58,552 nucleotides of DNA from Burkholderiaceae bacterium (GTDB lineage Bacteria; Pseudomonadota; Gammaproteobacteria; Burkholderiales; Burkholderiaceae_E): the NCBI GenBank assembly GCA_021463505.1, contig JAJTYR010000021.1, forward strand, positions 1-58,552, given 5' to 3'. Under the pieces are notes generated by a model, which worked only from the letters and a program-made list of their open reading frames with translations, was not told the DNA's origin and made no database searches. The position numbers and the translations under genes are program-made. Of this stretch, positions 1 through 58,552 are shown in pieces; within the stretch, counting starts at the first letter, position 1; the number at the start of each line of letters is the position of its first letter.

Positions 1-2
1 CG

Positions 3-98
3 ATCAACCTGGGCCCCGCTGGCCTGGGTCTGGCTGGCCGAAGCGCGTATCCTCGCAACCAGGCTGGCAGCGTAGATCATTTCGTCTACACCCTCTGA
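3..98 (+). CDS. possible C-terminal end of an unidentified gene (partial at left edge)
   Basis: An open frame enters from the left edge and stops at TGA 96-98, six bases before the greA stop on the other strand, which would make a tail-to-tail pair. Its 31 residues (ending HFVYTL) match no family I recognise. A second plus-strand frame is also open from the edge to a TAG at 73-75, so even the frame is uncertain. It is listed only because the left edge has to belong to something; treat it as a weak guess. Confidence 0.2.
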   Translation: MNLGPAGLGLAGRSAYPRNQAGSVDHFVYTL

Positions 99-103
99 GA
101 GCG

Positions 104-580
104 CTACTCGTAGCGGACATCCAGGATTTCGAGTTCGCGCACGCCGCTGGGAGCCCGCACCTCGGCGGTATCGCCCGCGCTGCGGCCGATCAGCGCGCGT
201 GCGATCGGGCTCGACACCGAGATCTTGCCGGCCCTGATGTCGGCCTCGTCGTCGCCGACGATCTGATAGCGCGCCTTCTCGCCCGACTCGAGGTCTTCCA
301 GCGTGACCGTCGCGCCGAAGACCACGCGTCCACCGGCGTCGAGCAATTCCGGGTCGATCACCTGTGCATTGGCCAGCTTGGCTTCGACTTCGGCAATGCG
401 ACCCTCGACGAAGCCCTGACGCTCGCGCGCCGCGGCGTATTCGGCATTCTCGGACAGGTCGCCGTGCGCGCGGGCCTCGGCAATGGCGTTGATCACCGCC
501 GGCCGTTCGACCGATTTCAGGCGCTGCAGTTCTTCCTTCAGCAACTCGGCGCCGCGCCGGGTGAGCGGAATGGTGGCCAT
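104..580 (-). CDS. greA: transcription elongation factor GreA
   Basis: GreA binds the RNA polymerase secondary channel and stimulates cleavage of backtracked RNA. The 158-residue product has the usual family length. Residues 1-75 form the N-terminal coiled coil, with the tip carrying the acidic pair D41 and E44 in the GDLSENAEY motif; the rest is the FKBP-like C-terminal domain. An in-frame extension upstream to 730 exists, but the protein matches the family from MATIPLT, so the ATG at 578-580 is chosen. It lies 172 bases downstream of carB on the same strand. carAB-greA linkage is common in Burkholderiales, so co-transcription is likely. Confidence 0.96.
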
Positions 581-752
581 CGGGTCCCTCGGGGTTTCGG
601 CGTGCGGCCGCGCGCGGGTCGCACCAAAACGACTCGGACCGCCGGGCGGCGAGGCCGGGCGGTCCGTCTGTCGGTACCACTGTAACGCAAAAGAGAGGCC
701 GCGTGCGCAGGCGCGCGCAGCGGCGTGCACCGCCCGACGCGCGCCGCTCCTG

Positions 753-3998
<3,246 letters not shown>

Positions 3999-4008
3999 GG
4001 TGCGACGC

Positions 4009-5232
4009 TCATCGAGCGGGTTGTGCGACGGCCGCGCGCGCCGCGTTCATCGACGCGATGAAGCGGTCGAACAGGTAATGGATGTCCTGCGGCCCGGGGC
4101 TGGCCTCGGGGTGCCCCTGGAAGCAGAAAGCCGTCCGGTCGGTGCGCTCGAGACCCTGGATGGAGCCGTCGAACAGCGAGACGTGCGTGACGCGCAGGTT
4201 CGCCGGCAGCGAGGCCGGATCGACTGCGAAACCGTGGTTCTGGCTGGTGATGTGCACCTGCCCGGTGTCGACGTTGCGCACCGGATGATTTGCGCCGTGG
4301 TGGCCGAACTTCATTTTCATCGTGCGCGCACCCGACGCCAGGCCGATGATCTGGTGACCCAGACAGATGCCGAAGACCGGCAGGCCGCGGTCGATCAGTT
4401 CGCGTACTGCGGCGATCGCGTAATCGCACGGCTCGGGATCGCCCGGGCCGTTGGACAGGAAGATGCCGTCGGGGTGCCGGGCAAGCGCCTCGGCCGCGCT
4501 CGCCTGCGCGGGCAGCACCATCAGTTCGCAGCCGCGGTCGGCCAGCAGCCGCAGGATGTCGCGCTTGACGCCGTAGTCGTAGACGACGACGCGCAGGCGC
4601 CGCCCCGACTGCGACACGAAGCCGGCGCCGAGCCGCCACGAGCCCTCGGTCCAGCGATACGGCTCGGGGGTCGACACGACCTTCGCGAGGTCCATGCCGG
4701 CCAACCCGGGAAACGCGCGCGCCGCCTCGATCGCCGCCTGCTCGTCGATCGCTTCCGTGGGTCGCGCAGCGGCGACCAGGCACCCGCCCTGCGCGCCGCG
4801 GTCGCGCAGCATCCGGGTGAGCCGGCGCGTGTCGATGCCGGCGATCGCCGGCACGCCCTCGCGCCGCAGGTAGTCGGCGAGCGACTCGACACTGCGCCAG
4901 TTCGAGAGCCTGCGCGGCAGGTCCTTCACGACCAGTCCGGCGGCGTGGATTTTCGCCGACTCGGCGTCTTCGGGGTTGACGCCGTAGTTGCCGATGTGCG
5001 GACAGGTCAGCGTGACGATCTGCCGGCAGTAGCTCGGGTCGGTGAGGATCTCCTGATAGCCGGTCATCGCGGTGTTGAAGACCACCTCGCCGGCCGAGCG
5101 CAACGGTGCGCCGATCGAACGCCCGCGGAACACGGTGCCGTCGGCCAGCGCCAGCACCGCCGGCGCGTACTCGGGAATGATGCCCGCGCCATCGACTGTG
5201 CGGGCGGGCTCGGCGTGTTGATCGGGCGGCAA
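4009..5232 (-). CDS. carA: carbamoyl-phosphate synthase small (glutaminase) subunit
   Basis: CarA hydrolyses glutamine and channels ammonia to CarB. The class I amidotransferase triad is visible: the nucleophile Cys in GICLGHQ and His/Glu in [10 protein letters not shown]. Family similarity begins at about [14 protein letters not shown] (near 5163). No ATG lies near this point; the frame stays open to 5550 but that extension is not family-like. The TTG at 5232 is chosen because a GGAG (5239-5242) sits six bases upstream, giving 407 residues. A GTG at 5157 is the main alternative, leaving a start a few residues shorter than usual. The N-terminus is therefore uncertain; the function is not. Confidence 0.9.
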
Positions 5233-5431
5233 CGGCAACTCCAGGGGGAAGTCACCGGTGCGCCCCGCGCCGACGCACCCAGGAGCCGGAAGGTCCTGGT
5301 CGGGCCCCGGCTCGCCGGGACGCAGTCGCGGCAGCTGCGGCCGTGACCGGATGCGGTCATGACGGGACGGGGTCGGCGGAGTGTGACGGGGCAGGCAGGC
5401 GCGGACCGGTGATCGTTGGCAAAACCGTTGA
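5233..5431 (-). promoter_or_regulatory. structured carA leader (5' UTR)
   Basis: About 190 bases separate the proposed carA promoter from the proposed start. Read on the minus strand the stretch contains three small hairpins: CCCGG-CGAG-CCGGG, CCAGGA with TCCTGG (9-base loop), and GGTGCG with CGCACC (11-base loop) just before the ribosome binding site. An ATG-initiated frame starts near 5361 and runs into carA in another register. Pyrimidine or arginine control of carAB through leaders is known in other proteobacteria. Regulation here is inferred from leader length and structure only. Confidence 0.35.
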
Positions 5432-5461
5432 ATTTTAGCATCCGGCTGCCTCGACTGTCGG
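5432..5461 (-). promoter_or_regulatory. candidate carA promoter
   Basis: On the minus strand there is a TAAAAT -10 box (5432-5437) and a CCGACA -35 box (5456-5461, four of six consensus bases) with an 18-base spacer. It is an AT-rich island in otherwise GC-rich DNA, and transcription would start near 5425. Confidence 0.45.
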
Positions 5462-5551
5462 CGACGGGCACGCCGCGCGAAGGCATCCGCAGTCGCGAAT
5501 CCGTGCGCGAACCCCGATGCCCGCGCCTTCGGCAATGGTTTTCCCGACAAA

Positions 5552-6013
5552 TCAACGAGATGCGCGAGTCTGGCGGGACCCGCGCGGCCGGCAGGCGTTC
5601 TCGCGCCAGCCCTGAAGTCTCCCGGTCTCGCCCTGCCGCGGCTGCCACTTCATCAGCCGTCTCCCGATCACCCCGGCCAACGCGCCGACGAACGCGAGCC
5701 CCGCGGACGTGTGCAGGCTCGAAAACACCCAGCTGGTCGCGCTGGACAGGTAGACGTGACGCAGCAACTGACGCGGGGTGGCGCCGGGCATCCTGGCGTT
5801 TGCGGGCGCGCTGGGGCTCACCTCCCGCACGCCCTGGTAGACGTCGAAGAACACGATGAAGAACACCAGCGTGACGTCGCGAACCGCGGTGTGGCGCTAC
5901 GACGGATCGTCGCGTGACACGAAGGGGCAGGTGATGCCCTCCAGGGCGAGCGCGGGCGCCGAAGCGCCGGGCGTGCCCGCCGCAACCGCCTCGCCGTGAT
6001 GGCCGCCAGTCAC
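5552..6013 (-). pseudogene. remnant: ABC importer ATPase N-terminus fused to permease C-terminus (TauB/TauC-like)
   Basis: One reading frame carries parts of two genes. Beginning at a GTG (6013) that overlaps the preceding stop as GTGA, it reads ALALEGITCPFVSRDDPS, the start of a nitrate/sulfonate/taurine-type ABC ATPase. An in-frame TAG follows (5897-5899), then RHTAVRDVTL, the natural continuation of that ATPase. The frame then passes directly into FFIVFFDVYQGVREV, a TauC/SsuC-type permease segment, with RQLLRHVYLSSATSWVFSSL after it. A further deletion appears to join GLAFVGA to the terminal RRLMKWQP region. The Walker motifs and most membrane helices are gone, so this is a non-functional relic. 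Family recognition is from motif memory. Confidence 0.7.
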
Positions 6014-6198
6014 CGGACCTTCGCCAGCGCCTTGCGGGTGAATTCGTTCGTGCAGGTGCGCGAGAGGTCGATCTGGTCGGGCTTCACCTTCGGGTCGAAG
6101 CTCGCCATCGCCTTCAGCGCGGTCTTCGCGCCGGCAGCGAGCGGCAGCACGGCCGCGACGATGCCGCCCAGGGCGGCGGTCAGGATGCGTCCGCGCAT
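6010..6198 (-). pseudogene. remnant: ABC importer periplasmic binding protein reduced to signal peptide plus C-terminal tail
   Basis: A 62-residue frame starts at ATG 6198 with a good ribosome binding site (GAGGAG eight bases upstream). Residues 1-24 are a signal peptide (MRGRILTAALGG...LPLAAGA). They are followed at once by about 38 residues that resemble the C-terminal end of TauA/SsuA-type binding proteins (DLSRTCTNEFTRKALAKVR); the roughly 250-residue ligand-binding core is missing. It precedes the ATPase-permease remnant with a four-base overlap, preserving the original operon order binding protein-ATPase-permease. A small secreted protein is possible, but decay by internal deletion fits all three pieces better. 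Confidence 0.6.
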
Positions 6199-6247
6199 GT
6201 CGGTGTCTCCTCGTGTCGATCGGTCCGGCGGGCCCCGGCCCAGGAGG

Positions 6248-6347
6248 GTGAGCCCACAAGAAGTGCGCACTCGGCATTGCGGAGGCTCGCCGTGGCCCCG
6301 CCACGGCTGCGCTTTGCGCCTTGATTGTGCGCTTCTTGTGGGCTCAC
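6248..6347. repeat. 100-bp imperfect inverted repeat, MITE- or terminator-like
   Basis: The left arm 6248-6270 and right arm 6327-6347 are inverted copies: 16 perfect bases (GTGAGCCCACAAGAAG), then CGCAC after a two-base insertion in the left arm. Inside lies a second hairpin, CCGTGG-CCCCG-CCACGG (around 6290-6306). The element sits between the CoA-transferase stop and the binding-protein remnant. No target-site duplication is obvious. Confidence 0.6.
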
Positions 6348-6433
6348 GCGGAGACGATCGCAGTGTGAACAGGCCCTGACCGAAGCGCACGACCCGCGGC
6401 AGTGCCGAGAACCCGATCGGACGACGCCTTCGA

Positions 6434-7675
6434 TCAGACGACGCCCCCGGCATGCAACGCGGCGATTGCCGCGGCGTCGTAGCCGAGTTCGGCCAGTACC
6501 TCGCCGGTGTGCTCGCCGAGTGTCGGGCCGACCCAGCGCGTGGCCCCCGGGGTCCGCGACAGCTTCGGCACGACGGCAGGTACCGCGAGCGGCGTGCCGT
6601 CGGGCAGGCGCACCTGCTCGACCATCGCGCGCGCGACGTACTGCGGGTCGGCCACCATGTCGGCGACGCTGTAGATCCGCCCGCTCGGCACCTCGGCCCG
6701 GTCCATTGTCTCGAGCCCCTGCCCGAGCGTGTGCGTCGAGGTCCACGCGGCGATCGCGTCGTCGATTCGCTGCGCCTGGGCGGCGCGGCCCGCGTTGTCG
6801 ACGAGCGCCGGGTCGCAGGCCAGGTCATCGCGCCCGATCGCGCGCATCAGCCGCTTGAAGATCGAGTCGCCGTTGCCGCCGATCACGATGTGCCGGCCGT
6901 CGGCGGTCGGATAGGTGTTCGAAGGCACGATGCCGGTCAGGCTGGTGCCGGTGCGTTCGCGCACGATGCCGTAGCGATCGTATTCGGGCAGCGCGCTCTC
7001 CATCATGTTGAACACCGCCTCGTAGAGCGCCACGTCCACCACCTGGCCCTTGCCGCTCTCGCGCCGGCGGTGCAGCGCCATCAGCGCCCCGATCACGCCG
7101 TGCAGTGCGGCCAGCGAATCACCGATCGACAGGTTCATCCGCACCGGCGGGCGATCGGGGAAACCGGTCACGTGGCGCATCCCGCCCATCGACTCCGCGA
7201 TCGCGCCGAAGCCGGGGCGGTCGCGGTAGGGCCCGGTCTGCCCGTATCCGGACAGGCGCACCATCACCAGACCGGGGTTGTCGCACGCCAGCACGTCGTA
7301 GCCGAGCCCCCACTTCTCGAGCGCCCCCGGCCGGAAGTTCTCGATCACGACGTCGCTGCGCGCCGCCAGTTCGCGCGCGATGCGCTGGCCCTCGGCCACG
7401 CGCAGGTCGAGCGTGATCGAGCGCTTGTTGCGCCCCTGCACGTACCACCACAGCGAGGTGCCCGACGGATCGTCGGGATGCAGCTTGCGCCACTTGCGCA
7501 GCGGATCACCCCCGTCGTGACCATCGCGCGCCGGCGGCTCGACCTTGATCACGTCGGCACCGAACTCGGCCATCATGCGCCCGGCGAACGGGCCCGCGAT
7601 CAACTGGCCGAGTTCGAGCACGCGCAGGCCCACCAGCGGGCCCTGCGCGACGCTGACGGACCGATCCTCGCTCAT
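6434..7675 (-). CDS. CaiB/BaiF-family CoA transferase
   Basis: This is a class III CoA transferase that would move CoA between carboxylic acids through an aspartyl-CoA anhydride. The 413 residues are a normal length. It has the N-terminal [30 protein letters not shown] motif region, the ITLDLR segment and the IENFRPG motif. D186 in SIGDSLAA is the probable catalytic aspartate. The gene starts inside the recR stop (ATGA, four-base overlap), so it is translationally coupled to recR. Substrates cannot be told from sequence; annotation as formyl-CoA, carnitine or succinyl-CoA transferase would be over-specific. Confidence 0.9.
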
Positions 7676-8352
7676 CGGCTGCCGCCTGGGTCTTCACGGC
7701 CCTCGTGATCCGCACGCGCGCCGGATCGATCGGTCCGATCGCCGGCGACCGCCTCGCTGACCGCGCGGCGATCGCGCAGGGCCTGCGCGATCGTGCTCGG
7801 ATCGACGTATTCGAGCTCGCTGCCCACCGGGACGCCGCGCGCGAGCCGCGTCACCTTCAGGCCGCGCGCGCGCATCATCTCGCCGATGTAGTGGGCGGTC
7901 GCCTCGCCTTCCTGCGTAAAGTTGGTCGCCAGGATCACTTCGCGCAACGCCGGATCGGCGGCGCGCGCGAGCAGCCGGTCCAGACCGATCTGCTTCGGCC
8001 CGACGCCATCGAGCGGCGACAGCCGCCCCATCAGCACGAAGTACATCCCGCGGTAGCTCAGCGTCTGCTCGATCGTCAGCTGATCGGCGGGCGTCTCGAC
8101 CACGCACAACAGCGAGGCGTCACGCCGCGGCGACGAACAGGTTTCACAGACCTCCAGTTCGGTGAAGGTGTTGCAGCGCGCGCAGTGACGCACCCGCGCC
8201 GCCGCATCCGCGAGCGCCTGCGCGAGCCGTGCAGCCCCCTCGCGATCGCGCTGCAGCAGGTGGTAGGCGAAGCGCTGGGCCGACTTCGCTCCGACGCCGG
8301 GCAGGCGCCTGAGCGCGGCGGTGAGCGCCTCCAGCGGCGCCGGCGCCTTCAT
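7672..8352 (-). CDS. recR: recombination mediator RecR
   Basis: RecR acts with RecF/RecO to load RecA at gaps. In order: a helix-hairpin-helix ([20 protein letters not shown], 15-34), a C4 zinc finger (C57, C60, C69, C72) and a Toprim domain from about residue 80. At 226 residues it is about 25 longer than usual. The extra charged tail (from about AVAGDRTD onward) reaches the start codon of the CoA-transferase gene. The dnaX-ybaB-recR order is classic; here recR is separated from ybaB by 414 bases that hold an inverted-repeat element. Confidence 0.95.
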
Positions 8353-8375
8353 CCCGCGCGCTCCGTTGGCGCGTG

Positions 8376-8613
8376 CAAAGGCGCGGGCCGGGCGCCGCGG
8401 GCGCGCCGGGTGCTTGCCCCCGCTTCGCGGGGGTGCCCTGCGATGCTCGCATCACCGGCTGGCGCGGCGAAACTCGCTGCGCTCGCTGCGCGAGCTCCGC
8501 TCAAACAGGTCGCCGCGAGAATGATCGACGATGCGCGCTGCGCGCGCCGCCGGTGCTGCTGCGCTTCTCGGCTGCGCACAAGGCGCGCCCGCGGCGCCCG
8601 GCCCGCGCCTTTG
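8376..8613. repeat. 238-bp element bounded by perfect 32-bp inverted repeats
   Basis: The arms 8376-8407 and 8582-8613 are exact reverse complements over 32 bases (left arm begins CAAAGGCGCGGG). The 174-base interior contains a CCCCCG-CTT-CGCGGGGG-type hairpin near 8420 and the palindromic stretch ctcgctgcg-ctcgctgcgcgag near 8474-8492. It encodes nothing convincing. It lies between ybaB and recR and interrupts an otherwise tight operon. Similar REP-like, RNA-folding elements are scattered through many GC-rich proteobacterial genomes. Whether it is mobile or regulatory is unknown. Confidence 0.7.
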
Positions 8614-8681
8614 TCGATACCGTCGTGGCGTCCGTGAGCAAGAGCCCCGCCTTCGGTCCGAGCACCACCAACGTTTCCAGA

Positions 8682-8718
8682 GCGGCAGCCGGCGGCGATC
8701 CGGGGCGCCGGCTGCCGC
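8682..8718 (-). terminator. strong hairpin downstream of ybaB
   Basis: A perfect 13-base stem (8682-8694 with 8706-8718) and 11-base loop lie about 50 bases after the ybaB stop. No T-run follows, so it is either a Rho-assisted 3' end or an RNA-stabilising hairpin. Confidence 0.4.
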
Positions 8719-8766
8719 GGCCGCAGGCGCGAACGCATGCGGAGTTCCATCGCCGACGACGCTCGG

Positions 8767-9093
8767 CTAGAACGGCATCTTGAAGCCGGGTGGCAACGGC
8801 AGGCCGGCGGTGACCGAACCCATCTTCTCGGCGGCCGTCTGCTCGGCCTTGCGCAGCGCGTCGTTCATCGCCGCGACGATCAGGTCCTCGAGCATGTCCT
8901 TGTCGTCGGCGAGCAGGCCCGGATCGATCGCGATGCGCTTGACGTCGTTGCGGCAGGTGATCGTCACCTTGACCAGGCCAGCGCCGGACTGCCCCTCGAC
9001 CTCGACCTGGCCGAGCTGCTCCTGCATCTTCTTCATGTTCTCCTGCATCTGCTGGGCCTGCTTCATCAGACCCGCGAGCTGCTGCTTCATCAT
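8767..9093 (-). CDS. ybaB: nucleoid-associated protein YbaB/EbfC
   Basis: A small DNA-binding protein of 108 residues, a full-length match to the YbaB/EbfC family. It has a Met/Gln-rich N-terminal helix (residues 1-28, [17 protein letters not shown]), the central [19 protein letters not shown] strand region and the C-terminal [10 protein letters not shown] tail. Its ATG overlaps the dnaX stop as ATGA, so it is translationally coupled to dnaX, the usual arrangement. Confidence 0.95.
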
Positions 9094-10733
9094 GCGTCGT
9101 CTCCAGAAATGGCATCGCGGCGCTCGATCGGCCGCACCGAACCGGGCACGATCGACCCGTCGAAATCCTCGATCAGCGTGCGCACGAACGGATCGGCGTC
9201 GATCGCCGCCTGCGCCTGCACCTGGCGCTCGACACGCCCGCGCGCCGATGCCGCCGCGACGGTGTCCTGCCCGACGCGGCCGACCTCGACGTCGAGGCGT
9301 ACCGGCGCGCCGAAGTGCGCGCCCAGCGCTGCGCGCACGCGCTTCACCGTGCCCGGTTCAGCCAGTGCACGGATGGGCACGCGCAGCCGGAACCGCAGCC
9401 CGTCGACCTCGATCAGTTCGCTCTGGTGCATGAACTGCTGCACCAGACCGGCCACCTGCAGCCGCGCCGCGAGACCGGGCCAGTCGCCGTCGAACCGCAT
9501 GACCGATGTGCGACCGGCCGGCGCGGCGGAGGACGAAGCGCCGCCGGCGTCCGCGCGCGGCGCCTGCCCGGGGCGTGCCGACCCGGAACGCGCCGCCTCG
9601 GGACAGCCCTGCGCCGGGCCCGCCGACGACGAACGAGCGGCGCCCGCCGAACCGCCGACGTCGGGGCCGAATGCGAGCAGGCGCAGCAACACCATCGTGA
9701 AGCCGGCGTGCGCATCGGGCGCCAGCGGCAGGTCGCGTGCACCGTGGATCACGATCTGGTACCAGACCTGCAGGTCCTCGGGGGCGATCGCCGCAGCGAG
9801 CCGCTGCAGGGTCTCGGGATTTCCGGCGTCGGCGATCGCACCGACCTGGGCCAACGCGATCCGCTGCAGCAGCGCGGCAAGGTCGGCCAGCATGCGCTCG
9901 AACGGCGCATTGCCGGCGAGCATGTCGTCGGCCAGCGCCACCAGCAGGCGGCCGTCGCGGGCGACCAGCGCGTCGAGAATACCCACCAGCCAGGCCGCAT
10001 CGACGACGCCGAGCATCTCGCGCACCGCCGGTTCGCGCACCTCGCCGCCGCCGCAGGCGATCGCCTGGTCGAGCAGCGACAGCGCGTCGCGCATGCTGCC
10101 GGCGGCCGCGCGCCCGATGCGATCGAGCGCACCGCGGTCGAACGCGACGCCCTCGGCCGACAGCACGCTGGCCAGGTGTTCAGCCACCGCGGCCGGCGAC
10201 ATGTTCCTCAGGTTGAACTGCAGGCAGCGCGACAGCACGGTGACCGGCACGCGCTGCGGATCGGTGGTCGCGAGCACGAAGACGACGTGCGGCGGCGGTT
10301 CCTCGAGCGTCTTGAGCATCGCGTTGAACGCGTGCGCCGACAACATGTGGACCTCGTCGATCACGTAGACCTTGTAGCGGCCGGCGGTGGGCGCGTAGAC
10401 CGCGTTCTCGAGCAACTGGGTCATCTCGTCGACACCGCGGTTCGAGGCGGCGTCGAGCTCGATGCAGTCGACGAAGCGCCCGGCATCGATCCCGGTGCAG
10501 GCTGCGCAGCGACCGCAGGGCCGCGCGCTCACACCGGTCTCGCAGTTCAGCGCCTTGGCCAGGATGCGTGCGACCGTGGTCTTGCCGACGCCGCGCGTGC
10601 CGGTGAACAGGTAGGCGTGGTGCAGGCGCCCCGTCTGCAGCGCGTGCGACAGCGCGCGCACGACGTGGTCCTGCCCGACCAGCGACTCGAAGTCGCGCGG
10701 CCGCCACTTGCGGGCGAGCACCTGATGGGTCAT
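9090..10733 (-). CDS. dnaX: DNA polymerase III subunit tau (gamma/tau)
   Basis: The clamp-loader motor subunit. It is 547 residues from ATG 10733. The start [15 protein letters not shown] is the conserved N-terminus; the open frame upstream crosses the SRP RNA and is not coding. The P-loop GTRGVGKT is at 45-52, zinc-binding cysteines are C64, C73, C76 and C79, and the Walker B is DEVHMLS. The C-terminal third is Ala/Gly-rich linker plus a domain that would bind DnaE or DnaB. Whether a shorter gamma form arises by frameshift cannot be told; I saw no obvious A-rich slippery site. Confidence 0.95.
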
Positions 10734-10771
10734 GGCAGCGGCAACCGGCGCGACGAACGGGTGGGACGGGT

Positions 10772-10870
10772 GGGCGAGCCGGAACCCCGGCACGCACGGG
10801 GAGTGGCTGTGGCTGCTTCCTTCCGGACCTGACCAGGTTGACCACGCCGCACTGCGGGGAGGCCCGCCCG
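10772..10870 (-). ncRNA. ffs: signal recognition particle RNA (4.5S, small bacterial type)
   Basis: The minus strand carries the universal SRP core GGTCAGGTCCGGAAGGAAGC (around 10811-10835), which forms the Ffh-binding hairpin with symmetric and asymmetric loops. The flanks pair: GGGCGGGCC and CCCC near the 5' end with GGGG and GGCTCGCCC at the 3' end, giving a roughly 99-nt rod. A TAGAAT -10 box lies just upstream. It is encoded 38 bases upstream of the dnaX start on the same strand. The ends are set by pairing and are approximate. Confidence 0.93.
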
Positions 10871-10875
10871 CGGCG

Positions 10876-10881
10876 ATTCTA
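10876..10881 (-). promoter_or_regulatory. -10 box of the SRP RNA promoter
   Basis: TAGAAT on the minus strand is followed six bases later by the predicted first base of the SRP RNA, the right spacing for a start site. The -35 region is poor. Confidence 0.45.
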
Positions 10882-10961
10882 TCAGCCGCTCGCGCGGGGC
10901 CCGCCGCCGGGGTTCGATGGGCCGGGTCTATGCTATGTTTGTCGCAATCCCGGGAGCAGAA

Positions 10962-11282
10962 ATGACCATCAAGCACGTCTCCGATGCCACGTTCGAACAG
11001 GATGTCCTGAAGGCCGACGCGCCGGTGCTCGTCGATTACTGGGCCGAGTGGTGTGGCCCGTGCAAGATGATCGCGCCGATCCTCGACGAGATCTCGCGCG
11101 ATTACGCCGGCAAGCTGCAGGTCGTGAAGGTCAACGTCGACGACAACCAGTCGGTGCCGGCGAAGTACGGCATTCGGGGCATCCCCACGCTGATGCTGTT
11201 TCGCAACGGCGCGGTGGTCGACACCAAGGTCGGCGCGCTCTCCAAGTCGCAACTGACGCTGTTTCTGGACAGCCATCTCTGA
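10962..11282 (+). CDS. trxA: thioredoxin 1
   Basis: A general protein-disulfide reductase. The product is 106 residues with the canonical WCGPC site (C31, C34), the preceding VDYWAEW and the cis-proline loop [14 protein letters not shown] 10962 is preceded by GGGAG at a good distance; an in-frame extension to 10917 is ignored. It is divergent from the SRP RNA/dnaX unit and followed by rho, as in many proteobacteria. Confidence 0.97.
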
Positions 11283-11523
11283 TTCGTTGTAAGCTTCCAG
11301 CCGCCCGGAGGTTCGCGCAGTCGTTCCGTACGCGCCTTCCGGCTCCCGGCGGCTGACGCCGGGGCGGGTTCCGGCGACTCATCCGTCGATCCGGAGCCTC
11401 GCCCCAGCCGTCCACGGGCTGCATCCGCCCGCACCCCGATCCGAACTTCCAGCGGCCTGCCAGCCGCGCCCCTGGTTTCCGTCCATTCATTCCCGGCAAA
11501 GTCCCCGCGGGGAGAACCACCCG
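11283..11523 (+). promoter_or_regulatory. rho leader region
   Basis: The 241 bases between trxA and rho hold no convincing gene. The second half (about 11400-11510) is C-rich and relatively G-poor (for example the stretch ccgtccattcattcc), as in Rho-loading sites. rho is autoregulated by Rho-dependent attenuation in its leader in E. coli, so the same is proposed here. This is inference from composition and position. Confidence 0.35.
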
Positions 11524-12786
11524 ATGCACCTGTCCGAACTCAAGTCGCTGCACGTCTCGCAGCTGATCGAGATGGCCACCGGCCTGGAGATCGAAAACCC
11601 CCAGCGCATGCGCAAGCAGGAGCTGATGTTCGCGATCCTCAAGCGCAGGGCCAAGACCGGCGAGACGATCTTCGGCGACGGCTGCCTCGAGGTGCTGCCC
11701 GACGGCTTCGGCTTCCTGCGCTCGCCCGAGACCTCGTACCTCGCGAGCACCGACGACATCTACATCTCGCCGTCGCAGATCCGGCGTTTCAACCTGCACA
11801 CCGGCGACTCGATCGAGGGCGAGGTGCGCACGCCGAAGGAAGGCGAGCGCTACTTCGCGCTGGTGAAGGTCGACAAGATCAACGGCGAGCCGCCCGAGGC
11901 GAGCAAGCACAAGATCCTGTTCGAGAACCTCACGCCGCTGCACCCGAACAAGCCGATGGTGCTCGAGCGCGACATCAAGGCCGAGGAGAACATCACCGGC
12001 CGGATCATCGACATGATCGCGCCGATCGGCAAGGGACAACGCGGCCTGATCGTCGCGCCGCCGAAAGCCGGCAAGACGGTGCTGATGCAGCACATCGCGC
12101 ATGCGATCACCACCAACCATCCCGACGTGGTCCTGATCGTGCTGCTGATCGACGAGCGCCCCGAGGAGGTCACCGAGATGACCCGCTCGGTGCGCGGCGA
12201 GGTGGTCGCCTCGACGTTCGACGAGCCGGCCACCCGCCACGTGCAGGTCGCGGAGATGGTGATCGAAAAGGCCAAGCGGCTCGTCGAGCACAAGAAAGAC
12301 GTGGTGATCCTGCTCGACTCGATCACCCGGCTGGCGCGCGCCTACAACACGGTGGTGCCGGCCTCGGGCAAGGTGCTCACCGGCGGCGTCGACGCCAACG
12401 CGCTGCAGCGCCCCAAGCGCTTCTTCGGGGCCGCACGCAACATCGAGGAAGGCGGTTCGCTCACCATCATCGCCACCGCGCTGATCGACACCGGCAGCCG
12501 GATGGACGAGGTCATCTACGAGGAGTTCAAGGGCACCGGCAACATGGAACTGCACCTGAACCGGCGGATGATGGAAAAACGCGTCTACCCGGCGATCGAC
12601 ATCAATCGCTCGGGCACGCGCCGCGAGGAGTTGCTGATCAAGGCCGAGGTGCTGCAGAAGATCTGGATCCTGAGGAAACTCCTGCACGACATGGACGAAC
12701 TCGAGGCGATGGAGTTCCTGCTCGACAAGGTGCGACAGACCAGGGGCAACCAGGAGTTCTTCGAGATGATGCGCCGCGGCGGCTGA
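11524..12786 (+). CDS. rho: transcription termination factor Rho
   Basis: A hexameric RNA helicase that ends transcription. At 420 residues it is full length. The N-terminal RNA-binding OSB fold starts at [18 protein letters not shown] and includes [10 protein letters not shown]. The ATPase core has the Walker A APPKAGKT, the Walker [17 protein letters not shown], and the Q- and R-loop regions ([10 protein letters not shown]). GGGGAG precedes the ATG by nine bases. It is followed by rpmE2 with its own promoter. Confidence 0.98.
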
Positions 12787-12803
12787 GGCCGCGGCCGTCG
12801 CGT

Positions 12804-12833
12804 TTGCGTGGCCTTCGCGAAATCCCTTACAAT
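12804..12833 (+). promoter_or_regulatory. candidate rpmE2 promoter
   Basis: TTGCGT (12804-12809), an 18-base spacer and TACAAT (12828-12833) lie 70 bases before the rpmE2 start. It is one of the best sigma-70-like matches in the window, so rpmE2 can be expressed independently of rho. Confidence 0.55.
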
Positions 12834-12902
12834 TCAAGGCTTTTCCATCCGGCCCCGGCTTTCACCTGACCCCGCCGCCGCGGCGGGTCCGGAGACCCAT
12901 TC

Positions 12903-13154
12903 ATGAAACAAGGCATCCACCCCGAGTACCGCGACGTCGTCTTCATGGACATGTCGAACGGCTTCAGGTTCGTCACCCGGTCCACGGCCGCCACGCGCGA
13001 GAAGATCACGATGGACGACGGGAAGGAATACCCGCTGTTCAAGCTCGACGTGACGTCCGAGTCGCATCCGTTCTACACCGGCGCGCAGCAGCGCATCATC
13101 GAAGCCGGCCGCGTCGAGAAGTTCCGCCAGAAGTTCGCGCGCACCGGCAGGTAG
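12903..13154 (+). CDS. rpmE2: 50S ribosomal protein L31, zinc-independent (type B)
   Basis: An 83-residue L31 with the type B signature: [20 protein letters not shown] at the start, [10 protein letters not shown] in the middle and [10 protein letters not shown] at the end. The CXXC zinc-ribbon cysteines of type A L31 are absent, which defines this paralogue and is not damage. Type B L31 usually substitutes under zinc limitation; whether a type A copy exists elsewhere cannot be seen. It follows rho. Confidence 0.95.
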
Positions 13155-13188
13155 CCCGGGCGCGCGGTCCGCCGCCGCATCGATCGGG

Positions 13189-13208
13189 AAGGCAGCCCGC
13201 GCTGCCTT
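13189..13208 (+). terminator. candidate terminator after rpmE2
   Basis: An 8-base perfect stem AAGGCAGC/GCTGCCTT with a CCGC loop is followed by TCGTCC, so the T-run is weak. It lies between rpmE2 and the glycosyltransferase gene. Confidence 0.45.
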
Positions 13209-13228
13209 TCGTCCCTGCGCGCACGCGC

Positions 13229-14953
13229 ATGAAACCGTTCATCGTCACCGAGCTCGAAGCAGGCAAGCTGCCGCGCTGGGCGCTGCTGCTGCTGTGCGCG
13301 CTCTACGTGCTGCCCGGCCTCGTCGGACGCGACCCGTGGCGCACGCAGGACGCGGCCGGCTTCGGCATCGCGCTGTCGATGATGCGCGGCGGCGCACCGG
13401 ACTGGCTGATGCCGAACATCGGCAACCTGCCGATGCCCTCCGAAGGCCCGTTGCCGTTCTGGATCGCCGCCTCGATCGGCAGCGCGCTCGCGCCGCTGGT
13501 GGGCGAGCACGCCGGCGTGCGGCTGGCGATCGTCGCGCTGCTGGCATGGGCGCTGATGCTCGCCTGGTACGCCGCCTGGGCGCTGGCGCGCCGTCCGGGC
13601 GTGCAGCCGTCGGACCCGTTCGGCGCGTCGGCCTCCAGCGTCGACTACGGCCGCGCGATCGCCGACTCGGCGCTGCTGGTGCTGATGGCCACTTTCGGTC
13701 TGCTGGTGCGCATGCACGAGACCACCGCGGACCCGGCGCAGGTCGCATGGATCGCCGCGTTCCTGTTCGGCTGCGCGATCGCGCTCGAGCGTCCCACGAC
13801 CGGCGGGGCGATCGCCGGCGCCGCGATCGCCGCCACCCTGCTCAGCCGGGGTGCGGGCACCGCACTCGCGCTGCTGCTGGTGCTGGGCCTCCTGCCGCTG
13901 GCGAGCCGCACGTATCGACTGGTCGGATGGCGGATGCTGCCGCCGGCACTGGCAGTCGCCCTGACCGGCGCGTTGCCATGGCCGCTGCTGCTGGCTGGCG
14001 GCGATGCGGCCGCGCGCGCCCACCTGCTCGAATGGGCCGCGTGGAACCTGGCCACGATGGCCGGTCCCGGCGTCGATTCGTTGCGCTACTTCGCACGCAC
14101 GATTCCGTGGTTCTACTGGCCCGCGTGGCCGGTCGCGCTGTGGGCGGCCTGGCGCTGGCGCGGGCGCTGGGGCGAGCCTGCGGTCGCGCTGCCGATGCTC
14201 ACGGCAGCCGCGCTGGGCCTGCGCGCGCTCGCATCGCCGTCGGGCGGCGAGAGCTGGCTGCTGCCGGCCACCGTGCCGCTCGCCATGCTCGCGGCCGTGG
14301 GGATGCCCACGCTCGAGCGTGGCATCGTCAATCTCATCGACTGGTTCGCGGTCACCAGTTTTTCGCTGTTCGGGATCGTGATCTGGGCCTACTGGATCGC
14401 GCTGATGACCGGTTACCCGCCGCGAATGGCCTACCGTGCGAGCCAGATTGCTCCCGGTTTCACGCCGGAATGGATCGGCGTCGAGATCGCGCTCGGCGGC
14501 CTGGCCACGCTCGCGTGGCTGGCGCTGGTGCGCTGGCGCATTTCGCGCCAGCCGCGAGTGATCTGGCGCGCGATGGTGCTGTCGTGCGGTGGCGTCGTGC
14601 TGGCGTGGTTCCTGCTCATGACGCTGTGGCTGCCGGTGTTCGACGAGCGCAACACCTATCGCGACGTCGCAGCGCGGCTCGCCGCCGCCTTCGACGGCGG
14701 CGATGCCTGCGTGGCCACGCAGGATCTGGAGCGCGCACCGCGCGCGAGTTTCGACTATTTCGTGCGGATGAACTTCGCCGCGCACGGCGCGCCGTGCGAC
14801 TGGCTGCTGGTGCAGGACGACGGCCCGTACGCACGCACCGTGCCGGCGCCCATGCCCGGCTGGAAACTGCTCTGGGAAGGCAAGCGTCGCAGCGACCGCG
14901 ACGAGCGCTTCCGGCTGTACCGCCGCGAGGATCCACGAACCGGCGCGCGATGA
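13229..14953 (+). CDS. PMT/ArnT-type integral-membrane glycosyltransferase
   Basis: A 574-residue polytopic membrane protein with about ten hydrophobic segments. After the first segment comes PGLVGRDPWRTQDAAGF, which matches the acidic periplasmic loop following TM1 in ArnT/PMT (GT-C fold) enzymes; the aspartate of GRD is the likely catalytic or metal-binding position. A soluble C-terminal domain follows (from about 480). Such enzymes transfer sugars from polyprenyl-phosphate carriers to lipid A, proteins or glycans; the acceptor is unknown. It overlaps the next gene as ATGA. It follows rpmE2, a linkage I recall from Burkholderiales. Confidence 0.75.
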   Translation: MKPFIVTELEAGKLPRWALLLLCALYVLPGLVGRDPWRTQDAAGFGIALSMMRGGAPDWLMPNIGNLPMPSEGPLPFWIAASIGSALAPLVGEHAGVRLAIVALLAWALMLAWYAAWALARRPGVQPSDPFGASASSVDYGRAIADSALLVLMATFGLLVRMHETTADPAQVAWIAAFLFGCAIALERPTTGGAIAGAAIAATLLSRGAGTALALLLVLGLLPLASRTYRLVGWRMLPPALAVALTGALPWPLLLAGGDAAARAHLLEWAAWNLATMAGPGVDSLRYFARTIPWFYWPAWPVALWAAWRWRGRWGEPAVALPMLTAAALGLRALASPSGGESWLLPATVPLAMLAAVGMPTLERGIVNLIDWFAVTSFSLFGIVIWAYWIALMTGYPPRMAYRASQIAPGFTPEWIGVEIALGGLATLAWLALVRWRISRQPRVIWRAMVLSCGGVVLAWFLLMTLWLPVFDERNTYRDVAARLAAAFDGGDACVATQDLERAPRASFDYFVRMNFAAHGAPCDWLLVQDDGPYARTVPAPMPGWKLLWEGKRRSDRDERFRLYRREDPRTGAR

Positions 14954-16356
14954 CGCGCGACATCCTGAAACTCGCCTGGCCGCTGTTCGTCGGGCAGCTG
15001 GCGGTGATGCTCAACGGCCTGATCGACACCGTGATGGCCGGCAGACTGTCGGCGGTCGACGTCGCCGCGATCGGCCTGGGCGCCAGCGTCTACATCAGCG
15101 TCTACATCGGGCTGATGGGCGTGCTGCTCGCGCTCAGTCCGGTGGTCGCCCAGCACTACGGCGCCGGGAACTTCGAGCAGATCGGCCTGGAGACCCGCCA
15201 GGCGATCTGGCTGGCGCTGGCGCTGGCCGTGCCCGGCTGCCTGGCGCTCGCATCGACCGACCTGTGGCTCGCCCTCAGCGACCCGCCGCCCGAGGTGGCG
15301 GCAGTCGCACGGGTCTACCTGTGGGCGGCTGCCGCCGGACTGCCCGCCGCGCTGCTGTTTCGCGTGTTTCACGCGCTGTCGAACGCGGTTGCGCGCCCGA
15401 AAGCGGTGATGGTGATCAATCTCGCGGGTGCGGCGCTGAAGGTGCCGCTGAACGTCCTGTTCATGCATGGCTGGCAGCACGGCGACGCGACGCTCGTGCC
15501 CGCCCTCGGCGGCGCCGGTTGCGGCGTGGCATCGGCCATCATCGCGTGGCTGTCGGTACTGCTCGCGATGGCTGCGCTGCGCGCCGACCCGCTGTACCGG
15601 CAGGTGGGACTGGTGGGCAGCGGCTGGCTGGCACGCCCGGATCCGGCGCGGCTGCGCACGCTGCTCGCGCTCGGCGGGCCGATCGGCGCAAGCTACATGG
15701 TCGAGGTGACTTCGTTCACCTTCATGGCGCTGTTTCTCGCGCGCCTGGGCGCGACCACGGCGGCAAGCCACCAGATCGCGGCCAATCTCGCCGCGCTGGC
15801 CTACATGGTCCCGCTGGCGCTGGCCACGGCCACCAGCGTGCTGGTCGCGCAATCGCTGGGCGCAGAACGACCCGCCGAGGCACGCGCGCGCGCCTGGGCC
15901 GGAATCCGCATCGCGCTCGCCTGCGCGGCGGCGATCGGCGCCGGGCTCTTCGCGGCGCGCGAGCCGCTGGCCGCGCTCTACACCACCGATGCCACGCTGG
16001 TCGCGGCCGCTGCGCCGCTGCTCGCGCTCGTCGCCGCGTTCCATCTGTTCGACGCGGCGCAGGCGATGTGCTCGTTCGTCCTGCGCGCCTACCGGATCAC
16101 CGCGTTGCCGATGCTCGTCTACGTGCTCAGCCTGTGGGGCATCGGATTGGGCGGCGGCTGGTGGCTGGCGTTCGGGGCTGGCGCCTCGGCTTACCGCTGG
16201 GCACCGCTGGTTGCGGGTGCGCGCGGCTTCTGGATCGCCTCGGGACTGAGCCTTGCGCTTGCCGCCGCGGGGCTCGCGACAATCCTGGCGCGCCTGTGGC
16301 GACGCACCGACGAGGCTCAGATGCGCGGCGCCATCGCCAGGAACCCGTCGCGATAG
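14950..16356 (+). CDS. MATE-family multidrug/metabolite exporter
   Basis: A cation-antiport exporter of 468 residues in the inner membrane with about 12 hydrophobic segments in two homologous halves. It starts [20 protein letters not shown]; the first half has the [21 protein letters not shown] motif and the second half [26 protein letters not shown]. This resembles the NorM/DinF group. Its start overlaps the glycosyltransferase stop by four bases, and its 3' end overlaps orn on the other strand by 40 bases. The substrate is not predictable. Confidence 0.9.
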
Positions 16357-16937
16357 TGGCGCAACTCGTCGATCGACTCGACGATGTCGGCCAGTGCCGT
16401 GTGCGCACTGCGCTTGGTGAATGCCTTCGCGACCTCCGGCCGCCAGCGCCGGCACAGCTCCTTGAGGGTGCTCACGTCGATGTTGCGATAGTGGAACCAG
16501 GCTTCGAGCCGCGGCATGTAGCGCGCCATGAACCGCCGGTCCTGGCAGATGGAATTGCCGCACATCGGCGATCTTCCGGGCGGTACCAGCGGCGCGAGAA
16601 AGTCGAGCAGCGCCTGTTCGGCGCCCGCTTCGGTCCAGCTCGACGCCAGCACGCGCTCGACCAGCCCCGAGCGGCCGTGCGTCGCGCGATTCCACTGGTC
16701 CATCGCGTCGAGCACGGCGACGGGCTGGCGGATCGCGATCGCCGCGCTTTGCGCGACGACTTCCAGCGCATCGTCCGTGACCACGATCGCCACCTCGATG
16801 ATGCGGTCGACCACCGGGTTCAGACCGGTCATTTCCATGTCGACCCAGACGAGCAGCGATTCGTCAGGCGTCATCGGCGTGGCGCAGGCACCTGCGCCCG
16901 CGGGGGCAGCGCCGGGTGGCGTGAACGGCTGTGACAT
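16317..16937 (-). CDS. orn: oligoribonuclease
   Basis: A DEDDh 3'-5' exoribonuclease that degrades 2-5-nt RNAs, including pGpG from cyclic-di-GMP breakdown. The product is 206 residues. The Exo I motif WVDMEMTGL carries D and [15 protein letters not shown] is Exo II and [11 protein letters not shown] is Exo III with its His and Asp. The N-terminus is about 25 residues longer than usual ([13 protein letters not shown]), because ATG 16937 has an upstream GGAG while the inner ATG at MTPDESL lacks one; either start is possible. It is divergent from the M48 protease. Confidence 0.94.
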
Positions 16938-16977
16938 AATTTTCTTCTCCGCCGTCGATTCTCGCACAGCGATCACC

Positions 16978-18237
16978 TTGACTGCCCTGGCGTTCTCGTT
17001 CGTCTTCGCCGCCGCATTGCTCGTGTCGATGGCCGTGCGCCTGTGGCTGGCAACGCGCCAGATTCGCCACGTCAGGCGGCATCGCGACACGGTGCCCGAG
17101 CGCTTCGCCGCGCGCATCACCGCGCGGGCGCATCGCAGGGCGGCCGACTACACGGTCGCACGCGTGCGCCTGGGCCTGTTCGAAGCGCTGGCCGCAGCGC
17201 TGCTGGTGCTCGGACTGACGCTGTTCGGCGGGCTGCAATGGCTGCTCGACCTGGTTGCGGCGTGGCTGCCCGACGCGCCGTTTGCACGGCAACTCCTGTT
17301 CGTCGTGACGGTAGTGCTGGCCAGCGCGCTGGTCGACCTGCCGATCGAGTGGTACCGCCAGTTCGTGCTCGAGCAGCGCTTCGGCTTCAACCGGATGACG
17401 CTGCGGCTGTTCGCCATCGATGCGCTCAGGGGCGCAGCGATCGCAGCCGCGCTCGGCCTGCCGCTGCTGGCGCTGATCCTCTGGCTGATGCGCAGCGCCG
17501 GCAGCCTGTGGTGGCTGTGGGCGTGGGGCGTCTGGGTCGCCTTCAACCTCGGCGTGCTGGTGCTCTATCCGACGGTCATCGCGCCGCTGTTCAACCGCTT
17601 CGAGCCGCTGCAGGACGCAGCGCTGCGCGCGCGCGTGGAGTCGCTGCTGCGGCGCTGCGGCTTCGCCTCGAAGGGGCTGTTCGTCATGGACGGCAGTCGC
17701 CGCTCGGCGCACGGCAATGCATACTTCACCGGGCTCGGACGCAACAAGCGGATCGTCTTCTTCGACACGCTGCTCTCGCGACTCGACGCCGACGAGATCG
17801 AGGCAGTGCTCGCGCACGAACTCGGCCACTTCCACCATCGGCACGTGCCCCGACGCATCGCGCTGATGTTCGCCGCGAGCCTGGCCAGCCTGTGGCTGCT
17901 CGGCTGGCTGTCGCGCCAGGGCTGGTTCTACCAGGGGCTGGGCGTCACGCCAGGCGCGGGCGAGTTCGACGCAGCTGCGCTGGTGCTGTTCCTGCTCGTG
18001 TTGCCGGTCTTCGGTTTCCTGCTGCGCCCGCTCGCCAGCCGGGCTTCACGCCGGCACGAGTTCCAGGCCGATGCGTACGCCGCCGCGCACACACGCGCCG
18101 GGGATCTCGCCAGCGCGCTGGTCAAGCTCTACGAGGACAATGCATCGACGCTCACGCCCGATCCGCTGCACTCGGCGTTCTACGACTCGCATCCGCCGGC
18201 GTCGCTGCGGATCGGCCGCCTTCGGGAGGCCCGATGA
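16978..18237 (+). CDS. M48-family membrane metalloprotease (Ste24/CAAX-protease-like)
   Basis: A zinc endopeptidase with several membrane helices. The HELGH motif is at 280-284, and the third zinc ligand is probably Glu in [12 protein letters not shown]. Hydrophobic segments occur near residues 3-20, 60-85, 100-120 and 155-200. The N-terminal layout FWLASRQI-like ([12 protein letters not shown]) and the sequence [15 protein letters not shown] are typical of bacterial Ste24 homologues of about 420 residues. No ATG is suitable; TTG 16978 gives 419 residues, but no clear ribosome binding site precedes it. Its stop overlaps the phhB start (ATGA). Confidence 0.88.
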
Positions 18238-18584
18238 AAGCCGTCATTCCGCGCCAGCAACTGCTCGCCCGCAAGTCGCGGCCGATCACCGGCGAGCGCG
18301 CCTGGACCGTCACCGAGATCGAGGCGCAGCTCACCGAACTGCCCGGCTGGCGCCTGCGCGACGGCGCGATCGAGCGCAGCTACGCGTTTCGCGACTACTA
18401 CGACACGATCGCGTTCGTGAACGCGCTCGCCTGGATGGTCCACGGCGAAGACCACCACCCCGAGCTGCGGGTGAGCTACAACCGCTGCACCGTGCGCTTC
18501 GCCACGCACTCGGTGGGCGGCATCTCCGGCAACGACTTCGTCTGCGCGGCCAGGTGTGATGCCGTCTTCGGCCGCGGCAACTGA
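18234..18584 (+). CDS. phhB: pterin-4a-carbinolamine dehydratase
   Basis: Dehydrates 4a-hydroxy-tetrahydrobiopterin during pterin recycling; the same fold serves as DCoH. The product is 116 residues. The family motif GEDHHPELRVSYN followed by VRFATHSVGGIS is clear, with the His pair as active-site residues. The first 25 residues are a short extension. It is coupled to the upstream protease by ATGA overlap with GGGAGG upstream, and it overlaps rsgA by 26 bases. No phenylalanine hydroxylase gene is in view, so the physiological partner is unknown. Confidence 0.93.
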   Translation: MKAVIPRQQLLARKSRPITGERAWTVTEIEAQLTELPGWRLRDGAIERSYAFRDYYDTIAFVNALAWMVHGEDHHPELRVSYNRCTVRFATHSVGGISGNDFVCAARCDAVFGRGN

Positions 18585-19482
18585 ACCCGCACAGGTGGCG
18601 GCCAGCTTCGGCCGCCAGTTCTACGTGCGCTCGCCGTCGGGCGCGTGGGCCGAGCGTGTCGCTGTCACCCGTGGCAAGCGCACCGACGTCTGCGTCGGCG
18701 ACCAAGCCGAGGTTCGCCTGATCGGTGCCAGCCAGGCAGTGATCGAGTCGCTGCGACCACGACGCACCGCGCTGCAGCGAAGCGACCGCCGGCACAGCAA
18801 ACTGCTGGCAGCCAACATCGAACAGGCCGGCATCGTCGTCGCCGGCGCGCCGCGGTTCTCCGAGGCGCTGCTGGTGCGCATGCTGATCGCGATCGACTGC
18901 GCCGGCATCGGCGCCGCCCTGATCGTCAACAAATCCGACCTGTCCGAAGCAACGGGCGCGATCGCCGCACGCGTCGATGTCTATCGCGCCCTCGGCTACC
19001 GGGTATTCGGGATCGCTGCGCGCGCGCGGCCCCTCGAGGCACGCGCGCAACTGCGCGACTGGCTGGCCGGGCACACGACACTGCTCGTCGGGCAGTCGGG
19101 GATGGGCAAGTCCACGCTCGTGAACACGCTGGTGCCCGACGCGGCCCTGCGCACCCGGGCGATCTCGACCGCGTTGTCGAGCGGTCGCCACACGACCGCC
19201 TTCAGCCGCATGTTCGAGGTGCCAGCCGGGATCGCGCCTGCCGCACACATCGTCGACACGCCGGGTTTCCGCAGCTTCGGCCTCGCGCACCTCTCGGAGT
19301 GGCAACGCGCGCACGCGATGCGCGAATTCGTGCCGTTGCTCGGGCGCTGCCGGTTCAACGACTGCCGCCACCGCGACGAGCCGGGATGCGCGATCCGCGA
19401 GGCGGCCGGGCGCGGCGCGATCGATCCATTGCGCTACCGGCTGTACCTTCGGATCGAGGGCGAAACCGACCAGGGCTCGTGA
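18559..19482 (+). CDS. rsgA: ribosome small-subunit maturation GTPase RsgA
   Basis: A late 30S assembly GTPase. The circularly permuted G motifs appear in the diagnostic order: G4 NKSD (124-127), G1 GQSGMGKST (178-186), G3 DTPG. An N-terminal OB fold (residues 10-70) precedes them. A C-terminal zinc knuckle (Cys in CRFNDCRHRDEPGCA, with His) follows. The product is 307 residues from ATG 18559; a GTG sits one codon upstream. It overlaps phhB and is probably co-transcribed with the M48-phhB pair. Confidence 0.95.
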   Translation: MPSSAAATEPAQVAASFGRQFYVRSPSGAWAERVAVTRGKRTDVCVGDQAEVRLIGASQAVIESLRPRRTALQRSDRRHSKLLAANIEQAGIVVAGAPRFSEALLVRMLIAIDCAGIGAALIVNKSDLSEATGAIAARVDVYRALGYRVFGIAARARPLEARAQLRDWLAGHTTLLVGQSGMGKSTLVNTLVPDAALRTRAISTALSSGRHTTAFSRMFEVPAGIAPAAHIVDTPGFRSFGLAHLSEWQRAHAMREFVPLLGRCRFNDCRHRDEPGCAIREAAGRGAIDPLRYRLYLRIEGETDQGS

Positions 19483-19489
19483 CCGCGGT

Positions 19490-19508
19490 CCGGCAGCCCG
19501 GCTGCCGG
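19490..19508. terminator. bidirectional hairpin between rsgA and the CobD-like gene
   Basis: A perfect 8-base stem CCGGCAGC/GCTGCCGG with a three-base loop lies in the 42-base gap between two convergent stops. It has no T-run, but the position suits a shared 3' end. Confidence 0.4.
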
Positions 19509-19524
19509 GGCGCGCGAACCCGGT

Positions 19525-20496
19525 TCAGCGACCCAGCCAGGCAGCGATGCTGAGCATCGCGAACAGGCTGATCCACAGCACGACCGAACGCCAGACCAGC
19601 CCGACCGAACTGCGCAGGCCGCTGGCGTCCGGCTCGGCCCCCTGCCAGTCGAAACCCTGCTCGCCGGCGGCCCAGCGCGCCTCGAGTGCGGGCTCGGCCA
19701 CGCGCAGCCCGAGCGCACCGCCGCCCGATGCGAGCAGCAGTGCGCGCTGGTTGTCGGTGGTGCCGGCAGCGACCGCGCCGCGCCAGCAATAGACGGCATC
19801 CTCGAAGTTGCCGACGATCGCGAACCCGGCCGCCGACAGGCGCGCCGGCAGCCAGTCGATCGCCCGATAGGCGTGCAACGCGAAGTATCCGTAGGGTTCG
19901 TCGACCCGCCTGGCGCCTTCGGCGACCGCATCTCCCCAGCGCCGCGCGAGCATCTCGGTGAAGCGGTAGAGCACCGGACCGATTGCACCGGGCAGCAGGA
20001 TGTACCAGAACAGCGGGCCGAAGACGTGCCGATGCGCGGCCACCAGTGCGTGCGCGATCGCCTGCCGGCAGATCTCGTTGACCGGCGTCTCGCGGCTGGG
20101 CCGATCCGACAGGTCATCGGGATCGGACTGGTTCAGCCAGCGCTCGAGCACACGCCGTGCGCCGTCGGTGTCGTCACTCGCCAGCGCCACCTGGATTTCG
20201 GTGAATGCGTGACTGAACTGCCGGAAGCCCACGGTGAGGTACAGCACCGTGACGTGCACGACGAACAGGGCCACCGGATGCAGCATGCGCGCGAGCCACT
20301 CGAGCACCGCCACCCCGCCCACGCCGATCGCCACCACCACGGCCCAGCCGAACGCGCCCTGTTGGCGTTCGCCCGCGTCGCTGACGCCACGCACCAGATC
20401 GGCCAGCGCGACCGCGGCACGATGCACCAGGTTGTCGCCCGGCAGCGAGCGGCCCTGCTCGATCAGCAGCGCGAAGATCAGTGCGACGAATCCCAT
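19525..20496 (-). CDS. CobD/CbiB-family membrane protein (AmpE-like)
   Basis: A 323-residue inner-membrane protein with four to five hydrophobic segments. The conserved core of the CobD/CbiB family is present: YLTVGFRQFSHAFTEIQVAL, the ETPVNEICRQAIAHALVAAHRHVFGPLFWY segment and the DWLPARLSAAGFAIVGNFEDA region. True CobD makes adenosylcobinamide, but no other cobalamin gene is nearby. In Burkholderiales this stand-alone protein is usually called CobD/CbiB family or AmpE-like, so cobalamin synthesis should not be assumed. It is downstream of the NUDIX gene by 19 bases. Confidence 0.8.
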   Translation of the reverse strand: MGFVALIFALLIEQGRSLPGDNLVHRAAVALADLVRGVSDAGERQQGAFGWAVVVAIGVGGVAVLEWLARMLHPVALFVVHVTVLYLTVGFRQFSHAFTEIQVALASDDTDGARRVLERWLNQSDPDDLSDRPSRETPVNEICRQAIAHALVAAHRHVFGPLFWYILLPGAIGPVLYRFTEMLARRWGDAVAEGARRVDEPYGYFALHAYRAIDWLPARLSAAGFAIVGNFEDAVYCWRGAVAAGTTDNQRALLLASGGGALGLRVAEPALEARWAAGEQGFDWQGAEPDASGLRSSVGLVWRSVVLWISLFAMLSIAAWLGR

Positions 20497-20515
20497 CAGG
20501 CTCCCGGCCGGCCGA

Positions 20516-21265
20516 TCAGGCCGCCAGCAGACGATACAGGTTGCGCAGCATCGCGGCGGTGGCGCCCCAGATGAAGTGCTCCTCGGCGGCGCCGGGTGGC
20601 CGGTACGGCATCGCGAAGAAGAGGCGTTCGGCGCCGGCCAGCCGAACGCGGCGGCGCTGGTGGTGGCGCGGATCCATCAGGAACACCAGCGGCACCTCGA
20701 ACACCTGTGCGACCTCATGTGGATCGGGCCGCGGATCGAAACCCGGCGACACGAGGCCGACGACCGGCGTGACGCGAAAGCCGGTGCCGGTCAGGTACTC
20801 GGGCAACCGGCCGATCACTTCGACGCGCGAAGGCTCGAGCCCCACTTCCTCGCGTGCCTCGCGCAGGGCGGCCTCCACCGGCGACGGATCGCCGGCCTCG
20901 ACGCGGCCGCCCGGAAACGCCACCTGACCCGAGTGATGGCGCAGGTGCAACGTTCGCTCGGTGAGCAGCACCGTGGTTCCGCTGGCGTGCGCGACGATCG
21001 GCACCAGCACCGCGGCATCGCGCGGCGCACTGCGGTCGAAGCGGAACCTGTCATCGGTCTGTTCGGGCTGCCATGCCGGCGGCTGCGCGAAACGGCCACG
21101 CAGCGCCGCCGGGTCCAGACGCTCGGATCGCACCGCCGGCAACGCTTCGTCGATCGCAGCGATCGGCATCTGCCGCGGATCGAACTTCGGCAGCGGCATC
21201 CACGCATCCGGGGAGGCGGCCGGATCGCCGCTGTCACCGCTGCGATCGTTCGATGTCATCTGCAT
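20516..21265 (-). CDS. CoA-pyrophosphatase-type NUDIX hydrolase
   Basis: Hydrolyses CoA or CoA derivatives to 3',5'-ADP and 4'-phosphopantetheine. The UPF0035 motif LLTERTLHLRHHSGQVAFPGG directly precedes the NUDIX box GGRVEAGDPSPVEAALREAREEVGL; this combination defines the NudL/CoAse group. The product is 249 residues, with a 40-residue low-complexity N-terminus. Start ATG 21265 or the in-frame ATG at 21259 are equivalent. It lies just downstream of the rplS terminator on the same strand. Confidence 0.9.
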   Translation of the reverse strand: MQMTSNDRSGDSGDPAASPDAWMPLPKFDPRQMPIAAIDEALPAVRSERLDPAALRGRFAQPPAWQPEQTDDRFRFDRSAPRDAAVLVPIVAHASGTTVLLTERTLHLRHHSGQVAFPGGRVEAGDPSPVEAALREAREEVGLEPSRVEVIGRLPEYLTGTGFRVTPVVGLVSPGFDPRPDPHEVAQVFEVPLVFLMDPRHHQRRRVRLAGAERLFFAMPYRPPGAAEEHFIWGATAAMLRNLYRLLAA

Positions 21266-21270
21266 GCCCG

Positions 21271-21302
21271 AAAAATACGACAGGGCGCCGCCTGGCGCCC
21301 TG
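21271..21302 (-). terminator. terminator of the rpsP-rimM-trmD-rplS operon
   Basis: On the minus strand a perfect 9-base stem CAGGGCGCC/GGCGCCCTG with an AGGC loop (21281-21302) is followed by TCGTATTTTT (21271-21280). It is the clearest intrinsic-terminator-like structure in the window, 67 bases after the rplS stop. Confidence 0.75.
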
Positions 21303-21368
21303 AAGAGCGGCCGCGCGCGGGCGGCGTGTCGCCGGAGAGATCGCGCCCCGCGGCAGCGCTTCGCCCGG

Positions 21369-21758
21369 TCAGGCTGCGGCGCCGCCGCCGGCGCGTGCCG
21401 CCTTGCCGGGAAGCTTTTCCTTGATCCGCGCCGACTTGCCCGAGCGGGCGCGCAGGTAGTAGAGCTTGGCACGACGCACGTCACCGCGGCGCTTGACCTC
21501 GATGTTCGCGATCAGCGGCGAGTACAGCTGGAAAGTGCGCTCGACACCCTCGCCGGACGAGATCTTGCGCACGATGAACGACGAGTTCAGGCCGCGGTTG
21601 CGGCGCGCGATCACCACGCCCTCGTAGGCCTGGACCCGCTTGCGATTGCCCTCGACCACGTTCACGCTGACGACGACGGTGTCCCCGGGCGCGAAGTCGG
21701 GGATGCTCTTGCCGAGCCGGGCGATCTCTTCCTGCTCGAGTTGCTGGATCAGGTCCAT
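21369..21758 (-). CDS. rplS: 50S ribosomal protein L19
   Basis: A subunit-interface protein near the bridge with 16S rRNA. The product is 129 residues, starting [12 protein letters not shown] after a GGAG. The conserved [35 protein letters not shown] and [21 protein letters not shown] regions are intact. The last 12 residues form a short Ala/Gly tail. It is the final gene of the rpsP operon, directly before a terminator. Confidence 0.97.
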
Positions 21759-21917
21759 GCCGGATGCTCCTGGGTCCATCGTGCGCCGGCCGTTGTCGGG
21801 ACCGCCGTTGCTCGTGCACTCGCGGGTGCTGCGCAACCGGCGCCCGGGCGGGCGCCGTGCCGGTGTGCCGCCGGGCAGAGGATGGAGTTGATGCGGAATT
21901 CCGCAAAGCCTCGCATT

Positions 21918-22751
21918 TTAAGCCTGTTTCGGGTCGCGCGCCAACCGACCGGACGCCGGATCGGAAAGCGCATCGACAGGCGCCTGATGCAGCACTTCAT
22001 GCAACGCCGCAAGAAACCGCTCGTCATCCGCGTTCAGCCGACCCTGCTCGCGCGCGCGGGCGAGCAGCTCGGGGCGTCGCAGCAGGGTCGCGCGCAGCGC
22101 CTGCTCGCGGCGCCAGCGGGCGATGCGCGCGTGGTGGCCCGACAGCAGCACCTCGGGTACCGGCACGCCCGCAAACCGCTCGGGTCGCGTGTAATGCGGA
22201 CAGTCGAGCAGGCCGTCGGCGAACGAGTCACAGGCGGCGGAACAGGCGTCGTTCATGACGCCCGGCAACTGCCGCACCACCGCGTCGATCAGCATCATGG
22301 CCGGCAACTCTCCGCCCGAGACGACGAAATCGCCGATCGCGATCTCCTCGTCGACCTCGCGGTCGAGCAATCGCTGGTCGATCGCCTCGTACCGGCCGGC
22401 CACCAGAATGGCCCCTGCCCCGGCGGCGAGCGTGCGAACGCGCCGGTCGTTCAGCGGCCTGCCCTGCGGCGACAAAGCGATCACCGGACGCTCCCCGCCA
22501 CTGCCACCTCGCGCCGCCGCGATCGCGTCGGCCAGCGGCTGGGCGAGCATGACCATGCCCGGACCGCCGCCGTAGGGCCGGTCGTCCACACTGCGGTAGG
22601 CGTCGGTGGCGAAATCGCGCGGATTCAGGCAACGCAGTGACCACAGGCGGCGCGCATGCGCGCGCCCGATGATGCCGTAGCGGGTGACCGCCTCGAACAT
22701 TTCCGGGAACAGGGTGATCGCGTCGAAACGCAGCGACCGGGATTCGTTCAC
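21918..22751 (-). CDS. trmD: tRNA (guanine37-N1)-methyltransferase
   Basis: Adds m1G37 to tRNAs using AdoMet, preventing +1 frameshifting. SPOUT-family features: [23 protein letters not shown] at the N-terminus, the [14 protein letters not shown] loop, the knot region [22 protein letters not shown], and [18 protein letters not shown] at the C-terminus. The product is 277 residues. The start is GTG 22751 with GGGAGGAG just upstream; it overlaps the rimM stop as GTGA, so translation is coupled. Confidence 0.97.
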
Positions 22752-23284
22752 CGCTCCTCCCAGTAAGCGCGGTGCCAATCGGCCACGATCCGCCGGCCAG
22801 CCAGATCGACCTCGAGCACGTACGCCGGCACGAACGGAATCAGCCGCGCGGGCGCGCTCCCGGGCGCCTCGCCCGGCACCCCGAGCTGCAGGACGGGATC
22901 GGCGCCGAACGCCTCGACCGCCGCCACCAGGCCGAGCGTCTCGCCAGCCAGGTTGCACACGACGCAGCCGATCAGGTCGATCCAGTAGACCTCGCCCGGC
23001 GCGGCCACCGGAAATGCCGCCCGGCTCACCAGCACCTCGCAGCCCTCGAGCGCCCGGGCGCGTTCGCGATCGTCGATGCCGTGCGCCCTGGCGACGATCT
23101 GCTCGCCGTGAACGCGTGCCTGTTCGATCCCGAAGAGACGACAGATGCCGGGCCCACGCAGCCACCAGCAGGGCTGGCGGGTCAGGATCGAATCATGCGG
23201 GTCGTTGTACGGGGTGACGCGCAACCAGCCGCGAACCCCCCAGGCGCCTGCCACCCTGCCGAGCGCGACTGCATCGGTGGGCAA
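22748..23284 (-). CDS. rimM: 16S rRNA processing protein RimM
   Basis: Assists 30S head maturation. The product is 178 residues, with [18 protein letters not shown] at the N-terminal beta-barrel and a PRC-barrel half including [11 protein letters not shown] and the terminal [10 protein letters not shown]. No ATG or GTG exists in this frame between the stop at 23351 and the conserved region. TTG 23284 is the best start but lacks a strong ribosome binding site, so the true N-terminus may be a few codons further upstream. It is the second gene of the operon. Confidence 0.93.
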
Positions 23285-23401
23285 TCCGGCCGCCGCGGCA
23301 CCCGATTCCCCCGACGGGCCGACGCGGCGAGGCAGGTTCAGCGGCGCACCTCATGCGCAGACGTTCGTGCCATGAACCGGCAGCGCTCCCCCGGACAGCC
23401 C

Positions 23402-23662
23402 TCAGGCCGCAGCGGGTTGGGCAGCCCCCTGCTGCGCCAGCAATCGCGCGACGGTGGGCGACAACGCCGCGCCCTTCTGCCGCCAGAACTCGACACGTTC
23501 GACTGCCAGCTTCAGGCCGACCTCGTTGCCGGCGGCAATCGGGTTGAAGTAGCCCAGCCGCTCGATGAACTGACCGTCGCGGCGGCTTTGCTTATGCGCA
23601 GCGACGACGTGATAGAAGGGGCGCTTCCGGGCGCCGCCGCGAGTGAGTCGGATGACGACCAT
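23402..23662 (-). CDS. rpsP: 30S ribosomal protein S16
   Basis: An early-assembly 30S protein of 86 residues. [20 protein letters not shown] and [15 protein letters not shown] are the family hallmarks. It is the first gene of the operon. A promoter with TTGTCG, 17 bases and TATAAT lies 37 bases before the ATG. Confidence 0.97.
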
Positions 23663-23698
23663 TGGCGTGTCCTGAGGTCGGTAATCGGGAAACCGGGC

Positions 23699-23727
23699 AT
23701 TATAGACCGACCCGCCGATGCCGACAA
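23699..23727 (-). promoter_or_regulatory. rpsP operon promoter
   Basis: Minus strand: -35 TTGTCG (23722-23727), 17-base spacer, -10 TATAAT (23699-23704). The perfect -10 and ideal spacing upstream of a ribosomal operon make this the strongest promoter call in the window. Confidence 0.75.
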
Positions 23728-23756
23728 TCCGGAGTCAGGCCATCCGGAGTCAGGCC
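23727..23756. repeat. 15-bp perfect tandem duplication at the livF stop
   Basis: ATCCGGAGTCAGGCC occurs twice back to back (23727-23741 and 23742-23756). The livF stop codon lies in the second copy and the outermost base of the rpsP -35 box touches the first. It looks like a recent slippage duplication. Confidence 0.85.
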
Positions 23757-24496
23757 ACGGCCAGATGGCGCTGCGCCTGTGGATCCCCGGCGATGCCCTG
23801 CGCGCTGCCTTCGTAGACGATGCGCCCTTTCTGGAGGATGTAGCCGCGCTGCGCGTGACGAAGCGCGAAGCGCGCCCGCTGGTCGGTGAAGAGGATCGTC
23901 GTCGTCCCGGCCAGGCGGTCGATCAGGGTGCCGATCTGCTGGACGATCACCGGCGCCAGACCCTCGTTCGGCTCGTCGAGCAGCAGCAGCCGCGGTTCGC
24001 CGACCAGTGCACGCGCGATCGCGAGCATCTGCTGCTGGCCGCCGGAGAGTGTTGCGCCGTCCTGTGCGCGCACCGCGGCGAGCATCGGGAACTCGTCGAA
24101 GATGCGCTCGATCGGCCAGCGACGTTCGCGCGGCGGCCGTGCAGGCGCCGCCACCTCGAGGTTCTCGGTGACCGTGAGGCCGGCGAAGATCCGGCGATCT
24201 TCGGGAACGAGCGCCATGCCGCGCCGCACGATGCGGTGCGCGGCCATGCGCTGGATCTCTTCGCCGTCGAAACGCACCGTTCCGCGACGCGACGGCGTGA
24301 GCCCGACGATGCTGTTCAGCGTGGTGCTCTTGCCGGCACCATTGCGCCCGAGCAGGCAGACCACCTCGCCGGCGCGCACCTGCAGGCTCACGCCCTGCAG
24401 CGCATGACTCTCGCCGTAATACGTGTGCAGTGCGTCGACAACCAGCAATGCCGGCGCCGCGGCCCCATGATCCGCCCCAGAAAACCCGTCCGACAC
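23750..24496 (-). CDS. livF: branched-chain amino acid ABC transporter ATPase LivF
   Basis: One of the two cytoplasmic ATPases of a LivFGHMK-type importer. The product is 248 residues with Walker A GRNGAGKST, signature LSGGQQQMLAIARAL and Walker B LLLLDEP followed by NEGLAP, the LivF hallmark. The start is GTG 24496 with GGAGG upstream, five bases after the livG stop. Where LivF proteins usually read VEQN after Walker B, this one reads FTDQ (ILFTDQRARFAL), an unusual substitution in the switch/H-loop position. Confidence 0.93.
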   Translation of the reverse strand: MSDGFSGADHGAAAPALLVVDALHTYYGESHALQGVSLQVRAGEVVCLLGRNGAGKSTTLNSIVGLTPSRRGTVRFDGEEIQRMAAHRIVRRGMALVPEDRRIFAGLTVTENLEVAAPARPPRERRWPIERIFDEFPMLAAVRAQDGATLSGGQQQMLAIARALVGEPRLLLLDEPNEGLAPVIVQQIGTLIDRLAGTTTILFTDQRARFALRHAQRGYILQKGRIVYEGSAQGIAGDPQAQRHLAVA

Positions 24497-24500
24497 GCGC

Positions 24501-25289
24501 TCAATCCTCCGGCTGGCCAAGATACGCCTCGCGCACCTCGCGGCTGGCGCGGATCTCGTCGGCACTGCCCTGGGCGAGCACGCGGCCGTGGTGCATGACG
24601 ACGATGCGCTGTGCCAGCCCGAAGACGACGTCCATGTCGTGCTCGGTGATCAGGAACGTGTACTGCGTCGATTCGGCCAGCTGTCGCACCAGCGCCACGA
24701 CCGCGCGCGTTTCGTCGGGCGTCATGCCGGCGGTCGGCTCGTCGAGCAGTACCAGGTGCGGGCGCGTTGCAAGGACGATCGCGATCTCGAGCAGTCGCTT
24801 GTCGCCGTAGCTCAGCGTTCCCGCGCGCGACGCAGCCAGCGCACCGAGTCCGAGTTGCCCGAGCAGTGCGTCGGCCTCGCGGTGCAGCGCCTCGTCGGCG
24901 GCCGCACGCGCGAAGAAACGCAGTACCTTCCGGTGCAGCGCGGTGAGCGCCACCTCGACGTTCTCGCGCGCCGTCATCTCCGGGAAGATGTTCGTGATCT
25001 GGAACGAACGCGAAATGCCAAGCCGGCTGATCTCGTGCGGCGGGCGGCCGATGACCTCGTGCCCGTCGAAGACGACGGTGCCGCCGGTGGGCGACATCCT
25101 GCCCGACAACAGGTTGTAGAAGGTCGTCTTGCCCGCGCCGTTCGGTCCGATCAGCGCCACGGTTTCGCGCGCCTGTACGTCGAGATCGATGCCGTCGACA
25201 GCGTGCACGCCACCAAAGTGCTTCGACAGCCCGCGTACCGACAACAGCGGTGCGCCCGGCTGGCCCGGCAGGTTCGCCGCCGCGGTCAT
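24501..25289 (-). CDS. livG: branched-chain amino acid ABC transporter ATPase LivG
   Basis: The partner ATPase of LivF, 262 residues. It has Walker A GPNGAGKTT, the LivG-typical SRSFQITNIFPEMTARENVEVAL, a signature in the degenerate form LSYGDKRLLEIA (normal for LivG), Walker B LVLLDEPTAGMTPDE and H-loop ITEHDMDVVF. Its ATG overlaps the livM stop as ATGA. The residues before LLSVRGLSKHFGG are a short linker. Confidence 0.94.
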   Translation of the reverse strand: MTAAANLPGQPGAPLLSVRGLSKHFGGVHAVDGIDLDVQARETVALIGPNGAGKTTFYNLLSGRMSPTGGTVVFDGHEVIGRPPHEISRLGISRSFQITNIFPEMTARENVEVALTALHRKVLRFFARAAADEALHREADALLGQLGLGALAASRAGTLSYGDKRLLEIAIVLATRPHLVLLDEPTAGMTPDETRAVVALVRQLAESTQYTFLITEHDMDVVFGLAQRIVVMHHGRVLAQGSADEIRASREVREAYLGQPED

Positions 25290-26298
25290 CGGATTCCCCA
25301 TCGCGCGCCGGCGAGGCGGTCGACGATCGTGCCGAAGATCCCGCGGCGAAAGAAGATCACGAGCACGGCCAGCACGACGCCGAGAAACAGCATCCAGTGT
25401 TCGGTGTACGTCGTGATCCAGGTTTCGAGCAGCACAAAGATCGCGGCGCCGAAAAACGGGCCCAGAAAATGCCCGGCACCGCCGAGGATCGTCATCAACA
25501 CCGGCTGCGCCGATTGCGTCCAGTGAACCATGTCGGGATTCGCCACCCGGTTGAACGGCGCGAACAGCGCCCCCGCCAGGCCGGCGATTGCGCCGGCGAC
25601 GATGAAAGCGATCAGGCGATGACGCCGCACGTCGACGCCACAGAACGAGACGCGCTCGGCGTTCTGGCGGATCGCCGCGAGCACGAGCCCGAACGGCGAG
25701 CGCGTGATGCGGTGGAGCACGAGCGCCGCGATGGCGACGACGACCAGCACGACCCGGTAATAGACTGCGGGGTCGGCCAGTTGCAGGTCGAGCCAGAAGC
25801 CAAAGCCGCCGAGCGGAAACCCGGCAATGCCGTCGCTGCCATTGGTCACGCTGCGCCACTGGTGGACGGTCGCGTAGACCATCATTCCGAAAGCGAGCGT
25901 AAGCATCGCAAAATAGACTTCGTCGAGCCGGACACAGAACGCGCCGATCAGCCACGCGAGCAGCGCCGAAGCGATCATCGCCGCCGCAATCACCGCGACG
26001 AGCGGCCAGCCCAGGTGCAGCAACGCGAGCGCCGACGTATAGGCGCCGGCACCGAAGAACGCAGCGTGGCCAAAGGAGAGCATGCCGCCGTACCCGAAGA
26101 TCAGGTTGAAGCTCGCTGCGAACAGCCCCATCAGCAGGATGCGCGTCGCGACGAACACGTAGAAGTACGGCACCCAGTCCGGAAGCAGGTAGAGCGCGAT
26201 GAGCAGCACGGCAAGCGGCACGGCCGTCACCAGCGCGCGCGTCGCGCCACGCAGCGGCAGCGCGGCGCGCGTCCGCATCGGGCTGGCCGCGCGCGACA

Positions 26299-26299
<1 letters not shown>
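25286..26299 (-). CDS. livM: branched-chain amino acid ABC transporter permease LivM
   Basis: An inner-membrane permease of 337 residues with about nine hydrophobic segments. The LivM family motifs GYGGMLSFGHAAFFGAGAY (near residue 70), RLDEVYFAMLTLAFGMM and the EAA-like cytoplasmic loop SPFGLVLAAIRQNAERVSFCGVDV are present. The start overlaps the livH stop by one base (TGATG). The N-terminus is Arg-rich. Confidence 0.94.
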
Positions 26300-27165
<866 letters not shown>

Positions 27166-27205
27166 CGCGAGCCGCGGCGGCGAGGCTGCGCCTGGCGCCT
27201 GCCGT

Positions 27206-28459
27206 CTACAGCCTGCAGCCCGTGTCGGCCGCTGCCGGCGTGACTTCCTCGCCCCTGAAGGTGCGCGCCGAGTCGAGCATCCGGACCTTGTAGTCCGGAT
27301 CGAAGGCACCGAGCCTGCCCCAGGTGGGCCCGATGACCGCCTGGTGATCCTCGGCGCGGATCGCCAGTCGGCCATTCGGGGCATCGATCGAGATGCCCGA
27401 CAGCGCTTTCGCCACGGCCTCGCCGTCCGTCCTGCCGGCTTTCTCCATCGCCGCCTTGTACAGGTACAGAGCCGCGTACGCACCCTCGGCGTTGTAGCTC
27501 GGTGGCGTCTTGAAGCGCGCCATGTAGGATTTCACGAAGGCGTTGTTCACGGGGTTGTCGTGGGCGGCGAACCAGTAACGCGTGCCCGCCCAGACGCCCT
27601 GCGGCATCTGCTCGCCGAGCGCGGACAGCACCTCCGTGGCCGCGCCCAGCGTGAGAAGTACCTGGAATTTCTGGTCGAAGAACCCGAGGTTCCTTGCCTG
27701 GCGCACGAAGTTGACGAGGTCGCCGCCCCACAGCGAGACCAGCACACCGTCGGGCCTGCTCTGCATCACGCTGTTGATGAATGGAACGAAGTCTTCGGCG
27801 CCGAAACGCGGAAACGACGTCTCCTTCATCAGTTCGACATCGGGCTTGCGCTGTTTCAGGTATTTGCCGAAATACTCCCACGACTGATGGCCGAAGGCGT
27901 AGTCGGGGCCGATCGTCGTCCAGCGCTTCGCGCCGCTCGCGGCAGCGATCTGCGCGGCAGCCGACATGTTCTGGTTGACGTTGACGCTGAGGCGGTACGT
28001 CCAGGCGTTGCACAGCTTGCCGGTGACGTCGGGCGAAGCGGCGTGCGTGATGACGAAGGGTCTGCGCAACTCGGGCACGACTGGCGCGAGCCCGTTGGCA
28101 ACACCAGAGCTGTCGAGCCCCATCAACCCGTCGGCGCCGCCCTGGAACACGAGTTTGCGCGCAGCCTGGATTGCGACGTCGACCTTGCCCTGACTGTCTT
28201 CGAGCGAAAATTCGACCTTGCGTCCGAGGATGCCGCCCCTGGCATTGATTTCGTCGGCGGCCAGTTCCATCCCCTGCCTGGCGAACTGGCCGTAGGTGGC
28301 AGCGCTGCCGGACAGGATGTAGATCGCACCGAAGCGGATCGGCTTCTGCTGTGCATGAGCGGGCGGCACGCCGGGGGCGAGCGCGAGGATCGCCGCCAGA
28401 ACGGTGGGGGCAAACGAACTCGCAAGCGCACGCATGCCGGGCGCAGCTTTGCTGGTCAT
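27206..28459 (-). CDS. Leu/Ile/Val-type (LivK-like) periplasmic binding protein
   Basis: Captures the substrate for the LivHMGF importer. The product is 417 residues. A signal peptide covers about residues 1-36 and ends PPAHAQQ. The mature part is a type I periplasmic-binding fold of the ANF/Peripla_BP_6 kind: RFGAIYILSGSAATYGQFARQGMELAADEINARGGILGRKVE is the usual opening, and GPDYAFGHQSWEYF the mid motif. GGAGAGG precedes the ATG. Ligands of this family include branched-chain amino acids, amides, urea and aromatic acids, so leucine specificity is not established. It is the first gene of the liv operon. Confidence 0.9.
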   Translation of the reverse strand: MTSKAAPGMRALASSFAPTVLAAILALAPGVPPAHAQQKPIRFGAIYILSGSAATYGQFARQGMELAADEINARGGILGRKVEFSLEDSQGKVDVAIQAARKLVFQGGADGLMGLDSSGVANGLAPVVPELRRPFVITHAASPDVTGKLCNAWTYRLSVNVNQNMSAAAQIAAASGAKRWTTIGPDYAFGHQSWEYFGKYLKQRKPDVELMKETSFPRFGAEDFVPFINSVMQSRPDGVLVSLWGGDLVNFVRQARNLGFFDQKFQVLLTLGAATEVLSALGEQMPQGVWAGTRYWFAAHDNPVNNAFVKSYMARFKTPPSYNAEGAYAALYLYKAAMEKAGRTDGEAVAKALSGISIDAPNGRLAIRAEDHQAVIGPTWGRLGAFDPDYKVRMLDSARTFRGEEVTPAAADTGCRL

Positions 28460-28628
28460 GGCAACCTCTCCTTGTTCCGGTCCCTCTCTTCACGATGACA
28501 GCACATGGTCGGGTCGTCGTGAATGCCGACATCGTGCGCAGGGTATTGCTGCGGTGCAGCCCCGGACGAGCCGGCGGCCAGATGGCGCACAATCTGCGTG
28601 ACGACGTTCCTGCGAAGAGCCTTGCCCG

Positions 28629-29033
28629 ATGAGAAGCCGCCACGATTCCGCGGACTGGATGTGGGCCGACGCACTGGCTGCGCTCGGTCGCGCCGAGCGC
28701 CTGCACCGCCAGTTCTTCCAGCCGCGCCAGGCCCGCACGCCCACCTGGGAGCCACCGATCGACGTGCTCGAGACCGAACACGAGGTGCTGATCTTCGTCG
28801 CGTTACCCGGCGTGGACGCGCGCGAAGTGCAGGCCGTGATCGACGGCGCCACGCTCGTCGTCGGCGGGCGCCGGGTGCTGCCGCGGGTACTGGGGACGGC
28901 GGTCATTCACCGGCTGGAACTGCCGCAGGGTCGCTTCGAGCGCCGCGTGCCCCTGCCGCCCGGACGCTACAGCGCCGCACGCGTCGCTTCCGAGCACGGA
29001 TGCCTGGTGATCACCCTGCAGAAGACGACATGA
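28629..29033 (+). CDS. Hsp20/alpha-crystallin-family small heat-shock protein
   Basis: A compact 134-residue member. Residues 1-40 are the variable N-terminus. The alpha-crystallin domain runs from about PPIDVLETEHEVLIFVALPGV to the end, with LELPQGRFERRVPLPPGRY in place of the usual RxFxLP core and LVITLQK as the last strand. The typical C-terminal IXI tail is missing. It overlaps lon by four bases (ATGA). It would hold unfolding clients, and coupling to Lon suggests hand-over for degradation (inference). Confidence 0.85.
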   Translation: MRSRHDSADWMWADALAALGRAERLHRQFFQPRQARTPTWEPPIDVLETEHEVLIFVALPGVDAREVQAVIDGATLVVGGRRVLPRVLGTAVIHRLELPQGRFERRVPLPPGRYSAARVASEHGCLVITLQKTT

Positions 29034-31441
29034 TCGACGACGAACCGATTTCCGCGAGCGCAGGCGCCGCGGACGCGGCCCCGCAGCCGCAGGCGGGCGC
29101 CATGCCGGCGACGCTGGCGCCTGACCTGCTGATCGTCGTTCCGGTGCGCGATACCGTGCTCTTTCCCGGCACCGTCTTCCCGATCGCGATCGGCCGCGAG
29201 GCCTCGATCCTCGCCGCGCAGCAGGCCCTGCGCGAAGAACGGCCGATCGGCATCCTGATGCAACGCGACGCCGACACCGCGCAGCCCGGTGCGATCGACA
29301 TGCACCGCACCGGCACGATCGCCAACATCCTGCGCTACGTGAACCTTCCCGATGGCGGCCATCACATCGTCGTGCAGGGACTGCAGCGTTTCCGGGTTGC
29401 CGGGTTCGTGCGCGAGCGCCCGTTCTTCGCGGTGCGTCACGTCGCGATCGACGAACCGCAGGAACAGGGCCCCGAGATCGAGGCGCGGCTGCTGCACCTG
29501 AAACAGCAGGCCCTCGAGGCGCTGGAGCTGATGCCGCAGGTACCGCAGGAACTGAGCGCCGCGGTCCAGGCGGCCAGCCTGCCGGGCGCGCTGGCCGACC
29601 TCGTCGCCGCGTACCTCGACGTGAGCCGGGACGACCGGCAGGACCTCCTCGAGACGATCGACCTGCGCACGCGGATGGACAAGGTCTCGGCCTTCCTGGC
29701 CAGGCGCATCGAGGTGCTGCGTCTGACCCATGAAATCGGCCAGCGCACGAAGGCCACGTTCGACAGGCGCCAGCGCGAGGCAATCCTGCGCGAACAGATG
29801 GCGGCGATCCAGCGCGAACTCGGCGAAGCCGACGGCAGGTCGCAGGAAGTTGCCGATCTGTCGAAGGCGATCGACGAAGCGAAGATGCCGCAGGAAGTCG
29901 AAGAAGTCACGCGCAAGGAGCTGCGTCGCTACGAGCGCATGCCCGAGGCGGCCCCCGAAGCCGGCATGGTGCGCACCTGGCTCGATTGGCTGATCGAACT
30001 GCCGTGGGCCGAGCCAGGACAGCGACCGATCGACATCGCCGAGGCGCGCCGCGTGCTCGACGAGGACCACTTCGGGCTGGACAAGGTCAAGACGCGCATC
30101 GTCGAATTCCTCGCGGTGCGCAAGCTCGCGCCGCGCGGCAAGGCGCCGATCCTGTGCTTCGTCGGGCCGCCCGGCGTCGGCAAGACGTCTCTCGGCCAGT
30201 CGATCGCGCGCGCGATGCATCGTCCGTTCGTGCGCGTGAGCCTGGGCGGCGTGCACGACGAAGCCGAGATCCGCGGGCACCGGCGCACGTACGTCGGCGC
30301 GCTGCCGGGCAACATCGTCCAGGCGATCCGCAAGGCCGGGGCGCGCGACTGCGTGATGATGCTCGACGAGATCGACAAGATGGGCCGCGGCATCCAGGGC
30401 GATCCGTCGGCGGCCATGCTCGAAGTGCTCGATCCGGAGCAGAATTCGACGTTCCGCGACAACTACCTCGGCGTTCCGTTCGACCTGAGCCGCGTGGTCT
30501 TCGTCGCCACGGCGAACATGCTCGAGACCATTCCCGGGCCGTTGCGCGACCGCATGGAGATCATCGCGCTCGCCGGCTACACGGAGAACGAGAAGCACGA
30601 GATCGCGCGCCGCTACCTGGTGCGCCGCCAGCTCGAGGCCAACGGCCTGACTGCAGACCAGGCCACGATCGACGACGCAGCGCTGCGCCGGATCATCCGC
30701 GACTACACGCGCGAGGCGGGCGTGCGCAGCCTCGAACGCGAGGTCGGGCGCGCCCTGCGTCACGCGGCGGTGCGCATCGCCGAGGGCTCGGCCGCCGGAT
30801 TGCACATCGGCGCCGACGACCTCGACGGGATCCTCGGCGCGCCGCGCTTCGAAAACGAGATCGCGATGCGCACGACGGTTCCGGGCGTTGCGACCGGACT
30901 GGCCTGGACGCCGGTCGGCGGCGACATCCTCTTCATCGAGGCAACGAGCCTGCCCGGCAACGGAGCCCTGATCCTCACCGGTCAGCTCGGCGACGTGATG
31001 CGCGAGAGCGCGCAGGCGGCGCTGTCCATTGTCAAGCATCGCGCGCGCGAACTCGGCATCGACGAGACGCGGCTCGGCAGGACCGACATCCACATCCACG
31101 TGCCGGCCGGGGCCACACCCAAGGACGGACCGAGCGCGGGCGTGGCGATGTTCACGGCGCTGGTCTCGCTGCTCACCGGGCGCACGGTGCGCAGCGACAC
31201 CGCGATGACCGGCGAAATCAGCCTGCGCGGTCTCGTGCTCCCGGTGGGCGGAATCAAGGAGAAGGTGGTCGCTGCGGCTGCCGCCGGCATCGGACGCGTC
31301 ATGCTGCCGGCACGCAACCGGCGTGACTTCGACGAGATTCCCGCCGACGCGCGCGAGCGGCTCGAATTCGTTTGGCTCGAGCGCGTCGACCAGGCGATCG
31401 AATCGGCGCTCGAAGCGCCGAAGGACGCCGCTGTCGGTTGA
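29030..31441 (+). CDS. lon: ATP-dependent protease Lon (LonA type)
   Basis: A cytoplasmic AAA+ serine protease, 803 residues. The N-terminal substrate domain starts at LLIVVPVRDTVLFPGTVFP; a coiled-coil lies around residues 230-300. The AAA+ module has Walker A GPPGVGKT (379-386) and Walker B MMLDEIDKM. The protease domain has the catalytic dyad S702 (GPSAG) and K745 (in GGIKEKV), 43 residues apart as in E. coli Lon. It is coupled to hsp20 rather than to clpX, so it may be a second Lon, with the clpX-linked copy elsewhere. Confidence 0.95.
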   Translation: MIDDEPISASAGAADAAPQPQAGAMPATLAPDLLIVVPVRDTVLFPGTVFPIAIGREASILAAQQALREERPIGILMQRDADTAQPGAIDMHRTGTIANILRYVNLPDGGHHIVVQGLQRFRVAGFVRERPFFAVRHVAIDEPQEQGPEIEARLLHLKQQALEALELMPQVPQELSAAVQAASLPGALADLVAAYLDVSRDDRQDLLETIDLRTRMDKVSAFLARRIEVLRLTHEIGQRTKATFDRRQREAILREQMAAIQRELGEADGRSQEVADLSKAIDEAKMPQEVEEVTRKELRRYERMPEAAPEAGMVRTWLDWLIELPWAEPGQRPIDIAEARRVLDEDHFGLDKVKTRIVEFLAVRKLAPRGKAPILCFVGPPGVGKTSLGQSIARAMHRPFVRVSLGGVHDEAEIRGHRRTYVGALPGNIVQAIRKAGARDCVMMLDEIDKMGRGIQGDPSAAMLEVLDPEQNSTFRDNYLGVPFDLSRVVFVATANMLETIPGPLRDRMEIIALAGYTENEKHEIARRYLVRRQLEANGLTADQATIDDAALRRIIRDYTREAGVRSLEREVGRALRHAAVRIAEGSAAGLHIGADDLDGILGAPRFENEIAMRTTVPGVATGLAWTPVGGDILFIEATSLPGNGALILTGQLGDVMRESAQAALSIVKHRARELGIDETRLGRTDIHIHVPAGATPKDGPSAGVAMFTALVSLLTGRTVRSDTAMTGEISLRGLVLPVGGIKEKVVAAAAAGIGRVMLPARNRRDFDEIPADARERLEFVWLERVDQAIESALEAPKDAAVG

Positions 31442-31540
31442 GTGGCGTGCCGCGCACCGCGCACTGCCCGAACAGTGCGCGCCGGCGCCCGTTGGTCCGG
31501 CAGCCGGTGGGCCGCGCCGACAGGCGCTGCGACAGCGGCG

Positions 31541-33346
31541 TCAGAACGCCGCTTCGGGCATCGCGAGCACGCCCGGCGCCCCCTCGACCGCGGCCGCACG
31601 CAGCGCTGCGGCCTGCGTCAGCAGGTGATCGGCATGGAAGCGTGCGGTGGCGATCTTGGCCCGCAGGAACGGCGCATCGCCGTCGCCCGCCTTCAGCATC
31701 CGGTTGGCCACCAGCGCCGCGCGCGCCATCTGCCAGCCCGACAGCACCACGCCTGCGAGCTTCAGGTAGGGCACGCTGCCGGCAAATGCCGCGCGCACAT
31801 CCTTGCCGAGCGTCTCGACGATGTATCGCACGGCGTCTTCGAGTGCCACGCGGCCGGCCGACAGGCGTGCCGCGATCGCGTCGAGGTCGGCGCCGCCGGC
31901 CTGGCGCAATGCCTCTTCGGTCTGCCGCACGCTTGCGAGCAGCACCCGGGCAACCGCACCGCCATTGCGTGCGGTCTTGCGGCCGATCAGGTCGTTGGCC
32001 TGGATCGCGGTCGTGCCCTCGTAGATCGTGAGGATGCGCACGTCGCGATAGTGTTGCGCCGCGCCGGTCTCCTCGATGAAGCCCATGCCGCCGTGCACCT
32101 GCACGCCGAGCGAGGCGACTTCGATCGACATCTCGGTGGACCAGCCCTTGACGATCGGAACCAGGAACTCGTAGATCGCCATGTTCTCGCGACGGGTGGC
32201 TTCGTCGGGCGCGTGATGGCCGGCGTCGGAAGCGGCCGCGGCCACACAGGCGAGCGCGCGCGCCGCTTCGGTGTGCGCGCGCATGGTCATCAGCATGCGG
32301 CGCACGTCGGGGTGGCGGATGATCGGCACCGCCGCGCCCGAACCGGCGACGTCGCGGCTTTGCAGCCGCTCCCTCGCGTACGCCACCGCCTGCTGGTAGG
32401 CACGCTCGGCCAGCGCCACGCCCTGGACACCGACCGCGAAACGCGCCGCGTTCATCATCACGAACATGTATTCGAGGCCGCGGTTCTCCTGGCCGATCCG
32501 GTAGCCGACCGCACCCGCGCCGACTTCGCCCTTGTCGTCGCCGTAGATCAGCACCGCGGTGGGGCTCGCCTTGATGCCGAGCTTGTGCTCGATCGACTGG
32601 CACCAGACGTCGTTGCGTCGGCCGGGCCGGCCCTGCTCGTCGACCATGAACTTCGGCACCACGAACAGCGAGATGCCCTTCACGCCCTCGGGCGCGTCGG
32701 GCGTGCGGGCGAGCACCAGGTGCACGATGTTGCCCGCCATGTCGTGCTCGCCGTAGGTGATGAAGATCTTCTGACCGAAGATGCGATACGTGCCGTCGGC
32801 CTGCGGCACCGCCTTCGTGCGCACCAGCGCGAGGTCGGAGCCGGCCTGCGGCTCGGTGAGGTTCATCGTGCCGGTCCAGGCGCCCGAGACGAGGTGCGGG
32901 ATGTACAGCGCCTTCTGCGCCTGCGAGCCGGCCACCAGCAGCGCCTCGATCGCGCCGTCGGTGAGCAGCGGGCACAGCGCGAACGACAGGTTGGCCGAAT
33001 TGAGGATCTCCATGCACGGCGTGGCGATCAGCTTCGGCAATCCCTGGCCGCCGAATTCCTCGGGATGCTGGACACCTTGCCAGCCGCCGTCGGCGAACTG
33101 GCGGAACGCGGCGCGGAAGCCCGGCGAAGTGGTCACCGCACCATCGGACAGCGTCGAGGGTTCGAGGTCGCCTCCGCGGTTGAGCGGCGCGATCACCTGC
33201 TCGTTGAACTTCGCGCACTCCCCGAGCACCGCCTGCGCAGTGTCGTAGCCCGCCTCGGCAAAATCCGGCAGCGATGCGACCTCGTCGATGCCGGCCAGGT
33301 GCCGAAGCACGAACAGCATGTCCTTCAGCGGTGCGACGTACGACAT
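31541..33346 (-). CDS. acyl-CoA dehydrogenase (large, DmdC/AcdA-like subgroup)
   Basis: A flavoenzyme forming the alpha-beta double bond of an acyl-CoA and passing electrons to ETF. At 601 residues it belongs to the longer subgroup with an extra C-terminal domain. FAD-binding motifs MNLTEPQAGSDL and FGQKIFITYGEHD are clear, and E443 in IYEGTTAIQANDL is the catalytic base. It is 37 bases downstream of etfA on the same strand, its natural electron acceptor. In many Burkholderiales the same trio occurs; members are annotated as medium/long-chain or 3-methylmercaptopropionyl-CoA dehydrogenases, so the substrate is open. Confidence 0.93.
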   Translation of the reverse strand: MSYVAPLKDMLFVLRHLAGIDEVASLPDFAEAGYDTAQAVLGECAKFNEQVIAPLNRGGDLEPSTLSDGAVTTSPGFRAAFRQFADGGWQGVQHPEEFGGQGLPKLIATPCMEILNSANLSFALCPLLTDGAIEALLVAGSQAQKALYIPHLVSGAWTGTMNLTEPQAGSDLALVRTKAVPQADGTYRIFGQKIFITYGEHDMAGNIVHLVLARTPDAPEGVKGISLFVVPKFMVDEQGRPGRRNDVWCQSIEHKLGIKASPTAVLIYGDDKGEVGAGAVGYRIGQENRGLEYMFVMMNAARFAVGVQGVALAERAYQQAVAYARERLQSRDVAGSGAAVPIIRHPDVRRMLMTMRAHTEAARALACVAAAASDAGHHAPDEATRRENMAIYEFLVPIVKGWSTEMSIEVASLGVQVHGGMGFIEETGAAQHYRDVRILTIYEGTTAIQANDLIGRKTARNGGAVARVLLASVRQTEEALRQAGGADLDAIAARLSAGRVALEDAVRYIVETLGKDVRAAFAGSVPYLKLAGVVLSGWQMARAALVANRMLKAGDGDAPFLRAKIATARFHADHLLTQAAALRAAAVEGAPGVLAMPEAAF

Positions 33347-33383
33347 GGCGGATCCTCCGTCACGGGGCCGGAACCAGCCCCTT

Positions 33384-34316
33384 TCAGCCCAGTTCCTTCA
33401 CCAGTTCGGGCACTGCGGTGAACAGGTCGGCGACCAGGCCGTAGTCGGCCACGCCGAAGATCGGCGCCTCCTCGTCCTTGTTGATGGCCACGATCACCTT
33501 GCTGTCCTTCATGCCGGCCAGGTGCTGGATCGCCCCGGAGATGCCCACGGCGATGTAGAGCTGCGGCGCGACGATCTTGCCGGTCTGCCCGACCTGCCAG
33601 TCGTTCGGTGCGTAACCCGCGTCCACCGCCGCCCGCGAGGCGCCCAGCGCCGCACCGAGCCGGTCGGCCAGCGGCTCGAGCAGGTGGAAGTTCTCGGCGC
33701 TGCCCATCCCGCGCCCACCGGAGACGACGACCTTCGCCGCAGTGAGCTCCGGGCGGTCGCTGCGCGCGATCTCGCGTCCCACGAACGCGGACTTGCCCGA
33801 GTCGGCCACCGCCGCCACCGGCTCGACCGGCGCCGAGCCGCCCGTGGCCGCCACCGGGTCGAAGCCGGTGGTGCGCACCGTGATCACCTTCACCGCGTCG
33901 GCGCTTTGCACCGTGGCGATCGCGTTGCCCGCGTAGATCGGCCGCGTGAACGTGTCGGGCGACTCCACGCCGATGATGTCCGAGATCTGCGCCACGTCGA
34001 GCTTCGCGGCCACGCGCGGCGCCACGTTCTTGCCGTGTGCGGTGGCCGGGGCCAGGATGTGCGTGAACCCGCCCGCCACCGCCAGCACCTGCGCGGCCAC
34101 GTTCTCGGCGAGCTGGTCGGCCAGCTGCGGCGCATCGGCCAGCAGCACCTTCGCCACGCCCGCGGCCTGCGCGGCCGCCTGCGCGACCGCCGCGCAGCCG
34201 CTACCGGCCACCAGCACCGTGACCTCGCCACCCGCCTTGGCCGCGGCGGCGATCGTGTTCAGCGTCGCCGGCTTGAGCGCCGCGTTGTCGTGTTCGGCCA
34301 GTACCAGAGCTGCCAT
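33384..34316 (-). CDS. etfA: electron transfer flavoprotein alpha subunit
   Basis: The FAD-binding subunit of ETF, carrying electrons from acyl-CoA dehydrogenases to ETF:quinone oxidoreductase. The product is 310 residues. The C-terminal FAD domain includes [65 protein letters not shown] and [10 protein letters not shown]. It lies 13 bases after etfB and 37 before the dehydrogenase. Confidence 0.97.
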
Positions 34317-34329
34317 CGGTCGGTCCCTT

Positions 34330-35079
34330 TCAGATCACTTTGGCTTCGTTCTTCAGCTTGGCCACCAGCGTGGCCACGTCGGGCACCTTCACCCCCGCCT
34401 TGCGTCCCGGCGGCTCGCTCACCTTCAGCGTCTTGAGCCGCGGCGCCACGTCCACCCCCAGATCCTCCGGCCTGAGCACGTCGAGCGGCTTCTTCTTCGC
34501 CTTCATGATGTTCGGCAGCGTCACGTACCTCGGCTCGTTCAGCCGCAGGTCCGTCGTCACCACCGCCGGCAGCGACACCGAAACCGTCTCCAGTCCGCCG
34601 TCGACCTCGCGCGTGACCGTGGCCCGGCCGTCGGCGATCTCCACCTTCGAAGCGAAGGTGGCCTGCGGCAGCCCGGCCAGCGCCGCCAGCATCTGCCCGG
34701 TCTGGTTGGCGTCGTCGTCGATCGCCTGCTTGCCCAGGATCACCAGACCCGGCTGCTCCCTGTCCACCAGCGCCTTCAGGATCTTCGCCACCGCCAGCGG
34801 CTGCAACTCCGCGTCGGTCTGCACCAGAATCGCCCGGTCGGCACCGATCGCCAGCGCCGTGCGCAGCGTCTCCTGGCAGGCCTGCACGCCGCATGACACC
34901 GCCACCACCTCGGTGGCCACGGCCTTTTCCTTCAACCGCATCGCCTCTTCCACCGCGATCTCGTCGAACGGGTTCATCGACATCTTCACGTTGGCAATGT
35001 CCACGCCGCTCTGGTCGCTCTTCACGCGCACTTTCACGTTGTAGTCGACCACCCGCTTCACGGGAACGAGGATCTTCAT
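34330..35079 (-). CDS. etfB: electron transfer flavoprotein beta subunit
   Basis: The AMP-binding subunit of ETF, 249 residues. It begins [19 protein letters not shown], has [17 protein letters not shown], the GADRAILV segment, [22 protein letters not shown] and the recognition-loop area ending in [17 protein letters not shown]. It is first in the etfB-etfA-dehydrogenase unit and has a perfect TATAAT upstream. Confidence 0.97.
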
Positions 35080-35114
35080 CGGGGCCTCACGATCTTCGAC
35101 AGGGGAAAAGAGCG

Positions 35115-35120
35115 ATTATA
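35115..35120 (-). promoter_or_regulatory. -10 box of the etfBA promoter
   Basis: TATAAT on the minus strand lies 36 bases before the etfB start, in the 81-base gap after the enoyl-CoA hydratase homologue. The -35 region is weak, so an activator or extended contacts may be needed. Confidence 0.5.
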
Positions 35121-35160
35121 GGGAGTTCGCGAAATCGTCCGTCCGCGCGGGCGCGGCCCC

Positions 35161-35970
35161 TCACTTCCAGTCGGGGCGGCGCTTCTCGATGAACGCCTGC
35201 ACGCCTTCGAGCGCCGACTCGTCCATCATGTTGCAGGCCATCGTCTGGCCAGCGAGCTGATAGGCACCATCGATGCCCATTTCCAGCTGGCGGTAGAACA
35301 GGCCCTTTCCGGCAGCGATCGCGACCGCCGGCTTCGCGCAGATCGACGCCGCCAGCCGGTCGACCTCGGCGTCGAGCGCCTCGGGCGCCACCACCCGGTT
35401 GACCAGCCCCCTGGCCTGCGCGGTGGGCGCGTCGATGAACTCGCCGGTGACCAGCATCTCGAAGGCCGCCTTGCGTGACAGGTTGCGCGACAGGGCGACC
35501 GACGGCGTCGAGCAGAACAGACCCAGGTTGACGCCCGAGACAGCGAACTTCGCGTCGGCGCTGGCCACCGCGAGATCACACATCGCCACCAGCTGGCAGC
35601 CAGCCGCCGTCGCAATCCCGTGCACCCGCGCAATCACCGGCTGCGGCAACTGCTGGATCGTCATCATCATGCGCGCGCACTGGGCAAACAGCGTGCGGTA
35701 GTAGTCGTGCGAAGGACTGGCACGCATCTCGCGCAGGTCGTGGCCGGCGCAGAACGCCTTGCCGGCGCCGGCGATCACGATCACGCGGGCCAGCGGGTCG
35801 GCTGCCACGCGCTCGAGTTCGCCCTGCACCGCGCGCATCAGGTCTTCGGAGAGCGCGTTGAACTGCGCCGGGCGGTTCAGCGTCAACCGTACGACGCCGC
35901 CCTCGCGGGCTACGTCGACCAGGGAGTCGCCCTGCGGCGACGAAGCGTTTTGTGCAACGGCAGACATCAC
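35161..35970 (-). CDS. enoyl-CoA hydratase/isomerase-family protein, ECHDC3-like
   Basis: A crotonase-fold protein, 269 residues. The oxyanion-hole segments AGKAFCAGHDLREM and the GIATAAGCQLVAMCDLAVAS helix are present. Both glutamates that catalyse hydration in classical enoyl-CoA hydratases are replaced: the first sits as Q in AAGCQLV, and the PE-type motif is SGVNLGLFCSTP. The same changes mark the ECHDC3 subgroup as I recall it, so ordinary hydratase activity is doubtful. It is upstream of etfB on the same strand and probably part of the acyl-CoA gene group. Confidence 0.88.
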   Translation of the reverse strand: MMSAVAQNASSPQGDSLVDVAREGGVVRLTLNRPAQFNALSEDLMRAVQGELERVAADPLARVIVIAGAGKAFCAGHDLREMRASPSHDYYRTLFAQCARMMMTIQQLPQPVIARVHGIATAAGCQLVAMCDLAVASADAKFAVSGVNLGLFCSTPSVALSRNLSRKAAFEMLVTGEFIDAPTAQARGLVNRVVAPEALDAEVDRLAASICAKPAVAIAAGKGLFYRQLEMGIDGAYQLAGQTMACNMMDESALEGVQAFIEKRRPDWK

Positions 35971-36152
35971 GAATCCTCCTGTGCACGGCCGCCCTCGCGG
36001 CCATCGGGCGGTTGACGGGCGAACCGTCCGCCCGCCTCACGGCTCCGATTATCGGCGCGTGGCGCCGATCGTCCAAACCGGCCACGCAAGCAGGCAGATG
36101 CCGCTGCGCGTTCGTTTACACTCGATCGGACCCAACGACTTCCGGGCCTCAC

Positions 36153-37076
36153 ATGCTCGAGCGGATCCAGGCGGTGGCCGCACAGGTCGGCACCGTCGTC
36201 GTGGGCAAGCAGCCACAGATCAAGCTCGCACTCGCCTGTCTGCTCGCCCGCGGCCACCTGCTGATCGAAGACCTGCCGGGCGTCGGCAAGACGACGCTCG
36301 CCCACGCGCTGTCGATGTCGCTCGGCCTGCAGTTCAAGCGCGTGCAGTTCACCAACGACCTGCTGCCGGCCGACATCGTCGGCCTGTCGGTGTTCGACCG
36401 CGACAGTTCGCGGTTCGTCTTCCACCCGGGGCCGGTGTTCTCGCAGGTGCTGCTCGCCGACGAGATCAACCGCGCGTCGCCCAAGACGCAGTCCGCACTG
36501 CTCGAGGCGATGGAGGAGCGCCAGGTCTCGATCGACGGCAGGACGCTGACGCTGCCCGAACCGTTCTTCGTCATCGCCACGCAGAACCCGCAGGACCAGG
36601 TCGGCACGTTCCCGCTGCCCGAATCGCAGCTCGACCGCTTCCTGATGTGCGTCCAGCTCGGTTACCCGGACGCCAGGTCGGAGCGCGCGCTGCTCGAGGG
36701 CGACGACCGGCGGGTCATGCTCGCCAGCCTGCCCGCGCGGATGGATCCGGCGCAACTGCAACAGGCGCAGCAGATGGTGTGCGGGATCCGCTGCGCGCCG
36801 GCGCTGCTCGACTACGTCCAGAACCTGCTTACGTTCAGTCGACGCAGCCCGGCCCTGTCGGAGGGCCTGAGTCCGCGCGCCGGACTGGCGCTGCTGCAGG
36901 CCGCGCGCGCGTGGGCGTTGCTCGATGGACGCAACCACGTGCTGCCCGACGACGTCCAGGCAGTGCTCACCGCGGTGGCCGGCCACCGGTTGCGCCCGGC
37001 CAAGGGCAGCAGCGTCTCGCATCGGGCACGCGCCGAAATGGTGGCCGGCCTGCTCGAGGCGGTGGCGGTGCCATGA
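36153..37076 (+). CDS. MoxR-family AAA+ ATPase
   Basis: A chaperone-like ATPase, 307 residues. The P-loop LPGVGKTT is at 41-48, Walker B LLADEINRASPKTQSALLEAMEE, and sensor 1 VIATQNPQDQVGTFPLPESQLDRF. The C-terminal lid domain includes LSPRAGLALLQAARAWA. It overlaps the DUF58 gene as ATGA. MoxR-DUF58-transglutaminase loci are widespread; MoxR is thought to assist maturation of metal or VWA-containing partners, but the client here is unknown. The ATG at 36153 is chosen over an upstream open frame because family similarity begins there. Confidence 0.93.
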   Translation: MLERIQAVAAQVGTVVVGKQPQIKLALACLLARGHLLIEDLPGVGKTTLAHALSMSLGLQFKRVQFTNDLLPADIVGLSVFDRDSSRFVFHPGPVFSQVLLADEINRASPKTQSALLEAMEERQVSIDGRTLTLPEPFFVIATQNPQDQVGTFPLPESQLDRFLMCVQLGYPDARSERALLEGDDRRVMLASLPARMDPAQLQQAQQMVCGIRCAPALLDYVQNLLTFSRRSPALSEGLSPRAGLALLQAARAWALLDGRNHVLPDDVQAVLTAVAGHRLRPAKGSSVSHRARAEMVAGLLEAVAVP

Positions 37077-37990
37077 GCCGCCCGCGCGCCGGCGACTACC
37101 GGCTCGCCCGCCGCAACGTGTTCATGCTGCCCACGCGCGCCGGGCTGCTGCTCGCCGCCGTCGTGCTGACGATGCTGGTCACGGCGATCAACTACCAGTT
37201 GTCGCTCGGCCACGCACTGACTTTTCTGGTCGGGGCCATCGCGGTCGTGGCAATGCTGCACACCTGGCGCAACCTGGCGACGCTCACGCTGCGCGCCGGG
37301 CGCGCCGAGCCGGTGTTCGCCGGCCAGATCGCGGAATTCACGCTGATTGCGCGCAACCCGACCAGGGTAGAGCGCTTTGCGCTGTGCCTGAATACCGCAG
37401 CCATGGCACAGCCCGAGTACTTCGACGTGGCACCGGACGCCGAGCACTTCGTGACGATCGCGCTGCCGGCGCACCGGCGCGGGTGGATGCAGGTGCCGCG
37501 CCTGACGCTTGCCACGACGTTCCCGATGGGCATCTGGCGCGCCTGGGCGCGCTGGCGCCCGGCGCTGCGCGTACTGGTCTACCCGCAACCCGAGACGCCT
37601 GCCGCGCCGCTGCCGGCGCGCCTCGCGGCGAGCGGCGAAGGCAGCGCGCGCGGTTCGGGCAGCGACGACATCGCGGCGCTGCGCCCGTACGTGCCGGGCG
37701 ATTCGCCACGGCTGATCGCCTGGAAGGCGATCGCACGCACCGCCGCCGACAGCCTGATCAGCAAGCAGTTCGACGGCGGCGATCTCGGGGAGTTGACGCT
37801 CGAGTGGTCGGCGCTGCCCGCCGCGATGGACGCCGAAGCGCGCCTGTCACGGCTCACCCGGTGGGTCCTCGACGCCGACGCGGCCGGCGTGCGCTACGCG
37901 CTGGCGCTTCCCGGCACACGGATCGCCTTCGATCACGGGACCGCCCACCGCACGCGCTGCCTCGAGGCGCTGGCGACCTGGAACGCCTGA
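37073..37990 (+). CDS. DUF58 domain protein
   Basis: A 305-residue protein with two N-terminal membrane segments (about residues 20-40 and 45-62), followed by a cytoplasmic or periplasmic DUF58 region. The diagnostic stretch SGSDDIAALRPYVPGDSPRLIAWKAIART is at about 200-228. DUF58 proteins often carry a degenerate VWA fold. It sits between MoxR and TgpA with start/stop overlap on the MoxR side and 18 bases to tgpA, so the three work together (known from co-occurrence, mechanism unclear). Confidence 0.9.
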   Translation: MSRPRAGDYRLARRNVFMLPTRAGLLLAAVVLTMLVTAINYQLSLGHALTFLVGAIAVVAMLHTWRNLATLTLRAGRAEPVFAGQIAEFTLIARNPTRVERFALCLNTAAMAQPEYFDVAPDAEHFVTIALPAHRRGWMQVPRLTLATTFPMGIWRAWARWRPALRVLVYPQPETPAAPLPARLAASGEGSARGSGSDDIAALRPYVPGDSPRLIAWKAIARTAADSLISKQFDGGDLGELTLEWSALPAAMDAEARLSRLTRWVLDADAAGVRYALALPGTRIAFDHGTAHRTRCLEALATWNA

Positions 37991-38008
37991 GGCGCACGAC
38001 CCGCTGCC

Positions 38009-40030
38009 ATGGCGACCGGGCTTCATTACTCGTTGCGCGCGCTCGGCGGGACGATGGGGGCGCAGTGGGAGCGCGAACGACGCGAGACGCTGTTCCTGAT
38101 GCTGCCGGTTGCACTGTCGGTGCTGCCGCACCTGATGCACCTGCCCTGGTGGATCGGCGCCGGCTTCGTCGTGCTGTTCGCATGGCGGCTGTCGCTGGTG
38201 CTCTCGGGCCGCTGGCTGCCACGGGTCTCGGTGCGATGGGCCGCCGCGATCGCCTGTACCGCCGCGGTCTACGCGCACTACCAGACCCTGCTCGGGCGCG
38301 AGCCCGGCGTCGCGCTGCTGGTCCTCTTCCTCGGACTGAAGCTGATGGAAATGCGCGCCCGGCGCGACCTGTTCGTGGTGATCTTCCTCTGCTTCTTCCT
38401 GCTGCTCGCCGCGTTCTTCCACTCGCAGTCGATCGCGACCGCGCTCACCGTAACGGCGGCGCTGTACGGCCTGCTCGCGGCGATGCTCACGATGCAGTTC
38501 CGGCAGCACGAGCCATCGATCGGCCAGCGCCTGCGCAGCGTCGGCCTGATGCTGGCGCAGGCGCTGCCGATCGCCGTCGCGGTCTTCCTGCTGTTCCCGA
38601 GATACGGCGGGCCGCTGTGGGGCATGTCTGCCGACGCGCAGCGTGCGCGCACCGGCCTGTCCGACACGATGACACCCGGCAACATCGCACAACTGTCGGA
38701 GTCCGACGCGATCGCCTTCCGGGTCCTGTTCGACCGCGCCATCCCGCCCACCGCGCTGCTCTACTGGCGTGGCCCGGTCTTCGGCAGCTTCGACGGCCTG
38801 GCCTGGCGCGCGCACGAGGCGCGCGCGGCACCGGGCCGCGCGACACCGCTCGAGTTCGACACTCGTGGCGAGGAGGTCCGCTACACGGTGACGCAGGAGC
38901 CCACCGGTCGCAACTGGCTGTTCGCGCTGGAGATGCCGGTGAGCGCCGAGTCGGATTCGGCCCGGCCCATCCTGCGTGCGGACCTGCAACTGGTCTCGCC
39001 GACGCCGATCGTCGAGCGCCTGCGCACGACGATCGTTTCCGGCACCGGGTTTCGCGCCGGCGCGAACGAGGACAAGGCCTCGCTGCGCGCCTGGCTCGCC
39101 CTGCCGGCCGGATTCAATCCGCGCACCGCCGCAATGGCCGCACGCTGGCGCACCGAAGAGGGCACCGCGCCGCTGGCCGATCAACGGCTGGTCGAACGCG
39201 CGCTGGCGATGTTCCGCGAACAGCCGTTTCGCTACACGCTCGAGCCGCCACTGCTCGGTCGTGACGGCGTCGACGACTTCCTGTTCGGGTCGCGTGCCGG
39301 CTTCTGCGAGCACTACGCGAGCGCGTTCGCAGTGCTGATGCGGGCGCTGGGTATCCCGGCGCGCATCGTCACCGGCTATCAGGGCGGCGAACGCAATCCG
39401 GTGGACGGCTACTGGCTGGTGCGGCAGGCCGACGCACACGCGTGGGCCGAAGTCTGGCTCGCGGACCGCGGCTGGGTGCGCGTGGACCCGACCGCTGCAG
39501 TCGCGCCGCAACGCATCGAACGCGGTCTGCGCCTGGGCGACGGCGCATCCGGCCACGAGGTGGCGGCGCGCTCGCTCGCGCAGCGCCTGTGGTTCAACCT
39601 GGACGCGATCGGCAACGCCTGGAACCAGTGGGTGCTGTCATACGACCGCAGCCGTCAGCAGAGCCTGCTCGCCCGACTCGGCATCGCCGCCGGCGACTGG
39701 CAGCAGCTCGCCGCGCTGCTGGCGGGGGTGCTTGCCGCGTTGGTCGGCGCGGTGGCGCTGCTCACGCTGCGCCCGCAACTGCCGCGCGATCCGGTGGTGC
39801 AGGCCTATGCATCGTTCTGTTTCCGTCTGGCGGCAGTGGGCCTCGGCCGCGCGCGGCACGAGACCGCCTCGCGCCATCTGGCACGCATTGCGCGCGCACT
39901 CGACGACGCCCGGCTGGCCGAGGCGCGACGCATCGTCGCAGCCTACGAGCGGCTGCGCTACGCGGACACCTCGCCCGATCGCGCCGCCGTGCGACACTTG
40001 CACAAGTCCGTGCAAGCCTTCAAGCCGTGA
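38009..40030 (+). CDS. tgpA: TgpA-like membrane transglutaminase
   Basis: A 673-residue membrane protein. The N-terminal DUF3488 part has about five to six membrane segments (residues 28-200). A periplasmic transglutaminase-like domain carries a Cys-His-Asp triad: C433 (GFCEHYA), H477 (DAHAWAEVW), D493 (VDPTAA). A last membrane segment at about 575-590 precedes a C-terminal DUF4129 tail. TgpA of Pseudomonas aeruginosa is essential and belongs to this architecture. Its stop overlaps the following GTG as GTGA. Confidence 0.92.
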   Translation: MATGLHYSLRALGGTMGAQWERERRETLFLMLPVALSVLPHLMHLPWWIGAGFVVLFAWRLSLVLSGRWLPRVSVRWAAAIACTAAVYAHYQTLLGREPGVALLVLFLGLKLMEMRARRDLFVVIFLCFFLLLAAFFHSQSIATALTVTAALYGLLAAMLTMQFRQHEPSIGQRLRSVGLMLAQALPIAVAVFLLFPRYGGPLWGMSADAQRARTGLSDTMTPGNIAQLSESDAIAFRVLFDRAIPPTALLYWRGPVFGSFDGLAWRAHEARAAPGRATPLEFDTRGEEVRYTVTQEPTGRNWLFALEMPVSAESDSARPILRADLQLVSPTPIVERLRTTIVSGTGFRAGANEDKASLRAWLALPAGFNPRTAAMAARWRTEEGTAPLADQRLVERALAMFREQPFRYTLEPPLLGRDGVDDFLFGSRAGFCEHYASAFAVLMRALGIPARIVTGYQGGERNPVDGYWLVRQADAHAWAEVWLADRGWVRVDPTAAVAPQRIERGLRLGDGASGHEVAARSLAQRLWFNLDAIGNAWNQWVLSYDRSRQQSLLARLGIAAGDWQQLAALLAGVLAALVGAVALLTLRPQLPRDPVVQAYASFCFRLAAVGLGRARHETASRHLARIARALDDARLAEARRIVAAYERLRYADTSPDRAAVRHLHKSVQAFKP

Positions 40031-41175
40031 GCCCGCGCCCGTCCACCCCTGCGTCTTTTTCGAATCCGGCCCGTTCCAGCCCCCTCACCGCGATCATCGC
40101 GCACGCCGCGCCAGCGGCAGGTGCGGTGCGCGTGCTGCTGGCAGTGCTGGTCGTCGCCATCGCCGCTGCGCCCGCCGGCACCGAGGCGAAACAGCGGGCC
40201 AGGCGGCCCGCCGGCGCACCGGCGGCGTCTGCGGCAACGGCCGGGATCGCCGCCAGCTACGCCGATCGCGCCGAAGTCCGGACTTTCGTCGCCGGGATGG
40301 TCCAGCGGCATGGATTCATCGAATCCGAATTGCTGGAACTGTTCTCCAGCGTGCAGCGCAACGACGAGGCGCTGCGGCTCACAGCACCACCGCCCCCGGA
40401 GTTCAAGCGCTCGTGGACGGCGTATCGTTCGCGCTTCCTCGATCCGCTGCGCATCCGCGAAGGCCTGCGCTTCTGGCGCGAACAGGAACTCTGGCTCGAG
40501 CTCGCGGCGCAGCGCTTCGGCGTGCCGCCCGAGATCGTGGTGGCGATCATCGGCGTCGAAACCCTCTACGGCCGCATCAGCGGCGATTTCCGCGTGCTGG
40601 ACGTGCTCACCACGCTCGCGTTCGACGCCCCGCGTCGCGCCGACTACTTTCGCGGCGAGCTCGAGCAATACCTGCTCTTCAGCCGCGAGTCGGCGCTCGA
40701 CGTCTTCTCGGTGCGCGGCTCGTACGCCGGCGCAATCGGCCTGCCGCAGTTCATGCCGGGCAGCATCCGCCGCTTCGCGGTCGACCTGGACGGTGATGGC
40801 GACGTCGAACTGCGGTCCGATCCGGCCGACGCGATCGGCAGCGTCGCCAGCTTTCTCGCCGCGCACGGCTGGCGCAGTGGCGAGCCGGTGCGCTTCGAGA
40901 TGCGCTTCGACAGCGAGACACGGCTGGCACCGCTGGTCGATGCCGGCATCCGGCCGCAGTTCACGATCGCCGAGCTTGCAGCCTACGGCATCTCGAGCAA
41001 CGAACCGGTTTCCCCCGACATGCCGCTGGCGCTGATCGACCTGCCCAACGGCGACGCCGCGCCGAGCTACTACCTGGGCGCGCAGAATTTCTTCGCGATC
41101 ACCCGCTACAACCGCTCGAGCTTCTACGCGATGGCGGTCTACGAGCTGGCGCGCCGGCTCGCCGCACTGCGCTGA
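40027..41175 (+). CDS. mltB: lytic murein transglycosylase B
   Basis: Cleaves peptidoglycan to 1,6-anhydromuropeptides (GH103). The product is 382 residues from GTG 40027, which overlaps the tgpA stop. A GTG at 40126 opens directly on the hydrophobic segment (VRVLLAVLVVAIAAAPA) and is a real alternative. The catalytic glutamate is E178 in GVETLYGR; QFMPGSIRRFAVDLDGDG follows. No lipobox Cys is seen, so it appears periplasmic rather than lipid-anchored. Coupling to a periplasmic transglutaminase suggests a cell-envelope role for the whole MoxR cluster (inference). Confidence 0.92.
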   Translation: MSPRPSTPASFSNPARSSPLTAIIAHAAPAAGAVRVLLAVLVVAIAAAPAGTEAKQRARRPAGAPAASAATAGIAASYADRAEVRTFVAGMVQRHGFIESELLELFSSVQRNDEALRLTAPPPPEFKRSWTAYRSRFLDPLRIREGLRFWREQELWLELAAQRFGVPPEIVVAIIGVETLYGRISGDFRVLDVLTTLAFDAPRRADYFRGELEQYLLFSRESALDVFSVRGSYAGAIGLPQFMPGSIRRFAVDLDGDGDVELRSDPADAIGSVASFLAAHGWRSGEPVRFEMRFDSETRLAPLVDAGIRPQFTIAELAAYGISSNEPVSPDMPLALIDLPNGDAAPSYYLGAQNFFAITRYNRSSFYAMAVYELARRLAALR

Positions 41176-41186
41176 CTCGCACGCCT

Positions 41187-42068
41187 TCAGTCCTCGAACG
41201 GCTGCGCCTCGACCCTGCGCAGCATCGCCATCAGCACCCCGGTGCAGACGATCAGCACGATCCCCGCCAGCGACACCGCGTCGGGGAACTGGCCGAAGAA
41301 GAGCAGGCCGAAGACCACCGCCATCACCGAGTGCGTATAACCGAACGGCGCGAGCGCCGCTGCCGAGCCGTGTTCGTAGGCACGCACCAGAAGCAGGTGG
41401 CCGAAGGCGCCGATCGCGCCCATCGCGACGAACAGCGCGCCCTGCAGCCACGTGCCGGGCAGCTGCCAGCGCCCGGGCGCGACCACGGCCAGCATCACCG
41501 CGGCCACCACCGCGCCGATGAACAGCGTCGCCAGCCCATTGTCGACGCCCGACAGTCTGCGCGTCAGCAACTGGTAGCCGACGATGAACAGCGCCGCGAG
41601 CAGTGGCAGCGCTGCCGCCCACCCGAACAGCGCGCTGCCCGGGCGCACGATCAGCAGCACGCCGCCGAAGCTGGCGGCCAGCGACAGCCAGGTGCCACGC
41701 GGCGCACGCTCGTGCATCAGGGTCACCGCGCCGACGGTGACCAGGATCGGCACGATCGAGACGATCGCCGTGGCCTCGGCCAGCGGCAGGTGGGCAATGC
41801 CGGAGAAGAAACACACCGACGACATGCCCAGGCACACGCCGCGCGCAACCTGCAGCGAGGGGCGCCGGGTGCGCAGCAGCGCGCGCCCCATCCGTGGCAG
41901 GAAGATCGCCGCCATCACGACGACGTGAAAGACGTAGCGCGCCCAGGCGACCAGCAGCGGGTGATGCGTCTGGGACAGATGCTTCGCGACGCTGTCGAGC
42001 AGTGCGAAGCTGACGCAGGCGCCGACCAGCAGGGCGATGGCGCGCAGCGGCGCGTGGTCGGCGTCCAT
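41187..42068 (-). CDS. DMT/EamA-family transporter
   Basis: A 293-residue inner-membrane protein with ten hydrophobic segments in two EamA repeats (about residues 8-135 and 150-285). LRAIALLVGACVSFALLDSVAKHL opens it, and the second repeat includes the FGYTHSVMAVVFGLLFFGQFPDAVSLAG segment. Such carriers export amino acids, nucleosides or drugs. It follows cysM by 22 bases on the same strand, so export of a cysteine-pathway metabolite is conceivable, but that is only context. Confidence 0.88.
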   Translation of the reverse strand: MDADHAPLRAIALLVGACVSFALLDSVAKHLSQTHHPLLVAWARYVFHVVVMAAIFLPRMGRALLRTRRPSLQVARGVCLGMSSVCFFSGIAHLPLAEATAIVSIVPILVTVGAVTLMHERAPRGTWLSLAASFGGVLLIVRPGSALFGWAAALPLLAALFIVGYQLLTRRLSGVDNGLATLFIGAVVAAVMLAVVAPGRWQLPGTWLQGALFVAMGAIGAFGHLLLVRAYEHGSAAALAPFGYTHSVMAVVFGLLFFGQFPDAVSLAGIVLIVCTGVLMAMLRRVEAQPFED

Positions 42069-42090
42069 CCGTGGGGAAGTCGGGCAGCGG

Positions 42091-43005
42091 CTATCCCGGG
42101 AACACGCCGGTAGACAGATAGCGGTCGCCGCGGTCGCAGACGACGAAGACGATCGTCGCGTTCTCGACCTCGCGGGCCAGCCGCAGCGCGATGCAGCACG
42201 CGCCTGCGGCCGATATCCCGCAGAAAACGCCCTCCTCCACGGCCAGGCGCCGCGTCATCTCCTCGGCGTCGACCTGCGAGACCGACTCGATGCGGTCGAC
42301 GCGCGCATGCCGGTAGATCTTCGGCATGTAGGCTTCGGGCCACTTGCGGATGCCCGGAATCGACGAACCGTCGGTCGGCTGGGCGCCGACGATGCACACC
42401 GCCGGGTTGCGCTCCTTCAGAAAGCGCGACACGCCGGTGATCGTGCCGGTGGTGCCCATTGCCGAAACGAAGTGCGTGATCCGGCCCTGCGTATCGTCCC
42501 AGATTTCGGGGCCGGTCGTCTCGTAGTGCGCTGCCCAGTTGTCGTCGTTCGAGAACTGGTCGAGCACCCGGCCCCGCCCTTCGCGCTGCATCTGATCGGC
42601 AAGATCGCGCGCGCCCTCCATGCCCTGCGCCTGCGTCACCAGGATCAGTTCCGCGCCATAGGCCTTCATCGACTGGCGTCGCTCGAGCGACAGGTTGTCC
42701 GGCATGATCAGCACCATCCGATAGCCGCGCAGCGCCGCCGCCATCGCCAGCCCGATGCCCGTGTTGCCCGAAGTCGCCTCGATCAGCGTGTCGCCGGGGC
42801 GGATCTCGCCGCGCGCCTCGGCGCGCGCGATCATCGCCAGCGCCGGGCGGTCCTTGACCGATCCGGCCGGGTTGTTGCCCTCCATCTTGCCCAGCACGAC
42901 GTTGCCCCGCTGATCACCGTCGGCGCCGGGGATGCGCTGCAGCCTCACCAGCGGCGTGCGGCCGATGGTCTGTTCGATCGTCGGATGGTCGGGGCGCTGG
43001 TTCAT
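42091..43005 (-). CDS. cysM: cysteine synthase B
   Basis: A PLP enzyme making cysteine from O-acetylserine and sulfide or thiosulfate. The product is 304 residues. The Schiff-base lysine is K51 in NPAGSVKDRPAL; the substrate loop TSGNTGIGLAMAAA and the PLP-phosphate loop GTTGTITG follow. The C-terminal CDRGDRYLSTGVFPG and EGVFCGISAAG fit CysM rather than CysK. It starts 19 bases after the oxyR stop, so oxidative-stress control of cysteine supply is plausible. Confidence 0.95.
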   Translation of the reverse strand: MNQRPDHPTIEQTIGRTPLVRLQRIPGADGDQRGNVVLGKMEGNNPAGSVKDRPALAMIARAEARGEIRPGDTLIEATSGNTGIGLAMAAALRGYRMVLIMPDNLSLERRQSMKAYGAELILVTQAQGMEGARDLADQMQREGRGRVLDQFSNDDNWAAHYETTGPEIWDDTQGRITHFVSAMGTTGTITGVSRFLKERNPAVCIVGAQPTDGSSIPGIRKWPEAYMPKIYRHARVDRIESVSQVDAEEMTRRLAVEEGVFCGISAAGACCIALRLAREVENATIVFVVCDRGDRYLSTGVFPG

Positions 43006-43024
43006 GATCGGCTCGCTCGCGGAT

Positions 43025-43969
43025 TCAGTGGAACACCGGACGCTCGTCCGGCAACGGCGTGACGCCGGGCAGATCAGCGGCGAGGATCGCGCGACGCACC
43101 GCCTCCATGGCCGGCACCCGTGTGAAGCTCTTGCGCCACACCAGCGACACACGCCGGTGCGGCGGCGGCGCCACGAACGGAATGTAACGCAGCAGCTCGT
43201 CCTCGCGCGGCTGCGCGCACGCGGTGCGGGGGAGCACCGTGACGCCGACACCCGAGGCCACCATGTGCCGGATCGTCTCGAGCGACGATCCCTCGAAGGT
43301 CTTCTGGATGCCGGCACTCGACTGCGAATGGCGCGACAGCTCGGGGCACACTTCGAGCACCTGGTCGCGAAAACAGTGGCCGGTGCCCAGCAGCAGCATC
43401 GTCTGCTCCTTCAGTTCGAGCGAGCGGATCGCCCTGCGCCGTGCCCACCGATGCCGCGCCGGCACCGCGACCACGAAGGGTTCGTCGTAGACGCCGAGCG
43501 TGGCCAGACCCTGGTCGGGAAACGGATCGGCGAGGATCGCGAGATCGATGTCGCCCTGGCGCAGCAGCTCGAGCAGTTTCACGGTGAAGTTCTCCTGAAG
43601 CAGCAGCGGCATCTGCGGCGCGTCCGCGATCATCCGCGGCACCAGCCGCGGCAGCAGATACGGGCCGATGGTGTAGATGACGCCCACGCGCAGCGGCCCG
43701 GCCAGCGGGTCCTTGCCCTGCGCCGCGATCTCGCGGATCGCATTGGTCTGCCCGAGCACGTGCTGCGCCTGCTCGACGATCCGGGCGCCCACGGGTGTGA
43801 TGCCGATCTCGCTGCCGCCACGCTCGAACAGCTGCACGCCCAGTTCCTCCTCGAGCTTGCGGATCGCCACCGACAGCGTCGGCTGGCTCACGAAGCAGGC
43901 TTCGGCCGCACGGCCGAAGTGGCGTTCGCGCGCCACGGCGACGATGTACTTGAGTTCGGTGAGTGTCAT
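43025..43969 (-). CDS. oxyR: hydrogen-peroxide-sensing regulator OxyR
   Basis: A LysR-type regulator that activates antioxidant genes on peroxide oxidation. The product is 314 residues. The N-terminal winged helix MTLTELKYIVAVARERHFGRAAEACFVSQPTLS is typical. The redox cysteines are at exactly C199 and C208 (GHCFRDQVLEVCPE), the E. coli numbering, which distinguishes OxyR from other LysR proteins. It is divergent from dgoK (47-base gap) and upstream of cysM; autoregulation from that gap is likely. Confidence 0.95.
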   Translation of the reverse strand: MTLTELKYIVAVARERHFGRAAEACFVSQPTLSVAIRKLEEELGVQLFERGGSEIGITPVGARIVEQAQHVLGQTNAIREIAAQGKDPLAGPLRVGVIYTIGPYLLPRLVPRMIADAPQMPLLLQENFTVKLLELLRQGDIDLAILADPFPDQGLATLGVYDEPFVVAVPARHRWARRRAIRSLELKEQTMLLLGTGHCFRDQVLEVCPELSRHSQSSAGIQKTFEGSSLETIRHMVASGVGVTVLPRTACAQPREDELLRYIPFVAPPPHRRVSLVWRKSFTRVPAMEAVRRAILAADLPGVTPLPDERPVFH

Positions 43970-44016
43970 GGCGCGTCCACGATGATAGCAAGCGGCTGCT
44001 CGGGCATACTGCAGGG

Positions 44017-44982
44017 ATGCCCGCGACGCCCGAGCCCGCCGCAACTGCATCCCACTCCGACGCCGCATCGCTGATCGGTGTCGACTGGGGATCGAGCGCG
44101 CTGCGCGCCTGGCTGATCGGCCCCGGTGGCATCGCGGCGCGTCGTGAGTCGTCGGCCGGCGTGGCCAGCATCGCCGGCGGGCGCTTTCGCGCGGCATTCG
44201 AAGCGCTGTGTGGCGACTGGCTCGCGCGCGCGCCGGTGCTGCCGGTGATCGCCTGCGGCATGATCGGCAGTCGCGACGGGTGGCGCGATGCGGGTCGCCT
44301 GCGAACGCCTGCCGGGCTCGAGGCGCTGGCCCGGCACCTGGCGAACTTCGACGATCTGATGGGCCGGCCGTTCAGGGTCGTGCCCGGGCTGGTGGCGCGC
44401 GGCCAGATCGACTCGCCCGACCTGATGCGCGGTGGCGAGACGCAGGCGATCGGAGCGCTGCAGGACCGCGAAGGACTGTTCGTGCTGCCGGGCACGCATT
44501 GCCGCTGGGTCGAGCTGCGCGACCGACAGATCGTCGCCTTCCGCACCTACATGACCGGCGAGCTCTACGCGCTGCTGTGCCGGCGCTCGACGCTGGCCAG
44601 CGTGTGCAGCGACCCCGACGACTCGCCGCAGCACCAGGCCGAAGCGCTGCGCGCCTTCGACGAAGGCGTCGATCACGCCGGCGCGCAACCCGGGTCGCTG
44701 ACGCACCTGCTGTTCACCGCACGCACCGAGACCCTGCTCGGCGGGCTTGCGGCTCACCAGGTCCCCGCCTATCTGTCGGGCCTGCTGATCGGCGCGGAGA
44801 TCCGCGACGCGTCCGCCTGGTCGCCGCACGACCTGGTACCGACCGTGGTGGCGCGCAGCGAGCTCTCGTCGCGCTACGCGCGCGCGATGCACCGGCTCGC
44901 GCTTCACGGCAGGGTGGCCGACGGCGACTCGGCCGCCGTCGGATTGGCCGCGATTGCGCGCGCCGCGGCACTGGCCCGGTAA
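44017..44982 (+). CDS. dgoK: 2-dehydro-3-deoxygalactonokinase
   Basis: Phosphorylates 2-keto-3-deoxygalactonate in galactonate catabolism. The product is 321 residues. The family opening LIGVDWGSSALRAWLI, ACGMIGSRDGW, MRGGETQAIGAL, LPGTHCRWVEL and YLSGLLIGAEI all match the DgoK family. The first 17 residues are a poorly conserved extension. No dgoA, dgoD or transporter is adjacent, so it is an orphan between oxyR and recG; the function is inferred from the family alone. Confidence 0.88.
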   Translation: MPATPEPAATASHSDAASLIGVDWGSSALRAWLIGPGGIAARRESSAGVASIAGGRFRAAFEALCGDWLARAPVLPVIACGMIGSRDGWRDAGRLRTPAGLEALARHLANFDDLMGRPFRVVPGLVARGQIDSPDLMRGGETQAIGALQDREGLFVLPGTHCRWVELRDRQIVAFRTYMTGELYALLCRRSTLASVCSDPDDSPQHQAEALRAFDEGVDHAGAQPGSLTHLLFTARTETLLGGLAAHQVPAYLSGLLIGAEIRDASAWSPHDLVPTVVARSELSSRYARAMHRLALHGRVADGDSAAVGLAAIARAAALAR

Positions 44983-44992
44983 AGCCGGGGGA

Positions 44993-45020
44993 CCGGGTGC
45001 ACGCCGGGCCGTGCACCCGG
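44993..45020. terminator. bidirectional hairpin between dgoK and recG
   Basis: A perfect 10-base stem CCGGGTGCAC/GTGCACCCGG with an 8-base loop sits in the 61-base gap between two convergent stops. No T-run is present on either strand. Confidence 0.5.
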
Positions 45021-45043
45021 GCACGCCCGGGTCGATCACCCGC

Positions 45044-47101
45044 TCAGGCGCGCAGGAACTCCTCGCGTCCACCGAACCAGCGTTGCAGGTGCTCGTCGAC
45101 CCGCGCCGGATCATCGCGCAGCAGCGCTGCCGCCACCTCGCGCGCGGCCCCGAGCAGGTCGCTGTCGCGTTCGAGGTCGGCAAAGCGCAGCAGCGCCTCG
45201 CCGGACTGGCGCGCGCCGAGGAATTCGCCGGGGCCGCGCTGGAGCAGGTCGCGCCGTGCGATCTCGAAACCGTCACCGGTTTCGTACAACGTCTTCAGCC
45301 GTTCGCGCGCCGCCGCCGACAGCGGCCCACGGTACATCAGCACGCAGACGCTCTCGCCCGAACCGCGACCGACGCGGCCGCGCAACTGGTGCAGCTGCGC
45401 GAGGCCGAAGCGCTCGGCGTGCTCGACCACCATCAGCGTCGCGTTGGGCACGTCGACGCCGACCTCGATCACGGTCGTCGCGACCAGCACCTGCAGCGCT
45501 GCACTCGCGAACTGCGCCATCACCGCCTGCTTGTCCGCCGACGGCAGCCGGCCGTGCACCAGCCCGACGCGCAGCGGCGCCAGTTCGCGCACCAGCGCGG
45601 CGTGGGCGTCGATCGCGCTCTGCAGGTCGAGTGCCTCGCTCTCCGCGATCAGCGGGCACACCCAGTAGACCTGGCGTCCGGCGGCGGCCGCAGCGCGCAC
45701 GCGCGCCACGACCTCGTCGCGGCGCGCATCGGACACCAGCCTGGTGAGCACGGGCTTGCGACCCGGCGGCAGCTCGTCGATCACCGAAACGTCGAGGTCC
45801 GCGTAGTACGACATCGCCAGCGTACGCGGAATCGGCGTCGCGCTCATCATCAACTGGTGCGGCACGACGGTGGTCGTCGCCTCGAGCCGGTCACGCAGCG
45901 CCAGGCGCTGCGCCACGCCGAATCGATGCTGCTCGTCGACGATTGCCAGCCCGAGCCGCGCGAACGCGACCGCATCCTCGATCAGCGCATGCGTGCCGAT
46001 CAGCAGCTGCGCCTCGCCGGAAGCGGCGCGCGCGCGCGCCGCTCTCTTTTCGGGCTCTTTCAATGACCCGGACAACCAGGCGATGCGCACGCCGATCCGC
46101 TCCAGCCACGGGCCGATCCTGCGCAGGTGCTGCTCGGCGAGAATTTCGGTGGGCGCCATGATCGCGGCCTGCCAGCCGCTGCCGATCGCCTGCGCCGCGG
46201 CGAGTGCGGCGATCACCGTCTTGCCGCTGCCGACATCGCCCTGCAGCAGCCGGTTCATCGGCTGCGCTGTCGCCAGCTCTCCGGCGATTTGCGTCCAGAC
46301 GCGCTGCTGGGCACCGGTGAGGCGGAATGGCAGCGCCTGCAGCAGGCACCGTGCGAGCACGTCGTCGGACAGCGTCGGCGCACGCTGCGCCGCGCGGGCC
46401 GCGCGCGCGCGCTGCAGCGACAGTTGCTGGGCGAGCAATTCGTCGAAGATCACGCGTCGCCATGCCGGCGTCGTGCGCTCGTGCAGTGCACGGGCGGAGG
46501 TGTCGGGCGCCGGTTGATGGATCGCGCGCAGCGCGTCGGCCGACGCCGGCAGGCCCAGCGCGGCGAGCACCGCGGCGGGCACCGTTTCCGGCCACTGCAC
46601 GGCACGCAGTGCGCGCAGGATCGTGGCGCGCAGCCGCGCCTGCCCGAGGCCGGAAACCGTGGGATAGACCGGCGTCAGTGCCTGCGGCAGCGGCTCGCCC
46701 TCGTCGACGACGCGGTAGCGCGGATGCACCATCTCGAGCCCGAACAGGCCGCCACGCGCCTCGCCGAAAGCGCGCACGCGGTTGCCGACGGCGAACTGGC
46801 GCAGTTGCGAGCCGTAGAAGTGGAAGAAGCGCAGCGTGATCGAACCGCTGTCGTCGCGCAATTCGACCGCCAGCGTGCGCCGCGGCCGCGCGACGATCTC
46901 CTGGCGCACGACCACGCCCTGCACCTGGGCCGTTTCGCCCGGGCGCAGCGCACCGAGCGCGGTAATGCGGGTTTCGTCCTCGTAACGGATCGGCAGGTGC
47001 AGGACGAGGTCCTGCTCGCGCCGGATGCCCAGCCGGGCGAACAGCGTCGCCCCGGAGGACGTCGAGGCCGCGGCGGCGACCTCGCTAGTGCGGCGCGCCA
47101 C
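45044..47101 (-). CDS. recG: ATP-dependent DNA helicase RecG
   Basis: A branch-migrating helicase that remodels stalled forks. The product is 685 residues. The N-terminal wedge/OB domain (about 60-160) includes LHLPIRYEDETRI and LRFFHFYGSQLRQF. Helicase motifs: I GDVGSGKT, Ia APTEILAEQH, II DEQH, III MSATPIPRT, and QLRGRVGRG for motif VI. Start is GTG 47101 (ARRTSEV...); the ribosome binding site is weak. It is 21 bases downstream of ridA. oxyR and recG are neighbours in many Burkholderiales. Confidence 0.96.
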   Translation of the reverse strand: MARRTSEVAAAASTSSGATLFARLGIRREQDLVLHLPIRYEDETRITALGALRPGETAQVQGVVVRQEIVARPRRTLAVELRDDSGSITLRFFHFYGSQLRQFAVGNRVRAFGEARGGLFGLEMVHPRYRVVDEGEPLPQALTPVYPTVSGLGQARLRATILRALRAVQWPETVPAAVLAALGLPASADALRAIHQPAPDTSARALHERTTPAWRRVIFDELLAQQLSLQRARAARAAQRAPTLSDDVLARCLLQALPFRLTGAQQRVWTQIAGELATAQPMNRLLQGDVGSGKTVIAALAAAQAIGSGWQAAIMAPTEILAEQHLRRIGPWLERIGVRIAWLSGSLKEPEKRAARARAASGEAQLLIGTHALIEDAVAFARLGLAIVDEQHRFGVAQRLALRDRLEATTTVVPHQLMMSATPIPRTLAMSYYADLDVSVIDELPPGRKPVLTRLVSDARRDEVVARVRAAAAAGRQVYWVCPLIAESEALDLQSAIDAHAALVRELAPLRVGLVHGRLPSADKQAVMAQFASAALQVLVATTVIEVGVDVPNATLMVVEHAERFGLAQLHQLRGRVGRGSGESVCVLMYRGPLSAAARERLKTLYETGDGFEIARRDLLQRGPGEFLGARQSGEALLRFADLERDSDLLGAAREVAAALLRDDPARVDEHLQRWFGGREEFLRA

Positions 47102-47122
47102 TGCACACGATCCGCGCCGCCC

Positions 47123-47515
47123 TCAATCGAGGACCACGATCGCCTCGGCCTCGAAGATCGCCCCGCGCGGCAGGCTGGCGACACCGACGGTCGAGCGCGC
47201 CGGATACGGCTGCGCGAAGTGGCGCTGCATGACCTCGTTGACCGCCGGGAAGTTGCCGGGATCGGTGAGGAACAGCGTGAGTTTCACGCAGTGCGCGAGC
47301 GAGCCGCCGGCGGCCTCGACCACCGCCTTCATGTTGCGGAACACCTGCTCGGCCTGCGCCTCGATGCCGCCGCCGACCAGCTGGCCGCTGGCGGGGTCCA
47401 GCGCAATCTGCCCCGACAGGTAGACGGTGTCGCCGGCACGCACCGCCTGCGAATAGGGCCCGATCGCCGCCGGCGCGCCGGACGTGGAAACGATGGTACG
47501 GTGGGTCGTGGTCAT
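47123..47515 (-). CDS. ridA: RidA-family enamine/imine deaminase
   Basis: Hydrolyses reactive 2-aminoacrylate-type enamines released by PLP enzymes. The product is 130 residues. Hallmarks: [27 protein letters not shown], the [16 protein letters not shown] strand, [24 protein letters not shown], with the Arg of PARSTV as substrate-carboxylate ligand. The M at MTTTHRT (47515) is preferred over an upstream in-frame ATG at 47560, which would overlap the preceding gene. Confidence 0.95.
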
Positions 47516-47549
47516 GGTCGTTCTCGCGGCGATGGTGGCGGAATCGGTG

Positions 47550-48125
47550 TCAGGTCGCATTCGCGGGCAGCGGGAAGATCAGGCAGGTGGTGGAGGCCCA
47601 CGCATACATGCGGCCGGCCGCGTCGACCAGCCGCCCCTGGGCCACGCCGATCTGCCGCGAGACGTTGACGACGTGCGCTTCGGCGCGCACCGGGCCGGTC
47701 TTGTCGGTGAGTGCGCGCACGTAGTTCACCTTCAGCTCCAGCGTGGTGTAGACGAAACCCTGCTCGAGCATCGTGTGCACCGCGCAGCCGAGCGCCGAGT
47801 CGAGCAGCGTCGCGATGTAGCCGCCGTGCACCGAACCGATCGGGTTGTAGTAGTCGGGCTTGGGCGTCCCCTGGAAGACCATGTGGCCGCGCTCGGCTTC
47901 CACCGGCACGAAGTCGAGCGTCTGGAAGATCGGCGCCGACGGCACCTCGCCGCGCCCGATGCGCTCGAGGAACTGGAGCCCTGTGGTACGTCCGAGTTCC
48001 CCGGCCGGGATCTTGCCCGGCGGGGCCATCAGCAGCCGCACCTCGCGCTCGCGGGCCAGCCACAGCTCGAGCGTGGCGTCGGCGTCGGTCGCTTCCGGGG
48101 GGCGTCGGGTATTCATCGGCCGCAT
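47550..48125 (-). CDS. PaaI-type hotdog thioesterase
   Basis: An acyl-CoA thioesterase of the 4HBT/PaaI type, 191 residues. The hotdog helix motif [23 protein letters not shown] holds the catalytic region (HGG with the following Asp), and [14 protein letters not shown] forms the next strand. The first 45 residues are an extension with no recognised domain. Start ATG 48125 or 48116. It is upstream of ridA by 34 bases on the same strand, so co-transcription with ridA-recG is likely. Substrate unknown. Confidence 0.88.
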
Positions 48126-48239
48126 CGTATCAAGCGGAAGTCGACCCGGCCGCGATCACCCGAAGCGATCGGCGTCGCCATGCACGATTTCCGGCACGCC
48201 CCGTCGCGAAACAGCGATCCGGTCGGCATGGTCTTTCGC

Positions 48240-48662
48240 TCAGCGCCCGGACGTCGTCGAAAACACCGTCTCGAGCGCGATCGCCAGCACCGACATCATC
48301 AGCGTGGCGCCGAGGATCAGCGAGGCCATTGCAATCAGCACTGCGGGCCATCCGCTGGCCGAACGTCGTCCCGAACCGGCATTGCGCTGCGCATCCCACT
48401 TCGCGTCGGGCGTCAGGCAGATCACGATCGCCTCGAGCATCGCCGCCAGCGCGACGGCCGCGGCGAGGAAGAAGCCAGGGTGCCGGTACCACGGCTCGGC
48501 GCGCAGCGCGAGCGCCATCGCAGGCAGCGACCACAGCGGATAGACCCACCACCCGCGCGCGCCCAGGTACAGGCGATGGGCGCCGAGCGGGCCGGCGAAC
48601 AGCGCGAGCGCGCCCGCGACGGTCTTCGAGCGGTGCGCGCGGGTGTTGGCGTCATCGGTCAT
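48240..48662 (-). CDS. TM2-domain membrane protein
   Basis: A 140-residue membrane protein. The TM2 domain signature is [23 protein letters not shown] (residues 12-34), followed by hydrophobic segments at about 37-55, 62-80 and 106-130. No function is known for bacterial TM2 proteins. It is divergently transcribed from uvrA, with 51 bases between the starts. A much longer open frame on this strand continues under uvrA and is an artefact of GC bias. Confidence 0.8.
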
Positions 48663-48713
48663 CGGCAGGATTCCAGGGACGGCCCGAACGCCATTGTCCG
48701 ATATCCGTCGACG

Positions 48714-51700
48714 ATGCTGATAGACTCGACCGGCCTTCTTCCCGCACTGCCCGACCGCTCCATGCTCCCCCGTGACGTGCCCGCCTCCGAAGAGGCGCCG
48801 GGCCGGCCGCTGCAATCGGCGCCGCGGCGCGCGATCCGCATTCGTGGCGCGCGCCAGAACAACCTGAAGAACGTCGACCTCGACATCCCGACCGGCGAAC
48901 TCGTCGTGGTGACCGGCGTCTCGGGCTCGGGCAAGTCGTCGCTGGTGTTCGACACGCTGTACGCCGAGGGGCAGCGCCGCTACGTCGAGACCTTCTCGGC
49001 CTATGCGCGGCAGTTCCTCGACCGGATGGACAAGCCGCAGGTCGACCGGATCGAGGGCGTGCCGCCGGCGATCGCGATCGACCAGACCAACCCGGTGCGC
49101 ACCTCGCGCTCCACGGTCGGCACGATGACCGAGCTGAACGACCACCTGAAGCTGCTGTTCGCCCGCGCAGCGACGCTGCATTGCCGGCGCTGCGCGCGGC
49201 CGGTGCGACGCGACACGGTAGCGAGTGCCGGCGCGGCGATCGCCGCGCGCGCGGCCGCGATCGGCGATCCGCGGCTCGTGATCAGCTTTCCGATTCCGGT
49301 ACCGGCGAACTTCACCGAGGACGAGGTCCGCTCCCACCTGCTGGCGCAGGGCTACGCGCGCGTGCAGACGATCGACGGCGCCGCCGACGCCCGGATCCTG
49401 CACGTCGCGCAGGATCGCTTCCGCGCCGGCGCGGTCGAAGACGCGCGGGCCGCCGAAGCGATCGAGGCGGCACTCGGGCGCGGCCACGGCCGCATGTCGG
49501 TGCACGTGCTCGACGACGACGGCAACGAGCAGGTGCGCTGGCGCTTCAGCAGCGGGTTGCATTGCGCCGACTGCGACATCGCCTACGCGGATCCGCTGCC
49601 GAGCCGGTTCTCGTTCAATTCGCCACTCGGCGCCTGCGAGACCTGCCGCGGCTTCGGCCGCGTGATCGGCATCGACCTCGGCCTGGTGATCCCCGACGAG
49701 GGCAAGACGCTGGCCGCAGGCGCGATCAAGCCGTGGCAGACCGAGAGCTTCCGGGAGTGCCAGCGCGACCTCGCAAGATTCGCGGCGAAGGCTGGCGTGC
49801 CGATGGACGTTCCGTGGCACGCGCTCTCCGACGCGCAGCGGCGCTGGGTGACCGAGGGCGGCAACGACTGGACCGGCAAGTGGGAGAAGCAGTGGTACGG
49901 CATCCGCCACTTCTTCGACTGGCTCGAGTCGAAAGCGTACCGGATGCACATCCGGGTGCTGCTGTCGAAATACCGCTCGTACACGCCCTGCCCGTCCTGC
50001 CGCGGTGCGCGCCTGAAGCCCGATGCACTGCTGTGGCGTGTCGGTTCGCTCGCGCAGGCGCGCGCGGCGCTGTCGGGCGACACATCGTACGCGCGCTTCC
50101 TGCCGGCGGACGTCGAATGGAGCGACACGCAGTTGCAGCAGATCGCCGGCCTGTCGATCCACGACCTGATGCTGCTGCCGATCGACCGGGTGGCCGGCTT
50201 CTTCGATGCGCTGGCGTTGCCCGCACCGCTCGACGACGCCACCGACCTGCTGCTGGGCGAGTTGCGCGCGCGGCTGCGCTACCTGCAGCAGGTCGGGCTC
50301 GGCTACCTGACGCTCGACCGTCAGTCGCGCACGCTGTCGGGCGGCGAGGTGCAGCGCATCAACCTGACCACCGCGCTGGGCACCTCGCTGGTGAACACGC
50401 TGTTCGTCCTCGACGAGCCGTCGATCGGGTTGCACCCGCGCGACATCAACCGGGTGATCGGTGTCATGCAGCGCCTGCGCGATGCCGGCAATTCGCTGGT
50501 GGTGGTCGAGCACGATCCGCAGGTGATGTTCGCCGCCGACCGGATGATCGACATCGGCCCCGGCCCCGGCGAGCGCGGCGGGCGCGTCGTCTTCGACGGC
50601 AACCCGCAGGCGCTGCGCGCCGCCGGCACGCTGACCGGCGACTACCTGTCGGGACGCAGACAGGTCGACACCGGCCATCCGCGATCGGTGAGTCCGTCGA
50701 CGCAGAAGCTGCTGCTCGAAGGCGCGCGCGCACACAACCTGAAGCACGTCTCGGTCGAGATTCCGCTCGGGCGACTGGTCTGCCTGACCGGCGTCTCGGG
50801 CAGCGGCAAGTCCACGCTGATGCAGCACGTGCTGCTGCCCGCACTGCTGAAGGCGCGCGGCAGGCCCACCGAATCGCCGGGCGCGCACGACCGGCTGCTC
50901 GGCGACGACCGGATCGGCGACGTGGTCTTCGTCGACCAGTCGCCGATCGGCAAGACCGCGCGCAGCAATCCGGTCAGCTACGTCGGTGCGTTCGATCCGA
51001 TCCGCAAGCGCTTCGCGGCGACCGACCTGGCGCGCGAGCGTGGCTACACCGCCGGCACCTTCAGTTTCAACGCCGGCGACGGGCGCTGCCCCACCTGCGG
51101 CGGCAACGGCTTCGAGCACGTCGAGATGCAGTTCCTGTCCGACGTCTACCTGCGCTGCCCCGACTGCGACGGCAAGCGCTTCCGTGCCGAGGTGCTCGAA
51201 GTCGCGATCGCCGGCCGCGACGGTCGCGCGCGCTCGGTCGCCGAAGTGCTCGACCTCACCGTCCACGAGGCGCTCGGAGTGTTCGCCGGCGAACGCGACG
51301 TCCGCGCCAGGCTGCAGCCGCTGGCCGACGTCGGCCTCGACTACCTGCGTCTCGGCCAGCCGGTGCCGACGCTCTCCGGCGGCGAGGCCCAGCGACTCAA
51401 GCTCGCGGGCTTCCTCGCGGAAGCCGCCAGCCAGGGTCTCGCACAGCCTGCCGCGCCCGGCCATGCCTTCGCGAAGACCGGCCGCCGCGGCACGCTGTTC
51501 ATGTTCGACGAGCCGACCACCGGGCTGCACTTCGACGACGTCGCGAAGCTGCTGCGAGCCCTGCGCAAGCTGCTCGCTGCCGGCCACTCGCTGCTGGTCA
51601 TCGAGCACAACCTCGACCTGGTCCGCGCCGCCGACTGGCTGATCGACCTGGGACCCGAGGGCGGCGACGCCGGCGGCCACGTCGTGGCCACCGGCACCCC

Positions 51701-54700
51701 CCAACAGCTGGCCAGCGAAGCGCGCACGCACACGGGGAAGGCTCTCGCCAATTACGAGAAGGCTCTTCGGCCCGAAACCAGCCACCGCACCGCAGTGGCC
51801 GGCGGGGTTCGGGCCGAAGAGCCCGGAGAAAGACCGCTGCAGAGCATTCTCCGCGAGCGGGCGCGCGAAGCGATCTTCGTGCACCACGCCCGCGAGCACA
51901 ACCTGAAGAACATCGACGTCGAGATTCCGCGCGACAAGTTCACCGTGATCAGCGGCGTCTCGGGTTCGGGCAAGTCCACGCTCGCCTTCGACGTGATCTT
52001 CGGCGAAGGCCAGCGCCGTTACCTCGAATCGCTGAACGCCTATGCGCGCCAGTTCGTGCAACCGGCCTCGCGCCCCGACGTCGACGGCGTGTTCGGCATT
52101 CCGCCGACAGTGGCGATCGAGCAGCGCACCAGCCGCGGCGGGCGCAAGAGCACCGTCGCGACGCTCACCGAGACCTACCACTTCCTGCGCCTGCTCTACG
52201 TGAAGCTCGGCCAGCAGTACTGCCCCGACTGCGACCTGAGAATCGAACCGCAGGGGTTCGACGCGATTGCCGCGCGCATCCTGCGCGACTATCGCGGCCG
52301 GCACGTCGGCCTGCTCGCGCCGCTGGTGGTCGCGCGCAAGGGCGTCTACACCGACCTCGCGAAGTGGGCGAAGGCGAAGGGATTCGGGCACCTGCGCGTC
52401 GACGGCCGGTTCCTCCCCACCGACCGGTTCCCGCGGCTCGACCGCTACGTCGAACACGACATCGAATTGCCGGTGGCCGACCTCGTCGTCGATGCTGCCG
52501 ACGAAGCGCGGTTGCGCGGCGCGCTGCGACGCGCACTCGACCTCGGCAAGGGGATCGTGATGGTCGCCTCGCCCCTCGGGGCACTGCGCGCGGCCACCGA
52601 CCGTGACGACCCACAGGCCCAGGCGCACGCATCGGCAGCGCTCGAAACGCGATTGTTCTCGACGAAGCGCGCCTGCCCGTCGTGCGGTGCAAGTTTTCCC
52701 GAACCCGATCCGCGAATGTTCTCGTTCAATTCGAAAATCGGCTGGTGCCCGGCCTGCATCGGCACGGGCGTGCAGCTCCCGTACCTGCCGAGACCCGAGG
52801 CAAAGGGGCGCTCCGACCAGGATTCGACCACCGAGGCGATCGGCGCGCTCGCGGAAAGGCTCGCCGACCAGCTCGGCACGCAGGCCGGCACCGATGCCGC
52901 CGCCTCGACCGCTGCCGCCGCGGCCGCGCCGCGGCCGTGCCCGGCCTGCACCGGCAAGCGCCTGAACCGCACCGCGCTCGCGGTGAGACTGCTCGACCTG
53001 TCGATCGCGCAATTGACCGCGATGCCGATCGCCGATTGCGCGCGCTGGCTGAAGCAGGTCGGCTTCGCCGGCCGCGAGCAGGAAATCGCGCGCGACGTGC
53101 TCGCCGAGATCCGCTCGCGGCTCGCGTTCCTGTCCGACGTCGGGCTGGGGTACCTGGCGCTGGACCGGGCCGCGCCGACGCTGTCGGGCGGCGAAGCGCA
53201 ACGCATCCGCCTGGCCGCGCAACTCGGCTCGAACCTGCAGGGCGTGTGCTACGTGCTCGACGAACCGACGATCGGGCTGCATCCGCACGACAACCGCATC
53301 CTGCTCGATACGCTCGAAGCACTGCGCGACAAGGGCAACACGCTGCTGGTGGTCGAGCACGACGAGGACACGATCCGCCGCGCCGACCACGTGATCGACA
53401 TCGGCCCGGGCGCCGGCAGGCTGGGCGGGCGCATCATCGCCGTCGGCCACCACGAGGAACTCGCGACCCACCCGGACAGCCTCACCGGGCGCTTCCTCGC
53501 ACACCCGCTCGCACACCCGCTCGGCGCGCCGCGTCCGGCCCCATCTGCCGAAGACTCCGACTGGCTCGTGCTGCGCGGCGCCCACCTGCACAACCTGCGC
53601 CACGTCAACGCGCGCATCCCGCTGCGGCGCATGACCGTGGTGACCGGGGTCTCGGGCTCCGGAAAGTCGACGCTGGCGCGCGACGTGCTGCTCGCCAACG
53701 CCGCCGCGCAGGTGCAGGCGCGCAATCAGCGCAAGGCGGCGCCGTCGCTGACCGGGGTCGAGCGCATCGAAAACTGGGAAGGCATCACGCGCGTGCTCGA
53801 AGTCGACCAGACGCCGATCGGCAAGACCCCGCGCTCGTGCCCGGCGACCTACGTCGGCTTCTGGGACGCGATCCGGCGCCTGTTCGCCGACACCAGCGAG
53901 GCGCGCATCCGCGGGTGGAGCGCGAGTCGCTTCAGCTTCAACACCGGCGGCGGGCGCTGCGTGGTCTGCGACGGGCAAGGCCAGCAGACGATCGAGATGA
54001 GCTTCCTGCCCGACGTGAAAGTGCTCTGCGACGCCTGCCGCGGCCGGCGCTTCGGCCAGGAGACGCTGGAGCTGCACTTGCGCGGCAAGAGCGTCGGCGA
54101 CGTGCTCGCGATGGACGTCGACGAGGCCGTCGGGTTCTTCGCGGCGCACCCCTCCATTGCCCACCCGTTACGGCTGCTGCAGGACGTCGGCCTCGGCTAC
54201 CTCACGCTCGGCCAGCCGAGCCCGACGCTGTCGGGCGGGGAAGCGCAGCGCATCAAGCTGGTCACCGAACTGGCGAAAGTGCGCATCGTCGGCGAAGGTG
54301 CCGACCACGACCCGCGGGTCGCGCGTGCGCGCAAGAAGGCGCTGGCCACCGGCCGCACGCCAGCACCCGGTCCGCACACGCTCTACGTGCTCGACGAGCC
54401 CACCGTCGGTCTGCACATGGCCGACGTCGAGAAACTGATTCGCGTGCTGCACCGCCTGGTGGACGCCGGCAATACGCTGGTGGTGGTCGAACACAACCTC
54501 GACATCTGGGCGGAAGCCGACTGGATCATCGACCTCGGGCCCGACGGCGGGATCGGCGGCGGGCGCATCGTCGCCACCGGCGCCCCGGCGGAACTGGCGC
54601 TCACCGGCGCGACGCACACGGCGCGGGTGCTGGGCGAATTCCTGGCCGCAGGGCAGCGCCGGCGCGCCGCAACGGCGCAGCCGGTCGATCCGCGAATTCC

Positions 54701-54710
54701 TGCGCACTGA
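48714..54710 (+). CDS. uvrA: tandem (double-length) UvrA excinuclease subunit
   Basis: A nucleotide-excision-repair damage-recognition ATPase present as two UvrA units in one chain of 1998 residues (ordinary UvrA is about 940). Four ABC cassettes are intact: P-loops GVSGSGKS at about 68, 693, 1081 and 1645; signatures LSGGE at about 541, 887, 1490 and 1839; Walker B LDEP/FDEP after each. The zinc modules are also duplicated: CPTCGGNG...CPDCDGKRF in unit 1 and CVVCDGQG...CDACRGRRF in unit 2, plus the first-cassette CXXC pairs in both. Start ATG 48714 or 48762; neither has a clear ribosome binding site. Such long UvrAs occur in some Burkholderiales as far as I recall. Confidence 0.93.
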
Positions 54711-54813
54711 TCATCGTGGTCGCGCTGTCGGGCCCGCCCGGCGCGTGCAGTCGTTTCTGCACGCGAACGTCGATGCGATACTCGGCCCCGAGGTTCGTGC
54801 GCGGAGGCGCCCC

Positions 54814-56304
54814 ATGCAGATCCCGATCCTGGTCGACGAGGCATCCGCGGTCGGCCTGCAGGACCAGATCTTCGACCAGATCCACACGCTGATCCTCGAC
54901 GGGCGGCTTCCCGCCGGCTCGGCGTTGCCGGCCTCGCGTTCGCTGGCGCGCGACCTGGGCGTGTCGCGCAACACCGTGCTGGGCGCCTACCAGCGTCTCG
55001 CCGAGCAGGGGCTGGTACGCACCCGCGAGCAGGCAGGCACCTATGTTGCGCCGCACCAGCACGCGCTCGGGCCACGCCACGCACTGCACACGCCGGACGA
55101 CCCGCAAGACGCGCAGGATGACCTCGGCGCCGCGCTGCAGCGGCGCCTGCGGTTTCGCTCCCGCCCTCATCGCGTGCTCAGCCCGCATCCGGTGCCACCG
55201 CACTACGACTTCTGGATCGGGCAGGTCGACCCGCGGCTGTACCCCACCAGAGCCTGGCGCACCCTCATCGCGCGGATGCTGGCGGCGCCAGCCGAGCCGC
55301 TGTGCCGCTACGGCGATCCGCAGGGGCTGCCGCAGTTGCGCGCAGCGATCGCCGCCTACGTCGGCGCAGCCCGCGGCATCGCCACCGACGCGTCGCGGGT
55401 GTTGATCACCAACGGCATCCAGGAAGGCCTGAGCCTGCTCGCGCGACTGCTGGTGCGGCCCGGTGTCGAGGTCGCGCTGGAAGACCCCTGCTATCGCGGT
55501 GCAAGCAGCGTGTTCGCCGATCACGGCGCACGCCTGTGCCCCGTGCCTGTCGACGGCGACGGGATCGACCCTGCGGCACTGCCGCCATCGGCCGCGCTGG
55601 TCTACGCCACGCCGTCGCACCAGTACCCGATGGGCGCGACCCTCTCGCTGGCGCGGCGCGAGGCGCTGCTCGCCTGGGGCCGCAGGGCCGGCGCCTACAT
55701 CGTCGAAGACGACTACGACAGCGATTTCTACTACGACGAGGCGCCGCTGCCGGCGCTCAGGAGCGACGACCGTCATGACCAGGTGATCTACCTCGGCACG
55801 TTCTCGAAGTGCCTCGGCGCGGGGTTGCGTCTCGGCTACATGATCCTTCCGCGCCGGCTGGTCGGCCCGGCGCGCGCGGCCAAGGCCCTGCTCAGCAACT
55901 GCCAGCCCTGGCTCGACCAGGCCGCGCTGGCCGCCTTCGTCGCCGAAGGCGATCATGCGCACCACCTGCGCCAGTTGCGACGCATCTGCGCGGCGCGGCG
56001 CGATCACCTGCGCGCCGCGATCGCGCACCAGTTTCCCGGCGCGCGCGTCGCGGGTGCCCACAGCGGCATGCACCTCGCGGTGCACCTGCCACCGTTGATG
56101 CCCGGCGCGCAGCAGATCGAACCGGCGGCACGGCGAGCCGGCGTGGGCGTCTACGGCGTCGAGAGCGCCAATGCGCAACTGTTCGACGCACGGCGCTCCG
56201 GCGCACTCGACCGCTTCCTGTTGTTCGGCTACGCCGCGCTGGACGAAACCGCGATCAGCGAGGCGATCCTCGCGCTGCGACGCACCATCGACACGCTGCG
56301 CTGA
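54814..56304 (+). CDS. MocR/PdxR-type regulator (GntR DNA-binding domain plus aminotransferase-like domain)
   Basis: A 496-residue fusion. The N-terminal GntR winged helix (about residues 10-80) includes LPASRSLARDLGVSRNTVLGAYQRL. The C-terminal fold-type I aminotransferase domain has YGDPQGLPQLRAAIA, VEDDYDSDFYYD and the PLP lysine K332 in GTFSKCLGAGLRLGY. ATG 54814 follows GGAGG at a good distance. These proteins sense PLP or amino-acid-derived ligands and usually regulate a neighbour. No pdxST or gabT is in view; the next gene on the same strand is haoA, 171 bases away. Confidence 0.92.
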   Translation: MQIPILVDEASAVGLQDQIFDQIHTLILDGRLPAGSALPASRSLARDLGVSRNTVLGAYQRLAEQGLVRTREQAGTYVAPHQHALGPRHALHTPDDPQDAQDDLGAALQRRLRFRSRPHRVLSPHPVPPHYDFWIGQVDPRLYPTRAWRTLIARMLAAPAEPLCRYGDPQGLPQLRAAIAAYVGAARGIATDASRVLITNGIQEGLSLLARLLVRPGVEVALEDPCYRGASSVFADHGARLCPVPVDGDGIDPAALPPSAALVYATPSHQYPMGATLSLARREALLAWGRRAGAYIVEDDYDSDFYYDEAPLPALRSDDRHDQVIYLGTFSKCLGAGLRLGYMILPRRLVGPARAAKALLSNCQPWLDQAALAAFVAEGDHAHHLRQLRRICAARRDHLRAAIAHQFPGARVAGAHSGMHLAVHLPPLMPGAQQIEPAARRAGVGVYGVESANAQLFDARRSGALDRFLLFGYAALDETAISEAILALRRTIDTLR

Positions 56305-56475
56305 GCCTGCAGCGCACTGGCACCATCGACAACGCGGCAACTGGTACTTCGCCGCCGCCACCCGCCCGTCCGATACTCGCCCGCAGGCACCACGCGATCG
56401 CCGACGGCGTCGCGCAAGCGCGCCGCCACGACAAGCGCCGCGACGCAAAAGGCGGCCACATGGACGGAGGGGAAC

Positions 56476-58230
56476 ATGAGACTCGCGCAGCTGTCGTTCG
56501 CCATGGTGCTGTCGCTGCTGGCGTGGATCGCCCCGGCGCAGGCGGCCATTCCCGACTCGGTGCCCGACGAGACGCTGAAGGCGCTGGAACTCGACCGCAA
56601 CGCGACGCCGGCACAGCTTCACGATGCGCTGAGCAAGCGGGTGCAGTCCGAGAAGGACGGCTACGGCAAGGGCAGCCACGCGAAGTTCTGGGAACCGATC
56701 CCGATGAGCAAATATCTGGCGCCGTCGCTGTTCTACAAGGCCCCCGACGGACTCGACATGGTCGTCAAGCGCGAAGACTGTGTCGCGTGCCACGAGAAGA
56801 TCACCGCAGGCCACGTGAGCGCGTGGAAGAAATCGCTGCACTCGGACCTCGATGCGCTGCGCGCGCTGCCGCAGGCCGATTCGCGCGCCTACAAGAAGGC
56901 GCATCTGGCCGAGGTCGAAGGCAACCTGCGTTCGCACGGCATCCTCGGCAACAGCGAGCCGCTGCGGCAGGTCAACTGCATCGACTGCCACATGGGCGTG
57001 GGCAAGGCGCAGGGCAACCACGCCAGGGATCTGCGCATGCCCGACACGACGGTCTGCGGCACCTGTCACCTGCGGCAGTTCGCCGAGCGCGAATCCGAGC
57101 GCGACACGCTCGCCTGGCCGCAGGACCAGTGGCCCGCCGGCCGTCCGTCGCATGCGCTCGACTACAAGGCGAACGTCGAGACCGCCACCTGGGCCGCACT
57201 GCAGCAGCGCGAAGTCGCCGAGGGCTGCACGATGTGCCACACGAACCAGAACAAGTGCGACAACTGCCATGGCCGCCACGAGTTCTCGGCGGTCGAGGCA
57301 CGCAAGCCGCAGGCCTGCTCCACCTGCCACAACGGCGTCGACCACAACGAGTTCGAGGCGTTCATGCTGTCGCGCCACGGCGTGAACTTCCAGACCACCG
57401 GCCACACCTGGGACTGGAACGCGCCGCTGTCGAAGGCGATCGAGAAGGGCCAGACCGCACCCACCTGCGCCTACTGCCACATGGAGTACAAGGGCCAGTT
57501 CACCCACAACGTGGTGCGCAAGGTGCGCTGGGGGTTCCTGCCGTTCAAGAACATCGCCGACAACCTCGGGCACCCGTGGTTCACCGATCGGCGCGAGGCG
57601 TGGAAGGGCACCTGCCAGAACTGCCACTCGGCGAGCTTCGCCGAGGCGTACCTGACGATGATGGACAAGGGCATCGTTTCGGGGATGGAGCTGGTCGAGG
57701 AAGTCAGGCCGGTCGTGCAGGCGCTGTTCAACGACAGACTGATGGTCGGCCAGAAGACCAACCGACCGGCGCCCTTCGCGCCCGAGAAGGACGAAGCAGG
57801 CGGCTTCTTCGCGTTGTTCATGGCCAGCGGCAACAACCCGACGGTGGTCGACCGCACCTTCGCGGAAATGTGGGAACAGCACGTCGCGAAGCACTACAAA
57901 GGGCTCGCGCACGCGCACCCCGGCGGCTTCACCTACAGCGAGGGCTGGTCGCAGCTCGTCAGGAGCAAGACGATCATCCTCGAGGAAAACACGAAGCTGC
58001 GCGAGCAGGCCGCGTTGACGAAACGCGTCGCCGCCCTCGAGGCGCGCGGCGGCGTGAAGAAGACCTCGCTCGGCGGACCGGCTGCCGGGTCGCACGTTGC
58101 GTCACTGCCCGGGTCGTTCCCGGGTTGGGGCGGCGGCGCGGCGGCCGCAGGCAGCCTGATGGCGTTGTCGGGCGTGCTGCTGCTGCGGCGCTCGCGCAAA
58201 CGCGAAGACGCCTCCGGGCACGACGCGTGA
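56476..58230 (+). CDS. haoA: hydroxylamine oxidoreductase, octaheme cytochrome c
   Basis: A periplasmic enzyme oxidising hydroxylamine, with electrons passing to c-type cytochromes. The product is 584 residues. A signal peptide ends AQA at residue 23. Eight CXXCH sites start at residues 102, 168, 194, 251, 261, 281, 331 and 380. The ordered motifs match the Nitrosomonas enzyme as I remember it: LRSHGILGN, CGTCHLRQFAERESERDT, WPAGRPSHALDY, REVAEGCTMCHTNQNKCDNCH and GLAHAHPGGFTYSEGW. Y487 in the last motif (mature about 464) is where the Tyr crosslinked to heme P460 (Tyr467 in N. europaea) should fall. A C-terminal helix (about 554-570) with RRSRKR after it would anchor it in the membrane. GGAGGGG precedes the ATG. 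Confidence 0.93.
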   Translation: MRLAQLSFAMVLSLLAWIAPAQAAIPDSVPDETLKALELDRNATPAQLHDALSKRVQSEKDGYGKGSHAKFWEPIPMSKYLAPSLFYKAPDGLDMVVKREDCVACHEKITAGHVSAWKKSLHSDLDALRALPQADSRAYKKAHLAEVEGNLRSHGILGNSEPLRQVNCIDCHMGVGKAQGNHARDLRMPDTTVCGTCHLRQFAERESERDTLAWPQDQWPAGRPSHALDYKANVETATWAALQQREVAEGCTMCHTNQNKCDNCHGRHEFSAVEARKPQACSTCHNGVDHNEFEAFMLSRHGVNFQTTGHTWDWNAPLSKAIEKGQTAPTCAYCHMEYKGQFTHNVVRKVRWGFLPFKNIADNLGHPWFTDRREAWKGTCQNCHSASFAEAYLTMMDKGIVSGMELVEEVRPVVQALFNDRLMVGQKTNRPAPFAPEKDEAGGFFALFMASGNNPTVVDRTFAEMWEQHVAKHYKGLAHAHPGGFTYSEGWSQLVRSKTIILEENTKLREQAALTKRVAALEARGGVKKTSLGGPAAGSHVASLPGSFPGWGGGAAAAGSLMALSGVLLLRRSRKREDASGHDA

Positions 58231-58552
58231 ACCCGCTGCGGCGGCGCGCGCCGGGCGCAGTCCTGCTCGTCGCAGGACTCGCCCTCGCCGCCTTCGGCGC
58301 GAACGAACTGCTGCGCACGAAGGTACCGCCGTACCGCTACGAGGTGGTCGATGCTGCACCGCGGATCGACGACCCGGCGGTCGCCGACACGTTCGCGCAG
58401 GCGGGGCTCGGCCTGCGCCAGGCGCGGCTCGTCGAGAACCGCACCGGCGCGACGCTCGCCGAGCTGCGCTTCGGCGATGGCGTCGACGGGCCGGTGCTGT
58501 TCGATGGTGACGCCGGCGAGCACCTGAGCGGGTGCATCGACTTCTACTTCGC
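58227..58552 (+). CDS. haoB: HaoB-like protein, 5' part (cut by window edge)
   Basis: The frame starts at GTG 58227, overlapping the haoA stop as GTGA, and runs open to the window end, 109 residues. Residues 5-28 form a single N-terminal hydrophobic segment after an Arg-rich start (MNPLRRRAPG), so it is a membrane-anchored or exported protein; PPYRYEVVDAAPRIDDP follows. haoB follows haoA in ammonia and methane oxidisers, and position plus topology support this name. The sequence alone would not identify it with certainty. Confidence 0.7.
   Translation, partial: MNPLRRRAPGAVLLVAGLALAAFGANELLRTKVPPYRYEVVDAAPRIDDPAVADTFAQAGLGLRQARLVENRTGATLAELRFGDGVDGPVLFDGDAGEHLSGCIDFYF

What the first reader, a model, noticed from the sequence alone, without database searches (positions are those of the whole stretch)
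56476..58552. Genuine P460-type hydroxylamine oxidoreductase with haoB in a GC-rich, Burkholderiales-like genome
Seen: eight CXXCH motifs, signal peptide, C-terminal anchor, TYSEGW motif with Y487 at the expected place for the P460 crosslink, and a coupled downstream gene starting GTGA. Known: haoA-haoB-cycAB is the hydroxylamine-oxidation cluster of ammonia oxidisers; reductive HAO relatives lack the crosslinking Tyr. Inferred: this organism oxidises hydroxylamine, although the rest of the window looks like an ordinary Burkholderiales heterotroph and not like Nitrosomonas or Nitrosospira. It could be a new ammonia oxidiser, a hydroxylamine detoxifier or a recipient of the cluster.
Basis: partly seen in the sequence, partly recalled or inferred. 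Interest (0 to 1): 0.88.

Follow-up and report, generated by a model that had tools for sequence, protein, structure and literature searches.

The report
Regulated hydroxylamine-oxidation module without ammonia oxidation
This bacterium carries the enzyme with which ammonia-oxidising bacteria burn hydroxylamine, but no sign of the enzyme that makes hydroxylamine; beside it lies a vitamin-B6-type regulator with its own DNA switch, a pairing that recurs in many other bacteria and suggests that they sense and consume hydroxylamine made elsewhere.

Summary
Confirmed: window 56476-58230 encodes a canonical octaheme P460-type HaoA (Y487 aligned with the crosslinking Tyr; identical in 88 of 88 rows), then haoB, cut by the contig end. 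The genome (97.7% complete) holds a second, complete haoA-haoB-cycA-cycB cluster and a cbb (RuBisCO, FBPase, PRK) cluster, but no amoA, amoB or amoC match. HaoAB without ammonia-oxidation genes in Burkholderiales is already in print in one sentence (PMC8061750).

Not found in print in my searches: a MocR regulator (GntR domain + PLP aminotransferase fold) sits directly upstream. Relatives accompany hao in 42 of 50 other loci (23 of 23 with full flanks), in four arrangements, and in 0 of 17 ammonia-oxidiser and 0 of 13 methanotroph-type loci. They form nearly one clade whose tree tracks the HAO tree. A direct repeat TGGYACCA-N16-YGGYACTT precedes haoA; a strict pattern occurs twice in the 3.58-Mb genome, before its two haoA genes.

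Best reading: a MocR-controlled hydroxylamine-oxidation module in an AMO-less, potentially autotrophic bacterium. Sensing by oxime formation on PLP is inferred. On these trees the beta-proteobacterial ammonia-oxidiser HAO branches inside the regulated group (rooting uncertain). Not an ammonia oxidiser on present evidence.

The parts
54745..56304 (+). MocR-family regulator (GntR winged helix + fold-type-I PLP aminotransferase domain), proposed regulator of hao; exact start codon uncertain
   Evidence: Pfam GntR 61.3 bits and Aminotran_1_2 91.5 bits; GabR is among the best solved relatives, with the PLP lysine aligned; relatives beside hao in 42 of 50 other-group loci
56318..56349 (+). proposed operator: direct repeat TGGCACCA-N16-TGGTACTT, boxes 24 bp apart
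   Evidence: spacing enrichment, leave-one-out matrix and genome-wide pattern search
56476..58230 (+). haoA: octaheme P460-type hydroxylamine oxidoreductase (dehydrogenase), 584 aa
58227..58505 (+). haoB, 5' part; continues on contig C58 of the same genome
   Evidence: phmmer 76.6 bits to a relative's HaoB; remainder at G000:C58:31235-32002; 55-nt overlap
58506..58552 (.). contig tip that does not match haoB, probable assembly artefact
   Evidence: diverges from C58 and from the HaoB reading right after the 55-nt overlap

Best explanation
The locus is a hydroxylamine-oxidation module under a dedicated MocR regulator, in a bacterium without detectable ammonia monooxygenase. HaoA oxidises hydroxylamine in the periplasm; in the second cluster CycA (c554) and CycB (a NapC/NirT-type quinone-reducing cytochrome) can pass electrons to the quinone pool, so the cell can respire hydroxylamine and, having a cbb operon, might fix CO2 with that energy. 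Hydroxylamine comes from outside (ammonia oxidisers, anammox, denitrifiers) or from side reactions. The MocR binds a 24-bp-register direct repeat upstream of haoA and switches haoA on when hydroxylamine is present, most simply because hydroxylamine attacks the regulator's PLP aldimine and leaves an oxime. Shown by computation: the genes, the MocR-hao association, the specific direct repeat, the missing amoA and amoC matches, the cbb genes. Inferred: catalysis, electron route, binding, ligand, direction of regulation. My odds: MocR regulates hao through this repeat 0.85; the inducer is hydroxylamine or a product of it 0.6; by oxime formation on PLP 0.45.
For: HaoA identity. Second copy with haoB, cycA, cycB and its own MocR in the same genome. 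AMO: G000 and 7 relatives 0 of 8 for amoA and for amoC, control genome positive; in 50 HAO-bearing genomes amoA/pmoA in 2, both methanotrophs; 0 of the 8 named isolates L043, L044, L046, L056, L065, L068, L072, L075. MocR next to hao: 42 of 50 other loci, 23 of 23 with full flanks; 0 of 17 and 0 of 13 in ammonia-oxidiser and methanotroph-type loci; four arrangements, so more than frozen synteny. Among 61 relatives the 9 hao-linked MocRs score 402 bits or more against the window's, every other listed match 345 or less. Tree: 48 hao-linked MocRs plus 2 others are one side of a branch (SH-aLRT 99); Mantel r 0.62 with the HAO tree, 0 of 2000 permutations as high. Operator: 24-bp box spacing in 22 of 48 MocR+ upstream regions, shuffles at most 3 at any spacing; leave-one-out matrix 43 of 48, against 0 of 5 ammonia-oxidiser and 0 of 13 methanotroph-type regions; strict pattern exactly twice in G000, both before haoA. 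PLP site: K312 kept in 46 of 48 (window's copy included); Y205, D279, Y281, R319 in 48 of 48. cbb operon. Precedent, from passages: DnfR, a MocR-family regulator, governs the Alcaligenes dnf cluster whose DnfA oxidises hydroxylamine (PMC12575085, PMC9136411, PMC9478400).
Against: No experiment. The genome's own C34 MocR has Arg, and L077's has Asn, at the PLP lysine, so PLP sensing cannot hold for every member. The loss of GabR's carboxylate-binding Arg207 (Gly in 48 of 48) is not specific: 0 of 20 background MocRs have Arg there either. Alphaproteobacterial loci have weak or no sites by the matrix (about 7 bits or less). DnfR lies outside the hao-MocR clade and its upstream regions lack the site. 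Two non-hao MocRs fall inside the clade (L114 in an HAO-bearing genome, L115 in a genome without HAO). L060 has pmoA matches and the operator, but no MocR in view. Methanotroph-type L083 and L104 show neither pmoA nor MocR, so lack of MocR does not simply follow from having AMO/pMMO.
Confidence: 0.7

Rival explanations
1. Detoxification: HAO removes periplasmic hydroxylamine to protect PLP enzymes; energy gain is incidental. A PLP-type regulator would suit this well.
For: The window cluster and the rest of its HAO group were not seen to have cycAB; seven of 18 species compared in the genus have a strong HAO match, so it is accessory. The Alcaligenes hydroxylamine cluster carries SHMT, a transaminase and a pyridoxal kinase (passage in PMC9136411), as expected if PLP is the target.
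Against: The same genome keeps a complete haoA-haoB-cycA-cycB set with a quinone-type cytochrome and a cbb operon.
Confidence: 0.4
2. The MocR senses another amine or PLP itself (for example a GABA-like amine or an ammonia-derived metabolite), and hao is one output.
For: Known MocR regulators respond to GABA, taurine, ectoine derivatives or PLP (passages in PMC5320631, and listing); no ligand was tested here.
Against: The strict operator pattern lies almost only at hao: 31 of 34 hits in 32 genomes are at hao or its MocR; the GABA carboxylate ligand Arg207 is missing in 48 of 48.
Confidence: 0.25
3. New ammonia oxidiser: amoCAB is present but lies in an assembly gap, as often happens with multi-copy genes in binned genomes.
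For: A Nitrosomonas bin (L099's genome) also gave no amoA match in the same search, so absence from a draft is not proof.
Against: 0 of 8 HAO-bearing genomes of this family for amoA and for amoC, six of them recorded as at least 90% complete; 0 of 8 named isolates of other HAO-bearing species for amoA.
Confidence: 0.05
4. Chance or hitchhiking: MocR genes are common in these bacteria and merely travel with hao.
For: MocR-like matches are numerous (6 in G000 at E 0.001 or better).
Against: Nearly one clade, four arrangements, tree congruence, and a specific operator upstream of haoA even where MocR lies elsewhere or off the contig.
Confidence: 0.07
5. The HAO works reductively or as an NO-producing side branch of denitrification.
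For: HAO-family proteins do this in other lineages (recalled).
Against: Crosslinking Tyr conserved in 88 of 88; close match to Nitrosomonas HAO, weak to anammox chains; linkage to haoB and, in eight of the compared clusters, cycAB.
Confidence: 0.08

Closest known systems
haoA-haoB-cycA-cycB hydroxylamine module of Nitrosomonas and Nitrosospira (HURM; name recalled, also a search term)
   Same: Octaheme HAO with the Tyr, overlapping haoB, and in the C34 copy the same gene order through c554 and cM552
   Different: No amoA, amoB or amoC match; a MocR next to the cluster and an operator before haoA, neither seen at the ammonia-oxidiser loci examined (MocR 0 of 17; operator 0 of 5 scored)
HaoAB of Comamonas and Burkholderiales bins in thiocyanate reactors (PMC8061750, one passage seen)
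   Same: HaoAB with 8 CXXCH, ammonia-oxidation genes not identified; the 83%-identical relative L034 comes from isolate SCN18_13_7_16, whose name fits those reactors (inference from the name)
   Different: In the passage seen, no regulator, operator or second cluster is discussed
MocR/GabR regulators (GabR of Bacillus subtilis; regulons reviewed in PMC5320631, passages seen)
   Same: GntR winged helix plus aminotransferase-like PLP domain, conserved PLP contacts, direct-repeat type operator
   Different: Regulates a multiheme enzyme for an inorganic nitrogen compound; lacks Arg207; small residue at 431 in 48 of 48 (F or Y in 13 of 20 background)
DnfR of the Dirammox cluster (Alcaligenes; passages in PMC12575085 and PMC9136411; the primary papers not held)
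   Same: MocR-family regulator of hydroxylamine-oxidation genes; Gly at 207, PLP Lys kept
   Different: Outside the hao-MocR clade, regulates an unrelated diiron enzyme, no shared operator

Membership tests
Oxidative P460-type HAO | Eight CXXCH haems | tested here: met
Oxidative P460-type HAO | Tyr aligned with the P460 crosslink Tyr | tested here: met
   Y487 on the Tyr of TYTEGW; 88 of 88 rows
Oxidative P460-type HAO | Groups with ammonia-oxidiser and methanotroph HAO, not with reductive or anammox relatives | tested here: inconclusive
   Far better match to Nitrosomonas HAO than to anammox chains; the two anammox outgroup rows had branches of 6-9 and did not root the tree reliably
Oxidative P460-type HAO | Covalent crosslink, trimer, hydroxylamine oxidation | not testable with these tools
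   Needs protein
Ammonia-oxidising bacterium | amoCAB | tested here: not met
   0 matches in G000 for PF02461, PF04896, PF04744; G050 control positive for the first two; draft genome, 97.74% complete
Ammonia-oxidising bacterium | haoAB-cycAB | tested here: met
   C34 cluster
Ammonia-oxidising bacterium | Calvin cycle genes | tested here: met
   RuBisCO large, FBPase, PRK, LysR regulator
MocR/GabR regulators | GntR winged helix fused to a fold-type-I aminotransferase domain | tested here: met
MocR/GabR regulators | PLP lysine | tested here: met
   Window copy Lys; 46 of 48 overall; the C34 copy of the same genome has Arg
MocR/GabR regulators | Binds direct-repeat operator and responds to an amine through PLP | not testable with these tools
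   Only the candidate operator was found
Dirammox DnfR | Falls with DnfR in the MocR tree | tested here: not met
   DnfR rows fall among background MocRs

The most novel reading that the evidence does not exclude
These bacteria are hydroxylamine specialists: a MocR ('HaoR') detects hydroxylamine by letting it capture its own PLP cofactor as an oxime, turns on haoAB, and the cell respires hydroxylamine made by neighbours, in some lineages fixing CO2 with it, without ammonia oxidation. The beta-proteobacterial ammonia oxidisers took up this regulated haoABcycAB module and dropped the sensor once their own monooxygenase made hydroxylamine a constant internal intermediate.
Probability: 0.25. Interest if true: 0.9.

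Novelty: new variant of a known kind. Interest (0 to 1): 0.72.

Why it matters
HAO is widely used as a marker of nitrification. Here dozens of genomes without detectable ammonia monooxygenase carry the true P460-type enzyme under a regulator and operator of its own, so hao reads need not mean ammonia oxidisers. If the regulator senses hydroxylamine through PLP, it would be a genetically tractable hydroxylamine sensor and would explain why MocR regulators turn up twice independently beside hydroxylamine oxidation (hao here, dnf in Alcaligenes). It would also make the origin of the hydroxylamine half of bacterial ammonia oxidation testable, and point to hydroxylamine cross-feeding, relevant to nitrous oxide from wastewater reactors.

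Tried and rejected
Rejected: a new ammonia oxidiser (no amo match); haoA as a compositional alien (inside the range of five neighbours; the MocR, -0.878, is the least typical of the seven genes scored); DnfR as a close relative of this MocR; the loss of the GabR Arg residues as specific evidence for hydroxylamine (background MocRs lack Arg207 too); contig-end mis-assembly as a threat to haoA (only the last 47 nt are doubtful).

Led nowhere or weak: rooting the HAO tree with two anammox rows (branches 6-9, the rows fall in different places); NCBIfam offers only hydrazine dehydrogenase far below its cut-off (136.5 of 900 bits); Pfam has no family for HaoB; a search for the operator before the genome's own ccm operon found none above 10 bits; the structural aligner library was not available. 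Start codons for the operator work were chosen by a simple rule and are wrong in at least one row (L041). My first gene caller missed several genes on GC-rich strands, so hao-cluster genes were taken from protein similarity instead.

Grouping caveat: 'ammonia-oxidiser' and 'methanotroph-type' loci were grouped by record title and tree position. Of the 17 ammonia-oxidiser loci only L099's genome was searched for amoA, and it gave none (a bin); of the 13 methanotroph-type loci three were searched (L083, L084, L104) and only L084 gave pmoA. The 80 loci are the best 80 of 224 relatives, so more distant HAOs were not surveyed. L034, L035, L050 and L053 are the same genomes as L017, L018, L019 and L020; L034 and L035 were left out of trees and motif work, the pairs L050/L019 and L053/L020 stayed in, so 48 rows hold 46 distinct MocRs. 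L071's MocR is in pieces and was left out of the 48.
Full report
OBSERVATION. The ORF at 56476-58230 encodes a 584-residue protein with eight CXXCH motifs and TYSEGW at Y487. It matches Pfam Multi-haem_cyto at 467.7 bits and, over almost its whole length, the solved aerobic HAO of Nitrosomonas (E 6e-182), with Y487 on the equivalent Tyr; anammox HAO-like chains match at 1e-51 or worse. In an alignment of 88 HAO rows, Y487, D289, H290 and the eight haem-binding Cys and His positions are the same in 88 of 88. haoB overlaps the haoA stop, runs off the contig and resumes on contig C58 of the same genome. The two contigs share 55 nt; the window's last 47 nt then depart from both C58 and the HaoB reading.

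GENOME. The genome (3.58 Mb, 120 contigs, 97.74% complete, 0.34% contaminated) has two haoA genes. The second, on C34, is followed by haoB, cycA (Pfam Cytochrome_C554) and cycB (Pfam NapC/NirT) and then by its own MocR. About 8 kb beyond the haoB remainder on C58 lies a cytochrome c maturation operon; CcmI-, CcmA-, CcmC-, CcmF- and CcmG-type proteins are supported by Pfam. A full-length RuBisCO large subunit (444.6 bits) sits beside a LysR regulator, FBPase and phosphoribulokinase. No match was found for amoA or amoC, while G050, a genome with three haoA copies that groups with Nitrosomonas in the HAO tree, gave 3 amoA and 5 amoC matches in the same searches; amoB was searched only in G000, without a positive control. 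In 61 relatives HAO matched in 11; two of these are weak matches to other multihaem proteins; in the genus 7 of 18 species have a strong match, one more is in another genus of the family, and one is G050.

HAO WITHOUT AMO ELSEWHERE. A scan of genome contigs found 224 relatives and returned the best 80, L034-L113. They include isolates of Comamonas, Castellaniella, Allopusillimonas, Mesorhizobium, Oceanibacterium, Roseovarius and Sedimenticola besides ammonia oxidisers and methanotrophs. Of 50 of these genomes searched for PF02461, two matched: Methylotuvimicrobium (L084) and a Methylocystaceae bin (L060). A Nitrosomonas bin (L099) did not match, so absence from a bin is weak evidence; none of the eight named isolates matched. 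HaoAB in Comamonas and Burkholderiales bins without ammonia-oxidation genes is noted in one passage of PMC8061750.

THE REGULATOR. The gene directly upstream of haoA in the window is a MocR: GntR domain plus aminotransferase domain. Relatives of it sit beside hao in 42 of 50 loci that are neither ammonia-oxidiser nor methanotroph-type; all 8 without it have a contig end within 5 kb downstream of haoA, and among loci with more than 7 kb upstream and 9 kb downstream it is 23 of 23. It is 0 of 17 at ammonia-oxidiser loci (2 with such flanks) and 0 of 13 at methanotroph-type loci (7 with such flanks). As scored the positions are downstream same strand 16, upstream same strand 12, downstream opposite 10, upstream opposite 4; one of the first group (L051) is really upstream, its haoA frame having been read too long. 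In 61 relatives, the nine hao-linked copies score 402 bits or more against the window's MocR and all other listed matches 345 or less. In a tree with 20 background MocRs chosen as the next-best matches, the 48 hao-linked ones and two others (L114, a paralogue in an HAO-bearing genome; L115, from a genome without HAO) are one side of a branch (SH-aLRT 99). MocR and HAO tree distances correlate (r 0.62, 0 of 2000 permutations as high).

ACTIVE SITE. Against GabR, whose residue roles I took from passages of PMC6917764, the PLP contacts Y205, D279, Y281 and R319 are kept in 48 of 48 and the PLP lysine K312 in 46 of 48. The exceptions are the C34 copy of this genome (Arg) and L077 (Asn). The GABA-carboxylate ligand R207 is Gly in 48 of 48, and R430 is kept in 6 of 48. 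Among the 20 background MocRs R207 is kept in 0 and R430 in 3, so these losses are compatible with a ligand lacking a carboxylate but not specific. Position 431 is small (G, S, A) in 48 of 48 against F or Y in 13 of 20.

THE OPERATOR. Upstream of haoA the box TGGCACCA recurs (8-mer in 20 of 48 regions, shuffled maximum 10). Two boxes 24 bp apart occur in 22 of 48 MocR+ regions, while 300 dinucleotide shuffles never exceed 3 at any spacing; in 27 regions without a MocR in view it is 5. A leave-one-out matrix passes the 99% shuffle threshold (mononucleotide shuffles, 5.3 bits) in 43 of 48; 24 of them exceed 18 bits and several alphaproteobacterial ones are marginal. It passes in 0 of 5 ammonia-oxidiser and 0 of 13 methanotroph-type regions and in 6 of 9 others without a complete MocR in view. 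Those six (L039, L048, L054, L058, L060, L064) are all in the part of the HAO tree where MocR is the rule. The strict pattern TGGYNCCA-N16-YGGYNCTW, searched in 32 genomes, hit 34 times in 24 genomes. In G000 it hit twice, before each haoA. Of the 34, 31 lie at hao or its MocR, one beside a hao-type MocR with no hao in view (L155), two elsewhere (L134, L157). The pattern was derived partly from these loci. Its reversed control gave 0 to 10 hits per genome (5 in G000), so the place, not the number, is the evidence. It gave 0 in five HAO-less congeners, in G050 and in G060, and 0 in G022, whose site has 23-bp spacing. With the matrix over 876 kb of the 48 loci (training sites included) 35 sites exceed 18 bits: 29 at haoA starts, 4 at MocR starts, 1 between, and 1 about 100 bp before the CcmI-type gene of L017. 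The window site is 56318-56349.

CCM. A CcmF-type gene occurs within about 10 kb of haoA in 22 of 49 MocR+ loci, often with other ccm genes (named from sequence and, for the C58 homologues, Pfam). In some lineages the module thus brings its own haem-attachment machinery.

EVOLUTION. In the HAO tree (88 rows, SH-aLRT only) the 18 ammonia-oxidiser rows form a clade (100) that groups with four MocR-linked haoABcycAB clusters of AMO-less genomes, the C34 copy of this genome among them (97), inside a 26-row group (100) whose other members are also MocR-linked. The methanotroph-type clade has MocR-linked rows (L088, L091) as neighbours. Unless the root lies within the ammonia-oxidiser clade, the regulated state is older there and was lost in ammonia oxidisers. 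The anammox rows did not fall in or next to that clade, but their branches are too long to trust.

PRECEDENT. The Alcaligenes dnf cluster (Dirammox), whose DnfA oxidises hydroxylamine to N2 (passages of PMC9478400), is governed by DnfR, a MocR-family regulator (passage of PMC12575085), and includes a transaminase, SHMT and a pyridoxal kinase (passage of PMC9136411). I located dnf-like clusters through the AurF family (10 of 151 genomes over its cut-off; gene names by order and eye). DnfR is a separate MocR lineage with no shared operator. So MocR regulators appear to have been recruited twice to hydroxylamine oxidation.

PRINT CHECK. 'MocR' and 'hydroxylamine' co-occur in 13 papers of the library; I read passages in seven (dnf cluster or citations of it), the other six by listing only, with unrelated titles. 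The MocR regulon survey PMC5320631 has no 'hydroxylamine' and no 'hao' in its main text (its supplements were not seen). I found no report of a MocR beside hao in these searches; subscription papers are mostly not held.

VERDICT. The HAO itself is ordinary and its presence without AMO is already known. The dedicated MocR with a specific operator, conserved across Alpha- and Gammaproteobacteria (in the GTDB sense) and absent from the ammonia-oxidiser and methanotroph-type loci seen, is the new part and gives a concrete, testable mechanism.

Noticed in passing
L034:11788-12798 (HaoB of the 83%-identical relative); HaoB generally: HaoB is predicted with high confidence (mean pLDDT 90.6) as one membrane helix plus a soluble domain; the nine Foldseek matches at E 0.001 or better are oligosaccharyltransferase (STT3/PglB) or OST-complex entries, though with low TM (0.28-0.33 by query). 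HaoB carries WWD, the start of the OST WWDYG motif (motif recalled), in 70 of 85 haoB frames, truncated ones included.
   Followed up: partly
G000:C34 MocR (L003:17575-19197) and L077 MocR: These two hao-linked MocRs have Arg or Asn in place of the PLP lysine, so they may not bind PLP covalently; in G000 the window's MocR may serve both operators.
   Followed up: partly
L155 (G107:C108): A hao-type MocR with the operator behind it, followed by a LysR-type gene and what looks by eye like a PQQ-dependent dehydrogenase; no hao in view.
   Followed up: no
L017:3661-3695: A strong operator-like site (23.9 bits) about 100 bp before a CcmI-type gene, suggesting that haem attachment may belong to the same regulon in that species.
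   Followed up: partly
L071 (Roseovarius sp. FR_34): The MocR beside hao is split into three matching frames, possibly a pseudogene or a sequencing error.
   Followed up: no
window 58506-58552: Last 47 nt of the contig disagree with the continuation on C58 after a 55-nt shared end: probable assembly tip.
   Followed up: yes
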